A stretch of 64,000 nt of DNA from Streptomyces maremycinicus (GCF_001184025.1 NZ_BBYG01000018.1:62001-126000), one strand, 5' to 3'. Shown: positions 1 to 64,000, counted from the stretch's first letter. Translations and numbers: made by a program. The notes: generated by a model from the letters alone, not told the origin.

Positions 1-1037
1 GCGCCTCGGGCGCGGCCCCTTCCCCCGTGGGCCGCTCCGAGGACGTGACGCGGGCCGCCGAGGAGGCCGCCGCGGACGGCAAGTCGCCGATGGAGGCCGC
101 CGAGCGCGCCGTCAGCCGCAGCGGGGACCGCTGGGCGGCCGTCTACTCCGAGGGCGAGTACGAGGACTTCGAGGAGTCCCTCGACGGCAGGTACACCGGC
201 GTCGGCCTGGAGGCGCGGGGCGACCGGGACGGCCGGATCGAGGTGACCAAGGTGCAGCCGGGTTCGCCCGCGGCCGTCGCCGGGGTCCGCGCGGGCGACC
301 GGCTGCGCAGCGTCGACGGACGGTCCGTGGCAGGGCTCCCGGTCACCGACGTCGTCTCCTTACTGCGCGGTGACACCAAGGGCGCGACCGCCGGCAGCAG
401 CGTCCGTCTCGGCCTGGAGCGCGGCACGCGCGCGTGGACCGAGACCCTGCGCCGGGCGCTCCTGTCCACGGACTCCGTCACCGTCCACCGGCTGTCCGAC
501 GACACCACCGTGATCACCGTCGCCGCGTTCACCAAGGGGGTCGGTGACAGTGTGCGCAGCGCCGTCCGCCGGACCCCGGCCGGCGCCGGGATCGTCCTCG
601 ACCTGCGGGGCAACTCCGGCGGCCTGGTCACCGAGGCCGTCTCCACCGCCTCCGCCTTCCTCGACGGCGGCCTCGTCGCCACCTACGACGTCGACGGCGA
701 CCAGCGCGCCCTGCACGCAGAGGGCGGCGGCGACACCACCAGCCCCCTGGTCGCCCTCGTCGACGGCGGCACGATGAGCGCCGCCGAGCTGCTCACCGGC
801 GCCCTCCAGGACCGTGGCCGCGCGGTCGTCGTGGGCTCCCGCACCTTCGGCAAGGGCTCGGTCCAGATGCCGAGCCGGCTGCCCGACGGCTCCGTCGCCG
901 AGCTGACCGTCGGGCACTACCGCACCCCCTCCGGGCACGGGGTCGACGGCCGGGGCATCACCCCCGACCTGGAGGCGGACGACGGGGCGCTGGAGCGGGC
1001 CGAGACCGTGCTGAGCGGCCTCGGGGACGTCCCCTGA
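1..1037 (+). CDS. S41 family carboxyl-terminal processing peptidase (5' end outside the window)
   Basis: The reading frame is open to the left edge, so the N-terminus (probably with a signal or membrane anchor) is missing. A PDZ domain is visible (YTGVGLE... VQPGSPAAVAGVRAGDRL) and is followed by the S41 catalytic domain. The Ser-Lys dyad is recognisable: Ser in GGTMSAAELL and Lys in TFGKGSVQ. Proteins of this family are envelope proteases that trim or degrade exported proteins from the C-terminus. The gene lies about 95 bp upstream of smpB; in actinobacteria a CtpA-like protease commonly lies between ftsEX and smpB. A TTA leucine codon at 360-362 is unusual, because in Streptomyces TTA needs the developmentally regulated bldA tRNA. 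The family call is firm; the substrate is unknown. Confidence 0.93.
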   Translation, partial: ASGAAPSPVGRSEDVTRAAEEAAADGKSPMEAAERAVSRSGDRWAAVYSEGEYEDFEESLDGRYTGVGLEARGDRDGRIEVTKVQPGSPAAVAGVRAGDRLRSVDGRSVAGLPVTDVVSLLRGDTKGATAGSSVRLGLERGTRAWTETLRRALLSTDSVTVHRLSDDTTVITVAAFTKGVGDSVRSAVRRTPAGAGIVLDLRGNSGGLVTEAVSTASAFLDGGLVATYDVDGDQRALHAEGGGDTTSPLVALVDGGTMSAAELLTGALQDRGRAVVVGSRTFGKGSVQMPSRLPDGSVAELTVGHYRTPSGHGVDGRGITPDLEADDGALERAETVLSGLGDVP

Positions 1038-1130
1038 GCGTGTCCTGAGCGAGCCCCGAGGGGGCGCGGTGCGGCCGCCGCGTAATCGGCTTTCCCTCGG
1101 CGGGCCTCGGGGTGCGAAAATGGCGGGACT

Positions 1131-1679
1131 ATGAGCAAGGGAATGTACGTACCGAAGGAGTCCCAGCCGAAGCAGGGCGGGGCGGCCGCGTCCGGCAAGG
1201 CCAAGGACGGCAAGCGCAAGATCGTCGCGCAGAACAAGAAGGCCCGGCACGACTACGCGATCGTCGACGTCTACGAGGCCGGCCTCGTCCTCACCGGCAC
1301 CGAGGTGAAGTCGCTGCGCGAGGGCCGCGCCTCGCTGACCGACGGCTTCGTCCAGATCGAGGGGAACGAGGCGTGGCTGCACGCCGCGCACATCCCCGAG
1401 TACTTCCAGGGCAGCTGGACGAACCACTCCGCGCGCCGCAAGCGCAAGCTGCTGCTGCACCGCGAGGAGATCGACAAGCTGGCGGTGAAGTCCGAGGAGA
1501 CGGGGCACACGATCGTGCCCCTGGCCATCTACTTCAAGGACGGCCGGGCGAAGGCCGAGATCGCGCTGGCGCGCGGCAAGAAGGAGTACGACAAGCGGCA
1601 GACCCTGCGCGAGCAGCAGGACCGCCGGGAGACGGAGCGGGTGATCGCCGCGGCGAAGCGGAGGCAGCGGCACGCCTAG
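1131..1679 (+). CDS. smpB: SsrA-binding protein SmpB
   Basis: SmpB binds tmRNA and delivers it to ribosomes stalled on broken mRNAs (trans-translation). The hallmark core is present: [12 protein letters not shown], then [17 protein letters not shown] and [20 protein letters not shown], ending in the basic tail KRRQRHA that mimics the codon-anticodon region. The protein is 182 aa, slightly longer than the usual 155-165 aa, because of a Lys/Gly-rich N-terminal stretch of about 30 residues. An internal ATG at 1143 is a possible alternative start. The ssrA gene follows immediately, the classical pairing. Confidence 0.97.
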
Positions 1680-1792
1680 CCGCCCCGCGCGCGGCCGCCG
1701 CGCCCGCCGCACCCGGGACCCCCGGGAATACAGTGGCATCGTCGTGCGTTGGTCACGTACGATGGCACCTGTGCCGCACAGCAGGCACGAAG

Positions 1793-1821
1793 CCCTCTCC
1801 GGAGGGGCCCTCTTCGGAGGG
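1793..1821 (+). terminator. Two tandem stem-loops between smpB and ssrA
   Basis: Two 5-bp stems of the same arms (CCCTC/GAGGG) lie side by side: 1793-1806 with loop TCCG and 1808-1821 with loop TTCG, a stable UUCG-type tetraloop. They sit between the smpB stop and the mature tmRNA 5' end. They could be a weak terminator for smpB or a processing signal for the tmRNA precursor. No clear T-tract follows. Confidence 0.45.
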
Positions 1822-1837
1822 ATTGAAAAATCAACAT

Positions 1838-2221
1838 GGGGATGATCGGTTTCGACAGCGACTGTTGAAGCAGGGGAAGCGTGTCGAGGAAGCGGCAATG
1901 ATCTCGTAAACCATATGTCGCAAAAAATAATCGCCAATACCAAGAGCGATTCCCAGTCCTACGCTCTCGCTGCCTAATAAGCAGTGATGTAGGACCCTAA
2001 AGGGTGTCAGCCCGGGAGTGTTCCCGGCCCGGATCCTGGCATAATCTAGGGAACTAAACCATTTGGCCCGGTCACGGGGTCGGATGGGAAATCAAACAGT
2101 GACTGGGCCCGTCGGCGACTTGTTCGCGTGATCACCGGGGCCGAGAAAATCACAGCGAACTGCACACGGAGAAGCCCTGATTCTGCACCGTTGGACGCGG
2201 GTTCGATTCCCGCCATCTCCA
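1838..2221 (+). ncRNA. ssrA: Transfer-messenger RNA (tmRNA, ssrA)
   Basis: The 5' end GGGGATGATCGGTTTCGACAG is typical of tmRNA. Its first seven bases pair with CATCTCC at 2214-2220, forming the tRNA-like acceptor stem. A T-arm with GGTTCGATTCC precedes the 3' end, and CCA is not encoded. The tag frame opens at 1933 and reads ANTKSDSQSYALAA, with stop codons at 1975-1980, so the degradation tag ends in the expected ALAA. With SmpB it rescues stalled ribosomes and marks the unfinished peptide for proteolysis. The ends are inferred from pairing and may be off by one or two bases. Confidence 0.95.
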
Positions 2222-2240
2222 CTCATCCCATGTGAACAGG

Positions 2241-2268
2241 AACCCCGTCGCTCCCGAGCGGCGGGGTT
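2241..2268 (+). terminator. Rho-independent terminator of ssrA
   Basis: A 13-bp stem (AACCCCGTCGCTC paired with GAGCGGCGGGGTT, one G-T wobble) has a two-base apparent loop and is followed by CTTGT. It starts 19 bp after the mature tmRNA end, so it should end the tmRNA transcript. Confidence 0.85.
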
Positions 2269-2310
2269 CTTGTCGTGTCGGCTGTACGACGTCGTGAAGA
2301 GGGAGGCCCG

Positions 2311-2673
2311 GTGGAAGACCCGCCGCACATCACGCTCCTGGGCGAATACCGTGCGCACCCTCTCCGCAGGGGTCTCTACGACGATTTCGCCCCGGACGAC
2401 TCCCGGGCCGCCCTCGGTCTGTCCGACGCACTGGTCGCCGACCTGTCCGCCTGGGCGAGGGGTATCGACGCGGCCATGAACACCTGGCTCGCCGACCGGG
2501 ACGACCTCCGCTGGGACGCCGCTTTCCTGCGCCTGCACGAGGAGGGCGAGACGCTCGCCGAACGCCTCGCCCGGGAACTCGCCCCCGGCCGGACCGTCGC
2601 CTACGAAGGCGTCCAGGGCGTGTCCTGCGCGCTGCTGGGGACCCGCCTCGGCAACCCGGTCAGCGTGGACTGA
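2311..2673 (+). CDS. Hypothetical protein, 120 aa
   Basis: I do not recognise this protein. The chosen GTG start at 2311 (VEDPPHITLLGEY...) has GGGAGG four to five bases upstream; an earlier in-frame start at 2275 would overlap the ssrA terminator. The product is acidic and soluble-looking, with alternating charged and Leu/Ala positions, and has no signal peptide or membrane segment. The 3' end overlaps the convergent LacI-type gene by 14 bp. Codon use is normal for the window, which supports translation. Confidence 0.7.
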   Translation: MEDPPHITLLGEYRAHPLRRGLYDDFAPDDSRAALGLSDALVADLSAWARGIDAAMNTWLADRDDLRWDAAFLRLHEEGETLAERLARELAPGRTVAYEGVQGVSCALLGTRLGNPVSVD

Positions 2674-3676
2674 CCGTCCGGGGCGCGGTGCTCGCCCGCA
2701 GGGTCAGCGCCGGCGGCAGCAGGGTCGCCTCGGGTACGGTCCCGCCGTCGAGCTTGCGCATCAGCAGCCCCACCGCCCGCTCACCCACCTCCGCCGACGG
2801 CAGTGCGACGGAGGTGACGGGCACGTGGAGCCCCGCGGCCAGCTCGTCCGGGCAGATCGCCGTGACCGACAGATCGGCGGGAACCCGCAAGCCCAGCTGC
2901 TCGAACGCGTCGATCAGGGGCTCCAGGACCGCCTCGTTGTGGACCACCACCCCCGTCAGCGCGGGTTGCTCGCGCAGGAGCCGCTCCGCCACCCGGCGGG
3001 CCGCGGCCGGTGTCGCCTCGCAGGGGTGGACCGCGGAGGCGAGCCCGGCGCGGTCGGCGGCCGCGGTGAATCCCTGGACCACGCGCTGCGCGAAGGCCGT
3101 TCCGCGCACGTACACCTCCGGCGGCGACCCGACCAGCCCCACCACCCGGTGCCCGAGCTGCGCCAGGTGCTCCACGCACCGCTCGCCCGCCGCCCGGAAG
3201 TCGAGGTCGATGCAGGTCAGCCCGTCGGCCTCGAGCGGGAAACCGATCATCACGGACGGCCGCTCCAGGGAGCGCAGCAACGACAGCCGTGGATCGTGGA
3301 GTTGGACGTCCATCAGGATCAGGGCGTCGACCAGGGCCGTGTCCGCGACCCGGCGCAGCCCCTCCTCGCCCTCCTCCTGGGTCAGCAGCAGTACGTCGTG
3401 GTCGTGCCGCCGGGCCGCCGTCACCACCGACACCACGAACTGCATGACGACCGGGACATGGATGCCGGCCCGCAGCGGCACGACGAGTGCCAGCACGTTG
3501 GAGCGGCTGCTGGCCAGGGCCCGGGCGCCCGCGTGCGGGCGGTAGCCGAGCGCGCGGGCGGCCTCCTCCACGCGCCGCCGGGTCTCGTCGGAGATCGGCC
3601 GCTTGCCGCTCAGCGCGTACGACACCGTGCTGGGGGAGACCCCGGCGTGCCGTGCCACATCGGTGATCTTCGCCAT
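2660..3676 (-). CDS. LacI family transcriptional regulator
   Basis: The 338-aa protein begins with a textbook LacI helix-turn-helix (ITDVARHAGVSPSTVSYALSG, residues 4-24) and hinge helix (RALGYRPHAGARALAS). A periplasmic-binding-protein-like sugar sensor domain follows. It is the last gene of a five-gene minus-strand operon and its ATG overlaps the alpha-xylosidase stop by 4 bp, so it is probably co-transcribed. The likely role is repression of this operon, released by a xylose-containing sugar. Two perfect palindromes of the LacI type lie upstream of the first gene (9127-9168) and are the probable targets. The inducer is inferred from the neighbours. Confidence 0.93.
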   Translation of the reverse strand: MAKITDVARHAGVSPSTVSYALSGKRPISDETRRRVEEAARALGYRPHAGARALASSRSNVLALVVPLRAGIHVPVVMQFVVSVVTAARRHDHDVLLLTQEEGEEGLRRVADTALVDALILMDVQLHDPRLSLLRSLERPSVMIGFPLEADGLTCIDLDFRAAGERCVEHLAQLGHRVVGLVGSPPEVYVRGTAFAQRVVQGFTAAADRAGLASAVHPCEATPAAARRVAERLLREQPALTGVVVHNEAVLEPLIDAFEQLGLRVPADLSVTAICPDELAAGLHVPVTSVALPSAEVGERAVGLLMRKLDGGTVPEATLLPPALTLRASTAPRTVSPR

Positions 3677-5946
3677 CAGACCCGCTCTCCCTCGTCCGGG
3701 GTCTCCAGGGTCAGGAATCCGGTGCCCGCCGCCGCCCGCGCGACCCGGTCCCCGGCCGCCAGCGCCCAGGGCGTCGAGGGGTCGCTCGCGGACGCCCGCA
3801 GGGTGTCCCCCTCCTGTACGACGGTGAAGGCCGCCTCGCCGACCCGTACCGTCACCTGGGCGCCGCGCTCCAGGCCATAGGCGCGCAGGGTGACCCCGTC
3901 GGCGTGCGGGTAGTCCGGCCGGTCGGCGCGGGCGCCGACCGGGAGCACCGCGCCCGGCCGCACCAGCAGCGGCAGGCCGAGGAACCCGTGGCGTTCCGCC
4001 ACCCAGCGCGGCCCGGTCACCGTCCGCCCGGTGAGGTAGTGGGTCCAGGTGCCCTCGGGGACGTAGTACGTCACGTCGCCCGCGTCGCTGAACACCGGCG
4101 CGACCAGCAAGTCCGGGCCGAGCATGTACTGCCGTTCGAGGTGGGCGCAGCCGGGGTCCGCCGGGAACTCCAGCACCATCGCCCGCATCACCGGGGTGCC
4201 CTCCTCGTGGGCGACGCGGGCGGCCTCGTACAGATAGGGCATGAGCCGCAGCTTCAGCCGGGTGAAGTGCCGGGCCACGTCGACCGACTCCTCGTCGAAC
4301 AGCCAGGGCACCCGGTAGGAGGAGCTGCCGTGCAGTCTGCTGTGCGAGGACAGCAGGCCGAAGGCCAGCCAGCGCTTGAACAGCGCCGGTGCCGGGGTGC
4401 CCTCGAAGCCGCCGATGTCGTGGCTCCAGAAGCCGAACCCGGACAGGCCCGACGACAGCCCGCCGCGCAGCGACTCCGCCATCGACGCGTAGGTCGCCTC
4501 GCAGTCGCCGCCCCAGTGCACCGGGAACCGCTGGCTGCCGGTGGTCGCCGACCGCGCGAAGACGACGGCCTCCTCCTCGCCCCGGTGCTCGCGCAGCACG
4601 TCGAAGACGGTGCGGTTGTAGAGGTACGTGTAGTAGTTGTGCATCCGCTCCGGGTCCGAGCCGTCGGACCAGGTCACGTCGAGCGGGACGCGCTCGCCGA
4701 AGTCGGTCTTGAAGCAGTCGACGCCCTGGGCGAGCAGCGCCTCCAGCTTGGCCGCGTACCAGTCGCGGGCGGCGGGACTGGTGAAGTCGACGAGGGCCAT
4801 GCCGGGTTGCCACAGGTCCCACTGCCAGACGCTCCCGTCCGGTCGCCTCAGCAGATGGCCGAGCTCCCTGCCCTCCGCGAAGAGCGGCGAGCGCTGGGCG
4901 ATGTACGGGTTGATCCACACGCTGACGTGCAGATCCCTCGCCTTCAGTCGGGTCAGCATGCCCTCCGGGTCGGGGAACACCCGGGGGTCCCAGCGGAAGT
5001 CGCACCAGTGGAACTCGCGCATCCAGAAGCAGTCGAAGTGGAAGACGGAGAGCGGGAGTCCGCGCTCGCGCATGCCCTCGACGAAGGAGGTCACCGTCTC
5101 CTCGTCGTAGGAGGTGGTGAACGACGTCGACAGCCACAGGCCGAACGACCAGGCGGGCGGGAGGGCGGGGCGGCCGGTGAGGGCGGTGTACTTGCGGAGG
5201 ATGTCCTTCGGGGTGGGGCCGTGGATGACGTAGTACGTCAGCTCCTGGGTCTCGGCGCTGAACTGGACCCGGGACACGGTCTCCGAGCCGACCTCGAAGG
5301 ACACCTTGCCCGGGTGGTCGACGAAGACTCCGTAGCCGGCGTCCGTGAGGTAGAACGGCACGTTCTTGTAGGCCTGTTCGGTCGCCGTGCCGCCGTCGGC
5401 GTTCCAGATGTCGACGACCTGGCCGTTCTTGACCAGCGGGCCGAAGCGTTCGCCGAGGCCGTAGACGCAGCTCCCCACCCCCAGGTCGAGCCGCTCGCGC
5501 AGGTAGTGGCCGCCGGTGGCCGCGTCCCGCAGGATGCCCATGTCCTTGGGGCCGCTGGAGGTGAGGGTGCGGCCGTGGGCGAGGAACTCCACGTGCCAGG
5601 GGCCGGAGCGGGCGACCCTCACGGAGAGCTCGCCGGAGGTCAGGGTCGCGTACGCGTCGTCGTGGGAGAGCAGGGGAGCGGTCTTCGCCCCGGTGAGGCC
5701 GAAGGACGGCTCGCGGGGCCGCTCGCCCGTGAAGTGGGTGAGGGTGAGGCCGACGACGTCGGGCATCGGGGTGTGGGCGGTGATCGTCATGACCGGTCCG
5801 GTCATCAGGTCGCCACGGCCGCGGACGGGCCGGGTCGGCGCGTGGATCTCCAGGACGCCGTCCGCCTCGACGACGTCGAGGACCTCGGCCGGGTGGGCCG
5901 CCGTGACGCCCTCGCGCAGCAGCCAGTAACCGTCGGTGAACTTCAT
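3676..5946 (-). CDS. yicI: Alpha-xylosidase (glycoside hydrolase family 31, YicI-like)
   Basis: The 756-aa length and layout match YicI: an N-terminal beta-sandwich, then a (beta/alpha)8 barrel with the GH31 motifs KTDFGER (nucleophile Asp about residue 415) and HWGGDC (acid/base Asp about residue 481), then C-terminal beta domains. The YicI-type KTDFGER motif favours alpha-xylosidase over alpha-glucosidase. There is no signal peptide, so it should act in the cytoplasm on imported alpha-xylosides such as isoprimeverose or xyloglucan fragments. It lies 30 bp downstream of the transporter genes and overlaps the LacI gene by 4 bp. Confidence 0.92.
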   Translation of the reverse strand: MKFTDGYWLLREGVTAAHPAEVLDVVEADGVLEIHAPTRPVRGRGDLMTGPVMTITAHTPMPDVVGLTLTHFTGERPREPSFGLTGAKTAPLLSHDDAYATLTSGELSVRVARSGPWHVEFLAHGRTLTSSGPKDMGILRDAATGGHYLRERLDLGVGSCVYGLGERFGPLVKNGQVVDIWNADGGTATEQAYKNVPFYLTDAGYGVFVDHPGKVSFEVGSETVSRVQFSAETQELTYYVIHGPTPKDILRKYTALTGRPALPPAWSFGLWLSTSFTTSYDEETVTSFVEGMRERGLPLSVFHFDCFWMREFHWCDFRWDPRVFPDPEGMLTRLKARDLHVSVWINPYIAQRSPLFAEGRELGHLLRRPDGSVWQWDLWQPGMALVDFTSPAARDWYAAKLEALLAQGVDCFKTDFGERVPLDVTWSDGSDPERMHNYYTYLYNRTVFDVLREHRGEEEAVVFARSATTGSQRFPVHWGGDCEATYASMAESLRGGLSSGLSGFGFWSHDIGGFEGTPAPALFKRWLAFGLLSSHSRLHGSSSYRVPWLFDEESVDVARHFTRLKLRLMPYLYEAARVAHEEGTPVMRAMVLEFPADPGCAHLERQYMLGPDLLVAPVFSDAGDVTYYVPEGTWTHYLTGRTVTGPRWVAERHGFLGLPLLVRPGAVLPVGARADRPDYPHADGVTLRAYGLERGAQVTVRVGEAAFTVVQEGDTLRASASDPSTPWALAAGDRVARAAAGTGFLTLETPDEGERV

Positions 5947-5975
5947 CGGTGGGGGTCCTTACTGCTCGGTCCGCA

Positions 5976-6806
5976 CTACTTCACGGCGCCCACGGCGATG
6001 CCGCGGGTGAGGGTCCGCTGGAAGACGAGGAAGAAGACGAGGGCCGGGAGCACGCCGAGGAGGGCGGCCGCGTCGGTCATCGTGGCGTCCATCAGGCGCT
6101 GCCCCTGGAGGACGCCGAGGGCCACCGACACGGTCTGGTTGTCGTTGGAGATCAGCATGACCAGCGGGAGCAGGAACTCGTTCCAGGTCCAGACGAAGAA
6201 GAAGACCAGCAGCACACCGAGGGTGGGGCGGCTGACCGGGACGACGATCCGCCACAGCACCTGCCAGGTGCCGGCGCCGTCGATCCGGGCCGCCTCGATG
6301 ATCTCGCGCGGGAACCGGCTCAGTACGGAGGAGAGCAGGTAGGTGCCGAAGGCCGCCTGGATCACCGTGAAGACGATGATCACACTGAGCCGGGTGTCGT
6401 AGAGGCCGGCCTGCTTGCTCAGGTAGTAGACCGGATAGACCAGCGCCTCCTGCGGAAGCATGTCGGCCAGCACGAAGAAGGCCAGGATCCAGGTCCGGCC
6501 CCTGATCCGCCCGATGCCGATCGCGTACGCGTTCAGCACCGACAGGACCACGGCCCCGACCGCCACCGAGCCGCTGATCAGGACCGAGTTCAGCAGCTTG
6601 CGGCTGTAGTCGACGCGCTCCCAGAAATCCCGCAGGCCGTCCAGGTACAGACCGTCGGGCAGGCTCAGCGGGCCGTCGCGCGAGTACTCCGCCGGGGATT
6701 TGACCGCGTTCACGGCGACGATCAGAAACGGGACGATCATGAAGAGGGCGGCCAGGCAGAGGGCCGCCAGGACCGGGTAGCGGCGCAGGGCCCGCACGGC
6801 CTTCAT
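5976..6806 (-). CDS. Carbohydrate ABC transporter permease (MalG-type)
   Basis: The 276-aa integral membrane protein has six predicted hydrophobic segments and the permease EAA loop (EAARIDGAGTWQVLWRIVVP) that contacts the ATPase. Its ATG overlaps the stop of the upstream permease by 4 bp, so the two form a heterodimeric channel. As usual for CUT1 sugar importers in Streptomyces, no ATPase gene is in the cluster; a shared MsiK-like ATPase encoded elsewhere is likely. The substrate is probably an alpha-xyloside because of the adjacent GH31 enzyme. Confidence 0.9.
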   Translation of the reverse strand: MKAVRALRRYPVLAALCLAALFMIVPFLIVAVNAVKSPAEYSRDGPLSLPDGLYLDGLRDFWERVDYSRKLLNSVLISGSVAVGAVVLSVLNAYAIGIGRIRGRTWILAFFVLADMLPQEALVYPVYYLSKQAGLYDTRLSVIIVFTVIQAAFGTYLLSSVLSRFPREIIEAARIDGAGTWQVLWRIVVPVSRPTLGVLLVFFFVWTWNEFLLPLVMLISNDNQTVSVALGVLQGQRLMDATMTDAAALLGVLPALVFFLVFQRTLTRGIAVGAVK

Positions 6807-7768
6807 GTCCGCAGTCCTTCCTCCGCGTCCTCCGCCCGGGTCTGAAGCCGCAGACCGACCAGGGAGAGGGCGAGGATGATCATGGTGAGCACGGTGCAGA
6901 TCGCCGCGCCGTAGCCCACCTGCGTCTTCTCGAAGAACGTGGCGAAGGAGAAGTACGAGGGCACGTTCGTCGCGCCGCCGGGGCCGCCCTTCGTCAGGAC
7001 GTACACCGCGCCGAACACCTTCAGCGCGGCGATCGTGCACCAGGTCAGCACGACGTACGTCTCCGGGCGGATCTGCGGCAGGGTGATGTGCAGGAAACGC
7101 CGCCACCAGCCGGCGCCGTCCAGCTCGGCCGCCTCGTACAGCTGCGGGTCGACGCGTTCCAGCCCCGCCATGAAGACGACCAGCGGGAAGCCGAGCTGCA
7201 CCCACACCATCACGCCCATGACGCTCCAGAGCGCCAGGTCGGGATCGCCGAGCCAGTCCTGTCGCCAGGAGCCGAGACCGACGGCCTGGAGGAGCGCGTT
7301 GAGCGAGCCGTCGTCGGGGGCGAGGATCCAGCTCCACACGATGCCGGCGACCGCGACGGGCAGCACCTGCGGGAGGTAGAAGCAGGCCCGCAGCACCGCC
7401 GCCGTCCGGCTGCCGAAGTGCTTGCCGACGTGGTCGAACAGGGCGGCCGCCAGGACCAGTCCGATCGCCGTGGGCAGCGCCGCCATCGCGACGACCATGA
7501 AGAGGCTGTGCCGGAAGCTCTCCCAGAACTCCGCGTCGCCCATCAGCTCGCGGTAGTTGGCCGCCCCGGTCCACTCGGGCCGGCCGACTCCCTGCCAGTC
7601 GGTGAGGCTCACCCCGGTGTTCATCAGGAACGGGACGACGACCACGGTGAGGAAGGCGAGGGCCCCCGGCAGCAGGAACAGGACGTAGGGGTCACGGGCG
7701 CGGCGCGGGCGGACCGCCCCGTCCCGCTTGCCGGTCACCCGCCCGCCGCGTTCGACGGTCACCGTCAT
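6803..7768 (-). CDS. Carbohydrate ABC transporter permease (MalF-type)
   Basis: The 321-aa protein has a basic cytoplasmic N-terminus, a first membrane segment (YVLFLLPGALAFLTVVVVPF) and five further hydrophobic segments, with the EAA loop AAELDGAGWWRRFLHITLP near residue 220. It overlaps the binding-protein gene upstream and the second permease downstream by 4 bp each, so translation is probably coupled. It is the partner of the MalG-type permease in a CUT1 importer. Confidence 0.9.
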   Translation of the reverse strand: MTVTVERGGRVTGKRDGAVRPRRARDPYVLFLLPGALAFLTVVVVPFLMNTGVSLTDWQGVGRPEWTGAANYRELMGDAEFWESFRHSLFMVVAMAALPTAIGLVLAAALFDHVGKHFGSRTAAVLRACFYLPQVLPVAVAGIVWSWILAPDDGSLNALLQAVGLGSWRQDWLGDPDLALWSVMGVMVWVQLGFPLVVFMAGLERVDPQLYEAAELDGAGWWRRFLHITLPQIRPETYVVLTWCTIAALKVFGAVYVLTKGGPGGATNVPSYFSFATFFEKTQVGYGAAICTVLTMIILALSLVGLRLQTRAEDAEEGLRT

Positions 7769-9078
7769 GTCTTCGGCACGCCCTTGTCGTACGCCTTGCG
7801 CAGCGCGTCCAGATAGCCGTCCGGCCCCTCGCTGCCGGTGATCAGCTTCTGGGTCTCCGAGACGAGGACGTCGTAGAGGCCGGGGGCCGGCCAGTCGGGG
7901 TAGAAGGCCAGGCCGTCGCGCCCGGACAGGGTGTCGAACTGGGCGATGAGCTCCTTGGACTTCGGGTCGGTGATGGCGGCGGTGTCCGCCGCGACCGGGA
8001 CGCCGCCCGTGTTGCCGAGCAGGTTCTGGATCTTCTTCGACATGGTGATGTCGATGAAGTCGTAGGCGAGTTCCTTGTTGCGGGCGCTCTCGGGGACCAC
8101 CCAGAGGTTGCCGCCGGAGCCCGGGGAGAGGTTCGCGCCGGGCCACAGGGTGGTGCCCCAGTCGAACGTGGCCTCGTCCTGGAAGCGGCCGTACCACCAG
8201 CTGCCGGAGAACAGGATCGGCGCCTTGCCCTGGAGGAAGGAGACGCCCGCGTCCTCGGCCTTGGCGCTGGTCGAGCTCTTGCCGATGTAGCCCTTCTTCA
8301 CCCAGTCGGCGAAGGTGTCCGCCGCGTATGTCCAGGCCGCGTCGTGGAAGTCGGGCTTCCCCCGGTACAGCTCGTAGGAGTCGACCCAGGAACGGTCCGC
8401 CTTCGACAGGGCCAGCTGGTAGACGTACTGCTGGGCGACGTACTCGGCGCCGGAGTTGGCGAGCGGGGTGACGTCGTTCCCGGCGAAGGTGTCCATCGCC
8501 GCGACCAGGTCGTCGAACGTCTTCGGTTCGGCGAGCCGGTACTTCGCGAACAGGTCCTTGTTGAAGTAGACCATCGTGTACTCGGCGTAGTTGGGCACCC
8601 CGTACCACTTGCCGGAGCCCATCACGCCGTTGGTGTCGTACCGGCTGGTGGTGCGCACGCCGGGGCTGAGCAGCTTGTCCCAGCCGCGCTTCGTCACCTC
8701 GGCGGACAGGTCGGTGAGCAGCCCCTGCCTGGAGAGCAGACCGGCCGTCGCGTTGCCCTTGTTGTACTCCAGGAGGTCGGGTGCGTCGGAGGAGTTGAGG
8801 ACCATGGGGGCGGTCTTCTGGATCTGGTCGAAGCTCTTCTCCTCGAACTCCACCTTCACGCCCGGGTGCTGGGCCTCGAACTCCTTGACCGCCGCCGTCC
8901 AGGCCACGCCCATCGCGCTGTTCGGTGCCTCGTAGTGCCACAGCCGCAGGGTCCTGGCGTCGGAGGTGCCGCCGCCGTCCGAGCCGCCGCAGGAGGTCAG
9001 GAGCAGTGAGCCGGCGAGGACCGCCGCCGCGCCCGCCGTCGCCCGTCGTGTCCTCACACGCCTTCGTGCCGTCAACAT
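7765..9078 (-). CDS. Sugar ABC transporter substrate-binding lipoprotein
   Basis: The 437-aa protein starts with an Arg-rich signal peptide and a lipobox (LLTSC, Cys30), so it should be anchored outside the membrane. The rest matches family-1 extracellular solute-binding proteins (LRLWHYEAPN..., VKVEFEEKSFDQIQKTAP, GVPVAADTAAI). It is the first gene of the operon and should capture the xylose-containing oligosaccharide and present it to the two permeases. The start is 49 bp from the nearer of two LacI-type palindromes. Confidence 0.92.
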   Translation of the reverse strand: MLTARRRVRTRRATAGAAAVLAGSLLLTSCGGSDGGGTSDARTLRLWHYEAPNSAMGVAWTAAVKEFEAQHPGVKVEFEEKSFDQIQKTAPMVLNSSDAPDLLEYNKGNATAGLLSRQGLLTDLSAEVTKRGWDKLLSPGVRTTSRYDTNGVMGSGKWYGVPNYAEYTMVYFNKDLFAKYRLAEPKTFDDLVAAMDTFAGNDVTPLANSGAEYVAQQYVYQLALSKADRSWVDSYELYRGKPDFHDAAWTYAADTFADWVKKGYIGKSSTSAKAEDAGVSFLQGKAPILFSGSWWYGRFQDEATFDWGTTLWPGANLSPGSGGNLWVVPESARNKELAYDFIDITMSKKIQNLLGNTGGVPVAADTAAITDPKSKELIAQFDTLSGRDGLAFYPDWPAPGLYDVLVSETQKLITGSEGPDGYLDALRKAYDKGVPKT

Positions 9079-9126
9079 CCTGTGCCTCCGGGGGAGTCGG
9101 ATGGATCCGAGAGCGTCACTGTGCGT

Positions 9127-9146
9127 CCATCGAATCGATTCGATGG
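9127..9146. promoter_or_regulatory. Candidate LacI-family operator O1
   Basis: CCATCGAATCGATTCGATGG is a perfect 20-bp palindrome centred on CG, the hallmark of LacI/GalR family operators. It lies 49 bp upstream of the binding-protein start, in the only promoter region of the operon that encodes a LacI regulator. Confidence 0.75.
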
Positions 9147-9150
9147 GTGA

Positions 9151-9168
9151 CGTCGAAGCGCTTCGACG
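9151..9168. promoter_or_regulatory. Candidate LacI-family operator O2
   Basis: CGTCGAAGCGCTTCGACG is a second perfect palindrome with the same TCGAA...TTCGA arms and central CG. Its centre is 23 bp from that of the first site, about two helical turns, so two dimers could bind the same face of the DNA cooperatively. Confidence 0.75.
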
Positions 9169-9620
9169 GGGGAAGTTATGTGGCTGCTGTGGTCACGTCA
9201 ATGGGGCGGGTGGGGAAAGCGGGCGACACGGTGTCGGTGCCGGTGAACTTTCCGGCCATGCCTGGGACGGCTCTCTGGCACCCTCCCGGAGCTGCGCCTT
9301 TGCCCCTGTATGTCACTTGTGCGGCGAAAGGTGCTGACCATCTTGATCCGTGATGCACATCGAGAGGTCACTTTCGTGATCGCGGTGATCGAGTGCGACC
9401 GCCGAGGTGTGAGCAGGGGTGGTTTTCAGCCATGGACAAGGGCGTGAATTCTGTCCATGTATGACACATCGCGAACACAGGGCCCAAGCCTGCGCTAGAT
9501 TCGTAGACCTGAGCGCAATGGGATAAATGGGGCGCGAGAGCTGGGTGGGGGCCCGGTTCATCGGCGTGCGCTCATGGTCGTCGGCGCACCCGGAACAGTT
9601 GCGTGGGGGGAAGTACGTAC
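9169..9620. other. Intergenic region between the xyloside operon and matA; no gene seen
   Basis: The stretch is less G+C-rich than its neighbours and holds divergent promoters by position. TAGATT at 9496-9501 is a possible -10 box for the matA side, but I see no convincing -35 at the right spacing. Short reading frames here lack good starts and coding bias. Confidence 0.5.
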
Positions 9621-10601
9621 ATGAAGAATTGGCGGGAAGACGCCCAACCGGAGTGGCCTGAGCCGGCATCGCCGACCCGGGACGTGCCGGTCACGGGGGC
9701 GGGATCCCAGAGCCTGGCCGGGGTCGCGGGGCAGCCTCTGGCGTCCTCGGCGGGAGAGAGCACCAGATACAGGTCACTGATGGACGTACCGCGTGAAAGC
9801 GGTCTCCTGCCGGCCTCGGACACCTCGAACGGTCTTTCCGAAAACGAACGGTCGAGCGATCTCCGCGACCCCTGGGGCGAGGAGCCCGGCGGTGCGGACG
9901 GGGACAGCAGCGACCCGGCCGAGGTGACCGTCCAGCTCGACTCCCTGAAGAAGGGGCGACCCGACGGCCCGGAGGCCGCCTCCGACGTCCCGGTGTTCGT
10001 CGACGAGTCGGGCCGGCGCAGTCGAACGTTCCGCCGCATCGGCATCGTGGTGGGTACCGCCTGCGGGGCGTACGCGGTCGTCATCGTGGCCGCGCTGCTC
10101 TCGGGCAACGCGGGCGCTCCCTGGCTGCCGGTACCCGTGCCGGGCCGGGCCGACGACAAGCCGGCGGCCGGCGAGGTGGAGGGCACGTCGACGCCCGACC
10201 CGTCCGCGAGCCCGTTCCAGGGGCTTCCCGGCGGCGGGCTCCCGGGCGGCGCGGGCGCCACCACCGGTGTCTCCGGCGCGATGTCGGGCAAGCCCGGCGC
10301 GAGCAAGGCGCCGGGCGCGTCGGGGAGCGCGGCTCCGTCGAGCGGAGCGCCCGCGGCGGCGCGGCCCTCCGCGAGCGGCGCCGCCCGCCCCAGCACCGGC
10401 CCCACCGCCACGGCTCCCTCGGTGCCCGGCCCGAGCGGTCCGGTGGTCGCACCGCCGCCGGCGTCCTCGCCACCGCCCGCGTCCTCGCCCGCCGCCTCCC
10501 CCTCCGCGTCCTCCGAACCGTCCCCGGCCGGAGGGGCCTCCACCACGGTCGCCGACGGCCCGCCCGAACCGGTCCCGGCGGCATCGAGCCCGGCGGCCTG
10601 A
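9621..10601 (+). CDS. matA: Single-pass membrane protein with Pro/Ala/Ser-rich outer domain, MatA-like
   Basis: The 326-aa protein starts at ATG 9621, preceded by GGGGGAAG. An acidic cytoplasmic part of about 135 residues is followed by one membrane segment (IGIVVGTACGAYAVVIVAAL). A long low-complexity outer tail rich in Pro, Ala, Ser and Gly then runs to the C-terminus. No enzymatic domain is visible. The position upstream of a deacetylase/glycosyltransferase matches the matAB locus, which from the literature is needed for poly-beta-1,6-GlcNAc production and pellet formation in Streptomyces. The symbol rests on position and layout, not on a recognised domain. Confidence 0.65.
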   Translation: MKNWREDAQPEWPEPASPTRDVPVTGAGSQSLAGVAGQPLASSAGESTRYRSLMDVPRESGLLPASDTSNGLSENERSSDLRDPWGEEPGGADGDSSDPAEVTVQLDSLKKGRPDGPEAASDVPVFVDESGRRSRTFRRIGIVVGTACGAYAVVIVAALLSGNAGAPWLPVPVPGRADDKPAAGEVEGTSTPDPSASPFQGLPGGGLPGGAGATTGVSGAMSGKPGASKAPGASGSAAPSSGAPAAARPSASGAARPSTGPTATAPSVPGPSGPVVAPPPASSPPPASSPAASPSASSEPSPAGGASTTVADGPPEPVPAASSPAA

Positions 10602-10850
10602 ACGGACCCGTGCGGACCTGTGAGAGTCGTCGGCCGACGGACCCCACGGCGTCACCGTTCCCGGCGCGGTGGGGTCCGCCGCCGGGGACGGGCTCGGGTG
10701 AACAGGCTTGCGGCGACCGCGGTGGCGGCGACCCCGGTCGTGGTGAGCGACCCCGCTTCGCCGAGCTGCCGACGGTCGTGCTGGGCGGGTCGGCACGGCC
10801 GCCTCGCCGCGACCGGTCCGGTGTGACCGGCCGGCACGACCGCCCGACCA

Positions 10851-11022
10851 CATCAGGCTCAACCGCCCGGGCGCACCCGGCACGACCGTCCGACCGCATC
10901 AGGCTCAACGGCCCGACCGCACCGGCACGACCGCCCGACCACATTGGCCAAACTGTCCGACCGCACCAGGCTCAACCGCCCGGGCACATCAGGCTCAACC
11001 GCCCGACCGCATCAGGCTCAAC
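10851..11022. repeat. Irregular repeats inside the matA-matB gap (10602-11205)
   Basis: The element CATCAGGCTCAACCGCCCG, or a near match, begins at about 10851, 10897, 10964, 10987 and 11010, so spacing is 46, 67, 23 and 23 bp. A linked element, CCCGGCACGACC, recurs between copies. The 604-bp gap holds no convincing gene: reading frames across it are shadows of the repeats. Its function is unknown. Confidence 0.75.
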
Positions 11023-11205
11023 CGCCCGGGCACACCCGGCACGACGGCCCGGGCGCCACTGCCCCGACGCTCCGAACGCTCCTGCGCACCGGCGCCCGGC
11101 ACATGAAGTCCGCATCCTGTCAGCGATGCCCTGGTGCTCGCTCCTCGCCGCTCCAGCTCGCGGCGCGTACCTTCGCCCGACCTCGTCCCCGGAGAACCAC
11201 CTCTC

Positions 11206-13590
11206 ATGGCACCACGTACCAGCCGCCGCTCGACCCGACGGTCAGCTGTCGGGCAGCCCGCGCACTCGTCCGGCGGTCACGCCGCGTCCGCCCCACCGTC
11301 GACGGGGGACGCGTCAGGAGGTGAGCCGGCCGGCGGCCCACGCGGCGCCGGGCGCCGGTCCTCCGGGCGGCGGTCCGGCCCGCGGCCGGGGCGGGGCAGG
11401 GCCCCCGGGCATGCCTCCGGCGGCTCCGCGCACGCCGCGCCGCCGTCCCCCGAACGCCGGCGCCTGGTGTCGCTCCGGCTGCGTCACCTGCTGCCGCTCG
11501 TCGTACTCCTGGCGATGATGGCGATGCTGATGCTGCGCGGCTACGTGCACAGCGAGATCCTCGCCGACTACCGCATCCGCCCCGAGGCCGCCGCGGACAA
11601 GGTGCCGCAGGAGGTGCTCGACGGCGGACCGGTCGTCGACACCCGGAACGGGCAGCAGACCAGCCTGGACGTGCCGGACCACCGGATCGTGCTCACCTTC
11701 GACGACGGACCCGACCCGAAGTGGACCCCCGAGGTCCTCGACGTCCTGAAGAAGCACCACGCGCACGCCGTCTTCTTCATCACCGGCACCATGGCCTCCC
11801 GCTACCCGGACCTGGTGCGGAGGATGGTGGACGAGGGCCACGAGATCGGGCTGCACACCTTCAACCACCCCGACCTCTCCTATCAGTCGAAGAAGCGCAT
11901 CGACTGGGAGCTCACCCAGAACCAGCTGGCCCTGGCGGGCGCCGCCGGGATCCGGACGTCGCTCTTCCGGCCGCCCTACTCCTCCAGCACGGACGCCCTC
12001 GACAACGCCTCCTGGCCGGTCACCCGGTTCGTCGGCACCCGCGGCTACCTCACCGTCTTCACCACCGCCGACAGCGAGGACTGGCGCAGGCCCGGCGTCG
12101 AGGAGATCATCCGCAACTCCACGCCGCAGGGCGGCAAGGGCGCCATCGTCCTCATGCACGACTCCGGCGGCGACCGTCACCAGACGGTCCGGGCCCTCGA
12201 CACCTACCTCCCCGAACTCCAGCGCCAGGGCTACACGTTCGAGAACCTCACCGGGGCGCTGGCGGCGCCGAGCGCGCACACCCCGGTCACCGGCCTCGAC
12301 CTGTGGAAGGGCAAGGCCTGGGTCTTCCTGGTCGAGGCCTCCGACGACATCACCGCCGTCCTGGTCGTCGGCCTCGCCGTGATCGGCGTCCTGGTCTTCG
12401 CCCGCTTCGGGCTGATGCTCCTGCTCTCCGCGATCCACACCCGCCGTACCCGCCGCAAAGGCTTCGTCTGGGGCCCCGACGCGCCCGTCACCGAACCCGC
12501 GTCGGTGCTGGTCCCGGCGTACAACGAGGCCAAGTGCATCGAGAGCACGGTGCGTTCGCTGATGAAGAGCGAGCACCCGATCGAGATCGTCGTCATCGAC
12601 GACGGCTCCAGCGACGGCACCGCCCGGATCGTCGAGGACCTGCACCTGCCCGGCGTCCGTGTCGTCCGCCAGCTCAACGCGGGCAAGCCCGCCGCCCTCA
12701 ACCGGGGCATCGCCAACGCCCGCCACGACCTCATCGTGATGATGGACGGCGACACGGTCTTCGAGCCCTCCACGGTCGGTGAACTCGTCCAGCCCTTCGC
12801 CGACCCGAAGGTCGGCGCGGTCGCCGGCAACGCCAAGGTCGGCAACAAGGACACCCTGATCGGCGCCTGGCAGCACATCGAGTACGTGATGGGCTTCAAC
12901 CTCGACCGCCGCATGTACGACGTCCTGCGCTGCATGCCCACCATTCCGGGAGCCGTCGGCGCGTTCCGCCGCAGCGCGCTCGACCGGGTCGGCGGCATGA
13001 GCGACGACACGCTTGCCGAGGACACCGACATCACCATGGCCATCCACCGGGACGGCTGGCACGTCGTGTACGCGGAGAAGGCGCGCGCCTGGACCGAGGC
13101 GCCCGAGTCCGTCCAGCAGCTGTGGTCCCAGCGCTACCGCTGGTGCTACGGCACCATGCAGGCGATCTGGAAGCACCGCCGCGCCCTCGTCGAGAGCGGG
13201 CCGTCGGGCCGTTTCGGCCGCGTCGGCCTCCCGCTGGTCTCCCTCTTCATGGTCGTCGCCCCGCTCCTCGCCCCGCTCATCGACCTGTTCCTCGTCTACG
13301 GTCTGCTGTTCGGCCCGACCGGCAAGACGATCGCCGCCTGGTTCGGTGTCCTCGCCGTCCAGGCGGGCTGCGCGGCGTACGCCTTCGTCCTGGACCGCGA
13401 GCGGCTCACCCCCCTCATCTCCCTCCCGCTCCAGCAGCTCCTGTACCGCCAGCTGATGTACATCGTCCTGCTCCAGTCCTGGATCACCGCCCTCACCGGC
13501 GGCCGGCTGCGCTGGCAGAAACTCCGCCGCAAGGGCCAGGTGGCGGCGCCGCCCGGCGCGGTGGCGACCGCGGACGGAGGAGCGGCCTGA
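11206..13590 (+). CDS. matB: Bifunctional polysaccharide deacetylase / glycosyltransferase (MatB-like)
   Basis: The chosen ATG at 11206 has GGAGAA nine bases upstream, giving 794 aa. After a basic, disordered N-terminus and one membrane segment (HLLPLVVLLAMMAMLML) comes a CE4 deacetylase domain: TFDDGPDP (Asp166-Asp167), HTFNHPDLS with the metal-binding HxxxH, and RPPYSS. A second membrane segment leads to a GT2 synthase: VPAYNEA near 436, DDGSSDGT near 465, MDGDT, EDTD and QRYRW near 642, then C-terminal membrane helices. The layout resembles PgaC and PgaB fused, fitting synthesis and partial de-N-acetylation of a beta-1,6-GlcNAc polymer. The downstream acyltransferase gene overlaps by 1 bp. 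Confidence 0.9.
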   Translation: MAPRTSRRSTRRSAVGQPAHSSGGHAASAPPSTGDASGGEPAGGPRGAGRRSSGRRSGPRPGRGRAPGHASGGSAHAAPPSPERRRLVSLRLRHLLPLVVLLAMMAMLMLRGYVHSEILADYRIRPEAAADKVPQEVLDGGPVVDTRNGQQTSLDVPDHRIVLTFDDGPDPKWTPEVLDVLKKHHAHAVFFITGTMASRYPDLVRRMVDEGHEIGLHTFNHPDLSYQSKKRIDWELTQNQLALAGAAGIRTSLFRPPYSSSTDALDNASWPVTRFVGTRGYLTVFTTADSEDWRRPGVEEIIRNSTPQGGKGAIVLMHDSGGDRHQTVRALDTYLPELQRQGYTFENLTGALAAPSAHTPVTGLDLWKGKAWVFLVEASDDITAVLVVGLAVIGVLVFARFGLMLLLSAIHTRRTRRKGFVWGPDAPVTEPASVLVPAYNEAKCIESTVRSLMKSEHPIEIVVIDDGSSDGTARIVEDLHLPGVRVVRQLNAGKPAALNRGIANARHDLIVMMDGDTVFEPSTVGELVQPFADPKVGAVAGNAKVGNKDTLIGAWQHIEYVMGFNLDRRMYDVLRCMPTIPGAVGAFRRSALDRVGGMSDDTLAEDTDITMAIHRDGWHVVYAEKARAWTEAPESVQQLWSQRYRWCYGTMQAIWKHRRALVESGPSGRFGRVGLPLVSLFMVVAPLLAPLIDLFLVYGLLFGPTGKTIAAWFGVLAVQAGCAAYAFVLDRERLTPLISLPLQQLLYRQLMYIVLLQSWITALTGGRLRWQKLRRKGQVAAPPGAVATADGGAA

Positions 13591-14918
13591 TGAGCACCCA
13601 CCCGACGGACGCCACGGCCGAGTTGCCCGAACTGCCCCTCCCGCGGACCCGGACCACCGCGCCGGATCAGCAAGGTTCGGAGCGGCAGGGTTCGGATCAG
13701 CAGGGTTCGGATCGGCACGGTCCCGAACAGCAGGGTCAGGATCAGCGGGATGCCGAGCAGCGGGGTGCCGAACCGCGCAGTGCCGGGCAGAAGGGCGGTG
13801 GGCGGGACCGCTACTTCGACCTGCTCCGGGCGGTCGCCCTCTTCCGGGTCGTCTTCTACCACCTGATGGGCTGGGCCTGGCTGCCCGTCGTCTTCCCCTC
13901 CATGGGCGTGATGTTCGCGCTCGCCGGCAACCTCATGGCCCGCTCGCTGGCCCGACGCCCCGCGCCGGGTGTCGTCCGGGGCCGGCTGCGCAGGCTGCTG
14001 CCCCCGCTGTGGCTGCTGGGCGCGGTCGGCGTCACGGGCATGCTGGCGGCCGGCTGGAGCCCGGACGAGGAGGGGCACCCCGGCTGGTGGTGGCTCCACC
14101 TCGCCTACTGGATCCTGCCGCTGAGCGACCCGCCGTACGGCGAGAGCCTGCCCGGCGTGCACGGGCTGATCAGCGACGGCTGGGCCGCCGACATGGGCGT
14201 GCCCCTGTGGTACATCCGCGCCTACCTCTGGTTCGTGCTGCTCTCCCCGCTGCTGCTGCGTGCCCTGCGCCGGCTGCCGTGGCCGACGATCCTCGCGCCC
14301 GTGGCGCTGTCCGCCGCCCTGGAGTTCGGCGCGCTGTCGGTGCCGGGCTGGCGGCTCGAGGCCCAGCTCAGCGACTTCGGCGCGTTCGGCGCGTGCTGGC
14401 TGCTGGGCATGGCGCACCAGGAGGGCGTCCTGCGCCGGCTGCCGCGTTACGTGGTGCCGTCCCTGGCGCCCGCGGTGGCGGGAATCGGCCTCTGGTACAC
14501 CCTGGCCCATGACCTCAAGGAGGGCCACGACCTGGACGACATGCCCTTCGCCCAGTCCCTGTGGTCCTTCGCCGCGGTGCTGCTGCTCCTGCACATCAGC
14601 CCGTCCTGGTCCGAGTGGCCGGCCCCGCTGCGCCGCTGGGACCGGCTGATCACCCTGCTCAATTCGCGGGCCGTGACGATCTACCTGTGGCACAACGTGT
14701 GCATCGGGATCGTGGAGGCCCTGTGGGACCGGCTGTGGGGGGTCTCCTGGCTGGAGGCGAACGCGGCCTGGGTCCTGACGAGTCCCTGGCCGCAACTGCC
14801 GGCCGTCTGGCTGCTCACGGCGGCCTGTGTGCTCTGCTTCGGCTGGGTGGAGGACCTGGCGGCCCGCCGCAGGCCACGCCTGTGGCCGGACGGACGGGCG
14901 GCGGCGCACCGGGCCTGA
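13590..14918 (+). CDS. Membrane acyltransferase (acyltransferase 3 family)
   Basis: The ATG shares one base with the matB stop and has GGAGGA upstream, so translation is coupled. The 442-aa protein begins with about 75 residues of Gln/Gly/Asp/Arg-rich tandem near-pentapeptides, encoded by a 15-bp DNA repeat at about 13664-13790. Next comes RYFDLLRAVALFRVVFYHL, the start of an acyltransferase-3 domain with the conserved Arg and His, and roughly ten membrane segments follow. Such enzymes move acyl groups onto sugars at the membrane, so decoration of the matB polysaccharide is the likely job. Confidence 0.85.
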   Translation: MSTHPTDATAELPELPLPRTRTTAPDQQGSERQGSDQQGSDRHGPEQQGQDQRDAEQRGAEPRSAGQKGGGRDRYFDLLRAVALFRVVFYHLMGWAWLPVVFPSMGVMFALAGNLMARSLARRPAPGVVRGRLRRLLPPLWLLGAVGVTGMLAAGWSPDEEGHPGWWWLHLAYWILPLSDPPYGESLPGVHGLISDGWAADMGVPLWYIRAYLWFVLLSPLLLRALRRLPWPTILAPVALSAALEFGALSVPGWRLEAQLSDFGAFGACWLLGMAHQEGVLRRLPRYVVPSLAPAVAGIGLWYTLAHDLKEGHDLDDMPFAQSLWSFAAVLLLLHISPSWSEWPAPLRRWDRLITLLNSRAVTIYLWHNVCIGIVEALWDRLWGVSWLEANAAWVLTSPWPQLPAVWLLTAACVLCFGWVEDLAARRRPRLWPDGRAAAHRA

Positions 14919-15228
14919 CCGCGCCGGGTCGGGTCGGTGATCGGACGGGGGTGGGCGGCCGTGGGGCCGCTCACCCCCGCGGCCGTTCCGCCCCCGCGCG
15001 GTGCGGCCGCGGGACCGCCCACCCCGGCGGCCGTCCCGCCCCCGCGCGGGACGCTCCCGGCGGCGAGCGCGGCGCGCGACCTCTCACCGGCCCTCCACGC
15101 AAGGTGAGAGCAACGTTCCTTTCCGGTCACCCACAGCCACAGCGCGGAAACGCGCCCTCCCTACCTTCGGGACTCATCACCGCTCATCCCCCCGAACCAC
15201 CCGAGCCCCGGAGCACCGTGGAGGCGTC
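14919..15228. other. Intergenic region before narK; no gene seen
   Basis: The first half is very G+C-rich and holds a degenerate direct repeat (GCGGCCGTYCCGCCCCCGCGCGG, at about 14978 and 15027) able to form hairpins, perhaps ending the polysaccharide operon. The second half should carry the narK promoter. I looked for paired GlnR-type half sites and saw only weak ones. Confidence 0.5.
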
Positions 15229-16623
15229 ATGACAGCCCCGAGTACAGCCCCCGCATCGCCGCCCCCCGCGAAGCAGGGGAGCCGCTGGATCGAGGAGTGG
15301 GACCCGGAGAACGAGGCCTTCTGGAACGACAAGGGCGAGAAGATCGCCCGTCGCAACCTCGTCTTCTCCGTCCTCTCCGAGCACATCGGGTTCTCGATCT
15401 GGACGATGTGGTCCGTGCTGGTGCTCTTCATGGGCCCGGAGTACGGCCTCACCCCGGCCGACAAGTTCCTGCTCACGTCGATGGTGACGCTGGTCGGCGC
15501 GGTCGTCCGCGTGCCGTACACCTTCGCCGTCGCGGTCTTCGGCGGCCGGAACTGGACGATCATCTCCGCCGGTCTGCTGCTGATCCCCACGATCGCCGCG
15601 TTCACGGTGATGGACCCGGGAACCTCCTTCGGCACGTTCCTCCTGGTCGGCCTGCTCGCCGGCATCGGCGGCGGCAACTTCGCCTCCTCGATGACGAACA
15701 TCAACGCCTTCTTCCCGCTCCGTAAGAAAGGGTGGGCGCTCGGGCTCAACGCGGGCGGCGGAAACATCGGCGTGCCGGTCATCCAGCTGATCGCCCTCGC
15801 CGTCATCGGCGCGAGCGGCGGGCCGAGGGTCCTGCTGGGGATCTACATCCCGCTCATCGTCGTCGCGGCCACCCTGGCGGCGCTGTACATGGACAACCTG
15901 GCCTCGGTGAAGAACGACACGGGTGCCGCGATCGACTCCGCGAAGGACGTCCACACCTGGATCATGTCCTTCCTCTACGTCGGCACGTTCGGTTCCTTCA
16001 TCGGCTACAGCTTCGCCTTCGGGCAGGTGCTGACGAACCAGTTCGGCCGGACGCCCCTCCAGGCCGCCTACCTCACCTTCATCGGCCCGCTGCTCGGTTC
16101 CCTGATCCGGCCCGTCGGCGGCTGGCTCGCCGACCGCTACGGCGGTGCCCGCATCACCCTGTACAACTACGTCGGCATGGCCGCGGCCACCGCCGTCCTG
16201 GTCTTCGCCAGCATGCAGAAGTCGCTGCCGCTCTTCGTCTCCGTCTTCGTGGTGCTGTTCGTGCTCAGCGGCCTCGGCAACGGCTCGACGTACAAGATGA
16301 TCCCCGGCATCTTCCAGGCGAAGGCCGTGGCCAGGGGACTTCAGGGCGAGGAGGCGGCCGCCTACGGCCGGCGTCTGTCCGGCGCGTCCATGGGGCTGAT
16401 CGGCGCGGTCGGCGCGCTCGGCGGTGTCGCGATCAACCTGGCCTTCCGTCAGTCCTTCCTGTCCTACGGTTCGGGGACCGGCGCCTTCGTCGCCTTCCTC
16501 GCCTTCTACGCGGCGTGCTTCGGGGTCACCTGGGCCGTATACCTTCGGCGTCCGTCCGGCAGGATCACGGCAGGAAGCACCGCTTCCGAGGCGAAGCAGC
16601 AGCTCAGCTACGCCGAGGTGTGA
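15229..16623 (+). CDS. narK: Nitrate/nitrite transporter NarK (major facilitator)
   Basis: The 464-aa protein has about 12 membrane segments and the nitrate-nitrite-porter signatures (ENEAFWNDKGEKIARRNLVFSV at the N-terminus, then GGGNFASSMTNINAFFPLRKKGWALGLNAGGGNIG). It should exchange or import nitrate or nitrite. GGAGG lies four bases before the ATG. The next gene is the nitrate-assimilation regulator nnaR, which supports an assimilatory role. Confidence 0.93.
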   Translation: MTAPSTAPASPPPAKQGSRWIEEWDPENEAFWNDKGEKIARRNLVFSVLSEHIGFSIWTMWSVLVLFMGPEYGLTPADKFLLTSMVTLVGAVVRVPYTFAVAVFGGRNWTIISAGLLLIPTIAAFTVMDPGTSFGTFLLVGLLAGIGGGNFASSMTNINAFFPLRKKGWALGLNAGGGNIGVPVIQLIALAVIGASGGPRVLLGIYIPLIVVAATLAALYMDNLASVKNDTGAAIDSAKDVHTWIMSFLYVGTFGSFIGYSFAFGQVLTNQFGRTPLQAAYLTFIGPLLGSLIRPVGGWLADRYGGARITLYNYVGMAAATAVLVFASMQKSLPLFVSVFVVLFVLSGLGNGSTYKMIPGIFQAKAVARGLQGEEAAAYGRRLSGASMGLIGAVGALGGVAINLAFRQSFLSYGSGTGAFVAFLAFYAACFGVTWAVYLRRPSGRITAGSTASEAKQQLSYAEV

Positions 16624-16650
16624 CGTAACACCGGCGACACGTGGCCGAAC

Positions 16651-16680
16651 CGAGCCTGTCACGCACCGTTGACAGGCTCG
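16651..16680 (+). terminator. Hairpin between narK and nnaR
   Basis: An 11-bp perfect stem (CGAGCCTGTCA with TGACAGGCTCG) has an 8-base loop and starts 27 bp after the narK stop. No T-run follows. It may be a narK terminator or, less likely, an operator for a dimeric regulator such as NnaR. Confidence 0.6.
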
Positions 16681-16722
16681 TCGGCATGTAGGTGCAAACG
16701 GGACTCGAGCGGGACGAGAGTG

Positions 16723-17898
16723 ATGTACGAGCAACAGCAGCGATCCGACGCCGGCCCCCAGGGAGCCGTCGAGCACGGGCCCCTCGCGGGATTCACCGTG
16801 GGCGTGACGGCCGCGCGCCGGGCCGACGAGCTCAGTGCGCTGCTCCAGCGGCGGGGAGCGGCGGTGTTGCACGCGCCCGCCCTGCGGATCGTGCCGCTCG
16901 CCGACGACGGTGAGCTGCTCGCCGCCACGAAGGACCTCATCGACCAGGTGCCGGACGTCGTGGTCGCCACCACGGCCATCGGCTTCCGCGGCTGGGTCGA
17001 GGCCGCCGACGGCTGGGGGCTCGGGGAGCAACTGCTCGAGCGGCTCGGCGGCGTCGAACTGCTGGCGCGCGGCCCCAAGGTCAAGGGCGCCGTGCGGGCC
17101 GCCGGGCTGACGGAGGACTGGTCGCCGTCCAGCGAGTCCATGGCAGAGGTGCTCGACCGGCTGCTGGAGGAGGGCGTCGACGGGCGCCGGGTCGCCGTCC
17201 AGCTGCACGGGGAGCCGTTGCCCGGGTTCGTGGAGTCGCTGCGGGTCGCGGGTGCGGAAGTGGTCGGGGTGCCCGTCTACCGGTGGATGCCGCCGGAGGA
17301 CGTCTCGCCGCTCGACCGGCTTCTCGACGCCGCCGTCTCCCGCGGGCTGGACGCGATCACCTTCACCTCCGCGCCCGCCGCCGCCTCCCTCCTGTCGCGC
17401 GCGGAGGAACGCGGGCTGCTGCCCGAGCTGCTCGCCGCCCTCGCCCACGACGTGCTGCCCGCCTGCGTGGGGCCGGTCACCGCGCTGCCGCTCCAGGCGC
17501 GGGGCGTGGACACCGTCCAGCCGGAGCGGTTCCGGCTCGGACCGCTCGTGCAGTTGCTGTGCCAGGAACTGCCCTCGCGAGCACGGACGCTGCCGATCGC
17601 CGGGTACCGGGTGGAGATCCGGGGCCACGCGGTGCTGGTGGACGGGTGTCTGAAGCCGGTGCCTCCGGCGGGGATGTCGTTGCTGCGGGCGCTGTCCCGG
17701 CGGCCCGGCTGGGTCGTGCCGCGCTCGGATCTGCTGCGGGCGCTGCCCGGCGCCGGGCGGGACGAGCACGCCGTCGAGACGGCGATGGCCCGGCTGCGGA
17801 CGGCCCTCGGGGCGCCGAAGTTGATCCAGACGGTGGTGAAGCGGGGGTACCGGCTGGCCCTGGACCCGGCGGCGGACGCGAAGTACGCCGACGAGTAG
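16723..17898 (+). CDS. nnaR: HemD-like nitrate assimilation regulator NnaR
   Basis: The 391-aa protein has an uroporphyrinogen-III-synthase-like domain (about residues 15-265, opening with LAGFTVGVTAARRADELSALL). A C-terminal OmpR/PhoB-type winged helix follows (about residues 295-385, with HAVETAMARLRTALGA and TVVKRGYRL). A stand-alone HemD for heme synthesis lacks this DNA-binding part. The same fusion next to narK is known in mycobacteria and Streptomyces as NnaR, which cooperates with GlnR to activate nitrate/nitrite genes. Automated annotation may wrongly call it hemD. GTG at 16720 is an equally possible start. Confidence 0.88.
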   Translation: MYEQQQRSDAGPQGAVEHGPLAGFTVGVTAARRADELSALLQRRGAAVLHAPALRIVPLADDGELLAATKDLIDQVPDVVVATTAIGFRGWVEAADGWGLGEQLLERLGGVELLARGPKVKGAVRAAGLTEDWSPSSESMAEVLDRLLEEGVDGRRVAVQLHGEPLPGFVESLRVAGAEVVGVPVYRWMPPEDVSPLDRLLDAAVSRGLDAITFTSAPAAASLLSRAEERGLLPELLAALAHDVLPACVGPVTALPLQARGVDTVQPERFRLGPLVQLLCQELPSRARTLPIAGYRVEIRGHAVLVDGCLKPVPPAGMSLLRALSRRPGWVVPRSDLLRALPGAGRDEHAVETAMARLRTALGAPKLIQTVVKRGYRLALDPAADAKYADE

Positions 17899-17969
17899 GC
17901 GCGCTGGCGTCGGCCCCGGAGCCGGTTCGGCCGTCACCGGGGGCCGCTGCTGCCCCTGATCCCCGCCTC

Positions 17970-18217
17970 GGACGGATCGCCGGGCGGTGCTCCTCGGTCG
18001 GTGGTGGACGGAAGGGTCGCGTCCTTTCCGGCCGGCGGGTCGGTGATCGGCGTCCGGCGTCGGCGCTGTGGGGGCGCATTCCCGGGCGGTGCCTCTCGGC
18101 CGGCGGTGGACGGAAGGGTCTCGTCCTGGATCGTCGGGCGGGCTGGTGATCGGCGTCCGGCGCTGGCACTGTGAAGGGACGGATTCCCGGGCAGTGCCCC
18201 TCGGTTGGCGGTGACAC
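17970..18217. repeat. Direct repeats of about 102 bp, nearly 2.5 copies
   Basis: Blocks recur in order: CGGGCGGTGC at 17981 and 18083, with CGGGCAGTGC in the third copy near 18188; TGGACGGAAGGGTC at 18005 and 18107; GGTGATCGGCGTCCGGCG at 18042 and 18145. The period is 102-105 bp. The array fills the gap between nnaR and the CGNR gene. On the minus strand the unit stays in frame (34 codons), but that long frame has no start signals and is probably a shadow. Confidence 0.85.
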
Positions 18218-18221
18218 GCGC

Positions 18222-18797
18222 ATGGACGAGCTCCGTTTCGACGCCGGGCGGATCTGTCTCGACCTGCTCGCGACCGCGCATCCCATCGAACGGCTCGACG
18301 CGGTCGCGCCGTTGTGCGCGTGGATCCGCGGCTCCGGACTCGTCCCGCCGGACACGGCGCTCGGCCACGCCGACGCCTCCTGGCCGCCCGCCTTCCGTGA
18401 ACTGCGGCGCAACACCGGCCGGTTGGTGCACGGATGGCTCGCCCGCACCGAGACCGGCGCGTTCGACCTCGCCCTGGCCCGCGTCAACGACGCCGCCCGG
18501 GCCGTGCCCCCGGTCCCGCGTGCGGTGCGCGGCGAAGACGGGGGACTCGTGCGCGAGTTGGCCGGCCCGCCGGCGTGCGGCGCGCTGCTGGCCGCCGTGG
18601 CCCGGGACGCGGTGGAGCTGCTCACCGATCCCGTCGCCCGCGCGGGGCTGCGGCAGTGCGCCGGGGACAACTGCCCCATCGTGTACGTCGACATGTCCCG
18701 GGGGCGTCGGCGCCGCTGGTGTTCCAGCGAGGTCTGCGGGAACCGGGAGCGGGTTGCGCGCCACCGTCGGCGGGCGGCACTCGCCTCACCGCCGTAA
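18222..18797 (+). CDS. CGNR zinc-finger, ABATE-domain putative regulator
   Basis: The 191-aa protein has an N-terminal ABATE-type domain (FDAGRICLDLLATAH). Its C-terminal CGNR zinc finger is complete: CAGDNC and WCSSEVCGNRERVARHR, i.e. CX4C...CX4C with Gly-Asn-Arg. Members are thought to bind DNA, sometimes as stress regulators, but targets are mostly unknown. The start at ATG 18222 follows directly on the repeat array and has no strong ribosome binding site. Confidence 0.82.
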   Translation: MDELRFDAGRICLDLLATAHPIERLDAVAPLCAWIRGSGLVPPDTALGHADASWPPAFRELRRNTGRLVHGWLARTETGAFDLALARVNDAARAVPPVPRAVRGEDGGLVRELAGPPACGALLAAVARDAVELLTDPVARAGLRQCAGDNCPIVYVDMSRGRRRRWCSSEVCGNRERVARHRRRAALASPP

Positions 18798-19001
18798 CTG
18801 CCCTGCCTGGTATGCGGCTTTCGTGGAGGCGCCCTCGTCCGGCTGTCGAAGTGATTTCGATTACACGCCGTTTACCTTGGCCGCGCGCCGGGCAGTCGCC
18901 GCGATCTTGTCGATGTGGCGAAAATGTAAAGAAGAAGCGGTGGGAATGTGCCGCCATGTCCCCGCTCGTCATGACACCCCGAAGAAAACTGTCTCCCGGG
19001 T

Positions 19002-19028
19002 TTGAACGCTCGACGCCCCGCCTGCGTA
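19002..19028 (+). promoter_or_regulatory. Candidate ECF-type promoter upstream of sigU
   Basis: TGAAC at 19003-19007 and CGTA at 19025-19028 are separated by 17 bp, resembling the GGAAC/CGT pattern of many ECF sigma factors. The position about 50 bp before the sigU start would suit autoregulation. The match is short and could be chance. Confidence 0.35.
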
Positions 19029-19078
19029 CCCGTCAGCGAGCGACCGACTGGGGGAACCCCCGGACACCGGAGGTGGGC

Positions 19079-19654
19079 GTGCGCAAGGATGCGGCCGTGG
19101 CCAATGAACGTGGATCGAGGGCCCGACATCGCATGTCCCAGCCCTCGGAACCTGACGAGGAGCTGATGCGTGCTCTGTATCGGGAGCATGCCGGACCCCT
19201 GCTTGCGTATGTCCTGCGCCTGGTTGCCGGAGACCGGCAGCGCGCCGAGGACGTCGTGCAGGAGACGCTCATCCGTGCCTGGAAGAACGCCGGTCAGCTC
19301 AATCGTGCGACCGGATCTGTACGCCCCTGGCTGGTGACGGTCGCACGCCGCATCGTCATCGACGGCCACCGCAGCCGGCAGGCCCGGCCGCAGGAGGTCG
19401 ACCCGTCGCCGCTGGAGGTCATTCCTGCGGAGGACGAGATCGACAAGGCGCTGTGGCTGATGACGCTGTCCGACGCGCTCGACGACCTGACCCCGGCCCA
19501 CCGGGAGGTGCTCGTCGAGACGTACTTCAAGGGGCGTACCGTCAACGAGGCGGCCGAGACGCTGGGGATACCCAGCGGCACCGTGCGCTCACGGGTCTTC
19601 TATGCCCTGCGGTCGATGAAGCTGGCTCTGGAGGAGCGGGGGGTGACGGCGTGA
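19079..19654 (+). CDS. sigU: ECF RNA polymerase sigma factor (SigU-like)
   Basis: Region 2 (YREHAGPLLAYVLRLVAGDRQRAEDVVQETLIRAWKN) and region 4 (LTPAHREVLVETYFKGRTVNEAAETLGIPSGTVRSRVFYALRSMK) are complete. I chose GTG 19079 because GGAGGTG lies five bases upstream (191 aa); ATG 19133 would give 173 aa. The stop overlaps the start of a zinc-binding anti-sigma gene, the usual arrangement. The pair matches sigU/rsuA of S. coelicolor, where excess SigU is known to disturb development and secretion. Confidence 0.9.
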   Translation: MRKDAAVANERGSRARHRMSQPSEPDEELMRALYREHAGPLLAYVLRLVAGDRQRAEDVVQETLIRAWKNAGQLNRATGSVRPWLVTVARRIVIDGHRSRQARPQEVDPSPLEVIPAEDEIDKALWLMTLSDALDDLTPAHREVLVETYFKGRTVNEAAETLGIPSGTVRSRVFYALRSMKLALEERGVTA

Positions 19655-20487
19655 TGAGCGTTTACGGGGGATTCGGAGCAGGTGGTTCGGGTATGTCTGG
19701 AGCCATGCAGGGATCTACGGGATCTCCGAGCCCGAGCGAACACGAGACCGTCGGCGCGTACGCCCTCGGGATTCTCGACGACGCCGAAGCAACCGCTTTC
19801 GAGATGCATCTCGCCGGCTGCGAGTGGTGCGCCCAGCAGCTCGACGAGCTCGCCGGCATGGAACCCATGCTGGCCGCCCTCGCGGACCTGCCGGGCACCG
19901 GCACCCCCGCGATCGGCGAGTCCCTGTCCGCCCGCCCCAGCCCGCGGCTCGCGGAACGGCTGGTCGACGAGGTGTCCGAGCGCCGCGCGGCCAAGCGCCG
20001 CCGCTCGTTCTTCCTGGTGGCGGCCGCGGCCGCGCTGATCATCGGCGGTCCGCTCACCGTGCTGGCGGCGACCGGCGGGGACAGCGGCACCAAGGGGACC
20101 GAGGCGAGCGCCACCAAGTCCGCGAACTCCGCCAAGGACACCTTCGCGACCCTGACCGACCGGGTCTCCGCGACCGACTCCGCCTCGAAGGTCGCCGCGA
20201 CCGTCGCCATGGGCGAGAAGGCGTGGGGCACGGAGATCGGCGTCGAGCTGAAGAACGTGACGGGCCCGGAGAAGTGCTCGCTCATCGCCGTCGGCAAGAA
20301 CGGCGAGCGCGAGACGGTCTCCTCCTGGTCGGTCCCGGAGTGGGGCTACGGCATCGCGAACGCCAAGACCGAGCAGGCCAAGAACCCGCTCTACGTCGTG
20401 GGCGGCGCCGCCTTCAAGACCAACGAGATCGATCACTTCGAGGTCATGACCTTCGACGGCAAGAAGCTCGTCCAGATCGACGCGTAA
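19654..20487 (+). CDS. rsuA: Membrane-anchored zinc-binding anti-sigma factor (RsuA-like)
   Basis: The 277-aa protein carries the ZAS motif His52-x3-Cys56-x2-Cys59 (MHLAGCEWCAQQL) in its N-terminal sigma-binding domain. A single membrane segment follows near residues 113-135 (FFLVAAAAALIIGGPLTVLAAT), then an outer domain of about 140 residues (ATVAMGEKAWGTEIGVELKNV...). It should hold SigU at the membrane until an envelope signal releases it. GTG 19651 is an alternative start. Overlap with sigU implies coupled translation and fixed stoichiometry. Confidence 0.9.
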   Translation: MSVYGGFGAGGSGMSGAMQGSTGSPSPSEHETVGAYALGILDDAEATAFEMHLAGCEWCAQQLDELAGMEPMLAALADLPGTGTPAIGESLSARPSPRLAERLVDEVSERRAAKRRRSFFLVAAAAALIIGGPLTVLAATGGDSGTKGTEASATKSANSAKDTFATLTDRVSATDSASKVAATVAMGEKAWGTEIGVELKNVTGPEKCSLIAVGKNGERETVSSWSVPEWGYGIANAKTEQAKNPLYVVGGAAFKTNEIDHFEVMTFDGKKLVQIDA

Positions 20488-20551
20488 CTTCCTACACGGG
20501 GTCCCCTTCGCGTACGGTTGACGGCTGCCCAGCACGTCAGAAGGGGGCCCG

Positions 20552-22930
20552 GTGGCCGTTCAGGCACAGCAGGAGACCGCGGTCGGATCGGTTCGGCCCA
20601 CCGCGCCGGATTCGGTGCGGGACCGAGAGATCGGCATCGAACAGGAACACCTCGACCGGGTGTACCGGCGCCTCGAGGAGAAGATCCACGAGGCGGAGTT
20701 CCTGATGCACGACGCGGCCAAGCGGGGGCAGGTCGGCACGCCCGGCGCCCTCGCCGAGCGGGACGCCCAGGTGTTCCGCGCCGGTGTCCACCTCAACCGG
20801 CTCAACAACGAGTTCGAGGACTTCCTGTTCGGGCGGATCGACCTGCTCGCCGGGAAGGACGGCAAGAAGGGCCCGGACGGCGCCTACACCGCGGTGGAGC
20901 CCGCGGAGGGGGCCGTCCGCGCCGACAACACCGCCGACATCGCCGAGACCCTGCACATCGGCCGTATCGGAGTCCTCGATTCCGACTACTCCCCGCTGGT
21001 CATCGACTGGCGGGCACCGGCCGCGGCGCCCTTCTACCGGTCGACCCCGGTCGATCCGGGTCGGGTCGTACGGCGCCGGGTGATCCGCTCGAAGGGGCGT
21101 CGCGTCCTCGGCGTCGAGGACGACCTGATGCGTCCCGAGCTGAAGGCGGTCCTGGACGGCGGTGACCTGCCCGTCATCGGCGACGGCGCCCTCATGGCCG
21201 CCCTCGGACAGGCCCGCAGCCACACCATGCGCGACATCGTCGCCTCCATCCAGGCCGAGCAGGACCTGGTCATCCGCGCCCCCGCCGCCTCCGTGACGTA
21301 CGTCGAGGGCGGCCCGGGCACCGGCAAGACCGCCGTGGCGCTGCACCGGGCCGCCTATCTGCTCTACCAGGACCGGCGCCGGTACGCGGGCGGCATCCTG
21401 ATCGTCTCGCCCACCCCGCTGCTCGTGGCGTACACCGAGGGTGTGCTGCCCTCGCTCGGCGAGGAGGGCCAGGTCGCCATCCGCGCCATCGGTTCCCTGG
21501 TCGACGGCGTCGAGGCCACCCTGTACGACTCCCCTGCGGTGGCCCGGGCCAAGGGGTCGTACCGGATGCTGAGGGTGCTGCGCAAGGCCGCCCGCGGCGC
21601 GCTGGAGAGCGGCGGCCTGCCCCCCGCCCAGATGGCCTTCGCGGACCCCGACGAGGAGAGCGGCGAGACCCCCGCGCCGACCGGGACGCCGACCCGGCTG
21701 CGGGTCGTCGCCTTCGGCCGCCGGCTGGAGCTGGAGGCCGCCGACCTGGACCGCGTCCGGCAGAGCGCCCTCAGCGGCACCGCTCCGGTGAACCTCCTGC
21801 GCCCCCGCGCCCGCAAGCTGCTCCTGGACGCCCTGTGGGAGCGCTCCGGCGCGGCCGGCCGGCACAGCGACCCCGAGCTCGCCGCCGAGCTGCGCTCCTC
21901 CTTCGACGAGGACGTGACCAGCGAGGACTCGTTCATCGCCTTCCTCGACGCCTGGTGGCCCGAGCTGACCCCGCAGGCCGTCCTCGCGGCCATGTCCGAC
22001 GAACGGCGGCTCGGCCGCTGGGCCCGGCGCATCCTCAACCCGGGGGAGGTCCGCAAGGTCGCCCGTGCCCTCAAGCGGGAGGGCCGCTCGGTGCACGACA
22101 TCGCCATGCTCGACGAGCTCGAGGCGATCCTCGGCGCGCCGTTCCGCCCGAGGAAGCGGCGCGAGTACGACCCGCTGGACCAGCTCACCGGACTGGAGGA
22201 GCTGATGCCGGTCCGCGAGGAGACGCAGCGCGAGCGCGCCGAGCGGCTCGCCCAGGAGCGCACCGAGTACGCCCACGTCATCGTGGACGAGGCACAGGAC
22301 CTCACTCCGATGCAGTGGCGCATGGTAGGCCGCCGGGGCCGGCACGCCACCTGGACGGTCGTCGGCGACCCGGCCCAGTCCTCCTGGTCCGACCCCGACG
22401 AGGCCGCCGAGGCCCGCGACGAGGCCCTCGGCACCCGCCCGCGCCGCCGCTTCCAGCTGACGGTGAACTACCGCAACCCGGCCGAGATCGCCGAGCTGGC
22501 CGCCAAGGTGCTGGCGCTGGCCATGCCGGGCGCCGAATCCCCGTCGGCGGTCAGGTCGACGGGGGTCGTGCCGCGCTTCGAGGCCGTCACCGACACCCTG
22601 GGTGCCACCGTCCGCGCGGAGGCCGGGCGCCTGCTGGAGCGGGTGGACGGCACCGTCGGCGTCGTGGTCGCCATGAACCGCCGCGAGGAGGCGAGACGCT
22701 GGCTCGCCGGACTCGGCGACCGGGTGGTGGCCCTCGGCAGCCTGGAGGCCAAGGGCCTGGAGTACGACGCCACGGTCGTCGTCTCCCCGGCGGAGATCGC
22801 GGACGAGAGCCCGGCCGGCCTGCGGGTGCTGTACGTGGCCCTCACCCGGGCCACCCAGCAGCTCACGGTCGTCTCCGGGGACCGCGACGAACCGGACGCG
22901 AACGGCGTCCCGGACCTCCTGAGGGACTGA
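20552..22930 (+). CDS. HelD-family RNA polymerase recycling ATPase (UvrD-like superfamily 1)
   Basis: The 792-aa protein starts at GTG 20552. It opens with a coiled-coil-prone arm (EQEHLDRVYRRLEEKIHEAEF), and Walker A GPGTGKT is at about residue 254. The DEAQD Walker B is near 579, and helicase motifs follow (GDPAQSSW, VNYRNPAEIAELA, ALTRATQQLTVV). The N-terminal arm marks it as HelD-like rather than UvrD or PcrA; HelD proteins pull inactive RNA polymerase off nucleic acid. I see no rifamycin-associated inverted repeat in the 64-bp upstream gap, so it is probably the housekeeping paralogue rather than rifampicin-induced HelR. Confidence 0.87.
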   Translation: MAVQAQQETAVGSVRPTAPDSVRDREIGIEQEHLDRVYRRLEEKIHEAEFLMHDAAKRGQVGTPGALAERDAQVFRAGVHLNRLNNEFEDFLFGRIDLLAGKDGKKGPDGAYTAVEPAEGAVRADNTADIAETLHIGRIGVLDSDYSPLVIDWRAPAAAPFYRSTPVDPGRVVRRRVIRSKGRRVLGVEDDLMRPELKAVLDGGDLPVIGDGALMAALGQARSHTMRDIVASIQAEQDLVIRAPAASVTYVEGGPGTGKTAVALHRAAYLLYQDRRRYAGGILIVSPTPLLVAYTEGVLPSLGEEGQVAIRAIGSLVDGVEATLYDSPAVARAKGSYRMLRVLRKAARGALESGGLPPAQMAFADPDEESGETPAPTGTPTRLRVVAFGRRLELEAADLDRVRQSALSGTAPVNLLRPRARKLLLDALWERSGAAGRHSDPELAAELRSSFDEDVTSEDSFIAFLDAWWPELTPQAVLAAMSDERRLGRWARRILNPGEVRKVARALKREGRSVHDIAMLDELEAILGAPFRPRKRREYDPLDQLTGLEELMPVREETQRERAERLAQERTEYAHVIVDEAQDLTPMQWRMVGRRGRHATWTVVGDPAQSSWSDPDEAAEARDEALGTRPRRRFQLTVNYRNPAEIAELAAKVLALAMPGAESPSAVRSTGVVPRFEAVTDTLGATVRAEAGRLLERVDGTVGVVVAMNRREEARRWLAGLGDRVVALGSLEAKGLEYDATVVVSPAEIADESPAGLRVLYVALTRATQQLTVVSGDRDEPDANGVPDLLRD

Positions 22931-22996
22931 ACGGCGGATCGTTTCCTGTGAACTCCCCGCACGGGAATGGTCTTCGGCCATCCGTTTGTTAGCCTG

Positions 22997-23140
22997 GTCG
23001 TGACACCGGCTCGATCCAAGCCCCCGGGCCCAACCTTCGTCGCTACGAGCGACCACTTGCCGCGAGGCGAGCATGGCGGGCCGGTGTCATGAACGTGAGA
23101 GAGGCCCACATCACTGTGATGTGGGCCTCTCTCGTTGCCC
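22997..23140 (+). ncRNA. Candidate structured small RNA between helD and the malic enzyme gene
   Basis: A perfect 10-bp closing helix pairs TGACACCGGC (23001-23010) with GCCGGTGTCA (23080-23089). Inside are a 6-bp hairpin (23039-23053, GTCGCT-ACG-AGCGAC) and a second 6-bp hairpin with a GCGA tetraloop of the GNRA type (23056-23071). A strong terminator follows within 10 bp. TAGCCT at 22990-22995 is a plausible -10 box, which would start the RNA near 23000. No open frame with a start fits. I recall a small RNA being reported at the equivalent place in S. coelicolor, but cannot verify it here. Confidence 0.6.
23092..23136 (+). terminator. Strong terminator hairpin downstream of the small RNA candidate
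   Basis: A 16-bp perfect stem (23098-23113 with 23117-23132, core GAGGCCCACATCA) is extended by AACG/CGTT across a two-base bulge. It would work on both strands. It lies 160 bp beyond helD, further than expected for a helD terminator alone. Confidence 0.85.
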
Positions 23141-23355
23141 TCGCCCCGCCCTCTCCTTGCTCTTTTCTCGCACTTTTCTCACTCTGTCGCCGCTCTCCGC
23201 GATCTCCGCCGCCCCCCACGGCCCTGCTCCCGGCGGCCGGAACGACTTGATTGAGAACAAAACGATCGCAACCCGGGGCGGCTTTCACGTACTCGTCGGT
23301 AGGTGCGACGATCGGACGGCAAACCCGCGACCCAGCAGTGCAGAGGAAGTCGGCC

Positions 23356-24774
23356 ATGGCAACGGCGCCCAGCGTCTCCTACTCGATCACGGTCCGTCTG
23401 GAGGTGCCCGCGAGCGGAACGGCGGTCTCCCAGATCACCACGGCCGTGGAGTCCCACGGAGGCTCGGTGACCGGCCTCGACGTCACCGCGTCCGGCCACG
23501 AGAAGCTCCGCATCGACGTCACCATCGCCGCCACCTCCACCGCCCACGCCGACGAGATCGTCGAGCAGCTGCGCGGCATCGAGGGCGTCACCCTCGGCAA
23601 GGTCTCCGACCGTACGTTCCTGATGCACCTCGGCGGCAAGATCGAGATGGCGTCCAAGCACCCCATCCGCAACCGTGACGACCTCTCGATGATCTACACG
23701 CCGGGCGTGGCCCGCGTCTGCATGGCGATCGCCGAGAACCCCGAGGACGCCCGCCGCCTCACCATCAAGCGCAACTCCGTTGCGGTCGTGACGGACGGCT
23801 CGGCCGTCCTGGGCCTCGGCAACATCGGCCCGAAGGCCGCGCTGCCGGTCATGGAGGGCAAGGCCGCCCTCTTCAAGCGGTTCGCCGGCATCGACGCCTG
23901 GCCGCTGTGCCTGGACACCCAGGACACCGACGCGATCGTCGAGATCGTCAAGGCCATCGCCCCCGGCTTCGCGGGCATCAACCTGGAGGACATCTCCGCC
24001 CCCCGCTGCTTCGAGATCGAGGCCCGGCTGCGCGAGGCCCTCGACATCCCCGTCTTCCACGACGACCAGCACGGCACCGCGATCGTCGTCCTGGCCTCCC
24101 TCACGAACGCCCTGCGTGTCGTGAACAAGGGCATCGGGGACGTGCGGGTCGTCATGTCCGGCGCCGGCGCGGCCGGCACCGCCATCCTCAAGCTGCTGCT
24201 CGCGGCCGGCGTGAAGAACGCGGTGGTCGCCGACATCCACGGCGTCGTCCACGCGGACCGCGCGGACCTGGTCGACGCGGCCCCGGACTCGGCGCTGTGC
24301 TGGATCGCCGACAACACCAACCCCGAGGGCCTCACCGGCACCCTGAAGGAGGCCGTGCGCGGCGCGGACGTCTTCATCGGCGTCTCCGCCCCGAACGTCC
24401 TCGACGGCGACGACGTGGCCGCCATGGCCGACGACGCGATCGTGTTCGCGCTCGCGAATCCGGACCCCGAGGTCGACCCGGCGATCGCCCGTCAGACGGC
24501 CGCCGTGGTGGCCACCGGCCGCTCCGACTTCCCCAACCAGATCAACAACGTGCTGGTCTTCCCGGGCGTCTTCCGGGGCCTGCTGGACGCGCAGTCCCGC
24601 ACCGTCAACACGGAGATGATGCTCGCGGCGGCGAAGGCCCTCGCGGAGGTCGTGAGCGACGACGAGCTCAACCCGAACTACATCATCCCGAGCGTCTTCA
24701 ACGACAAGGTCGCCGGCGCGGTGGCGGGCGCGGTGCGTGAGGCCGCGAAGGCGGCGGGAGCCTCGGCCTCGTAG
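23356..24774 (+). CDS. NAD(P)-dependent malic enzyme with N-terminal ACT domain
   Basis: The 472-aa protein makes pyruvate and CO2 from malate. Residues about 8-90 form an ACT-like regulatory domain (SITVRLEVPASGTAVSQITTAVE). The malic N-domain follows (MIYTPGVARVCMAI, KRNSVAVVTDGSAVLGLGNIGPKAALPVMEGK), then the metal site (INLEDISAPRCFEIE, VFHDDQHGTAIV). The Rossmann domain (VVMSGAGAAGTAILKLL) is C-terminal. AGAGGAAG precedes the ATG. It may be allosterically controlled through the ACT domain. The cofactor preference cannot be read from sequence with confidence. Confidence 0.94.
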   Translation: MATAPSVSYSITVRLEVPASGTAVSQITTAVESHGGSVTGLDVTASGHEKLRIDVTIAATSTAHADEIVEQLRGIEGVTLGKVSDRTFLMHLGGKIEMASKHPIRNRDDLSMIYTPGVARVCMAIAENPEDARRLTIKRNSVAVVTDGSAVLGLGNIGPKAALPVMEGKAALFKRFAGIDAWPLCLDTQDTDAIVEIVKAIAPGFAGINLEDISAPRCFEIEARLREALDIPVFHDDQHGTAIVVLASLTNALRVVNKGIGDVRVVMSGAGAAGTAILKLLLAAGVKNAVVADIHGVVHADRADLVDAAPDSALCWIADNTNPEGLTGTLKEAVRGADVFIGVSAPNVLDGDDVAAMADDAIVFALANPDPEVDPAIARQTAAVVATGRSDFPNQINNVLVFPGVFRGLLDAQSRTVNTEMMLAAAKALAEVVSDDELNPNYIIPSVFNDKVAGAVAGAVREAAKAAGASAS

Positions 24775-24845
24775 GCTCGACGCCGGCCCCCGCGCCCGAC
24801 GACATCCGGACCCATGGTCCCGGCGGCGCAGGGTAGGCGGGGGCT

Positions 24846-24871
24846 GTGAGGATCGCCACGGCGGCCCTCAC
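24846..24871 (+). terminator. Hairpin after the malic enzyme gene, in the gap before hupA
   Basis: GTGAGG pairs with CCTCAC around an inner CGC/GCG stem. No T-run follows, which is common in Streptomyces. The rest of the 24775-25113 gap should hold the hupA promoter; TAGGGT at 24911-24916 is a possible -10 box without a clear -35. I see no other gene there. Confidence 0.5.
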
Positions 24872-25113
24872 AACGGCGCGTCGCGGAACCCCGCGCCGCG
24901 GACAGCCCTCTAGGGTTGCGCCCGACCCAACCGCCCATCGTGTGACTCCCAAGGGTTGTCTCACGACTCCGTGCGGGTGCCGGATTGGCTTTCCCGCCGC
25001 TGGTAGGGGCAGGATGCGTCTCTGGGCGCGTGCACAACGACTTTCGCTGTGCCCAACATGCGGCTCCGCCGCGTGGCACGCCGCAACGGCAAGAAGAACA
25101 CGGGAGTAACAAC

Positions 25114-25395
25114 ATGAACCGCAGTGAGCTGGTGGCCGCGCTGGCCGACCGCGCCGAGGTGACCCGCAAGGACGCCGACGCAGTGCTGGCCGCGTTCGCC
25201 GAGGTCGTCGGCGACATCGTCTCCAAGGGCGACGAGAAGGTCACGATCCCCGGCTTCCTGACCTTCGAGCGCACCCACCGTGCCGCTCGCACCGCCCGCA
25301 ACCCGCAGACCGGCGACCCGATCCAGATCCCGGCCGGCTACAGCGTCAAGGTCTCCGCGGGCTCGAAGCTCAAGGAAGCGGCCAAGGGCAAGTAA
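25114..25395 (+). CDS. hupA: HU family nucleoid protein
   Basis: The 93-aa protein is a classic short HU (MNRSELVAALADRAEVTRKDADAVLAAFAEVV, then the beta-arm region FERTHRAARTARNPQTGDPIQIPA). It bends and compacts DNA as a dimer. Streptomyces has two HU types: this short one (HupA, vegetative) and a longer HupS with a Lys-rich tail. GGGAG lies upstream of the ATG and a hairpin follows the stop at once, so it is monocistronic. Confidence 0.96.
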   Translation: MNRSELVAALADRAEVTRKDADAVLAAFAEVVGDIVSKGDEKVTIPGFLTFERTHRAARTARNPQTGDPIQIPAGYSVKVSAGSKLKEAAKGK

Positions 25396-25412
25396 GCGCT
25401 CCGTCGGAGCGC
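25396..25412 (+). terminator. hupA terminator stem-loop
   Basis: GCGCTCC pairs perfectly with GGAGCGC around GTC, beginning at the base after the hupA stop codon. The tail is not T-rich. Confidence 0.7.
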
Positions 25413-25491
25413 CGTGGGCAGCTGCCGGCCGTCAGTGGCCGGTCCTGCTGTTCCCCGCGTCTCTTCGGGGTGTGCCCGTCAAGGGCGCGTC

Positions 25492-25541
25492 GAACGCCGA
25501 TGGGCGGCCACCCGGATCCGGGTGGCCGCCCATCGGCGTTC
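25492..25541. terminator. Perfect 50-bp palindrome between convergent hupA and murA
   Basis: Every base from 25492 to 25541 is mirrored around the central GGATCC, so the RNA could form a 20-bp-plus hairpin on either strand. It sits 14 bp from the murA stop and about 80 bp from the hupA hairpin. The role is probably a bidirectional terminator. Confidence 0.85.
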
Positions 25542-25555
25542 CGCGAGCGCTGGTG

Positions 25556-26902
25556 CTAGCCCAGTGCCTTGCCGGGCAGCTCGACCTTCGCGCCCAGCTC
25601 GACGAGCTTCTCCATGAAGTTCTCGTAGCCGCGGTTGATGAGGTCGATGCCGTGGACCCGGGAGGTGCCCTGGGCCGCGAGGGCGGCGATCAGGTACGAG
25701 AAGCCGCCGCGGAGGTCGGGGATGACCAGATCGGCGCCCTGGAGCTTCGTGGGGCCCGACACGACCGCGGAGTGCAGGAAGTTGCGCTGCCCGAAGCGGC
25801 AGTCGGAGCCGCCGAGGCACTCGCGGTACAGCTGGATGTGGGCGCCCATCTGGTTGAGCGCGGAGGTGAAGCCCAGCCGGGACTCGTAGACCGTCTCGTG
25901 GATGATCGACAGGCCCGTGGCCTGCGTCAGGGCGACGACCAGCGGCTGCTGCCAGTCCGTCTGGAAACCGGGGTGGACGTCCGTCTCCAGCGCGATGGAC
26001 TTCAGCTGGCCGCCGGGGTGCCAGAAGCGGATGCCCTCGTCGTCGATCTCGAAGGCGCCGCCCACCTTGCGGTAGGTGTTCAGGAACGTCATCATCGAGC
26101 GCTGCTGGGCGCCGCGGACATAGATGTTGCCCTCGGTCGCCAGCGCCGCGGACGCCCAGGAGGCGGCCTCCAGACGGTCCGACAGGGCGGCGTGGTTGTA
26201 GCCGCCGAGCTTGTCGACACCGGTGATGCGGATGGTGCGGTCGGTGTCCATCGCGATGATGGCGCCCATCTTCTGGAGCACGCAGATGAGATCCTCGATC
26301 TCCGGCTCCACGGCCGCGTTCGAGAGCTCGGTGACGCCCTCGGCCAGGACGGCGGTCAGCAGCACCTGCTCGGTCGCGCCGACGGACGGGTACGGCAGCC
26401 GGATCTTCGTGCCGCGCAGCCGCTGCGGGGCCTCCAGGTACTGGCCGTCCTCCCGCTTCTCGATCTTCGCGCCGAACTGCCGCAGCACGTCGAAGTGGAA
26501 GTCGATGGGCCGGCCGCCGATGTCGCAGCCGCCCAGGCCCGGGATGAACGCGTGGCCGAGGCGGTGCAGGAGCGGGCCGCAGAACAGGATCGGAATCCGG
26601 CTCGAACCCGCGTGGGCGTCGATGTCGGCGACGTTGGCGCTCTCCACGTAGGTCGGGTCGAGCACCAGCTCGCCCGGCTCCTCGCCCGGCCGGACCGTCA
26701 CACCGTGCAGTTGGAGCAGGCCGCGTACGACCCGCACGTCACGGATGTCCGGAACGTTGCGCAGCCGACTCGGCTCACTGCCCAGCAGGGCGGCGACCAT
26801 GGCCTTGGGTACGAGGTTCTTCGCACCGCGGACACGGATCTCGCCCTCGAGCGGGGTGCCGCCGTGGACAAGCAGTACGTCGTCAGAGCCGTTGACGGTC
26901 AT
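25556..26902 (-). CDS. murA: UDP-N-acetylglucosamine 1-carboxyvinyltransferase
   Basis: MurA performs the first committed step of peptidoglycan synthesis, adding enolpyruvate to UDP-GlcNAc in the cytoplasm. The 448-aa protein (start ATG 26902, MTVNGSDDVLLVHGG) has the GAKN motif near the N-terminus and the active-site loop GLGGCDIGGRPIDFH with catalytic Cys126, the residue attacked by fosfomycin. The Cys is retained, so fosfomycin sensitivity is expected at target level. The upstream extension of the reading frame has no start support. The gene is divergent from the YqgE gene across about 280 bp. Confidence 0.96.
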   Translation of the reverse strand: MTVNGSDDVLLVHGGTPLEGEIRVRGAKNLVPKAMVAALLGSEPSRLRNVPDIRDVRVVRGLLQLHGVTVRPGEEPGELVLDPTYVESANVADIDAHAGSSRIPILFCGPLLHRLGHAFIPGLGGCDIGGRPIDFHFDVLRQFGAKIEKREDGQYLEAPQRLRGTKIRLPYPSVGATEQVLLTAVLAEGVTELSNAAVEPEIEDLICVLQKMGAIIAMDTDRTIRITGVDKLGGYNHAALSDRLEAASWASAALATEGNIYVRGAQQRSMMTFLNTYRKVGGAFEIDDEGIRFWHPGGQLKSIALETDVHPGFQTDWQQPLVVALTQATGLSIIHETVYESRLGFTSALNQMGAHIQLYRECLGGSDCRFGQRNFLHSAVVSGPTKLQGADLVIPDLRGGFSYLIAALAAQGTSRVHGIDLINRGYENFMEKLVELGAKVELPGKALG

Positions 26903-27181
26903 GTATCTCGCGTTCCATGGATGGTGGGTTGGGGCAAGGGCCGTTGGTGTCGGGGGCAGGGCCAGATGAGACAGAGTAATCGCCGTCGGCCCCTGTCCCG
27001 TAAGCCCAGGGACCACCCAGGTACGTCATAGCTGTGTCACAACACGAACCGTTTCCCGCCGGGCACGTGGGGTCACCGTCGGACGCCCCCGCGGGCCCGT
27101 GCGCCCGGACCGCACCCGTGCGCGTCCCCTGTGCCCGGATTGCCTCCCCACTTCCCGCGAAGATGCGGGATCATGTCTGGC

Positions 27182-27754
27182 ATGACCGAGGTGTCCTCGC
27201 TCACGGGGCGGCTGCTCGTGGCAACGCCCGCCCTGGCGGACCCGAACTTCGACCGTGCGGTGGTGCTCCTTCTCGACCACGACGAGGAGGGCTCCCTCGG
27301 TGTCGTCCTCAACCGGCCCACACCGGTGGGCGTGAGCGACATCCTGGAGGGCTGGGCGGATCTCACCGGTGAACCCGGCGTCGTCTTCCAGGGCGGCCCG
27401 GTGTCGCTGGACTCGGCTCTCGGGATCGCCGTCATCCCGGGCGGCACGGCCGTCGACGGCACCCCGATCGGCTGGCGCCGGGTGCACGGCGCGATCGGCC
27501 TCGTCGACCTGGAGGCCCCGCCGGAACTGCTGGCCTCGGCCCTCGGCTCCCTGCGGATCTTCGCCGGATACGCCGGGTGGGGCCCCGGCCAGCTGGAGGA
27601 CGAGCTGGGCGAGGGCGCCTGGTACGTCGTGGAGTCCGAACCCGGCGACGTCTCCTCGCCGTCCCCCGAGAGACTCTGGCGCGAGGTGCTGCGCCGCCAG
27701 CGCAGCGAACTCGCGATGGTGGCGACGTATCCGGACGACGCCTCGCTCAACTGA
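27182..27754 (+). CDS. YqgE/AlgH family protein (DUF179)
   Basis: The 190-aa protein matches the family over its full length: LTGRLLVATPALADPNFDRAVVLLLDHDEEGSLGVVLNRPT and then FQGGPVSLDSALGIAV, FAGYAGWGPGQLEDEL. The biochemical role of the family is unclear. ATG 27182 is the likely start and ATG 27173 an alternative; neither has a strong ribosome binding site. It precedes a DUF3039 gene by 42 bp in the same direction. Confidence 0.9.
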   Translation: MTEVSSLTGRLLVATPALADPNFDRAVVLLLDHDEEGSLGVVLNRPTPVGVSDILEGWADLTGEPGVVFQGGPVSLDSALGIAVIPGGTAVDGTPIGWRRVHGAIGLVDLEAPPELLASALGSLRIFAGYAGWGPGQLEDELGEGAWYVVESEPGDVSSPSPERLWREVLRRQRSELAMVATYPDDASLN

Positions 27755-27796
27755 CGGGTGTGAGCTTCGGGACCGGGCTTCAGTACCCTTGGCGCT

Positions 27797-28099
27797 ATGA
27801 GCACTCTTGAGCCTGAGACCCAGCCCCAGCGAGGCACTGGGACGGGGACCCTCGTAGAGCCGACGCCGCAGGTGTCGCACGGCGACGGGGACCACGAGCG
27901 CTACGCCCACTACGTCCAGAAGGACAAGATCATGGCGAGCGCCCTCGACGGGACGCCCGTCGTGGCGCTGTGCGGCAAGGTCTGGGTGCCGGGCCGCGAC
28001 CCGAAGAAGTACCCCGTCTGCCCCATGTGCAAGGAGATCTTCGAGTCCATGGCCGGCGGCGGGGACGACAAGGGCAAGGGCGGCGGCGACAAGAAGTAG
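27797..28099 (+). CDS. DUF3039 small protein with a Cys-rich zinc-ribbon-like centre
   Basis: The 100-aa protein has the conserved actinobacterial core ERYAHYVQKDKIMASALDGTPVVALCGKVWVPGRDP and CPMCKEIFE, so three cysteines could bind a metal. A Gly/Lys/Asp-rich tail ends it. The function is unknown. A strong hairpin follows 18 bp after the stop. Confidence 0.87.
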   Translation: MSTLEPETQPQRGTGTGTLVEPTPQVSHGDGDHERYAHYVQKDKIMASALDGTPVVALCGKVWVPGRDPKKYPVCPMCKEIFESMAGGGDDKGKGGGDKK

Positions 28100-28116
28100 C
28101 CGCAGGAACTTTCCGG

Positions 28117-28152
28117 GGCCCCCGGGGCGCGATGTGACGCGCCCCGGGGGCC
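28117..28152 (+). terminator. Terminator after the DUF3039 gene
   Basis: A perfect 15-bp stem, GGCCCCCGGGGCGCG with CGCGCCCCGGGGGCC, has the loop ATGTGA. It separates this gene from the sugar-import operon. Confidence 0.88.
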
Positions 28153-28167
28153 TTCGGCGTCCCGGTG

Positions 28168-28183
28168 TCATGTCTTGACATGA
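28168..28183. promoter_or_regulatory. Inverted repeat upstream of the GlcNAc-type ABC operon
   Basis: TCATGTC and GACATGA form a perfect 7-bp inverted repeat with a TT spacer, and the right arm overlaps a TTGACA hexamer. It looks like an operator or an upstream promoter element; no regulator can be assigned. Confidence 0.45.
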
Positions 28184-28227
28184 GCTGTCGTCTTTGTCGT
28201 TGCACGGGGTGCGTCAGGTGGTCACAG

Positions 28228-28243
28228 AGTGGTGGAGACCTCT
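28228..28243. promoter_or_regulatory. Candidate DasR-responsive element (dre)
   Basis: AGTGGTGGAGACCTCT matches the consensus AGTGGTCTAGACCACT at 13 of 16 positions. DasR is the GntR-family repressor of chitin and GlcNAc genes in Streptomyces. The site touches the proposed -35 box of an operon for a sugar importer plus an N-acetylhexosaminidase, which fits that regulon. Confidence 0.65.
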
Positions 28244-28272
28244 TGTCGGCATGTTCATGTTGTCCCTAGCCT
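28243..28272 (+). promoter_or_regulatory. Candidate promoter of the GlcNAc-type ABC operon
   Basis: TTGTCG at 28243-28248 and TAGCCT at 28267-28272 are 18 bp apart, a good vegetative-type Streptomyces promoter. It would leave a leader of about 55 bases before the binding-protein start. Confidence 0.5.
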
Positions 28273-28301
28273 CCGAAGTGTTGTGCAGAGCGAAACAGTT
28301 A

Positions 28302-28316
28302 TTGCATATGTTGCAA
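28302..28316. promoter_or_regulatory. Inverted repeat in the leader of the GlcNAc-type ABC operon
   Basis: TTGCA and TGCAA flank five bases (TTGCATATGTTGCAA), 18 bp before the start codon. An AT-rich symmetric element is unusual in this G+C-rich genome and may be a second operator. Confidence 0.4.
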
Positions 28317-28333
28317 CGCTCGGAGGATCGCGT

Positions 28334-29629
28334 ATGAAGCTCCCCATCCGGCTGGCCGCGCTCGCGGCCGCCGCGCTGGTCGTCACCGCCTGCGCCCCCC
28401 AGACGTCCGACAACTCCTCTTCCGGCACCGACGACAAGACGGGCACCCTGCGCGTCTGGCTCTTCCAGGAGGTCGGCAACAAGCCCAAGGAGCGGGTCGT
28501 CGACGCGGCCGTCGCCGCCTTCGAGAAGGCCCACGACGGCGTGAGGGTCGACGTCGAGTACATCCCGGTCGAGACCCGCGCCCAGCGCGTGAAGGCCGCC
28601 TTCAACGACCCCGCGTCCGCTCCCGACGTCATCGAGTACGGCAACACCGACACGGCCGGCTACGTCCACGACGGCGGACTCCTCGACGTCACCCGGGACT
28701 TCGCCGACTGGAGCGAGGCCGAGGCGACCGACCCCACCGCCCGGCAGTCCGTCACCGTCGACGGCAAGGTCTACGGCGCGCCCTTCTACGTCGGCGTCCG
28801 CGCCCTGTACTACCGCACGGACGTCTTCGAGGAACTCGGGCTGAAGGTCCCGGGGACCATGGCCGAGCTGGCGGCCACCGCCCGCAGGATCCGCGCCGCG
28901 AAACCCGACCTGTACGGGCTGGTGGTCGGTGGCGCCTACACCTACGGCGCGATGCCCTTCGTGTGGGCCAACGGCGGCGAGCTCGCCACCGGCAAGGGCG
29001 GCTCGTACGCCTCCGGCATCGACAGCGCGGCCGCCCGCAAGGGCATCACCGCGTACACGTCCCTCTTCTCCGACGACAACTGTCCCGCCGCCAAGTGCGC
29101 GGGCATGGGCGGCAACGACACCGTCACCGCGTTCGCCGCGGGCAAGGCGGGCATGGCCATCGGCGGCGACTTCAGCCACGCGGCCGTGGAGGCCGGCAAG
29201 GTGAAGGGCGCGTACGCCGTCGTACCGCTGCCGGGAGTGACGGCCGGCTCGATCGCCCCGGCGTTCGCGGGCGGCAACAACATCGGTGTGCTGAAGAGCA
29301 CCTCGCACCGCACGCTCGCCGTCCGGCTGATGGAGGCCCTCGCCTCGAAGAAGACCCAGGCCTCGCTGTTCGACGCCATGGGCTTCCTGCCCACCTTCAC
29401 GGACGTCCGGGACCAGGCCGCCGCCGAGGAGCCCTTCGTGAAGCCCTTCGTTCGGACCCTGGCCGCCGGGACCAGGTTCGTGCCCGCGTCGCCCGCGTGG
29501 TCGCGGATCGACTCGTCCCTCGTCCTGCCGACGATGTTCCAGGAGGTCGTCAGCGGCAAGAAGGACGTGGCCGCGGCCTCGGCTGAGGCGGCGCGGAAGA
29601 TGGACGCCGCGTTCGGCTCCGCCGGGTGA
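28334..29629 (+). CDS. Sugar ABC transporter substrate-binding lipoprotein, probably for N-acetyl-sugars
   Basis: The 431-aa protein has a signal peptide and lipobox (VTAC, Cys20), then a family-1 solute-binding fold (LRVWLFQEVGNKPKERVVDAAVAAFEKAH, VEYIPVETRAQRVKAAFNDP, APDVIEYGNTDTAGYVHDGGLLDVT). GGAGG lies seven bases before the ATG. It heads an operon with two permeases and a GH20 hexosaminidase, so GlcNAc or chitobiose-type ligands are inferred. Upstream sites suggest DasR control. Confidence 0.9.
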   Translation: MKLPIRLAALAAAALVVTACAPQTSDNSSSGTDDKTGTLRVWLFQEVGNKPKERVVDAAVAAFEKAHDGVRVDVEYIPVETRAQRVKAAFNDPASAPDVIEYGNTDTAGYVHDGGLLDVTRDFADWSEAEATDPTARQSVTVDGKVYGAPFYVGVRALYYRTDVFEELGLKVPGTMAELAATARRIRAAKPDLYGLVVGGAYTYGAMPFVWANGGELATGKGGSYASGIDSAAARKGITAYTSLFSDDNCPAAKCAGMGGNDTVTAFAAGKAGMAIGGDFSHAAVEAGKVKGAYAVVPLPGVTAGSIAPAFAGGNNIGVLKSTSHRTLAVRLMEALASKKTQASLFDAMGFLPTFTDVRDQAAAEEPFVKPFVRTLAAGTRFVPASPAWSRIDSSLVLPTMFQEVVSGKKDVAAASAEAARKMDAAFGSAG

Positions 29630-30609
29630 CGCCGGTGACGCCCCACGGCTCGGGCACGCAGGTGCGCGGGCGACCGCGGGTCGCACCACCCGGCCGGGCG
29701 CGCAGTTGCCCGCGCCCCCGGGCCGGTCGTGGCGGGCGGCGTCCCGCGACCCCCTGGCTGTACCTCGCGCCCGCTCTCGTCGTCCTGGCCGCCCTGCTCG
29801 CCTACCCCGTCTACCAGCTCGGCCTGATATCGCTCTTCCGCTACACCCAGGCCCAGGTCAGCGGCGGTGAACCCACCGCCTTCCGGGGCTTCGGCAACTA
29901 CGCGGACGTCTTCTCCGACGACCTGTTCCGGCAGGTGCTCGCGTCGACCGTCGTCTTCGCCGCGGCCTGTGTCGTGTCCACCCTCGCCGTCGGCTGCGCG
30001 CTCGCCGTGCTCCTGACCCGCGTGCGGGCCCTGCCGCGGCTGGCGCTGATGCTGGCCGCGACGGGCGCCTGGGCGACCCCCGCGGTCACCGGCTCCACGG
30101 TCTGGCTGTTCCTGTTCGACCCCGACTTCGGTCCGGTGAACCGGCTGCTGGGCCTCGGCGACCACTCGTGGACGTACGGCCGCCTCAGCGCCTTCCTCCT
30201 CGTCCTGCTCGAAGTGGTCTGGTGCTCCTTCCCGTTCGTGATGGTGACCGTCTACGCGGGGATCCGCTCCGTGCCCTCCGAGGTCCTGGAGGCGGCGGCC
30301 CTGGACGGCGCCTCGCAGTGGCGGATCTGGCGGTCCGTGCTGGCCCCGATGCTGCGGCCGATCCTCGTGGTCGTGACCATCCAGTCGGTCATCTGGGACT
30401 TCAAGGTCTTCACCCAGATCTATGTGATGACGAACGGGGGCGGCATCGCCGGGCAGAACCTCGTCCTGAACGTCTACGCCTACCAACAGGCCTTCGCGTC
30501 CTCCCAGTACGGGCTGGGCGCGGCGATCGGCGTCGTGATGCTGCTGATCCTGCTCGCCGTGACGCTGGTGTACCTGAGGCTGCTGCGCCGGCAGGGGGAG
30601 GAGCTGTGA
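29626..30609 (+). CDS. Carbohydrate ABC transporter permease (MalF-type)
   Basis: The 327-aa protein has a basic N-terminus of about 40 residues, six membrane segments and the EAA loop EAAALDGASQWRIWRSVLAP. Its GTG overlaps the binding-protein stop (GTGA) and its stop overlaps the next GTG, so the transporter is translated as a unit. No ATPase gene is present, suggesting use of the shared MsiK-type ATPase. Confidence 0.9.
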   Translation: MTPVTPHGSGTQVRGRPRVAPPGRARSCPRPRAGRGGRRPATPWLYLAPALVVLAALLAYPVYQLGLISLFRYTQAQVSGGEPTAFRGFGNYADVFSDDLFRQVLASTVVFAAACVVSTLAVGCALAVLLTRVRALPRLALMLAATGAWATPAVTGSTVWLFLFDPDFGPVNRLLGLGDHSWTYGRLSAFLLVLLEVVWCSFPFVMVTVYAGIRSVPSEVLEAAALDGASQWRIWRSVLAPMLRPILVVVTIQSVIWDFKVFTQIYVMTNGGGIAGQNLVLNVYAYQQAFASSQYGLGAAIGVVMLLILLAVTLVYLRLLRRQGEEL

Positions 30610-31466
30610 AAGGAGCAGGCGTGCGTTCCGTGCGGGGCCTGGTGGCCCGCCCGTGGCGGTTCGCCGCCGAGGCCTGCGCGCTGCTGGTCGCGGTGGTCGT
30701 CGCCTTCCCGCTCTACTGGATGGTGCTGGGCGCCTTCAAACCGGCCGGGGAGGTCCGCTCGAGCGAGCCGCGGCCGTGGACGCTCGCGCCCTCCCTGGAT
30801 TCCTTCCGGCGCGTCCTCGGGCAGCAGGAATTCGGCCGCTACTTCCTCAACAGCCTTGTCGTCGCGGGTGCGGTGGTGATCGCGTCCGGAGCGATCGCCT
30901 TTCTCGCCGCGACCGCGGTGACCCGATTCCGGTTCCGCTTCCGCACCACCCTGCTGATCATGTTCCTGGTGGCCCAGATGGTGCCCGTGGAAGCGCTCAC
31001 GATCCCGTTGTTCTTCCTCATGCGGGACCTCGGTCAGCTGAACACCCTGGGGTCGCTGATCCTGCCTCACATCGCCTTCTCGCTGCCCTTCGCGATCTGG
31101 ATGCTGAGAGGATTCGTGAAAGCGGTTCCGGAAGCGCTGGAGGAGGCCGCGTATCTCGACGGGGCGAGCCGTACGCGCTTTCTGTGGCAGATCCTTTTCC
31201 CGCTCGTCCTGCCGGGTCTGGTGGCCACGAGCGTGTTCTCCTTCATCTCCGCCTGGAACGACTTCCTGTTCGCCAAGTCGTTCATCATCAGCGACACCGC
31301 GCAGTCGACCCTGCCGATGGCCCTGCTGGTCTTCTACGACCCGGACGACCCCGACTGGGGCGGCGTGATGGCGGGTTCCACGGTGATGACGATTCCGGTT
31401 CTGGTGTTCTTCGTACTCGTACAGCGACGGCTGGTCTCCGGACCGGACGGAGCGGTAAAGGACTGA
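30606..31466 (+). CDS. Carbohydrate ABC transporter permease (MalG-type)
   Basis: The 286-aa partner permease has six membrane segments and the EAA loop EAAYLDGASRTRFLWQILFP. GGGGGAGGAG precedes GTG 30606; GTG 30621 with AGGAG is an alternative. It is followed 1 bp later by the hexosaminidase gene. Confidence 0.9.
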   Translation: MKGAGVRSVRGLVARPWRFAAEACALLVAVVVAFPLYWMVLGAFKPAGEVRSSEPRPWTLAPSLDSFRRVLGQQEFGRYFLNSLVVAGAVVIASGAIAFLAATAVTRFRFRFRTTLLIMFLVAQMVPVEALTIPLFFLMRDLGQLNTLGSLILPHIAFSLPFAIWMLRGFVKAVPEALEEAAYLDGASRTRFLWQILFPLVLPGLVATSVFSFISAWNDFLFAKSFIISDTAQSTLPMALLVFYDPDDPDWGGVMAGSTVMTIPVLVFFVLVQRRLVSGPDGAVKD

Positions 31467-31467
31467 T

Positions 31468-33159
31468 GTGACTTCCGCATTCGACGGCGTCGACGGCGTC
31501 GACGGCGCCGACCTCGTCGACCTCGCCGACCTCGTCCCCGCGCCGCGTGCCGTCGACGGCTCCCGGCACGGTGGTGTCGACCTCGACGAGAACACCACCC
31601 TGTGGGCCGCGCCGGGCACGGAGGGCACCGAACGCTGGCTGCGCGCCACCCTCGGCGCGGCCTTCGGGCTGCCCCTGCGTCCGGGCCCGCGGGACGTCCG
31701 CGACTCCGTACGGCTGTGTCTGGACGACACGATGGAGCCGGAGGCCTACAGGCTGAGCGTCCTCGCCACCAGCGGCATCGAGATCCGCGGCGGAAGCCCG
31801 GCCGGCGTCTTCTGGGGCGCGCAGACCCTGCGTCAGCTGCTCGGCCCGCACGCGTTCCGGCGCGCCCCCGTGCGGCCGGGGACCGGCATCGGCGTCCCGC
31901 ACCGGATCATCGAGGACGCCCCCCGCTTCCGCTGGCGCGGCCTCCTGCTCGACGTCGCCCGGCACTTCATGCCCAAGGACGGCGTCCTGCGCTGCCTGGA
32001 CCTGATGGCGGCGCACAAACTCAACGTCTTCCACTTCCACCTGACGGACGACCAGGGCTGGCGGATCGAGATCGAGCGGTACCCCCGGCTCACCGAGGTC
32101 GGTTCCTGGCGGGCGCGCACGAAATTCGGCCACCGGGCCTCGCCGCTGTGGGAGGAGAAGCCGCACGGCGGCTTCTACACACGCGACGACATCCGCGAGA
32201 TCGTCGCCTACGCCACCGAACGGCATATCACCGTGGTCCCCGAAATCGACGTCCCCGGCCACTCGCAGGCCGCGATCGCCGCGTATCCGGAACTCGGCAA
32301 CACCGATGTCGTCGACGCGTCCGGCGAGGGGGACCCCGGTGTTGCCGTGTGGGACACCTGGGGGATCAGTCCGCACGTGCTCGCCCCCTCCGACAACACC
32401 CTGCGCTTCTACGAAGGGGTCTTCGAGGAAGTCCTGGAGCTGTTCCCCTCGGAGTTCGTTCACGTCGGGGGCGACGAATGCCTCAAGGACCAGTGGCGGC
32501 GGTCGCCGGCCGCGCAGGCCCGCATCACGGAACTCGGACTCGCCGACGAGGACCAGCTCCAGTCCTGGTTCATCAGGCACTTCGACACCTGGCTCTCCGC
32601 GCGCGGGAGGCGCCTCATCGGCTGGGACGAGATCCTGGAGGGCGGCCTCGCGGACGGGGCGGCGGTGTCCTCCTGGCGGGGCTACGCGGGCGGGATCGCC
32701 GCCGCGCGGGCCGGGCACGACGTCGTGATGTGCCCCGAGCAGCAGGTGTACCTGGACCACCGGCAGGACGCCGGCGCGGACGAGCCCGTGCCGATCGGGT
32801 TCGTGCGCACCCTGGAGGACGTCTACCGGTTCGAACCCGTTCCCGCCGAGCTGACACCGCGGGAGGCGGGGCGGGTGCTCGGCACCCAGGCCAACCTGTG
32901 GACCGAGGTGATGGAGGACCAGGCGCGCGTGGACTACCAGGCCTTCCCCCGGCTCGCCGCCTTCGCCGAGGTCGCCTGGAGTGCCCTGCCCGCCCCTCGG
33001 GAGCGGGACTTCGCCGACTTCGAGCGGCGGATGGAGGCCCACTACGAGCGGCTCGACGCACTGGGCGTCGGCTACCGCCCGCCGGCCGGCCCCAGGCCGT
33101 GGCAGCGGCGGCCGGGTGTCCTGGGGCGCCCGGTCGACGGCCCGCCCCCGAACCGGTGA
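31468..33159 (+). CDS. Beta-N-acetylhexosaminidase (glycoside hydrolase family 20)
   Basis: The 563-aa protein has the N-terminal GH20b domain (LWAAPGTEGTERWLRATLGAAFG...) and the GH20 barrel (RFRWRGLLLDVARHFMPKDGVLRCLDLMAAHKLNVFHFHLTDDQGWR). The catalytic Asp336-Glu337 pair is in HVGGDE, used for substrate-assisted hydrolysis of terminal GlcNAc or GalNAc. The N-terminus is Asp/Val-rich (DGVDGVDGADLVDLADLV), with no signal peptide, so it should act in the cytoplasm on the sugar brought in by the adjacent importer. The GTG start is nested just after the permease stop. Confidence 0.93.
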   Translation: MTSAFDGVDGVDGADLVDLADLVPAPRAVDGSRHGGVDLDENTTLWAAPGTEGTERWLRATLGAAFGLPLRPGPRDVRDSVRLCLDDTMEPEAYRLSVLATSGIEIRGGSPAGVFWGAQTLRQLLGPHAFRRAPVRPGTGIGVPHRIIEDAPRFRWRGLLLDVARHFMPKDGVLRCLDLMAAHKLNVFHFHLTDDQGWRIEIERYPRLTEVGSWRARTKFGHRASPLWEEKPHGGFYTRDDIREIVAYATERHITVVPEIDVPGHSQAAIAAYPELGNTDVVDASGEGDPGVAVWDTWGISPHVLAPSDNTLRFYEGVFEEVLELFPSEFVHVGGDECLKDQWRRSPAAQARITELGLADEDQLQSWFIRHFDTWLSARGRRLIGWDEILEGGLADGAAVSSWRGYAGGIAAARAGHDVVMCPEQQVYLDHRQDAGADEPVPIGFVRTLEDVYRFEPVPAELTPREAGRVLGTQANLWTEVMEDQARVDYQAFPRLAAFAEVAWSALPAPRERDFADFERRMEAHYERLDALGVGYRPPAGPRPWQRRPGVLGRPVDGPPPNR

Positions 33160-33396
33160 TACCGCGCGTCCTGGACAACCCCCGGCATGCTCACCGAAGA
33201 GTGGCAATTCACGCGCATCGGTGATGCCGTACGAAAACGGACCATCTCCGCGATGAGGTGGGCGAATGCCTCCTAGCGGACCCCCGCGTTCGGGTGTTGC
33301 GAAGATGTGCCAGAGTTGCCACGTCCGCCCTGTCAGCACGTACCGTACGGCAGCACAGGTGGGACCAGGTGGGGCAGCGGGAAGGGGCAGCCGGTT

Positions 33397-34290
33397 TTGA
33401 CCACGCACGCACCGCAGGCGGGGCAGGCCGTCACGCTGCCCACGACGCTGGACGAGGCCGTGGCGGCGCTGGCCGCCATGCCCGCAGCCGTGCCCGTGGC
33501 GGGCGGCACCGATCTCATGGCCGCCGTCAACTCGGGGCAGCTCAGGCCCACCGGACTGGTCGGCCTCGGCCGCATCAGCGAGATCCGCGGCTGGCAGTAC
33601 CAGGACGGCCACGCGCTGCTCGGCGCCGGACTCACCCACGCGCGGATGGGCCGCCCCGACTTCGCCGCCCTGATCCCGGCGCTCGCCGCGGCCGCGCGGG
33701 CCGCGGGCCCGCCGCAGATCCGCAACGCGGGCACCCTCGGCGGCAACATCGCCTCGGCCGCGCCCACGGGCGACGCGCTGCCCGTGCTGGCCGCGCTGGA
33801 GGCGACCCTGATCATCGCGGGCCCGGGCGGAGCCCGCCGTGAGATGCCGGTGTCGCACCTGCTCGCCGGCATGGAGATGCTGCGCGGCGGCGAACTCATC
33901 GGGTACGTGCGCGTGCCGCTGCTGCACGCCCCGCAGATCTTCCTGAAGGCGACCGGCCGTACCGGCCCGGGCCGCGCGGTGGCCTCCGTCGCGCTGGTCC
34001 TGGACCCCGCCCGACGGGGCGTCCGGTGCGCCGTCGGGGCCATAGCGCCGATGCCGCTGCGGCCGCTGGAGGCCGAGCAGTGGGTCGCCCGGCTCATCGA
34101 CTGGGACAACAACCGCACCATCGTCCCCGAGGCGCTGAGCGCCTTCGGGGAGTACGTCGCCGCCGCCTGCATCCCCGACCCGGTGCCGGGCGTGGACGGC
34201 TCCGTACCGGAACTTCCGCCCGCCGTACTGCACCTGCGGCGCACCGTCGCCGCGCTGGCCCGACGAGCACTGGGGAGGGCGCTGTCGTGA
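33397..34290 (+). CDS. FAD-binding subunit of a xanthine-dehydrogenase-type molybdenum hydroxylase
   Basis: The 297-aa protein has the FAD-binding signatures VAGGTDLMAAVNSG and RNAGTLGGNIASAAPTGDALPVLAAL, and a CODH-type C-terminal flavin domain. The start is inferred as TTG 33397 (LTTHAPQAGQ), preceded by GGGAAGGGG; no ATG or GTG fits. It would pass electrons from the 2Fe-2S subunit to an acceptor. The 237-bp gap upstream holds no gene. It overlaps the next gene by 4 bp. Confidence 0.87.
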   Translation: MTTHAPQAGQAVTLPTTLDEAVAALAAMPAAVPVAGGTDLMAAVNSGQLRPTGLVGLGRISEIRGWQYQDGHALLGAGLTHARMGRPDFAALIPALAAAARAAGPPQIRNAGTLGGNIASAAPTGDALPVLAALEATLIIAGPGGARREMPVSHLLAGMEMLRGGELIGYVRVPLLHAPQIFLKATGRTGPGRAVASVALVLDPARRGVRCAVGAIAPMPLRPLEAEQWVARLIDWDNNRTIVPEALSAFGEYVAAACIPDPVPGVDGSVPELPPAVLHLRRTVAALARRALGRALS

Positions 34291-36068
34291 GCGACGACCA
34301 GCACGGACCCGGACACGGAAACGGACAGGAAGAAGGGCAGGGCCGGGGCGCGCCGCAGGGCGGCGGCCGCTGGGACCCGCTGCCCCAGGGGGACTACGAC
34401 GACGGCGCGACCGCCTTCGTGAAGCTCCCCGAGGGCGGCATCGACGCCTTCCTGGCCGCCCGCGGCGACAGCCCGCTCGCCGCGCCCGGCCACGGGTACG
34501 TGCCGCCGCAGATAGCGGTGGCGCCCCCCACGGACGACACCTGGGCGGCTCCGGCCGGCGGCTCCGACTGGCCCGTCCCGCAGGACACCCCGCAGACGGT
34601 GGGCGACGACCGGTTCACGTACCACCCCGGCGCGACCGGTCAGTGGGCCTTCGAGGACACCTCGGGACAGGCGGGCGCACCGCGGCCCGCGCCCGGCCAC
34701 GACGTGACGGGCCAGTGGTCGATCCCCGTCGCGGGCGGCGACCTGCCCGACGAGTCCGGCGAGTTCACCACCTCCTCGCTGGTCGAGCAGTGGGGCGGCA
34801 CGCCCCCGGCCACCCTGCCCGGCGGCGCCTCCGCGCCCTGGGCCCCGGCCGGCCCGACGGACCACGGCCCGACCGACCACGGCCCGACCGAGCACGGCGG
34901 GACGGATCAGGCCTGGGGCCGGCACACCGACGAGGCCGACACGGCCGCGCGGCCGGCGACGGACACCCCCGCGTACGGACACGCCCCGGAGCACGGCCCC
35001 ACGGCCGTGGACGCCGACCGGTACCACCCCGCCGCCGACCACACCGGGCAGCTCACGCACCCCACCGGGTCGTTCGCCCCGGAGATCTCCGCCGAGGCGT
35101 ACACGGTCGCCCCCGAAGGCCCCCCGGCGGACGCCGGGCGGGACGCTCAGCGGGCCGCTGAGGCCGAGGGAAGGGCCGAGACGTCCGGGGAGGCCGAGCG
35201 CGCCCACGAGGCCGCTCACGAGCCCGCTGAGGCCGCCCACGGCCCCGCGGAGCCGCCGGCCGAGCCCGCGGCCCCGCACGGAGCCGAGCACGGCCCGGCC
35301 GACGCCCCCGAGGACCGGTCCGCCGCCGCGGACACCGAGGGCGAGCCCGAGGCGGACGCGGCCACCGGGCCGGACGATCCCGACGGGACGGCCGAGCACA
35401 CCGACGACGCCCCGGCGCCGTTCCACGAGGAACACCCCCTCGCCGCCTACACCCTGCGCGTCAACGGCTCCGACCGACCCGTCACCGACGCCTGGATCGG
35501 CGAGTCGCTGCTCTACGTCCTGCGCGAGCGGCTCGGTCTCGCGGGCGCCAAGGACGGCTGCTCGCAGGGCGAGTGCGGAGCCTGCAACGTCCAGGTGGAC
35601 GGCCGGCTCGTCGCCTCCTGCCTGGTCCCGGCCGTCACCACCGCCGGGAGCGAGATCCGCACCGTCGAGGGCCTCGCCGTCGACGGCCGGCCCTCCGACG
35701 TGCAGCGGGCGCTCGCCCGGTGCGGTGCCGTGCAGTGCGGCTTCTGCGTGCCCGGCATGGCGATGACCGTGCACGACCTGCTGGAGGGCAACCCCGCCCC
35801 CACCGAACTCGAGGCGCGCCAGGCCCTGTGCGGCAACCTGTGCCGCTGCTCCGGCTACCGGGGCGTCCTGCGCGCCGTCCAGGACGTCGTCGCCGAACGC
35901 GAGGCGGTCGCCGCCGCCGAGGCCGAGGCGGACGGCGACGAGGCGCGCATTCCGCACCAGGCGGGACCGGGCGCCGGAGGCGTCCACCCGTCGGCGTTCG
36001 AGAACCCTGCACAGCCCCACCCGCACGACCCGGCGTACGGACAGGGCCAGGACGGAGGCCAGGCGTGA
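34287..36068 (+). CDS. 2Fe-2S subunit of molybdenum hydroxylase with a giant N-terminal extension
   Basis: The conserved subunit (normally about 160-200 aa) occupies only residues from about 386 onward. The plant-type cluster is at DGCSQGECGACNVQ (first Cys near 425, CX4CX2C) and the second cluster at CGFCVPGM...CGNLCRCSGY. Ahead of it lie about 385 low-complexity residues rich in Gly, Pro, Ala, Glu, Asp and His, with repeats such as DHGPTDHGPTEHG. GTG 34287 overlaps the FAD-subunit stop and has GGGGAGGG upstream, supporting the long form (593 aa). The extension has no signal peptide or recognised domain. A basic-acidic tail also follows the iron-sulfur domain. Confidence 0.85.
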   Translation: MSDDQHGPGHGNGQEEGQGRGAPQGGGRWDPLPQGDYDDGATAFVKLPEGGIDAFLAARGDSPLAAPGHGYVPPQIAVAPPTDDTWAAPAGGSDWPVPQDTPQTVGDDRFTYHPGATGQWAFEDTSGQAGAPRPAPGHDVTGQWSIPVAGGDLPDESGEFTTSSLVEQWGGTPPATLPGGASAPWAPAGPTDHGPTDHGPTEHGGTDQAWGRHTDEADTAARPATDTPAYGHAPEHGPTAVDADRYHPAADHTGQLTHPTGSFAPEISAEAYTVAPEGPPADAGRDAQRAAEAEGRAETSGEAERAHEAAHEPAEAAHGPAEPPAEPAAPHGAEHGPADAPEDRSAAADTEGEPEADAATGPDDPDGTAEHTDDAPAPFHEEHPLAAYTLRVNGSDRPVTDAWIGESLLYVLRERLGLAGAKDGCSQGECGACNVQVDGRLVASCLVPAVTTAGSEIRTVEGLAVDGRPSDVQRALARCGAVQCGFCVPGMAMTVHDLLEGNPAPTELEARQALCGNLCRCSGYRGVLRAVQDVVAEREAVAAAEAEADGDEARIPHQAGPGAGGVHPSAFENPAQPHPHDPAYGQGQDGGQA

Positions 36069-38377
36069 GCAACGAGACGGTCACCACGACGACCCCCCTG
36101 GACCCCGCCACCCCGGCCTCCGAGCCGATCCCGCACGGCCTCGGCGCCTCCCTCCAGCCCGCCGACGCGCGCGCCAAGACCGAGGGCACCTTCCCGTACG
36201 CCGCCGACCTGTGGGCCGAGGGCCTGCTGTGGGCGGCCGTACTGCGCTCGCCGCACCCGCACGCGCGCATCGTGTCCATCGACACGTCACACGCGCGTGA
36301 GATGCCCGGCGTCCGGGCCGTCGTCACCCACGAGGACGTCCCCGGCCGCGCGCTGCACGGCCGCGGCAAGGCCGACCGCCCGGTGTTCGCCTCCGACGTC
36401 GTACGCCACCACGGCGAGCCCATCGCGGCCGTCGCCGCCGACCACCCGGACACCGCGCGGATGGCCGCCGCGGCCGTCATCGTCGAGTACGAGGTGCTCG
36501 ACCCGGTGATCGACCCCGAGCAGGCCTTCGAGGCGGAGGCGCTGCACCCCGACGGCAACCTGATCCGGCACATCCCGCTGCACCACGGCGACCCGTCCGC
36601 GGCGGGCGACGTCGTCGTCGAGGGCCAGTACCGCATCGGCCGCGCCGACCCCGCCCCGATCGGCGCCGAGGCCGGCCTCGCCGTGCCCCGACCCGACGGC
36701 GGTGTGGAGCTGTACCTCGCCTCCACCGACCCGCACACCGACCGCGACACCGCCGCCGCCTGCTACGGCCTCGAACCCGAGCGCGTGAAGATCGTCGTCA
36801 CCGGTGTGCCCGGTGCCACCGCCGACCGCGAGGACCAGGGCTTCCAGCTCCCGCTCGGCCTGCTCGCGCTGAAGACCGGCTGCCCGGTGAAACTCACCGC
36901 CACCCGCGAGGAGTCCTTCCTCGGGCACGCCCACAGACATCCGACGCTGCTGCGCTACCGCCACCACGCCGACGCCGAGGGCCGGCTGGTGAAGGTCGAG
37001 GCGCAGATCCTGCTGGACGCGGGCGCGTACGCCGACACCTCCGCCGAGGCCCTCGCCGCCGCCGTCTCGTTCGCCTGCGGTCCCTACGTCGTCCCGAACG
37101 CCTTCATCGAGGGCTGGGCGGTCCGCACGAACAACCCGCCGTCGGGCCATGTGCGCGGCGAGGGCGCGATGCAGGTCTGCGCCGCCTACGAGGCGCAGAT
37201 GGACAAGCTGGCCAAGAAGCTCGGCGTCGACCCGGCGGAACTGCGGCTGCGCAACGCCATGGCGACCGGGGACGTCCTGCCGACCGGCCAGACGGTGACC
37301 TGCCCGGCGCCCGTGGCCGAACTCCTCCGGGCCGTCCAGGAGTTCCCCCTTCCGGCGCTCCCCAAGGACACGCCCGAGGAGGACTGGCTGCTGCCCGGCG
37401 GCCCCGAGGGCGCGGGCGAACCGGGCGCGGTGCGCCGGGGCGTCGGCTACGGGCTCGGCATGGTGCACATGCTGGGCGCGGAGGGCGCCGACGAGGTCTC
37501 CACGGCGACCGTGAAGGTCCAGGACGGCGTCGCGACGGTCCTGTGCGCGGCGGTGGAGACGGGACAGGGCTTCACGACGCTGGCCCGCCAGATCGTCCAG
37601 GAGACGCTGGGCGTCGACGAGGTCCACGTGGCCCCCGTCGACACCGACCAGCCGCCCGCGGGCCCCGGCTGCCGGGGGCGCCACACATGGGTGTCCGGCG
37701 GCGCCGTGGAACGCGCGGCGAAGATGGTCCGCACCCAGCTGCTCCAGCCCCTGGCCCACAAGTTCGGCATGTCCACGGAGCTGCTCCAGATCACCGACGG
37801 CAAGATCACCTCGTACGACGGCGTCCTGTCGACGACCGTCACGGAGGAGATGCGCGGCAAGGAGCTGTGGGCGACGGCCCAGTGCCGCCCGCACCCGACC
37901 GAGCCGCTGGACGCGGCCGGCCAGGGCGACGCCTTCGTCGGCCTCGCCTTCTGCGCGATCCGCGCGGTCGTGGACGTCGACATCGAGCTGGGCTCGGTCC
38001 GGGTCGTCGAACTGGCGGTGGCCCAGGACGTGGGCCGCGTCCTCAACCCGGCGCAGCTCACCGCGCGGATCGAGGCCGGGGTCACGCAGGGCGTCGGCAT
38101 CGCGCTCACCGAGAACCTCCGCACGCCGAGGGGCCTGATCCGCCACCCCGACCTCACCGGCTACGCGTTGCCCACGGCCCTGGACGCCCCGGACATCCGG
38201 ATCGTCAAGCTGGTCGAGGAACGCGACGTGGTCGCCCCGTTCGGCGCGAAGGCCGCCAGCGCGGTCCCGGTGGTGACCTCGCCCGCGGCGATCGCCTCCG
38301 CCGTGCGGGCCGCCACGGGCCGCCCGGTGAACCGGCTGCCGATAAGGCCCCAGGCGGCGGTGGTGACGGACCGGTGA
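36065..38377 (+). CDS. Molybdopterin-binding subunit, xanthine dehydrogenase family, with non-canonical active site
   Basis: The 770-aa protein aligns along the whole family: the a/b hammerhead domain (ARAKTEGTFPYAADLWAEGLLWAAVLRSPHPHARI) and then the Mo-binding domains. Key motifs deviate. The usual GGGFGGKED reads GATADRED (residues 250-257). The usual RGFG reads RGEG (364-367). The usual FGAKGVGE reads FGAKAASA (726-733), so the catalytic Glu is Ala. It overlaps the 2Fe-2S gene by 4 bp. It may bind a changed cofactor, use another mechanism or have lost hydroxylase activity. The substrate cannot be named. Confidence 0.85.
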   Translation: MSNETVTTTTPLDPATPASEPIPHGLGASLQPADARAKTEGTFPYAADLWAEGLLWAAVLRSPHPHARIVSIDTSHAREMPGVRAVVTHEDVPGRALHGRGKADRPVFASDVVRHHGEPIAAVAADHPDTARMAAAAVIVEYEVLDPVIDPEQAFEAEALHPDGNLIRHIPLHHGDPSAAGDVVVEGQYRIGRADPAPIGAEAGLAVPRPDGGVELYLASTDPHTDRDTAAACYGLEPERVKIVVTGVPGATADREDQGFQLPLGLLALKTGCPVKLTATREESFLGHAHRHPTLLRYRHHADAEGRLVKVEAQILLDAGAYADTSAEALAAAVSFACGPYVVPNAFIEGWAVRTNNPPSGHVRGEGAMQVCAAYEAQMDKLAKKLGVDPAELRLRNAMATGDVLPTGQTVTCPAPVAELLRAVQEFPLPALPKDTPEEDWLLPGGPEGAGEPGAVRRGVGYGLGMVHMLGAEGADEVSTATVKVQDGVATVLCAAVETGQGFTTLARQIVQETLGVDEVHVAPVDTDQPPAGPGCRGRHTWVSGGAVERAAKMVRTQLLQPLAHKFGMSTELLQITDGKITSYDGVLSTTVTEEMRGKELWATAQCRPHPTEPLDAAGQGDAFVGLAFCAIRAVVDVDIELGSVRVVELAVAQDVGRVLNPAQLTARIEAGVTQGVGIALTENLRTPRGLIRHPDLTGYALPTALDAPDIRIVKLVEERDVVAPFGAKAASAVPVVTSPAAIASAVRAATGRPVNRLPIRPQAAVVTDR

Positions 38378-38502
38378 GCGCGCCGGAGCCGGGTTCCCGG
38401 CAGTACGAGCCCCCGCCGAGCGTGGGCAGGCTGCTGGGCTGGATCGCGCTGTTCGTGGTGGCGGCGGTGGTCGTGGTGCTGGGCGGCGTGTACCTCACCT
38501 GA
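38374..38502 (+). CDS. Small single-pass membrane protein, 42 aa
   Basis: GTG 38374 overlaps the stop of the molybdenum subunit by 4 bp. The product has a Pro-rich start (VSAPEPGSRQYEPPPSVGR) and one C-terminal membrane helix (LLGWIALFVVAAVVVVLGGVYL). Coupling and codon use support a real gene. It might anchor the hydroxylase complex at the membrane; this is a guess from position. The following gap to 38759 carries two 20-bp tandem copies of CCGGAGAGGGAACGCGCG near 38571-38609. Confidence 0.7.
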   Translation: MSAPEPGSRQYEPPPSVGRLLGWIALFVVAAVVVVLGGVYLT

Positions 38503-38759
38503 GAGGCGATCGCGCCGATCGGTCCGGAAAGGGGCCGATCGGGCCGAGCCGTCCGGTGGGGGCCGATCGGGCCGGAGAGGGAACGCGCGCTCCGGAGAGG
38601 GAACGCGCGGGGCCGCCCCGGCGTCTGTCAGTGCGGGACCGGTGACGGGTGTGCTGGGTGTGTCCTGGGTGCGGTCGCTGGTCAGAGCCGTTGTCAGTGG
38701 TGCCGCATAGGCTGCGGAGCAGTGGGACGGCGCACGCAACTTTCCGCACGGGGGATCCG

Positions 38760-39998
38760 ATGGGCACGACCAGGAGCAGGACCACCACGACCAGGACCAC
38801 CGCCACGACGACGATCGTCCTCACCGAGGACGAGCTCTCCCCGTACGTCACGCACGCGCCGACGCGCCGCTGGCTCACCGGCCCCGGCCTGCCCGCGACG
38901 CCTGGCGACGCCGGCCTGCTGACGTTCGAGGCGCTGCGCACGGACGGTCTGCGCACGGTCGGGGACTCCACGGGCGACCCCGAAGGCCGCCTCGCGGCCG
39001 AGCTGCGCGACCGGCTGGTGATCGGCGGCCTCCTGGGCGCCGACGGCCGCGAGACGGAGTCCGTCCTGCTCGACGGCATGACCGGCGAGATCTCCACGAC
39101 GTACTTCCTGCACGACCGCCCCGACCTGATGGACCCGCGCCCGCTCGCGCCCTCCCTGGAGAAGCTGGTGCGCTTCGCCACGGCGGTGGACGAACTGGCG
39201 GCCCTGCGCGGCCAGTTCGCCTGCTACGCGAGCCGGCTCGGGCCGAAGGCGGTGGCGGAGGCGTCGCAGCAGCTGCTGGCCGTCTTCGAGGAGGGCGCGC
39301 GGGACACGGGCGGCGCGTCCGGCCCCTTCTGGAAGCTGGCCGCGGTGATCCGCCCGCTGGCACTGGTGGCGGGTCCGGGCACGGCGTCCGGCCTGGCCCT
39401 GGATCTGCCGGTCCGGCTCCTGGACGAGGAGTTCGGCGCCGGCGGGATCGTCCGCTTCGAGGACGTCGACTGCCCGCGAGCGCTCACGCACGCGCCGACC
39501 CGCCGTTTTCTGCGCGAGGTGGGCCTGCCGGAGGAGGTCGTCTGGTTCTCGCTGGAGACCGACATGCCGCTCCAGACCCTCGCCGAGTACTACGCGGACG
39601 ACCGCGCGGGCGACCTCACCGAGGAACTGCTGCCCGCGAACGCCGGCCGGCTGATCCGCCTGGGGCATCTCCTCGAGGACACCAGCCTGGTCGTCGACGG
39701 CGCCACCGGCGCGGTGCTGAGCTGGAGCGAGCCGGACCTCGGCCTGCGCCCGCTCAACGCCGACATCTCCACGCTGGCGTTCACCCTCTGGCTGATCCGC
39801 CGGGAGCGGGCCCTGGACGCGGTGCACCGGCTGACCGACGCCTACGACCAGCTCGCCGAGACGATGTCCCGCACCCTGGCCGCGGTCGACCCGGTCGCCT
39901 GCGACCCGACCCCGGTCCCCTCCGTCCCCACGGACGACGGAGAGCGGTACTGGCCGGGCGTCTTCGAGGACGAGGCGGGCGGGGGCCTGTACGCGTAG
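38760..39998 (+). CDS. SUKH-4-like protein with a duplicated domain
   Basis: The 412-aa cytoplasmic protein contains two related halves, each opening with THAPTRRxL (YVTHAPTRRWLTGPGLP near residue 30, ALTHAPTRRFLREVGLP near 240). Each is followed by a Phe-containing strand and a later L(I/V)RFAT or LIRLGHL stretch, typical of SUKH-4 immunity-like proteins. SUKH proteins neutralise nuclease toxins in several bacterial conflict systems; many Streptomyces copies have no known partner. GGGGGATCCG precedes the ATG. It converges on a secreted nuclease gene 32 bp away. Confidence 0.78.
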   Translation: MGTTRSRTTTTRTTATTTIVLTEDELSPYVTHAPTRRWLTGPGLPATPGDAGLLTFEALRTDGLRTVGDSTGDPEGRLAAELRDRLVIGGLLGADGRETESVLLDGMTGEISTTYFLHDRPDLMDPRPLAPSLEKLVRFATAVDELAALRGQFACYASRLGPKAVAEASQQLLAVFEEGARDTGGASGPFWKLAAVIRPLALVAGPGTASGLALDLPVRLLDEEFGAGGIVRFEDVDCPRALTHAPTRRFLREVGLPEEVVWFSLETDMPLQTLAEYYADDRAGDLTEELLPANAGRLIRLGHLLEDTSLVVDGATGAVLSWSEPDLGLRPLNADISTLAFTLWLIRRERALDAVHRLTDAYDQLAETMSRTLAAVDPVACDPTPVPSVPTDDGERYWPGVFEDEAGGGLYA

Positions 39999-40030
39999 CC
40001 CCGCGCCCGCACCGGTCGTCCGCTCCGCGG

Positions 40031-42466
40031 TCAGCCCTTGCGGCACCGGCCGACGTCGATCCGCACGACCTGCGGGTCGTGGTCGCTGGCCTGGTCGGCG
40101 AACTCGGCGTTGATGTGCACCACGTCGTAGTCGTAGTGCGTGACGGCCGGGCTCGTGAGGATGTGGTCCAGGGTCTGCGCGTTGCCGTCGTAGACGTAGG
40201 TGTAGCGCTCGGCGGCCGGCAGCGTGGTGATCAGCGGCTTGAGGACCTGGCCGGCCGTCAGGGTGCCGACGGTCTGCGAGAACTCGTAGTCGTTGAGGTC
40301 GCCGAGCACCACGGTCTTGGCGTTCCTGTCCGCCGCGAGCAGGGACTCGACGAAGGTGTTCACCTCCGCCGCCTGCGCCTGGCGCTGGGTCTCGGAGCTG
40401 CGCGACGGCGGCTGGTAGCGCCCGTGCAGGGGCTGGTCGCCGCCCTTGGAGGTGAAGTGGTTGGCGATCACGAAGACCGTCTCGCCGTGGAAGACGAACT
40501 CTCCGACCAGCGGCTTGCGGCTGTCGTCCCAGGCGCCGGAGGCCGGGTCGACGCGCCCGGGGGAGGCGGTGAGCTTCGCGCCCTTCCTGGTCTTCACCAC
40601 GCCGGTGGCCGTCACGGCGTCACCGCCGGCCCGGTCGGTGAACGAGACCCGCTCGGGGTTGAAGAGGAAGACCTGGCGGATGTTGCCGCCGGGCTCGCCG
40701 CCGTCCTGGTTGTCGGCGGGGGCGATGTAGCGCCACCGGTAGCGGGGGCCGCCGGCCGCGCGGATGGCGTCGGTGAACCGCTTCAGGGTGGCCTCGGAGG
40801 TGACCGTGCCGTCATCGGTGGCGCCGTTGTCGTCCTGGATCTCCTCCAGGGCCACGATGTCGGGGGAGTTGAGGTTGACGGCGACACCGTGCGCCAGCCG
40901 GTCGATCTTCTCCTGGGCGTCCAGCGCGTCCAGGTTCTCCACGTTGTACGTGGCGACCGCGAGCTCGCCGCCCTTCTGCCGGCGGGTCACTTCCTGCTTC
41001 AGCCCGTTGTCGACCAGCGTGCCGAGCCGGGTGGCCTGGACGTTGTAGCCGCCGTAGGTGGAGTAGTCGAGCGGCCCGGTGGTGGTGCCGGACAGCTCGT
41101 CGCCGACGTCGGCCGAGGGGAAGGCGGAGGTGGTGTCGAGCGACATGACCTCCAGCCGCCCGGTGTTCGGCCGGTCGTAGGAGGAGTAGAGGGTCCCGCC
41201 GCGTGGCGTGGCGTTCTCGTCCGGCTTGACGGTCACCCACAGCTCGCCGTAGGCGTCGCTCGCGCCGACCACACGCGCGTCGGAGAACGCGACCCGCATG
41301 CCCTCCGCCGACTCGTAGAAGTCCTGCGCGTACACGCCCGGTTCGAGGGCGAGCGACTCGACGCTGCCGCCCCCGGCCCTGGGGATGTACGCGCCGGGGA
41401 CGCTGGTGGCGTCCACGGTGACGGCGGCGGGCAGCGCGTTGCCGCCGGACAGCACGGTCGTGGTCGGCGCGGTGAGCTCGGTGACCGACTGGCTGGTGCT
41501 GCTCGGGTAGTACTCGCTGACCTTGCCGCTGACCAGCACGGAGTCGCCGACGGCGACGGTGGGGGTGACGGACCCGGTGTACACGAACACGCCCTCGCTG
41601 GTGCGGGGGTCGGCGTCCGCGGCCGGGTCCTGGATCCAGTACCCCTTGGACCCGGAGGTCCGCACCCCGGTGACGACGCCCGGCACCCGGCCGACGCTCT
41701 GCCCGGCGAGCGGGGAGAGCCGGGTGGTGCCCTGGATGTCGTGGACGCGGACGGTACCGGGCGTGCTCGGATCGCCGCCGCCGTCCCCGCCACCGTCCCC
41801 CGAACCGGGCGTCTGCCCGGCGGAGTTGACCGGCGTGGGGGCTCCCGCCGCCAGGTCGGACGCGTTGTCGTCGGTGTCGCCCAGGGCGGCGCCGCGCGCC
41901 ACGGCGGCGGTGTTGGAGGCCCCGGCGGCCGGCCCGCTGCCCTCCCGTACGAGGGCGCTGCCGTAGCCGACCAGGTCGACGATCCGGCTGTCGGCGGCGC
42001 AGTCGGCGGCCGTTCTGCACGTCAGGGCGGTGGTGCCGGAGACGAGCGCGAGGGTGCCGCTGGTGGCGCTCATGGCGATGGTCCCGGTGGCGTCGGCGGT
42101 GGGCAGCGCGGTGCTCCCTCCGGTGCCGGCGGCCTCGGCGACGAGGAATCGCCCGCCGGGCGCGACGGTCCCGCTCAGCGTGGTCACCTGCCACAGCGAG
42201 GACGCCGACGGCGCACCCGGCAGGTACTGCACGCTGTACCCGGCCAGGTCGTAGGCAGCCGACCCCGCGTTGCCCAGCTCGACGAAGTCCCGGGTCAGGG
42301 TCGCCCCCGAGTTCCCGCCCCCGCCGTACGCCTCGGAGATCACCGCGGAGGCGGACGGCGCCGCGTAGGCGGCGGGCAGCGAGGTGATGGCGAACGCGCT
42401 CGCCACACCCACGGCGATGAGCGCGCAGGCGGCACGGCGGGGTCTGTTCCCTACGGATCTGGACAC
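40031..42466 (-). CDS. Large secreted nuclease (lamin-tail, OB-fold and EEP domains)
   Basis: The 811-aa protein starts at GTG 42466 with GGAGACC upstream. A signal peptide (AACALIAVGVASAFAITSLPAAYA) is followed by a lamin-tail domain (SAVISEAYGGGGNSGATLTRDFVELGNAG). A linker rich in Gly/Asp leads to an OB-like nucleic-acid-binding domain (VRVHDIQGTTRLSPLAGQSV). The C-terminal endonuclease/exonuclease/phosphatase domain has VATYNVENLD, ALEEIQDDNG, VIANHFTSKGGD, LGDLND and SDHDP. It should degrade extracellular DNA for nutrient or phosphate recovery. I looked for PHO boxes upstream and found no convincing one. Confidence 0.9.
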   Translation of the reverse strand: MSRSVGNRPRRAACALIAVGVASAFAITSLPAAYAAPSASAVISEAYGGGGNSGATLTRDFVELGNAGSAAYDLAGYSVQYLPGAPSASSLWQVTTLSGTVAPGGRFLVAEAAGTGGSTALPTADATGTIAMSATSGTLALVSGTTALTCRTAADCAADSRIVDLVGYGSALVREGSGPAAGASNTAAVARGAALGDTDDNASDLAAGAPTPVNSAGQTPGSGDGGGDGGGDPSTPGTVRVHDIQGTTRLSPLAGQSVGRVPGVVTGVRTSGSKGYWIQDPAADADPRTSEGVFVYTGSVTPTVAVGDSVLVSGKVSEYYPSSTSQSVTELTAPTTTVLSGGNALPAAVTVDATSVPGAYIPRAGGGSVESLALEPGVYAQDFYESAEGMRVAFSDARVVGASDAYGELWVTVKPDENATPRGGTLYSSYDRPNTGRLEVMSLDTTSAFPSADVGDELSGTTTGPLDYSTYGGYNVQATRLGTLVDNGLKQEVTRRQKGGELAVATYNVENLDALDAQEKIDRLAHGVAVNLNSPDIVALEEIQDDNGATDDGTVTSEATLKRFTDAIRAAGGPRYRWRYIAPADNQDGGEPGGNIRQVFLFNPERVSFTDRAGGDAVTATGVVKTRKGAKLTASPGRVDPASGAWDDSRKPLVGEFVFHGETVFVIANHFTSKGGDQPLHGRYQPPSRSSETQRQAQAAEVNTFVESLLAADRNAKTVVLGDLNDYEFSQTVGTLTAGQVLKPLITTLPAAERYTYVYDGNAQTLDHILTSPAVTHYDYDVVHINAEFADQASDHDPQVVRIDVGRCRKG

Positions 42467-42781
42467 GCTGGAGGTCTCCTCGTACGTCGTGTACGGCCGA
42501 TGTCGGTGTGGGGGATCCGGCTCAAGTTACGCGCGTAGAGAGGTGGTTGTTAAGGGGGCGCAGGTTAATTCGGAGGAACGGAAAGGTGAGTGTCGCCGTG
42601 GCGGCGGGTGTGGCCGGCGGATCGAGGAGGCCGACCCGTGCCGCTGGATCCGGTCCTACGCGATGTCACCGACAACTGTGAGACAGGGAAGGCGCCGACA
42701 CCTCACGTCTCCCACACGCCACTGGTCGGTGAGCCAGGTTCGCTAGGCTTTGGGGAAGTCACTTGCACTGTGGGGGTTTAC

Positions 42782-43675
42782 ATGACCAGTGCGCGGTTCA
42801 AACCGGTTCGGTCCACCAGCCGACAGCGCGTGTCGCGGCCGCTTGCACAGCCCCCGGGACAACGGGAGCCGACGTCCTCGCCTGAGGTGAAGCGGCAGCC
42901 GACGTCCTCGCCTGGACAGCGGACGGTGACGCCGGAGGCGAGGCCGCAGCCGACCTCACCGCGTGGGCAGCGGGCTGCCCGGACGGTGACGCCGGAGGTG
43001 AGGCCGCAGCCGACCTCACCGCGTGGGCAGCGGGCTGCGCCCGAGGTGAAGCGACAGCCGACTGCACCGCGCAGTCGGGCGGAGCGTGTCGAGGAACGGC
43101 AGCGGATCCGGACTCCGGACCCCGGTACGGGTTCCCCCTCCGCCCCTGGCGGCTCGCTCGCAGGGATGCGGCCCCCGGGCGCCGACGCGCCGGACCGCTT
43201 GATGGTGGTGTTCCTCGGACAGATCACCAACAGCCAGCTGGCGTTCAACAACGGCACGGTGACCCAGAACACGACGAGGGAGCCGTCCGGGCCGCATCAG
43301 ACGAGTCGGGCTCGGACACTGCCGGAACCGGGGAGCGACTCCCCGCGCGGCAAGCGTTCCCTTTCGGTCCAACCGCCGTGGGAGTCCTCGCCGATGAACA
43401 TGGCCGACCGGCGAAACGGGACCCTGACCAGTGTCGAGGAGAATTGTCGGACAGCGCTCCTGGAGGCGCTCAGTGGTCTGCTGGACCGGCTCGAACTGCT
43501 GGAACTGAGCTCCGAGGAAACGCGAGGTGCCCTGCGCCACGACTTGCGAATGCTCCGGGCCGCGCTGGGGCGGACTCCGCTCGACATGAAGCACGTTCAC
43601 GCGTTGATCAGGCGGGTGCAGGCCCAACTGGACCTGGACGAAACGGCGGAGGAAGCGGAGTCGACCGAGAGCTGA
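42782..43675 (+). CDS. Repeat-rich protein of unknown function, 297 aa
   Basis: I do not recognise this protein. Residues about 25-110 are Pro/Gln/Arg-rich repeats (TSPRGQRAA, RTVTPEVRPQP). A short uncharged beta-prone segment follows (VVFLGQITNSQLAFNNGTVTQN, near 142-163), then another disordered linker. The C-terminal 80 residues are strongly helical (CRTALLEALSGLLDRLELLELS..., VHALIRRVQAQLDL). The Asn/Gln segment resembles short motifs next to signalling domains in actinobacterial conflict proteins, a weak analogy. GTGGGGG lies eight bases before the ATG, and TAGGCT at 42744 is a possible -10. Confidence 0.65.
   Translation: MTSARFKPVRSTSRQRVSRPLAQPPGQREPTSSPEVKRQPTSSPGQRTVTPEARPQPTSPRGQRAARTVTPEVRPQPTSPRGQRAAPEVKRQPTAPRSRAERVEERQRIRTPDPGTGSPSAPGGSLAGMRPPGADAPDRLMVVFLGQITNSQLAFNNGTVTQNTTREPSGPHQTSRARTLPEPGSDSPRGKRSLSVQPPWESSPMNMADRRNGTLTSVEENCRTALLEALSGLLDRLELLELSSEETRGALRHDLRMLRAALGRTPLDMKHVHALIRRVQAQLDLDETAEEAESTES
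42921..43038 (+). repeat. 60-bp tandem repeat inside the unknown gene
   Basis: Two copies (42921-42980 and 42981 onward) with exactly 60-bp period are almost identical: only GGCG/GGTG near the start and a few bases at the end differ. The unit is 20 codons and stays in frame. Flanking shorter echoes (AAGCGGCAGCCGACGTCCTCGCCTG) suggest repeated expansion. Confidence 0.9.
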
Positions 43676-43776
43676 GACGAACAGCCGACAGGGCCCACTT
43701 AACCTGGGTGATGTTCCGCCCGGACGGCGGCCTCTGCTCCGCAGGCTGACGACACGCCGACGACAGGCCGACGACG

Positions 43777-43808
43777 AAAGGGCGGCACCCCTCGGGGTGC
43801 CGCCCTTT
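43777..43808 (+). terminator. Terminator after the repeat-rich gene
   Basis: A 15-bp perfect stem, AAAGGGCGGCACCCC with GGGGTGCCGCCCTTT, is followed by a T/C tract (TCTTTTTCTTTCG). It is one of the most classical Rho-independent terminators in the window. The 43809-44037 stretch after it is AT-rich for this genome, with no gene; TAGGGT at 43986 may be a -10 box. Confidence 0.93.
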
Positions 43809-44037
43809 TCTTTTTCTTTCGAATTTCTTTCAAAGGGGGGTGGGCATTCGTTACTGCCTCCCATTTGTCATGTCGCTACCGGGTAATTCCCCAAAATCCG
43901 CACCAAAGCACGGAACAGCAGGGGAGGCGAGGTGGTCCGCGATGTCACGGTAAAAAAAATGATCGAAAAATATGCCCACCTGACGTAGGGTCACTACGGC
44001 TCGCCGGAATGACCGAGCGAGCAAAAACAGGGGGTAC

Positions 44038-44469
44038 ATGATGCGTCAGAAGATTGCGGCCATGGTCGCAACCACCGTGATCCTGACCGGCGGAGCACTC
44101 GCCAACGCGACGTCGGCATCGGCGACCGTCGATCCGCCCAGCGGTGGTTGGGACCACACGTGGACGACCTCGGACTCCAATCCGGGTGGCACGGCCTACA
44201 TCGCCGAGTACGGCGACATCGTCTCGGTCTGTGACACGGACGCCGACGGAGTCTCTCCCCGGGTCCAGATCGCCGTCCAGTACCCGAGCGGCGCGTATCA
44301 CATCCGCTACACACTCACCGCCTCGGGCGGAGAGGGCGCATGCGCCTCGGCTCGTGCTTCGCAGGGGGGTATCTACGACCTCCCCGAGGACACTTCGATC
44401 AGCGTCGCGGTCTGGCTGGGCCCGGACTACGGCAGTGTGACCACGCACTACTACGTCAACGACCACTAG
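44038..44469 (+). CDS. Small secreted protein of unknown function, 143 aa
   Basis: A signal peptide (MMRQKIAAMVATTVILTGGALANATSASA) is followed by about 112 residues of mature protein rich in Tyr, Ser, Thr and Asp. It has two cysteines (VCDTD and GACAS) that could form a disulfide, and many short beta-type stretches (YHIRYTLTASGG, SISVAVWLGPDYGS). I do not recognise the family. CAGGGGGTAC precedes the ATG. Upstream DNA is unusually AT-rich, and the gene is bracketed by two near-identical hairpins, hinting at a mobile or recently acquired cassette. Confidence 0.8.
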   Translation: MMRQKIAAMVATTVILTGGALANATSASATVDPPSGGWDHTWTTSDSNPGGTAYIAEYGDIVSVCDTDADGVSPRVQIAVQYPSGAYHIRYTLTASGGEGACASARASQGGIYDLPEDTSISVAVWLGPDYGSVTTHYYVNDH

Positions 44470-44561
44470 CCGGTCCGCAGGGGCGGAGCTGTCCCCGTGA
44501 GTCCTGCGCCGCTCTCCTCGTGGTCGTCGAACCTCTGAGGCCGGCCGAGGAACTGAGACGG

Positions 44562-44609
44562 CGGAACGAAATGGGCGGCACCCTCGGGGGTGCCGCCCAT
44601 TTCGTTCCG
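44562..44609. terminator. Long hairpin between the secreted protein gene and tRNA-Cys
   Basis: A perfect 21-bp stem (CGGAACGAAATGGGCGGCACC and its complement) has the loop CTCGGG. The GGGCGGCACCC...GGGTGCCGCCC core is nearly the same as in the hairpin at 43777. It can end transcripts from both the secreted-protein gene (+) and the tRNA (-). Confidence 0.9.
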
Positions 44610-44627
44610 TCCGGTCAGGCCGGTCAG

Positions 44628-44699
44628 AGGCCGTGGCGGGAATTGAACCCACGTACCTCGCTTTGCAGGCGAGTCCCTAAGCCACTCGGGCACACGGCC
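44628..44699 (-). tRNA. tRNA-Cys (GCA anticodon)
   Basis: Read on the minus strand, GGCCGTG (5' end at 44699) pairs with CACGGCC for the acceptor stem. The D-stem is CCC/GGG, and the anticodon stem CTCGC/GCGAG encloses CTGCAAA with GCA at 44664-44666. The T-arm GTGGG-TTCAATT-CCCGC follows. The discriminator is U, as expected for cysteine tRNA, and CCA is not encoded. Confidence 0.96.
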
Positions 44700-44888
44700 G
44701 GGTCGGGTGCGGGGCGTCGGCCCCTTTCCGAACTCGGTACGTCGACCGTACGGGCGGGGAGGGACGGGGCTCAAGGGGGACGCGGGGGCCGCAACGGGAC
44801 TGCCACACGCCGTTCATGAAGCGGGGGTGCGGGGCGGTGGTCGTAGGACCATCGTCCCGGGCCGGGACCCGCCTTCCGACAGGGGTCA

Positions 44889-46394
44889 ATGTCGGTTGCG
44901 GACCTTACGCTGGCGACCATGGCTGCCCTCGAACCCCGCGACACCGGTGTCGCCGACGACGTCCCGTCCCCTCCGTCCGCCGCCGCCGTGGAGCGGGCCG
45001 GCGAGACCGTTCTCGGGCGGTCCTACCGGGCCCTCACCATCGGGATCGTCTCCGTGGTGCTGCTCATCGCCTTCGAGGCGACCGCCGTGGGGACCGCCAT
45101 GCCGGTGGCGGCGCGCGAGCTCGACGGGGTGGCGTTGTACGCGTTCGCGTTCTCCGGCTACTTCACCACCAGCCTGTTCGGGATGGTGTTCGCCGGGCAG
45201 TGGTCGGACCGGCGGGGACCGCTCGGGGCGCTCGGCGGCGGCATCGCGGCCTTCGCCGCCGGGCTGCTCCTCTCCGGCAGCGCCGGGAGCATGTGGGTGT
45301 TCATCCTCGGCAGGGCCGTGCAGGGGCTGGGCGGCGGGCTGGTGATCGTCGCCCTGTACGTCGTCGTCGGTCGGGCCTACCCGGAGCGGCTGCGGCCCGC
45401 GATCATGGCCGCGTTCGCCGCCTGCTGGGTCGTGCCGTCCGTGGTCGGGCCGCTGGCCGCCGGTGCGGTCACCGAGCGGCTCGGGTGGCGCTGGGTCTTC
45501 CTCGGGACGCCCGCCCTCGTGGTGCTTCCGCTCGCGCTCGCGCTGCCGCAGATACGGCGGCGGGCGGGCGGGCCCGTGGAGGGCCTGACCGCGGGCGCCT
45601 TCGACCGGCGGCGGATCAGGCTCGCCCTCGGCATCTCGCTGGGCGCCGGACTGCTCCAGTACGCCGCCCAGGACCTGCGGCCCGTCTCCCTCCTCCCCGG
45701 CGCCGCGGGCGTCGCGCTGCTCGTGCCCGCCGTGCTCGGGCTGCTGCCGCACGGCACCTGGCGGGCCGCCCGCGGGCTGCCGTCCGTCGTGCTGCTGCGC
45801 GGGGTGGCCGCCGGGTCCTTCGTCGCCGCCGAGTCCTTCGTGCCGCTGATGCTGGTGACGCAGCGGGGGCTGAGCCCGACACTGGCCGGGTTCTCCCTCG
45901 CGGCCGGCGGGGCGACCTGGGCGCTCGGGTCGTGGGTGCAGTCCCGTCCGTGGGCGGAGCCGTACCGGGAGCGGCTGATGGCCCTCGGGATGGTGCTGAC
46001 GGCCGCCGCCATCGCCACCGCGCCCAGCGTCCTGATCCACTCCGTACCCGTCTGGACCGTGGCCGTCGCCTGGGGCTTCGGGTGCTTCGGGATGGGGCTG
46101 GTGATCGCCGCGTCGAGCGTGCTGCTGCTGAAGCTGTCCGCTCCCGCGGAGGCCGGGGCCAACTCCGCCGCCCTCCAGATCTCGGACGGTCTGTCCAATG
46201 TGCTGCTGCTGGCGGCGGGCGGTGCCGCCTTCGCGGCGCTCGGTGGCGGGAGCGTGGCGCACGCGACGGCGGCGACGGCCACGAGCGCCGCCGGTTCGCA
46301 TCCGGCCGCCTTCGCCGCCGTCTTCCTGCCCATGGCGGCCGTCGCGCTGTTCGGGGCCTGGGTGACGACACGGCTGCGGGCGCGGCCACGCTGA
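44889..46394 (+). CDS. Major facilitator superfamily transporter
   Basis: The 501-aa protein has 12 or more hydrophobic segments, the MFS motif A (GQWSDRRGPLGALGGG) and the motif LGRAVQGLGGGLVIVALYVVVG. It resembles drug:H+ antiporters, so export of a small molecule is plausible, with substrate unknown. Two starts compete. ATG 44889 has AGGGG upstream. ATG 44919 is eight bases after TACGCT, which would suit a leaderless transcript. No regulator gene is adjacent. Confidence 0.88.
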   Translation: MSVADLTLATMAALEPRDTGVADDVPSPPSAAAVERAGETVLGRSYRALTIGIVSVVLLIAFEATAVGTAMPVAARELDGVALYAFAFSGYFTTSLFGMVFAGQWSDRRGPLGALGGGIAAFAAGLLLSGSAGSMWVFILGRAVQGLGGGLVIVALYVVVGRAYPERLRPAIMAAFAACWVVPSVVGPLAAGAVTERLGWRWVFLGTPALVVLPLALALPQIRRRAGGPVEGLTAGAFDRRRIRLALGISLGAGLLQYAAQDLRPVSLLPGAAGVALLVPAVLGLLPHGTWRAARGLPSVVLLRGVAAGSFVAAESFVPLMLVTQRGLSPTLAGFSLAAGGATWALGSWVQSRPWAEPYRERLMALGMVLTAAAIATAPSVLIHSVPVWTVAVAWGFGCFGMGLVIAASSVLLLKLSAPAEAGANSAALQISDGLSNVLLLAAGGAAFAALGGGSVAHATAATATSAAGSHPAAFAAVFLPMAAVALFGAWVTTRLRARPR

Positions 46395-46490
46395 CATCGG
46401 GCCGGGTCGCGGTGCTGCGCGTGCCGAGCCGGCGCCGTCCGTCTCTGTGACCTCAGTCCCACCCGGACACGACCCGGCCTCGTTCGCTCG

Positions 46491-46517
46491 TTGACGGTGT
46501 CGGGCCGCCGGTAGGGT
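46491..46517 (+). promoter_or_regulatory. Candidate promoter of the helicase gene
   Basis: TTGACG (46491-46496) and TAGGGT (46512-46517) are good hexamers, but the spacing is only 15 bp, shorter than the usual 17-18. It lies about 60 bp before the GTG start. Confidence 0.4.
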
Positions 46518-46578
46518 GGCCCGGTTGTCATACGCAGCCGAGAGCCGAGCAGCCCGCCCGACCCTGAACCCGGAGACC

Positions 46579-48381
46579 GTGACTACCACCGCCGCTTCCT
46601 CCACCTCCCACTCCCACCACCTGTCACCGGCCTTCCCGGGCCGAGCCCCCTGGGGCACCGCGAGCAAGCTGCGGGCCTGGCAGCAGGGGGCGATGGAGAA
46701 GTACCTCCAGGAGCAGCCGCGCGACTTCCTGGCCGTCGCCACACCCGGCGCCGGCAAGACGACCTTCGCGCTGACCCTGGCCTCCTGGCTGCTGCACCAC
46801 CATGTCGTGCAGCAGGTGACGGTGGTCGCGCCGACCGAGCATCTGAAGAAGCAGTGGGCGGAGGCGGCCGCGCGGATAGGGATCCGGCTGGACCCGGAGT
46901 ACAGCGCGGGCCCGCTCAGCAAGGACTACCACGGTGTCGCCGTGACGTACGCGGGTGTCGGCGTCCGCCCGATGCTGCACCGCAACCGCAGCGAGCAGCG
47001 CAAGACCCTCGTCATCCTCGACGAGATCCACCACGCCGGCGACTCCAAGTCCTGGGGCGAGGCCTGCCTCGAGGCCTTCGAGCCGGCGACCCGGCGTCTG
47101 GCGCTCACCGGTACGCCGTTCCGTTCCGACACCAATCCCATCCCCTTCGTGTCGTACGAGGAGGGCAACGACGGGATCCGGCGGTCGGCGGCCGACTACA
47201 CCTACGGCTACGGGTCCGCGCTCGCCGACCAGGTCGTCCGGCCCGTCATCTTCCTCTCCTACAGCGGCAACATGCGCTGGCGGACCAAGGCGGGCGACGA
47301 GATCGCGGCGCGGCTCGGCGAGCCGATGACCAAGGACGCGGTCAGCCAGGCCTGGCGTACGGCGCTGGACCCGCGCGGGGAGTGGATGCCGAGCGTGCTG
47401 CGCGCCGCCGACCAGCGGCTCACCGAGGTCAGGAAGGCCATCCCGGACGCCGGCGCGCTCGTCATCGCCTCCGACCAGGAGTCGGCCCGCGCCTACGCCA
47501 AGCTGATCCGGGAGATCACCGGGACGAAGGCGACCCTCGTCCTGTCCGACGACACCGGCGCGTCCAGCCGCATCGACGACTTCAGCGGCAGCAACGACCG
47601 CTGGATGGTCGCGGTGCGGATGGTGTCGGAAGGCGTCGACGTGCCCCGGCTCGCCGTCGGGGTGTACGCGACGACCATCTCCACACCCCTCTTCTTCGCC
47701 CAGGCCGTCGGGCGTTTCGTGCGGTCCAGGCGGCGCGGTGAGACCGCCTCCGTCTTCCTCCCGACCGTGCCCGACCTGCTCACCTTCGCCAACGAGATGG
47801 AGGTCGAGCGCGACCACGCCCTCGACAAGCCCAAGAAGGAGGGCGAGGAGGATCCGTACGCCGAGTCCGAGCAGGAGATGGACGAGGCGAACAAGGAGCA
47901 GGACGAGGACACCGGCGAGCAGGAGCAGTTCGCCTTCGAGGCGCTGGAGTCCGAGGCCGTCTTCGACCGGGTGATGTACAACGGCGCCGAGTTCGGCATG
48001 CAGGCCCACCCGGGGAGCGAGGAGGAGCAGGACTACCTCGGCATCCCGGGTCTGCTGGAGCCCGACCAGGTGCAGATGCTGCTCCAGAAGCGGCAGGCCA
48101 AGCAGATCGCGCACAGCCGCAAGAAGCCGGACACCGAGGCGGACCTGCTGGAGCTGCCGGCCGAGCGGCGGCCGGTCGTCTCGCACAAGGAGCTGATGGA
48201 GCTGCGCAAGCAGCTCAACACGATGGTGGGGGCGTACGTCCACCAGAGCGGCAAACCGCACGGTGTGATCCACACCGAGCTGCGCCGGGTGTGCGGTGGG
48301 CCGCCGAGCGCGGAGGCGACGGCGGGGCAGCTGCGGCAGCGCATCGCCAAGGTGCAGGAGTGGGCGACCCGGATGAAGTGA
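46579..48381 (+). CDS. DEAD/DEAH-box superfamily 2 helicase
   Basis: Starting at GTG 46579 (VTTTAASS) the protein is 600 aa. Motifs appear in order: Walker A ATPGAGKT near residue 55, VVAPTEHLKKQW, DEIHH (DExH box), LTGTPFRSD, VRMVSEGVDVPRLAVGVYAT and QAVGRFVRS (motif VI). A very acidic insert (about residues 410-455, with EEDPYAESEQEMDEANKEQDEDTGEQEQ) precedes a C-terminal region of unknown fold. It is probably a DNA or RNA translocase of nucleic-acid repair or metabolism. The gene is single and well conserved in Streptomyces as far as I recall. Confidence 0.9.
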   Translation: MTTTAASSTSHSHHLSPAFPGRAPWGTASKLRAWQQGAMEKYLQEQPRDFLAVATPGAGKTTFALTLASWLLHHHVVQQVTVVAPTEHLKKQWAEAAARIGIRLDPEYSAGPLSKDYHGVAVTYAGVGVRPMLHRNRSEQRKTLVILDEIHHAGDSKSWGEACLEAFEPATRRLALTGTPFRSDTNPIPFVSYEEGNDGIRRSAADYTYGYGSALADQVVRPVIFLSYSGNMRWRTKAGDEIAARLGEPMTKDAVSQAWRTALDPRGEWMPSVLRAADQRLTEVRKAIPDAGALVIASDQESARAYAKLIREITGTKATLVLSDDTGASSRIDDFSGSNDRWMVAVRMVSEGVDVPRLAVGVYATTISTPLFFAQAVGRFVRSRRRGETASVFLPTVPDLLTFANEMEVERDHALDKPKKEGEEDPYAESEQEMDEANKEQDEDTGEQEQFAFEALESEAVFDRVMYNGAEFGMQAHPGSEEEQDYLGIPGLLEPDQVQMLLQKRQAKQIAHSRKKPDTEADLLELPAERRPVVSHKELMELRKQLNTMVGAYVHQSGKPHGVIHTELRRVCGGPPSAEATAGQLRQRIAKVQEWATRMK

Positions 48382-48455
48382 GGGTGCCCGTGCCACCCCC
48401 GCTCCCGCACCCCCGTCGGGCCTCTGCCGGGCCTCTGCGGGACCGCTGCGGGACC

Positions 48456-48495
48456 TCCGTGGGTCTCCGTGGGTCTCCGTGGGTCTTCGTGGGTC
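48456..48495. repeat. Four tandem copies of a 10-bp unit in the gap 48382-48799
   Basis: TCCGTGGGTC is repeated four times, the last with one change (TTCGTGGGTC). The 418-bp gap between the helicase and the IclR gene holds no convincing gene. Around 48540 it becomes less G+C-rich (GGGATAAATGCAAGTAGTCC), a likely promoter area for the regulator. Confidence 0.85.
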
Positions 48496-48799
48496 TCTGG
48501 CGGGGGCGTGAGTCGTGGCGTGACGCTCCGTACGTATCGGGATAAATGCAAGTAGTCCATACCGGCCAGTGACCGGATTCTGGACGGAGCCTTCCGCTCA
48601 GCGAACCGGCTTCGCTACTGTCCCGCTACGCACACGCCCCGTGGCAGCGCCGCCGCGGAGCGCAGCCGTGAAGCGACTGGGCCCGGACACGCCGGCCCAT
48701 CTGTCGATCGGCGGCCTCTGAAGCGCGTCACTGACGGGACTCGGTGACGCATCCGCCGCGACGGAGGTTGCCGACCTCACCACTTAAGGAGTGGGCGTC

Positions 48800-49450
48800 G
48801 TGACCGCGGAGACCTCCCAGACGCTCGATCGAGGACTGAAGGTCCTCAAGCTGCTGGCCGACACCGACCACGGGCTGACCGTCACCGAACTTTCCAACAA
48901 ACTGGGCGTCAACCGGACCGTTGTGTACCGGTTGCTCGCCACGCTGGAGCAGCACGCACTCGTACGGCGTGACCTGGGCGGGCGAGCCAGGGTCGGCCTG
49001 GGGGTGCTGAGGCTCGGCCGCCAGGTGCATCCGCTGGTGCGGGAGGCCGCGCTGCCCGCGCTGCGATCGCTGGCCGAGGACATAGGGGCGACCGCGCACC
49101 TGACCCTGGTGGACGGGACGGAGGCGCTCGCCGTCGCCGTCGTCGAGCCGTCCTGGACGGACTATCACGTGGCTTACCGGGCCGGGTTCCGGCACTCGCT
49201 GGACCGGGGTGCCGCCGGCCGGGCGATTCTCTTCGGACGGCAGAACCCGGTGCGTCCGACGGACCAACCCGGCTACACGCTGACGCACGGCGATCTGGAG
49301 GCCGGCGCGAGCGGGGCCGCGGCTCCGCTGCTGGGCGTGACCGGCGTCGAGGGCAGCGTGGGCGTGGTGATGCTGGCCGACTCGGTGCCGGAGCGGGTGG
49401 GACCGCGGGTCGTCGACGCGGCACGGGAGGTGGCGGAAGCCCTGCGCTGA
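48800..49450 (+). CDS. IclR family transcriptional regulator
   Basis: GTG 48800 has AAGGAG eight bases upstream, giving 216 aa (VTAETSQTLDRGLKVLKLL). The N-terminal winged helix is typical (LTVTELSNKLGVNRTVVYRLLATLEQHALVRR). The effector domain is present but shorter than the usual 250-aa proteins (HLTLVDGTEALAVAVVEP, YRAGFRHSLDRGAAGRAILFG), with some C-terminal elements lost. The regulated genes are not obvious; neighbours are a helicase and a protease. The gap 49451-49722 after it has 9-bp G-rich repeats (GCGGGAGGC) and no gene. Confidence 0.88.
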   Translation: MTAETSQTLDRGLKVLKLLADTDHGLTVTELSNKLGVNRTVVYRLLATLEQHALVRRDLGGRARVGLGVLRLGRQVHPLVREAALPALRSLAEDIGATAHLTLVDGTEALAVAVVEPSWTDYHVAYRAGFRHSLDRGAAGRAILFGRQNPVRPTDQPGYTLTHGDLEAGASGAAAPLLGVTGVEGSVGVVMLADSVPERVGPRVVDAAREVAEALR

Positions 49451-49722
49451 CGCGGCACGCCGCCGTACCGCGCCGGCGCCCCGAGGATCTCGGGGCGCAT
49501 GAACGGACGTGACGGCCGACGAAGGCGGGGGAGGCGGGGAAGCCGGGAGACGCGGGAGGCGCGGGAGGCGCGGGAAGCCGGGGAGGCGAGGAGCCTGCCT
49601 CGCGACCGCCCTGCCGCGGACCGGGCGGCGACCCAGCCCCCGGGCCGCCCTCCGTCGCCCCGGGCCGCCCCCGTATGCCTCCAGCCGCGAGCGGGAACTC
49701 GTGGTCACGTTAGATTGACCTC

Positions 49723-50514
49723 GTGCTCTCACGCCTCTCACGCCCCAAGGCCCTCACCGTCTGCGCTCTGCCGCTCGTGGCGCTGCTCGCGGCGGCCGCG
49801 TTCGCACCGCTGCCGTTCTCGGTGGCGCAGCCGGGCATGACGGCGAACGTCCTCGGCGAGAACAAGGGCACCCCGGTCATCACGATCACCGGCGCGCCGG
49901 TCCGGAAGACGACCGGGCAGCTGCGGATGACGACGATCGAGGCGACCAACCCCGACACCGACGTCAGGCTCTCCGACCTGATCGACAGCTGGTTCGCCAC
50001 CGACCAGGCGATCATGCCGCGCGACTCCGTCTACCCCAGCGGGGAGACCACCAAGGAGATCGAGCGGCACAACACCGAGCAGATGGAGCAGTCCCAGGAC
50101 GCCGCGACCGAGGCCGCGCTGAAGTACCTGGGCCGCAGCGACGACGGCATCGAGGTCACGCTGAAGCTGTCCGATGTGGGCGGCCCCAGCGCCGGGCTGC
50201 TCTTCTCGCTCGGCATCGTCGACAAGCTCGACGGCGACGGCAGCGGCGGCGATCTCACCGGCGGTCGCACGATCGCCGGTACCGGGACCATCGAGGCCGA
50301 CGGCACGGTCGGCGCCGTCGGCGGTGTGTCCCTGAAGACGCAGGCCGCCCGGCGGGACGGGGCGACCGTGTTCCTGGTGCCGAAGGCCGAGTGCGCGGAC
50401 GCCAAGGCCCAGCTGCCGAAGGGCCTCCGGCTGATCCCGGTCACCACCCTGAAGGGCACGGTGACCGCACTGACGGCCCTGGAGAAGGGAAAGGGCTCGG
50501 TACCGAGCTGCTAG
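49723..50514 (+). CDS. Membrane-anchored Lon-like (S16) serine protease
   Basis: The 263-aa protein has an N-terminal signal anchor (LTVCALPLVALLAAAAFAPLPFSVAQPG). The S16 catalytic domain includes VGGPSAGLLFSLGIVDKL with Ser156 and GGVSLKTQAARRDGATVFLVP with Lys205, a plausible Ser-Lys dyad. The related YlbL-type proteins carry a PDZ domain between these parts; I see none here, so this is a shorter variant. GTG 49723 lies seven bases after TAGATT (49710-49715) with no ribosome binding site, so the mRNA may be leaderless. Confidence 0.83.
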   Translation: MLSRLSRPKALTVCALPLVALLAAAAFAPLPFSVAQPGMTANVLGENKGTPVITITGAPVRKTTGQLRMTTIEATNPDTDVRLSDLIDSWFATDQAIMPRDSVYPSGETTKEIERHNTEQMEQSQDAATEAALKYLGRSDDGIEVTLKLSDVGGPSAGLLFSLGIVDKLDGDGSGGDLTGGRTIAGTGTIEADGTVGAVGGVSLKTQAARRDGATVFLVPKAECADAKAQLPKGLRLIPVTTLKGTVTALTALEKGKGSVPSC

Positions 50515-50530
50515 GCGGCCGCGCCCCCCG

Positions 50531-51502
50531 CTACTTCACGAACCCCTCCTTCTTCATCCAGTCCAGGGCCACCTGGTGGGGGTCCTCCCCGTCGACGTCC
50601 ACCTTGGCGTTCAGGTCCTGGGCCACCGTGTTGTCCAGCTTCTTCGTCACCGGGTCGATGACCTTCGCGATCGCCGGCCACTTCTTCAGCGTCTTGGAGT
50701 TGACCACGGGGGCCGCGTTGTAGTTGGGGAAGAAGTTCTTGTCGTCGTCCATCACCACCAGGTTCATGGACTTGATGCGCCCGTCGGTGGTGAACACCTC
50801 CCCGTAGGTGCAGGCGCCCTTCTGGATCTGGGTGTAGATGATCCCGGTGTCCATCTGCGTGATCCGCGACGCCGACACCGACATCCCGTACGCCTTCTCC
50901 ATGCCCGGGAGTCCGTCCGCCCGGTTGGCGAACTCGCTCTCCACGCAGAGCGTCACGGCCTGCGGGTCGGACTTGGAGAGCGCGGCCACCTGCGACAGCG
51001 TCCTGGTGCCGTACTTCTTGAAGTTGGCCTGGTTCATCGCCAGCGCGTAGGTGTTGTTCAGCCGTGACGGCGGCAGCCAGGTCACGCCGTTCTTCAGGTC
51101 GGCGTCGTGCACGGCCTGCCACTGCGCCTGCGGATCGGGGATGGGCTCGCTGTTGCCCTGGTAGGTGATCCAGGCGGTGCCGGTGTACTCGTACATGGCG
51201 TCGGCGTCGCCGTTCCTGACCGCCTCGCGCGAGCCGATGGAGCCCTGGATGCCGGTGCGGTCCAGGACGTCCGCGCCGGCCGCCTGGAAGGCGATGCCCA
51301 TCATCGCGCCGAGGATGAGGTTCTCGGTGAACGACTTGGACGTCACGGTGAGATGGGCGCCCTCGAGCGGCTCACCCTGTCCGATCGACCCGGGCGAGAC
51401 GTCGTCGACCATGGGGGAGCCGCTGGTGAGCCCGCATCCGGCCAGGGCGCAGCCGGTCAGTGCCGCCAGCGTCCCGGCGATCACCGGGCGGGAGCGCTTC
51501 AC
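50531..51502 (-). CDS. Glycine betaine/osmoprotectant-binding lipoprotein (OpuC-type)
   Basis: The 323-aa protein has a lipoprotein signal (LAGC, Cys23) and an OpuAC/ProX-like fold: LTVTSKSFTENLILGAMMGIAFQAAGADVLDRTGIQGS and DADAMYEYTGTAWITY. It captures a quaternary ammonium osmolyte such as glycine betaine or choline outside the membrane. It is the last gene of a four-gene operon and overlaps the upstream permease by 4 bp (GTG start 51502). Confidence 0.9.
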   Translation of the reverse strand: MKRSRPVIAGTLAALTGCALAGCGLTSGSPMVDDVSPGSIGQGEPLEGAHLTVTSKSFTENLILGAMMGIAFQAAGADVLDRTGIQGSIGSREAVRNGDADAMYEYTGTAWITYQGNSEPIPDPQAQWQAVHDADLKNGVTWLPPSRLNNTYALAMNQANFKKYGTRTLSQVAALSKSDPQAVTLCVESEFANRADGLPGMEKAYGMSVSASRITQMDTGIIYTQIQKGACTYGEVFTTDGRIKSMNLVVMDDDKNFFPNYNAAPVVNSKTLKKWPAIAKVIDPVTKKLDNTVAQDLNAKVDVDGEDPHQVALDWMKKEGFVK

Positions 51503-52362
51503 GCGTCCACCTCCAGTCCCCGCGGCCGCAGCAGCACTTCCGCCAGTGAGGCCAGCCAGTCGACGAGCAGGGCGAGCGAGACGGTGAGGATCGAGCCCAG
51601 GACCAGCACCGGCATGCGCTGGTTGGTGATGCCGGTGGTGATCAGCACGCCCAGGCCGCCGCCCCCGCCGAAGGTCGCCAGGGTCGCCGTGCCGACGTTG
51701 AGGACGAGGGCCGTGCGCACCCCGGCCAGGATCAGCGGGACGGCCAGCGGCAGCTCGACCTTGCGCAGCACGCCCAGCGCGGACATCCCGATGCCGCGGG
51801 CGGCCTCCAGCAGCGTCGGGTCGTTCGACTTCAGGCCCGCGATGGTGTTGGCGAGCACCGGCAGGATCGCGTAGGCGATGATGCCGATCAGGGCGGCCTT
51901 CGTGCCCGTGCCCAGCCAGATCACCAGCAGCGCGAGCAGACCGATCGCGGGTGTCGCCTGCCCCATGTTGGCGACGGCCATCGCGAACGGCGTGGCCCTG
52001 CGCAGCGAGCCCCGGGTCAGCAGGATGCCGAGCGGGATGGCGATGATCAGCACGAAGAAGGTGGAGATCACCGTGAGCTGCACCTGCTGCCACAGCGCCT
52101 TCGACACCTGTCCGTTCGACAGCGCGTTCTCGGAGATCGGGTCCAGGTCCGCCTGCTGGAACCACAGCCAGGTCGCGAGCAGCAGGGCGACCAGGAAGGC
52201 GGGCAGGAAGGTCAGCTTCTGCCAGGTGAGGCGGCGGCGGGGCGGCGCCTGGGGCCGCGTCCTGGTCTCCCCGGGCTCGCCCTCGGTCCCGTCGCCCGGC
52301 CCGGCGGTCCCGGCCGGGCCGGCCCTGCCGCCGGCGTTCTGGTCCAGGTCGGGAGTGCTCAT
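51499..52362 (-). CDS. Osmoprotectant ABC transporter permease 2
   Basis: The 287-aa protein has a Gly/Pro-rich cytoplasmic N-terminus of about 45 residues, then six membrane segments with the ProW-type signature (LLEAARGIGMSALGVLRKVELPLAVPLILAGVRTALVLNVGTATLATFGGGGGLG). It overlaps the ATPase gene and the binding-protein gene by 4 bp each. It pairs with the permease encoded at 53602-54249. Confidence 0.9.
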   Translation of the reverse strand: MSTPDLDQNAGGRAGPAGTAGPGDGTEGEPGETRTRPQAPPRRRLTWQKLTFLPAFLVALLLATWLWFQQADLDPISENALSNGQVSKALWQQVQLTVISTFFVLIIAIPLGILLTRGSLRRATPFAMAVANMGQATPAIGLLALLVIWLGTGTKAALIGIIAYAILPVLANTIAGLKSNDPTLLEAARGIGMSALGVLRKVELPLAVPLILAGVRTALVLNVGTATLATFGGGGGLGVLITTGITNQRMPVLVLGSILTVSLALLVDWLASLAEVLLRPRGLEVDA

Positions 52363-53601
52363 GCCTTCGCCTCTCCGCCCGGTCCCTCCTGTTCCGCGTG
52401 CGTCTGCGCGGCCCGGGCCTCCTCCAGTTCGTGTTGCGCCTCCAGCGCTTCCAGCCGGTCGGCCTCCAGCAGTTCGTGGACGGAGTTCAGCAGCGTCTCC
52501 ATGTCGACGACCCCGATGTACTCGCCCCGCCGCCCGGTGACCGCGACCCGCCCGGTGTTGTCCGTGAGCACCGCCTCCAGCGCGTCGCGCAGGGTGGCGT
52601 CCCGGGTCACCGTGTCGCTGACCAGGGTTCCGGCCCGCGCCAGCGAGCCCCTGGCCCGCATCAGGTCGCCGCGGCGCAGCCACTTGTACGGCCGTCTGCG
52701 CTGGTCGAGCAGCAGGATCTCGTTGGTACCGCTGGAGCGCAGCTTGTTGAAGATGGTCTGGAGCGGGTCGTCGACGGTCACCGTCGGGTAGTCGGTGATC
52801 TCCACGTCCCGCACCCGGCTCAGGTTGAGCCGCTTCAGCGCCGCCCCCGCCCCCACGAATCCGGAGACGAAGTCGTCCGCCGGGTTGGTGAGGATCGCCT
52901 CCGGGGTGTCGAACTGGGCGATGTGCGAGCGTTCGCGCAGCACCGCGATCCGGTCGCCCAGCTTGATCGCCTCGTCGAAGTCGTGGGTGACGAACACGAT
53001 CGTCTTGTGCAGTTCGTGCTGGAGCCGGATCAGCTCGTCCTGGAGGTGGTCGCGGGTGATCGGGTCGACCGCGCCGAACGGCTCGTCCATCAGCAGGACG
53101 GGCGGATCGGCCGCCAACGCCCGTGCCACACCGACCCGTTGCTGCTGTCCGCCGGACAGCTGCCGGGGATAGCGGCCGTGGAACTCGCCGGGGTCGAGCC
53201 CGACCAGGTCGAGCATCTCCTCCACCCGGTCCCGGATCCGCCCCTTCGGCCAGCCGATCATCTTCGGCACGAGCGCGATGTTCTGCGCGACCGTCATGTG
53301 CGGGAAGAGGCCGGACGACTGGATCGCGTACCCGACCTTGCGGCGCAGCTTCACCGGGTCGATGTCGGTGACGTCCTCGCCGTCGATCCGGATCCGGCCG
53401 CCGGTCGGCTCGATCAGCCGGTTGATCATCTTCAGCGTGGTCGACTTCCCGCAGCCCGACGGGCCGACGAAGATGACGGTCTCGCCCGCCTTGATCTCCA
53501 TGGTGACGTTGTCGACGGCCGGGCTGGGGTTGCCCGGATACCGTTTGGTGAGGTTGACCAGCTCGATCGTCGCCCCGTGGGCGCCGCCCCCGGACTCGGT
53601 C

Positions 53602-53609
<8 letters not shown>
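52359..53609 (-). CDS. Osmoprotectant ABC transporter ATP-binding protein with CBS domains
   Basis: The 416-aa protein has Walker A GPSGCGKST, Q-loop AIQSSGLFPH, signature LSGGQQQRVGVARALA, Walker B LLMDEPFGAVDP and H-loop VTHDFDEA. The C-terminal third carries two CBS-type repeats (ITDYPTVTVDDPLQTIFNKL and TLVSDTVTRDATLRDALEAVL), which in OpuA sense ionic strength or nucleotides. A Glu/Ala-rich helix ends it. It overlaps the permease genes on both sides (8 bp upstream, 4 bp downstream). Confidence 0.93.
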
Positions 53610-56063
<2,454 letters not shown>

Positions 56064-56126
56064 GGCCGCCGCTCACGGCCGCTCTCACGGCCGCCGCTCA
56101 CGGCCGCTCTCACGGCCGCCGCTCAC
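56064..56126. repeat. 25-bp tandem repeat filling the hppD-TPR gene junction
   Basis: Two full copies of a 25-bp unit beginning GGCCGCCGCTCACGGCC (56064, 56089) and half a third (56114) run from the base after the hppD stop into the stop codon of the convergent gene. The GGCCGC/GCGGCC parts can pair, so the array may double as a terminator. Confidence 0.9.
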
Positions 56127-57604
56127 TCCGGCAGTTCGGCCGGGGCCGGTTCGCCGCCCAGCCGGGCCAGCACCTCCCGGGCCACCGGGGCGAGCAGCGG
56201 CGAGAAGTACGGATTGATCCGCAGGGCCTCCGTCAGATGCCGTCGGGCCGGACCCTCCCTCTCCAGCGCCCGCTCGATCATGCCCAGGTGGTACATGTAC
56301 GGCGCGCTGAGCACGGCACCCCCGTGCACCCGGTCGGTGGCGATCAGCGCGAACCCCAGCGCCTCCTTGTCGTCCCCGGCCCGGTGCAGCGCCCAGCCCA
56401 GCGCGTCCGCGACCGCGATCCCGGGCTGCTGCCGCCACTCGGCCCGCAGCCGCCGCACCGCCGAGGCCGGATCCCCGTGGTCCGCCTCGAACCGGCCGAG
56501 CACCAGCGCCCCGTCCACCCCGCCCGCCGCCTCCTGCCGGACCCGCGCCCGCAGCAGGTCGTACTGGACGCGCGCCGCCTGCGTGAGGCCCAGCGACTCG
56601 TACAGTTCGCCCAGCTCCAGCGCGTACGCCGGTGACGGCTGCTTGGCGAGCGCCACCCGGTACGCGCTCAACGCCTCCGAGCTCCGCCCCAGCGCCGCCA
56701 GCGCCCGCCCCTGCCCGGCCTGCGCGGCCCGCTGGTCGGGGTCGATCCTGACCGCCTCCTGGAAGTGCCGCAGGGCGTCCTCCCGCTCACCGCGCTCCCA
56801 GGCCAGCTGCCCCGCCCGCTCCAGCCAGGCCGCCTGCTCGGCGGGGGAGGAGGCGCCGGCCGCCGCGTCGGCCAGCGCGGCCTGCGCGTCCTCGCGCCAG
56901 CCCCGCTCCCAGTAGACGCCCGCCGCCCGGGCCCGCACGGCAGGACCGGAGTGCAGCGCCGTCAGCGAGTCGAGGGCCTTGCGGGCCTTCTTGTAGTCGC
57001 CGAGCCCGGTGTACGCGTCGATGAGCTGCGGGTACGTCGTCCAGCGCTTCGGCGCCAGCTTGCGCGCCGCCTCGCCGAAGGACAGCGCCGCCCGGAAGTC
57101 ACGGCGGGCGTTCGCCAGCGCTGCCAGACCGTCGAGAGCCTCGGCGTTGGCCTTCGGGCGCACCTTCAGCGAGGTCCGCAACGCCCGCTCGGCCTTCGGG
57201 TACAGGACGGCGGCGTCGGCGGTGCGCCGGCCCTGCTCGACGTAGGCCGAGCCGAGCACCGCCCAGGACAGCGCGTCCCGTGGATGCGCCCGCACCCGGC
57301 TCTCACGCTCGTCGATCAGCACCGCCAGATCCGGCAGCGCGGCCGGCACCCCCGCACGGACCGCCGTGCCCGCCTGCGCCCCCGGAGCCGGCCCGGGCGC
57401 CCGGCGCACGGTGGACTCCTCGCCGGGCAGGCTCAGCAGCACCCCGCCGCCCAGCGCGAGACACCCCACGAGCGAGCCGACGAGCAGCCGCCGGCGCAGC
57501 CGGGACACCCTGCCGGGGGCCGCGGGAGCCGCGTCGCCCGCGGCGGTCTCTTCGGGCGCGGTGCGCTCTTCGGCGCCGCGCTCTGCGTTCTCCATGGCGC
57601 TCAC
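56123..57604 (-). CDS. Tetratricopeptide repeat membrane protein
   Basis: The 493-aa protein has a Glu/Ala-rich cytoplasmic start, one membrane segment (LLVGSLVGCLALGGGVLLSLPG, about residues 40-61) and a long outer TPR array. Recognisable units include DALSWAVLGSAYVEQGRRTADAAVLYPKAERALRTSLKVRP and DALRHFQEAVRIDPDQRAAQAGQGRALAALGRSSEALSAYRVAL. TPRs usually bind partner proteins. GTG 57604 lies a few bases after TACTGA without a ribosome binding site, so a leaderless mRNA is possible; ATG 57595 is an alternative. Function unknown. Confidence 0.87.
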   Translation of the reverse strand: MSAMENAERGAEERTAPEETAAGDAAPAAPGRVSRLRRRLLVGSLVGCLALGGGVLLSLPGEESTVRRAPGPAPGAQAGTAVRAGVPAALPDLAVLIDERESRVRAHPRDALSWAVLGSAYVEQGRRTADAAVLYPKAERALRTSLKVRPKANAEALDGLAALANARRDFRAALSFGEAARKLAPKRWTTYPQLIDAYTGLGDYKKARKALDSLTALHSGPAVRARAAGVYWERGWREDAQAALADAAAGASSPAEQAAWLERAGQLAWERGEREDALRHFQEAVRIDPDQRAAQAGQGRALAALGRSSEALSAYRVALAKQPSPAYALELGELYESLGLTQAARVQYDLLRARVRQEAAGGVDGALVLGRFEADHGDPASAVRRLRAEWRQQPGIAVADALGWALHRAGDDKEALGFALIATDRVHGGAVLSAPYMYHLGMIERALEREGPARRHLTEALRINPYFSPLLAPVAREVLARLGGEPAPAELPE

Positions 57605-57693
57605 TGTGCGTCAGTACGACGACCGTACGACGTCAGCCGATGGCTCGGGCGGACGGGGTTCACACCGATGGCCCCGGGTGCGAACCTGTGATC

Positions 57694-59064
57694 ATGAGCC
57701 GTCACCTCGTCGACCGTCTGCTCGCCGGCCTGCCCCCCGAGGCCGTCCTCTCCGACCCGGACATCACGGGCTCCTACGCCAACGACATGGCCAGTTTCTG
57801 CCCGGCCGGCACCCCCGCCGCCGTGGTGCTGCCGCGTACCGTCGAAGAGGTCCAGCACGTCATGCGCACGGCGACCGCACTGCGCGTCCCGGTCGTCCCG
57901 CAGGGCGCCCGCACCGGACTGTCCGGGGGCGCCAACGCCTCCGAGGGCTGCGTCGTCCTCTCGCTGACGAAGATGGACCGGATCATCGAGATCAACCCCG
58001 TCGACCGGATCGCCGTCGTCGAACCGGGCGTCGTCAACGCGGCGCTCTCCCGCGCGGTCAACGAACACGGTCTCTACTACCCGCCGGATCCCTCCAGCTG
58101 GGAGATGTGCACGATCGGCGGCAACATCGGCACCGCGTCGGGCGGACTGTGCTGCGTGAAGTACGGGGTGACGGCCGAGTACGTCCTCGGCCTGGACGTC
58201 GTGCTCGCCGACGGCCGCCTGATGACCACCGGCCGCCGCACCGCGAAGGGCGTCGCCGGATACGACCTCACCCGGCTGTTCGTCGGCTCGGAGGGCTCGC
58301 TGGGGATCGTCGTCGGCGCGGTCCTCGCCCTGCGGCCGCAGCCGCCGCAGCAACTGGTGCTGGCCGCCGAGTTCGCGTCCGGGGCCGCCGCCTGCGACGC
58401 GGTGTGCCGGATCATGGCCGGCGGACACGTCCCGTCCCTCCTCGAACTCATGGACCGTACGACGGTCAGGGCCGTCAACGACCTGACCCACATGGGCCTC
58501 CCGGAGACCACCGAGGCGCTGCTGCTGGCCGCCTTCGACACCGCCGACCCGGCCGCCGACCTCGCCGCCGTCGGCGCGCTCTGCGAGGCGGCCGGCGCCA
58601 CCCAGGTGGTCCCGGCCGACGACTTCGCCGAGTCCGAACTCCTGCTCCAGGCACGTCGGTCGTCGCTCGTCGCCCTGGAGGCCGTCAAGGGCACGACGAT
58701 GATCGACGACGTGTGCGTGCCCCGGTCCAGGCTCGGCGAGATGATCGAGGGTGTCGAGCGCATCGCGGAGAAGCACCGGCTGACGATCGGGGTCGTCGCC
58801 CACGCGGGCGACGGCAACACCCACCCCACCGTCTGCTTCGACGCGGCCGACCCCGACGAGTGCCGCCGCGCCCGCGACTCCTTCGACGAGATCATGGGGC
58901 TCGGCCTGGAACTCGGCGGCACCATCACCGGCGAGCACGGCGTGGGCGTGCTGAAGAAGGAGTGGCTGGCGCGCGAGATCGGCCCGGTGGGGGTGGAGAT
59001 GCAGCGGGCGGTCAAGGCGGCGTTCGATCCGCTGGGCATCCTCAACCCGGGCAAGCTGTTCTGA
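57694..59064 (+). CDS. FAD-linked oxidase (glycolate/D-lactate oxidase GlcD-like)
   Basis: The 456-aa protein has the FAD-binding PCMH fold (VVLPRTVEEVQHVMRTATALRVPVVPQGARTGLSGGANASEGCVVLSLTKM, SWEMCTIGGNIGTASGGLCCVKYGVTAEYVLG). The GlcD-type C-terminal domain follows (GVVAHAGDGNTHPTVCFD, GGTITGEHGVGVLKKEWL, FDPLGILNPGKLF). The substrate is probably a 2-hydroxy acid. No iron-sulfur partner gene is adjacent. ATG 57694 is preferred over in-frame GTG 57688. Confidence 0.92.
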   Translation: MSRHLVDRLLAGLPPEAVLSDPDITGSYANDMASFCPAGTPAAVVLPRTVEEVQHVMRTATALRVPVVPQGARTGLSGGANASEGCVVLSLTKMDRIIEINPVDRIAVVEPGVVNAALSRAVNEHGLYYPPDPSSWEMCTIGGNIGTASGGLCCVKYGVTAEYVLGLDVVLADGRLMTTGRRTAKGVAGYDLTRLFVGSEGSLGIVVGAVLALRPQPPQQLVLAAEFASGAAACDAVCRIMAGGHVPSLLELMDRTTVRAVNDLTHMGLPETTEALLLAAFDTADPAADLAAVGALCEAAGATQVVPADDFAESELLLQARRSSLVALEAVKGTTMIDDVCVPRSRLGEMIEGVERIAEKHRLTIGVVAHAGDGNTHPTVCFDAADPDECRRARDSFDEIMGLGLELGGTITGEHGVGVLKKEWLAREIGPVGVEMQRAVKAAFDPLGILNPGKLF

Positions 59065-59128
59065 CCGCGCCGCCGGGTCCGCCGCCCGGTCCGCCGCCGG
59101 GGCCGGGAGTGTGCCCGCGCGCGATGCC

Positions 59129-59605
59129 TCACTCCCCGTCCACGGACTCGTCCGACGGCCACGGGTCGCACAGCCACAGGTCGTCCGCGGGTGTCGGGGC
59201 GAGCAGCTCGGCCAGACCGTCGTCGATCCCGAGCTGATCGGCCTCGGTCCCCGGGGGCACCACCCGCAACGTCCGCTCCAGCCAGGCCGAGACCTGGGCC
59301 GAGGGCGCTTCGAGAAGGGCGTCCCCGTCGGGCGAGCTGAGCGCCATCAGCACGACGCTGCGCCCCTCCACCTTCGTCGGCCACACCCGCACGTCCCCGT
59401 GCCCGCACGGCCGGAACACGCCCTCCACGAGCAGTTCACGGGCGAACGTCCAGTCGACCGGGTGCTCGGAGTTGATGTGGAAGGCGACGTGGACCGCGAA
59501 CGGGTCGTCGCTGCGGTACCGCAGCCGGGCCGGGACCGGGATGCTGCGCTCCGGCGACAGGATCAGCCTGAGCTCCAGTTCGCGTTCCACCACGGTGTGA
59601 TGCAT
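59129..59605 (-). CDS. ssgG: SsgA-like sporulation/cell division protein (SsgG-like)
   Basis: The 158-aa protein is a full-length SALP: ERELELRLILSPERSIPVPARLRYRSDDPFAVHVAFHINSEHPVDWTFARELLVEGVFRPCGHGDVRVWP and SSPDGDALLEAPSAQVSAWLERTLRVVPPG. SALPs occur only in morphologically complex actinomycetes and guide septation and spore wall steps. The acidic tail (PADDLWLCDPWPSDESVDGE) is distinctive. The position between the FAD oxidase and RDD genes matches ssgG of S. coelicolor from memory. AGAGGAG precedes the ATG. Confidence 0.88.
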   Translation of the reverse strand: MHHTVVERELELRLILSPERSIPVPARLRYRSDDPFAVHVAFHINSEHPVDWTFARELLVEGVFRPCGHGDVRVWPTKVEGRSVVLMALSSPDGDALLEAPSAQVSAWLERTLRVVPPGTEADQLGIDDGLAELLAPTPADDLWLCDPWPSDESVDGE

Positions 59606-59878
59606 GTCGGTTCTCCTCTCGGGACGGGCCTCGCGCGGACCCGCGGTGGGCCCGTACGAGTGGAGAGGGGCTCGGCCCGGAACCATTACGCGGGTCCGGA
59701 GAACTTTTTTCGGCGGGTTCGGGAGCCCGCCTCCGGCGGGCGGTTCCGAACATGTGAAGAGCGTGCACGGGCTTGCCCGGAAAGGGGCGGGTCCGACAGG
59801 ACTGGCAGTGGGGCTTGCGTCGGTCTGATAGATGTGGAGCCCCCCATCCCACCCCCGAGCAGATACGGGACGACGGAC

Positions 59879-61711
59879 ATGAGCGCCCCAACCCCGGCAC
59901 CCGGCGACGACAGGCCCCGCGAGGGGTACTACCCGGACCCCTCCATCCCTGGATACGTCCGGTACTGGAACGGTGCCTCCTGGGTACCGGGCACCAGCCG
60001 GCCGGCGCCCTCCGACGGCCGACCGCTCACGCCTCCGCCCGGCTCGCCGCCGGCCGCCGTCGAGGAGACCGGCCCGCACTTCTTCGACGAGGACCCGGCA
60101 CCGGCGGACCCGTACGGCGGCCGTCCGGAGCCCGCCTCCGCGTGGGGCGCCGACCGCGCCCATCAGTCCGGCTTCGGCGGCGACCAGGACCGCCGCGTCT
60201 CCTGGGGCGCCCCGCAGGGCGCCGACCCCAGGGTGCCCACGCCCGCCCCGGCGCAGCCCGACGGCCGGTCCACGAGCACGGACGGTACGTCGCCGATCCC
60301 GCCCGCGGCGCCGGAGGAAGGTGCCGGGGACGGGGACGTGGTTTCCGGGGGCACCTTCGTCTTCCGCCGCCCGACGGCGGGCGGCGCCGCCGCGCCCGCG
60401 CCGGGTGCCGCCGCCCCCGCCGCCGGTACCTCCGGCGCCCCGGGGCCGGTCGCCGACGAGGGCACGGTCACCTTCGGCCCGCCGGCCCCGCGCAGCGGCC
60501 ACCGGGACGCCCCGTCCGGCGTCCGCCCGGTGGGCAACCCCGCGTTCCCCGACGCCGCCCGGGGGCCCGGCCCCACGGCGGCTCCCGGGACCCCCGGGCC
60601 GGGCGACCCCGCCCCGGCCGCGTCCGCCGCCTTCGGCGCCCAGGGTCCGGTCGGGGCGCCCGCCCCCGCCGAGCCGGGCTTCGGGGCGGGCAAGGCGGCC
60701 GCCGAGCGCGCCACGGCCCAACCCCCGGGCGTCCCCGCCCCGCAGGGCCCGGCACACGTCGCCGCGGCCCAGGCACCGGTCCCCGCCCAGGCCCCCGCGC
60801 CGAGCCCCGCACCGCAGGGCCCGGCGCACGTCGCCGCCGCCCCGGCACCGGTCCCCGCCCCGACTCCGGCTCCGGCCCCCGTGCCGAGCCCCGCACCGCA
60901 GGGCCCCGCCGGTTTCCCGGCCGCGCAGGCCGGTGCGGCGCCCGCACCCGCACCCGCGCCGGTGCCCGCGCCCGCCCCGCTCGCCGGTCCCCAGCAGGGT
61001 GCCGCGCCCGGCGTGCCCCAGCAGACCGGCGGGCCTCAGCCCACCGGCGGGCCGCAGCCGCCGCAGGCCGCCGCGCAGGCCGCCGTCCCCATGGCCGCCG
61101 GTCCCGGCGGCGGGCAGTCCTCGTGGGCGCAGCAGGTGCACCAGCTCGCGGGTGCCGAGGGCGGACCCGTCGCGCCCTGGAAGCCGCCGGTCGACGACAT
61201 CTTCCAGGCGGCCGCCCGGCGGGCCTCCGAGGCCCGTCCCGCGGGCATCGGCAAGCGGCTGGCCGCCCGTCTCCTGGACACGCTCGTCCTCGCGGCCGTC
61301 ACCTCCGCCGCGGCCGTGCCGCTGGGCGCGAAGGCCGTCGACCACGTGACGGCGAAGGTCGACGCCGCCAAGCTCACCGGAGAGACCGTCACCGTCTGGT
61401 TGCTGGACGGCACGACGTCGGTGTACCTCGGGATCGTCCTCGCCGTGCTGCTGGGCTTCGGGATCGTGTACGAGGCCGTGCCGACCGCGAAGTGGGGCCG
61501 CACGCTGGGCAAGAAGCTGTGCGGTGTCCAGGTGCGGGACATCGAGGGCGGCGAGCCCCCGTCCTTCGGGGCGGCCCTGCGTCGCTGGCTCGTCCTCAGC
61601 GTGCCCGGGCTGCTGGTCATCGGCGTGGTGGGCGTCGTCTGGGGCCTGTTCGACAAGCCGTGGCGGCAGTGCTGGCACGACAAGGCGGCGCACACGTTCG
61701 TCGCCGGCTGA
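59879..61711 (+). CDS. RDD family membrane protein with DUF2510 head and Pro/Ala-rich linker
   Basis: The 610-aa protein starts with a DUF2510-type module (REGYYPDPSIPGYVRYWNGASWVPGTSR, residues 14-41). About 390 residues of Pro/Ala/Gly-rich linker follow, including repeats of PAPQGPAHVAAA and PVPAPAPAP. The C-terminal RDD domain (about 455-605) has three membrane segments and its motifs (IGKRLAARLLDTLVL, GRTLGKKLCGVQVRDIEGGEPPSFGAALRRW). RDD proteins are proposed transporters or membrane organisers of unclear role. The gap 59606-59878 before it has a hairpin at 59725-59741 (GCCCGCC-TCC-GGCGGGC) and no gene. Confidence 0.88.
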   Translation: MSAPTPAPGDDRPREGYYPDPSIPGYVRYWNGASWVPGTSRPAPSDGRPLTPPPGSPPAAVEETGPHFFDEDPAPADPYGGRPEPASAWGADRAHQSGFGGDQDRRVSWGAPQGADPRVPTPAPAQPDGRSTSTDGTSPIPPAAPEEGAGDGDVVSGGTFVFRRPTAGGAAAPAPGAAAPAAGTSGAPGPVADEGTVTFGPPAPRSGHRDAPSGVRPVGNPAFPDAARGPGPTAAPGTPGPGDPAPAASAAFGAQGPVGAPAPAEPGFGAGKAAAERATAQPPGVPAPQGPAHVAAAQAPVPAQAPAPSPAPQGPAHVAAAPAPVPAPTPAPAPVPSPAPQGPAGFPAAQAGAAPAPAPAPVPAPAPLAGPQQGAAPGVPQQTGGPQPTGGPQPPQAAAQAAVPMAAGPGGGQSSWAQQVHQLAGAEGGPVAPWKPPVDDIFQAAARRASEARPAGIGKRLAARLLDTLVLAAVTSAAAVPLGAKAVDHVTAKVDAAKLTGETVTVWLLDGTTSVYLGIVLAVLLGFGIVYEAVPTAKWGRTLGKKLCGVQVRDIEGGEPPSFGAALRRWLVLSVPGLLVIGVVGVVWGLFDKPWRQCWHDKAAHTFVAG

Positions 61712-61864
61712 CCCGAACCCGCCCGGCTGCCCTCCTCCGGCCTCCGTGCCCCGGCCCTCGTGCTCCCGGGTCTGCGTCCCCCCGGCCTTCCGTCTCGGCC
61801 TTCCGTCCCCCGGACGGCCGCTCGCCGGATGCGGAGTCCGCGGGTTCGCGGTCGACTCGGGGGC

Positions 61865-62584
61865 ATGACCACCGAACCGCCCCCCGGCTCCGGCGGCGGC
61901 GAGCCGCCGGAGGACGACCCGTTCAGGAAGCGGCCCCCGCGACAGGAGCCTCCGCAGCCCCCGTACGGGCAGGGACAGCCCCCGTCCGGTGCGGGGCAGG
62001 GCTCGCCGTACGACGCGCCGCGCGACCCGTACGGCGGTGGGGCGGGGCAGCCCCCGCCCTACGGCGGTGGCCCCTATGGCGGTGGTCCGCAGGGCGGCGA
62101 CCCCTACGGCGGCTACCCGGCCGACCCGCTCTCCGGGATGCCCCCGCTCGCCGACAGCGGCAAGCGCACGCTGGCCCGGATCATCGACATGATCCTCGTC
62201 TTCATCGTGGTGTCGCTGCTGGCCTGGGCCTTCGGGGTCGCGCAGTACACGGTGGACGCGGACGACATCGAGTTCGGCAAGACCTTCGGGCGGGAACTCC
62301 TCGCGGCGATCCTGTACGTGGCCTACGACACGATCCTGACCGCCAAGTCCGGTCAGACGCTGGGCAAGAAGTGGCTCGGCATGCGGGTGGCCAACCTCGA
62401 CAACGGTTCCACGCCCTCGGCGCAGACCTCGCTGGTCCGCGCCCTGGTGCTGTGGGTGCCGTTCGCGTTCTGCTGCGCCTGTGTGTGGACGGCGATCTGC
62501 GGCGGCTGGAGCTACTTCGACAAGCCCTACAAGCAGGGTCTGCACGACAAGGCGGCCAAGACGGTGGTGGTCAGCACGCGGTGA
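61865..62584 (+). CDS. RDD family membrane protein with Pro/Gly/Tyr-rich N-terminus
   Basis: The 239-aa protein has an N-terminal low-complexity region (QPPYGQGQPPSGAGQGSPYD, YGGGPYGGGPQGGDPYGGYP). A C-terminal RDD domain with three membrane segments follows (SGKRTLARIIDMILVFIVVSLLAWAFG, GQTLGKKWLGMRVANLDNGSTPSAQTSLVRALVLW). It is a paralogue of the preceding gene, 153 bp away, with a different disordered head. A strong terminator follows. Confidence 0.9.
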   Translation: MTTEPPPGSGGGEPPEDDPFRKRPPRQEPPQPPYGQGQPPSGAGQGSPYDAPRDPYGGGAGQPPPYGGGPYGGGPQGGDPYGGYPADPLSGMPPLADSGKRTLARIIDMILVFIVVSLLAWAFGVAQYTVDADDIEFGKTFGRELLAAILYVAYDTILTAKSGQTLGKKWLGMRVANLDNGSTPSAQTSLVRALVLWVPFAFCCACVWTAICGGWSYFDKPYKQGLHDKAAKTVVVSTR

Positions 62585-62600
62585 GCCGGCCGCGCGCACG

Positions 62601-62636
62601 ACGCAGGGCCCGCACCACGAGGTGCGGGCCCTGCGT
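62601..62636. terminator. Bidirectional terminator after the RDD pair
   Basis: A perfect 16-bp stem, ACGCAGGGCCCGCACC with its complement, has the loop ACGA. It lies between two converging genes (stops at 62584 and 62651), so it should serve both. Confidence 0.92.
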
Positions 62637-62650
62637 CAAGTGCGCGGGTG

Positions 62651-63010
62651 TCAGGGGGCGGTGCGCTCCCGGACGGGCTCGGACGCCGAGGCGACCGAGG
62701 CCGGGACCGACGCGTGTACGGGGGCACGCGCGGGCACGGTGACGGGTTCGGGCCGGCTCGCGGGCAGGCTCGCCGTCGAGCGGGCCGCGGGTCGGATCAC
62801 GGAACGGGTCGTGGAGCGGGCCACGGGGGCGCGCGACGGCTTCGGCACCGGGACCGTCATGGCGACGAGCACGCCGAGCGCGACCGCGGCGACGACGACG
62901 ACCGCGATCCCGGGGCCCGAACTCGTCTGTGACAGCAGCAGCATGGCGAGCGTCGAGAAGATGACGGTGCAGGAACCGTACGTGAGCTGTGCGACAGTCG
63001 GACGAGGCAT
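62651..63010 (-). CDS. Small membrane protein, 119 aa
   Basis: The product has two hydrophobic segments (YGSCTVIFSTLAMLLLSQ and GPGIAVVVVAAVALGVLVAMTVPV) joined by a short turn. A Pro/Ala/Arg/Ser-rich tail of about 60 residues follows, so it should be a hairpin in the membrane. I do not recognise a family. ATG 63010 has AGGACACC-type weak upstream pairing. Confidence 0.8.
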   Translation of the reverse strand: MPRPTVAQLTYGSCTVIFSTLAMLLLSQTSSGPGIAVVVVAAVALGVLVAMTVPVPKPSRAPVARSTTRSVIRPAARSTASLPASRPEPVTVPARAPVHASVPASVASASEPVRERTAP

Positions 63011-63229
63011 GGCAATCGGTGTCCTCGGAAGCGGGGGCGGTCTCGACTCTAATCGCCTGCATGCCCGAGCGGGACGAACGGTAAGCGTGACCTAACCCAC
63101 GGTGCCGGTGCACAGGGGGCGCACGGAGTCATGGCGTCCGTCAACCGGACCGTCCCGCGCGCCCGTCAGGGCCTCCTTCACGTAAACGTCACATGTCCGC
63201 AATGCGAACACGCCCTCCCAATAATGCAG

Positions 63230-63247
63230 TTGACTTGTCCAAGTCAA
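63230..63247. promoter_or_regulatory. Inverted repeat 1 upstream of the secreted protease gene
   Basis: TTGACTTGTCCAAGTCAA has 7-bp arms around GTCC. It lies 132 bp before the protease start in an AT-richer stretch. The TTGACT core is shared with the next inverted repeat, suggesting one regulator. Confidence 0.55.
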
Positions 63248-63270
63248 GGTCTGTCTTTTCTCGTAAACCA

Positions 63271-63296
63271 GTAGTCAAATGGCGTCACTTGACTAC
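63271..63296. promoter_or_regulatory. Inverted repeat 2 upstream of the secreted protease gene
   Basis: GTAGTCAA (63271-63278) and TTGACTAC (63289-63296) are perfect 8-bp arms with a 10-bp spacer. It is followed by TATAAC at 63302-63307. Together with repeat 1 it could form an operator pair about 45 bp apart. Confidence 0.55.
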
Positions 63297-63378
63297 ACGC
63301 GTATAACAGCGCGCGGACCTTCCTTGACAGGGATCCCCCCTTTCCGCGCGTCCGGACGCGTGCGTGGGAGGACATCAA

Positions 63379-64000
63379 GTGACCAGTAGATCCTGGACGT
63401 TCAGGACGGCCTCGACGGTCGTCGCCCTTGCGGCGGCCTCGGCTACGTTCTCGGCGTTCGCCGTGGCACAGGCCGCCGACAACACCTCGGCGAAGGCCCC
63501 GGCGGTGGACCGGCAGGACCCTCAGCCGGCCAAGGCCAAGGAGCACGACTTCGACGGCCCGCTCAGCAAGACCCAGGAGGCGCAGCGCGAGGAGGCCCTG
63601 AAGCAGGTCATATCCGGTGAGGCCTCGGTCAAGGACCGGGACGGTTCGAAGGTCGTCCAGCTCAAGAGCCGCAAGGGCGACAGCAAGTACGTCGAGCTGG
63701 GCCGCGAGAAGACCGACAAGATCTTCACGATCCTCGTCGAGTTCGGCGACCAGGTCGACAGCCGCTACGGCGGCACGGCCGGCCCGCTGCACAACCAGAT
63801 CGCCGCGCCGGACCGCACCAAGGACAACTCCACCGCCTGGCAGGCCGACTACAACCAGGCGCACTTCCAGGACCTGTACTTCGGCACCGGCGAGAACACC
63901 GAGTCGCTGAAGAAGTACTACGAGAAGCAGTCCTCGGGCCGCTACTCGGTCGAGGGCGAGGTGACCGACTGGGTCAAGGTCCCCTACAACGAGGCCCGGT
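63379..64000 (+). CDS. Immune inhibitor A-type secreted metalloprotease (N-terminal part)
   Basis: The gene runs off the right edge. GTG 63379 has GGAGG seven bases upstream. A signal peptide (FRTASTVVALAAASATFSAFAVAQA) is followed by a Lys/Asp-rich propeptide. The start of an M6 immune inhibitor A domain is then visible: TILVEFGDQVDSRYGG, GPLHNQIAAPDRTKDNSTAWQADYNQAHFQDLYFG and YYEKQSSGRYSVEGEVTDWVKVP. The HExxH zinc site lies beyond the window. It should degrade proteins outside the cell. Two inverted repeats upstream suggest tight control. Confidence 0.9.
   Translation, partial: MTSRSWTFRTASTVVALAAASATFSAFAVAQAADNTSAKAPAVDRQDPQPAKAKEHDFDGPLSKTQEAQREEALKQVISGEASVKDRDGSKVVQLKSRKGDSKYVELGREKTDKIFTILVEFGDQVDSRYGGTAGPLHNQIAAPDRTKDNSTAWQADYNQAHFQDLYFGTGENTESLKKYYEKQSSGRYSVEGEVTDWVKVPYNEAR

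What the first reader, a model, noticed from the sequence alone, without database searches (positions are those of the whole stretch)
33397..38502. Molybdenum hydroxylase operon that has lost its active-site motifs but gained a giant Fe-S subunit
Three observations coincide. The large subunit replaces all three signature sites: GGGFGGKED becomes GATADRED (250-257), RGFG becomes RGEG (364-367), and FGAKGVGE becomes FGAKAASA (726-733), removing the Glu used as general base in xanthine dehydrogenase-like enzymes. The electron-transfer parts are intact: both 2Fe-2S motifs and the FAD motifs are canonical. The Fe-S subunit carries about 385 extra low-complexity residues, and a 42-residue membrane protein is translationally coupled to the end. 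This looks like a conserved but non-standard redox complex, perhaps membrane-attached, rather than a xanthine dehydrogenase.
Basis: partly seen in the sequence, partly recalled or inferred. Interest (0 to 1): 0.72.

Follow-up and report, generated by a model that had tools for sequence, protein, structure and literature searches.

The report
Molybdenum-independent relative of xanthine dehydrogenase
Nearly every Streptomyces carries a well-preserved three-subunit relative of xanthine dehydrogenase whose molybdenum site has been rebuilt beyond use while its iron-sulfur and flavin electron path stays intact, so a gene set annotated everywhere as a molybdenum enzyme probably works without molybdenum.

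Summary
All three altered motifs are present. They are conserved in 157 distinct orthologous large subunits across Streptomycetaceae (A733 in place of the catalytic Glu in 156/157; E366 in the RGEG loop in 157/157). The eight Fe-S cysteines (155/155) and the FAD motifs (80/80) are kept. dN/dS is about 0.11, so it is not a pseudogene. Positional orthologues in another actinobacterial family sit beside the same MFS-transporter and helicase genes but keep fully canonical motifs, so the change happened in place. In nine near-complete genomes the variant is the only full-length protein of its family and the insertion chaperone XdhC is absent. Four of these were also checked for the cytidylyltransferase MocA and lack it; between such relatives the gene is still under purifying selection (dN/dS 0.06 and 0.16). 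The best reading is a Mo-independent FAD/2Fe-2S electron-transfer complex with a degenerate large subunit as scaffold, resembling complex-I Nqo3 in a different molybdenum superfamily. Its substrate is unknown.

The parts
33397..34290 (+). FAD subunit (FAD_binding_5; AGGTDLM and TLGGNI..PTGD motifs kept; C-terminal PF03450 domain not detectable). TTG start; an upstream GTG at 33307 is in frame but orthologue similarity begins near 33397
   Evidence: dN/dS 0.13
34287..36068 (+). Fe-S subunit, 593 aa, two [2Fe-2S] domains behind a long disordered extension
34287..35429 (+). low-complexity N-terminal extension (residues 1-381; A/G/P/D/T/E-rich), weakly constrained (dN/dS 0.55), with a short conserved ATAFV motif at 34407-34421 found in 60 of 65 loci
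35430..35909 (+). two [2Fe-2S] core (residues 382-541); the eight ligand cysteines invariant in 155/155 loci; dN/dS 0.15
35949..35960 (+). IPHQ motif in the C-terminal tail of the Fe-S subunit, IPHQ-like in 63 of 65 loci
36065..38377 (+). large subunit, 770 aa, xanthine-oxidase-family domains with a degenerate molybdenum site
36728..36730 (+). D222, in place of Q of the TQ(W/N) motif (156/157 variants)
36818..36823 (+). T252-A253, in place of the pterin-stacking Phe and the Mo-proximal Gly (Kdh F269-G270)
   Evidence: PMC8305194
37154..37165 (+). RGEG (364-367); E366 invariant in 157/157, where families have F/Y/V/P in the loop about 4 A from Mo
   Evidence: PMC8305194
37673..37684 (+). R537-G-R-H540, in place of A-S-R-Q; R or H at 537 in 157/157
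38261..38263 (+). A733, in place of the general-base Glu (Kdh E748, DgAOR E869, 4-HBCR E726)
38374..38502 (+). 42-aa single-pass membrane peptide, GTGA overlap with the large subunit; conserved motif RYEPPP.xGKLLLW...AA..VVLGG(V/I)Y; optional, 50/146 orthologous loci

Best explanation
The operon encodes a Mo-independent descendant of a PucD-type xanthine dehydrogenase. Shown by sequence: the large subunit lost the residues that bind and use the molybdenum cofactor, in place and once in the family's history, and has been held constant since. The FAD and both [2Fe-2S] sites were kept under strong selection. The gene set survives where neither MocA nor XdhC is encoded. Inferred: the complex accepts electrons at one redox site and passes them along the FAD-[2Fe-2S]-[2Fe-2S] wire, for example from NAD(P)H at the FAD out through the Fe-S end or the reverse, to a partner docked on the remodelled large-subunit pocket or held by the disordered tail of the Fe-S subunit. 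The large subunit serves as scaffold and docking or ligand-binding surface. The former active site, now carrying invariant E366, near-invariant D222 and basic R/H537, R539 and H540, may hold a new ligand. In some Streptomyces a small membrane peptide may tether it.
For: Motif loss conserved in 157 distinct variants; E366 157/157, no Glu at 733. Residues mapped to Mo/pterin contacts and the general base of solved enzymes; in Kdh E748A has no detectable activity and F269A falls to 25% of kcat (PMC8305194). Purifying selection: dN/dS LSU 0.11, FAD 0.13, Fe-S core 0.15, against 0.29 for the neighbouring hexosaminidase. Fe-S cysteines 155/155, FAD motifs 80/80. Present at E=0 in 194 of 199 Streptomyces and found, as variant or divergent sister form, in all 17 genera of the family sampled. 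In nine genomes (G043, G113, G135, G466, G523, G723, G762, G803, G807) it is the only full-length family member (G135 has one extra 35-residue fragment) and XdhC is absent; G043, G113, G135 and G466 also lack MocA. The MocA-less genomes fall in at least two lineages, and dN/dS between such relatives is 0.164 and 0.056 for the LSU. Syntenic outgroup orthologues are canonical, and one passes the PucD cut-off, 816 vs 783.65 bits; the window protein scores 647. One clade in the tree, 100% SH-aLRT.
Against: No biochemical data. MoaA is present in these genomes, so plain Mo-MPT, as used by R. capsulatus XDH, cannot be excluded. Several cofactor-region features persist (R364, usually GQG, RED). XdhC loss alone is not proof, and G523 keeps a MocA-like gene. 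MocA was not tested in G723, G762, G803 and G807. No MocA-like protein, even in control Streptomyces, passes the TIGR03310 cut-off, so MocA was recognised by a gap in scores (90-129 vs 45 bits or less). No structural model: AlphaFold with close orthologues only gave pLDDT 32. The FAD subunit's C-terminal domain has diverged, so its redox partner may have changed too. The direction of electron flow and the substrate are unknown.
Confidence: 0.66

Rival explanations
1. A re-engineered molybdenum enzyme: it binds Mo-MPT without cytidine and without XdhC, and E366, placed in the loop near Mo, replaces the lost Glu as general base.
For: E366 is invariant in 157/157 variants and lies in the loop about 4 A from Mo in Kdh (PMC8305194). 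MoaA is present in the MocA-less genomes that were tested for it. R364 is kept and GQG is kept in 147 of 157.
Against: The pterin-stacking Phe, the strictly conserved Mo-proximal Gly and the SASRQ contacts are altered as well. XdhC, which matures even the Mo-MPT XDH of R. capsulatus (PMC2997495), is missing in nine genomes.
Confidence: 0.17
2. An MCD molybdenum hydroxylase with a new substrate specificity (ordinary subfamily divergence).
For: Fold and subunit composition are those of the family; specificity loops vary between family members.
Against: The catalytic Glu is conserved in the canonical relatives and is Ala here. Purifying selection continues in genomes without MocA and XdhC.
Confidence: 0.05
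3. A regulatory or dominant partner of the canonical xanthine dehydrogenase encoded elsewhere in the genome (G000:C19).
For: Both occur together in most Streptomyces; XO-family large subunits often dimerise (family knowledge).
Against: Nine genomes keep the variant with no full-length canonical family member. Its own FAD and Fe-S sites are fully conserved.
Confidence: 0.05
4. A slowly decaying pseudo-operon.
For: Loss of catalytic motifs.
Against: dN/dS 0.11-0.15, intact frames in nearly all of hundreds of genomes, invariant Fe-S cysteines.
Confidence: 0.01

Closest known systems
PucD/PucC/PucE xanthine dehydrogenase (TIGR03196 large subunit); canonical paralogue in the same genome at G000:C19 and syntenic orthologues L107/L207/L208
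   Same: subunit composition, domain order, Fe-S cysteines, N-terminal FAD motifs; common descent by tree and synteny
   Different: catalytic Glu, pterin-stacking Phe, Mo-proximal Gly, TQ and SASRQ motifs all replaced; below the PucD cut-off; kept without XdhC, and in four genomes without MocA; long disordered Fe-S tail; FAD C-terminal domain diverged
Divergent sister form in two genera of the family (L082-L087)
   Same: sister clade with a partly altered site: GGSGGxRED or similar, RGPG/RGSG, GLGD/GLSD
   Different: keeps an acid (Asp) at the Glu position, lacks E366; the Fe-S subunit has no long tail in one genus
Nqo3 of complex I, FhcB and ActB (MopB/DMSO-reductase superfamily; PMC10100899)
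   Same: large subunits descended from molybdenum enzymes that lost the cofactor and serve electron transfer or scaffolding
   Different: another superfamily and fold; no homology claimed, only a functional parallel
Kdh (6-hydroxypseudooxynicotine dehydrogenase, PDB 7dqx), 4-hydroxybenzoyl-CoA reductase (1rm6), D. gigas aldehyde oxidoreductase (1sij)
   Same: homologous large subunits over about 730 residues
   Different: all keep the catalytic Glu that is Ala here, and Kdh keeps the pterin/Mo contacts that are changed here

Membership tests
Xanthine-oxidase family (fold and domains) | Ald_Xan_dh_C, MoCoBD_1 and MoCoBD_2 domains in the large subunit; FAD and 2x[2Fe-2S] partner subunits | tested here: met
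   PDB homologues
Xanthine-oxidase family (active molybdenum hydroxylase) | general-base Glu in the GxGE motif | tested here: not met
   A733 in 156/157, S in one; aligned to Kdh E748, DgAOR E869, 4-HBCR E726
Xanthine-oxidase family (active molybdenum hydroxylase) | pterin-stacking Phe and small Gly next to Mo (Kdh F269, G270) | tested here: not met
   252 is T/M/L in nearly all (F in 1 of 157); 253 is A in 134 and G in 22
Xanthine-oxidase family (active molybdenum hydroxylase) | dependence on MocA (MCD) and XdhC maturation | tested here: not met
   variant kept in nine genomes without XdhC, four of them also without MocA
Xanthine-oxidase family (active molybdenum hydroxylase) | bound Mo and pterin | not testable with these tools
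   needs protein
PucD xanthine dehydrogenase (TIGR03196) | curated equivalog score of at least 783.65 bits | tested here: not met
   646.9 bits; syntenic L107 scores 816.1; the own-genome canonical paralogue scores 771.8, just under the cut-off
Electron-transfer module FAD + 2x[2Fe-2S] | eight Fe-S ligand cysteines and FAD-binding motifs intact | tested here: met
   155/155 and 80/80; PF03450 C-terminal domain not detected
Pseudogene | relaxed selection and broken frames | tested here: not met
   dN/dS 0.11; still 0.056-0.164 where MocA and XdhC are gone
Mo-free redox subunits of the MopB superfamily (Nqo3, ActB, FhcB) | MopB fold | tested here: not met
   domains are XO-family; parallel only, PMC10100899

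The most novel reading that the evidence does not exclude
A Mo-free member of the xanthine-oxidase family, possibly the first recognised: a core Streptomycetaceae redox complex in which the former molybdenum pocket was rebuilt around an invariant glutamate (E366) and basic residues to hold a different ligand or partner, with electrons moving through FAD and two [2Fe-2S] clusters.
Probability: 0.55. Interest if true: 0.75.

Novelty: new variant of a known kind. Interest (0 to 1): 0.62.

Why it matters
Loss of molybdenum with retention of an electron-transfer or scaffold role is known three times in the MopB superfamily, including complex I (PMC10100899). I know of no case in the xanthine-oxidase family, and four literature searches found none. 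The operon is nearly universal in Streptomyces, and domain-based annotation would call it xanthine dehydrogenase; the probable S. coelicolor orthologue SCO2940 is listed as 'putative oxidoreductase / xanthine dehydrogenase, putative' (PMC3770449). Metabolic models probably assign it a reaction it cannot perform. Genomes that lost XdhC, and in some cases MocA, give a natural experiment, so the question can be settled with one deletion and one metal analysis.

Tried and rejected
AlphaFold on the large subunit with 34 close orthologues gave mean pLDDT 32 and no usable model. No fold search was therefore run. Literature on SCO2939-SCO2942 gives only a table entry each for SCO2940 and SCO2939; the SCO numbers rest on annotation and neighbourhood, not on a sequence match. 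A Moco-free genome (no MoaA) with the variant: G002 lacks a MoaA hit but keeps XdhC and MocA-like genes, so it is probably an assembly gap and was not used. 'Partner of the canonical XDH' was rejected because nine genomes have no such partner. 'Membrane complex' was downgraded because the peptide is absent in about two thirds of orthologues and in all other genera examined. An early dN/dS value above 1 for the Fe-S core was a frame error in my script and was corrected.

Full report
WHAT IS THERE. The window lies in a Streptomyces-type genome of 8.7 Mb, assigned from its relatives. Four genes run on the + strand with 4-base overlaps: FAD subunit 33397-34290, Fe-S subunit 34287-36068, large subunit 36065-38377 and a 42-aa membrane peptide 38374-38502. 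Pfam assigns FAD_binding_5, Fer2/Fer2_2, and Ald_Xan_dh_C + MoCoBD_1 + MoCoBD_2.

THE CHANGES ARE FIXED, NOT DECAY. Orthologues at E=0 occur in 194 of 199 sampled Streptomyces, and a match above threshold occurs in all 17 genera sampled in the family; two of those genera carry a divergent sister form. In 157 distinct variant large subunits, position 366 is Glu in 157, position 733 is Ala in 156 and Ser in one, position 222 is Asp in 156, and position 537 is Arg or His in all. The canonical paralogue in the same genome (G000:C19) keeps ATQW, GGAFGGRED, RGFG, SASRQ and GIGE. Median dN/dS over 65 relatives is 0.11 for the large subunit, 0.13 for the FAD subunit and 0.15 for the Fe-S core, against 0.29 for the neighbouring hexosaminidase.

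WHAT THE CHANGED RESIDUES DO. Alignments to solved enzymes place A733 at the general base: Kdh E748, D. gigas aldehyde oxidoreductase E869 and 4-hydroxybenzoyl-CoA reductase E726. They place T252-A253 at Kdh F269-G270 and E366 at Kdh P385. In Kdh the Phe stacks on the pterin, the Gly is 3.9 A from Mo and strictly conserved, the loop is about 4 A from Mo, E748A has no detectable activity and F269A falls to about a quarter of kcat (PMC8305194). Position 537 aligns to Kdh S552 or, in the 1sij alignment, to Gly697; it is Arg or His here. R364 is kept, and GQG is kept in 147 of 157. So several cofactor contacts and the catalytic base are replaced together.

ORIGIN. In a maximum-likelihood tree the variant and a divergent sister form from two genera make one clade opposite all canonical PucD-type sequences (SH-aLRT 100). 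The closest canonical relatives outside the family, from family f9 (L107/L211, L207, L208), keep STQWLH, GGAFGARED, RGFG, STSASR and FGAKGVGE, and are followed by the same MFS transporter, with the same helicase next in two of the three genomes. One passes the PucD equivalog cut-off (816.1 vs 783.65 bits); the window protein does not (646.9). The variant is thus the in-place descendant of a real xanthine dehydrogenase, and Streptomyces carry a second, canonical one with XdhC about 2 kb downstream.

A NATURAL EXPERIMENT ON MOLYBDENUM. XO-family enzymes usually need XdhC for insertion of sulfurated cofactor, and MCD enzymes need MocA (PMC2997495). XdhC is absent from G043, G113, G135, G466, G523, G723, G762, G803 and G807, all at least 98% complete and G803 in a single contig. 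In each, the variant is the only full-length protein of the family, its frame is open, and in those examined its motifs are the variant ones. MocA-like proteins score 90-129 bits where present and are absent from G043, G113, G135 and G466, where only other NTP-transferase-type hits of at most 45 bits remain. These four represent at least two lineages. Between relatives that both lack MocA and XdhC the large subunit is still constrained: dN/dS 0.164 (G043-G466) and 0.056 (G135-G113). This is the strongest evidence that the conserved function does not need MCD. It does not exclude plain Mo-MPT, because MoaA is present.

WHAT IS KEPT. The eight Fe-S ligand cysteines are invariant in 155/155 loci, and the FAD motifs AGGTDLM and TLGGN..P.GD are essentially invariant in the 80 loci covered. 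The C-terminal domain of the FAD subunit (PF03450) is detected in canonical relatives but not in the window or in L072, so the flavin side has also diverged.

THE EXTENSION AND THE MEMBRANE PEPTIDE. The N-terminal 381 residues of the Fe-S subunit are A/G/P/D-rich and weakly constrained (dN/dS 0.55) apart from an ATAFV motif (60/65); an IPHQ-like motif sits in the C-terminal tail (63/65). In other genera the long tail lies C-terminal (for example L071-L080) or is absent (L085-L087). It is best seen as a disordered tether or partner-binding region, not an added domain. The membrane peptide is a real gene (near-constant 4-base overlap, conserved sequence RYEPPP..GKLLLW), but was found in only 50 of 146 orthologous loci and in no other genus examined.

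MECHANISM. Shown: conserved electron wire, conserved loss of the Mo site, survival without MocA and XdhC. Inferred: the complex moves electrons between the FAD site and a partner through two [2Fe-2S] clusters, with the large subunit as scaffold and possibly a new ligand pocket around E366, D222, R537, R539 and H540. NAD(P)H as the FAD-side partner is a guess from the known diaphorase activity of xanthine oxidoreductases (own knowledge). The main rival is a rebuilt Mo-MPT enzyme with E366 as base.

PRECEDENT AND NOVELTY. In the unrelated MopB superfamily three lineages lost the molybdenum cofactor, including complex-I Nqo3 (PMC10100899). No such case in the xanthine-oxidase family came up in four literature searches, and I know of none; absence from this library is not proof. 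The probable S. coelicolor orthologue is SCO2940, listed as putative oxidoreductase/xanthine dehydrogenase (PMC3770449); this identification rests on annotation and neighbourhood.

VERDICT. Real, conserved and misleadingly annotated: a new variant of a known kind, probably Mo-independent. The central claim can be settled by one metal analysis.

Noticed in passing
window 38599-38627 and ORF 38649-39998: A sigma-E-like promoter (GGAAC-N17-CGTCTG) stands before a SUKH-4 domain gene just downstream of the operon, and similar sequence occurs downstream of the operon in relatives. SCO2939 is a reported sigma-E target in S. coelicolor (PMC6767563), which fits this gene being its orthologue.
   Followed up: partly
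L082-L087 (two genera of the family): Sister forms with a differently altered site (RGPG or RGSG, Asp at the Glu position, GGSGG); the FAD subunit's SPAGD motif is also changed there.
   Followed up: partly
L071-L080 against the window: The long disordered tail of the Fe-S subunit sits at the C-terminus in several genera, at the N-terminus in Streptomyces, and is missing in one genus.
   Followed up: partly
window 44889-46394 and 46516-48381: An MFS transporter and a DEAD/ResIII helicase form an old conserved neighbourhood with this operon, shared with an outside actinobacterial family.
   Followed up: partly
window 40031-42466, minus strand: A large ORF with Lamin Tail Domain and endonuclease/exonuclease/phosphatase domains, probably an extracellular nuclease.
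   Followed up: no
G008, G178; G119, G171: A few Streptomyces lack the variant altogether or have only a weaker match, so it is not strictly essential.
   Followed up: no
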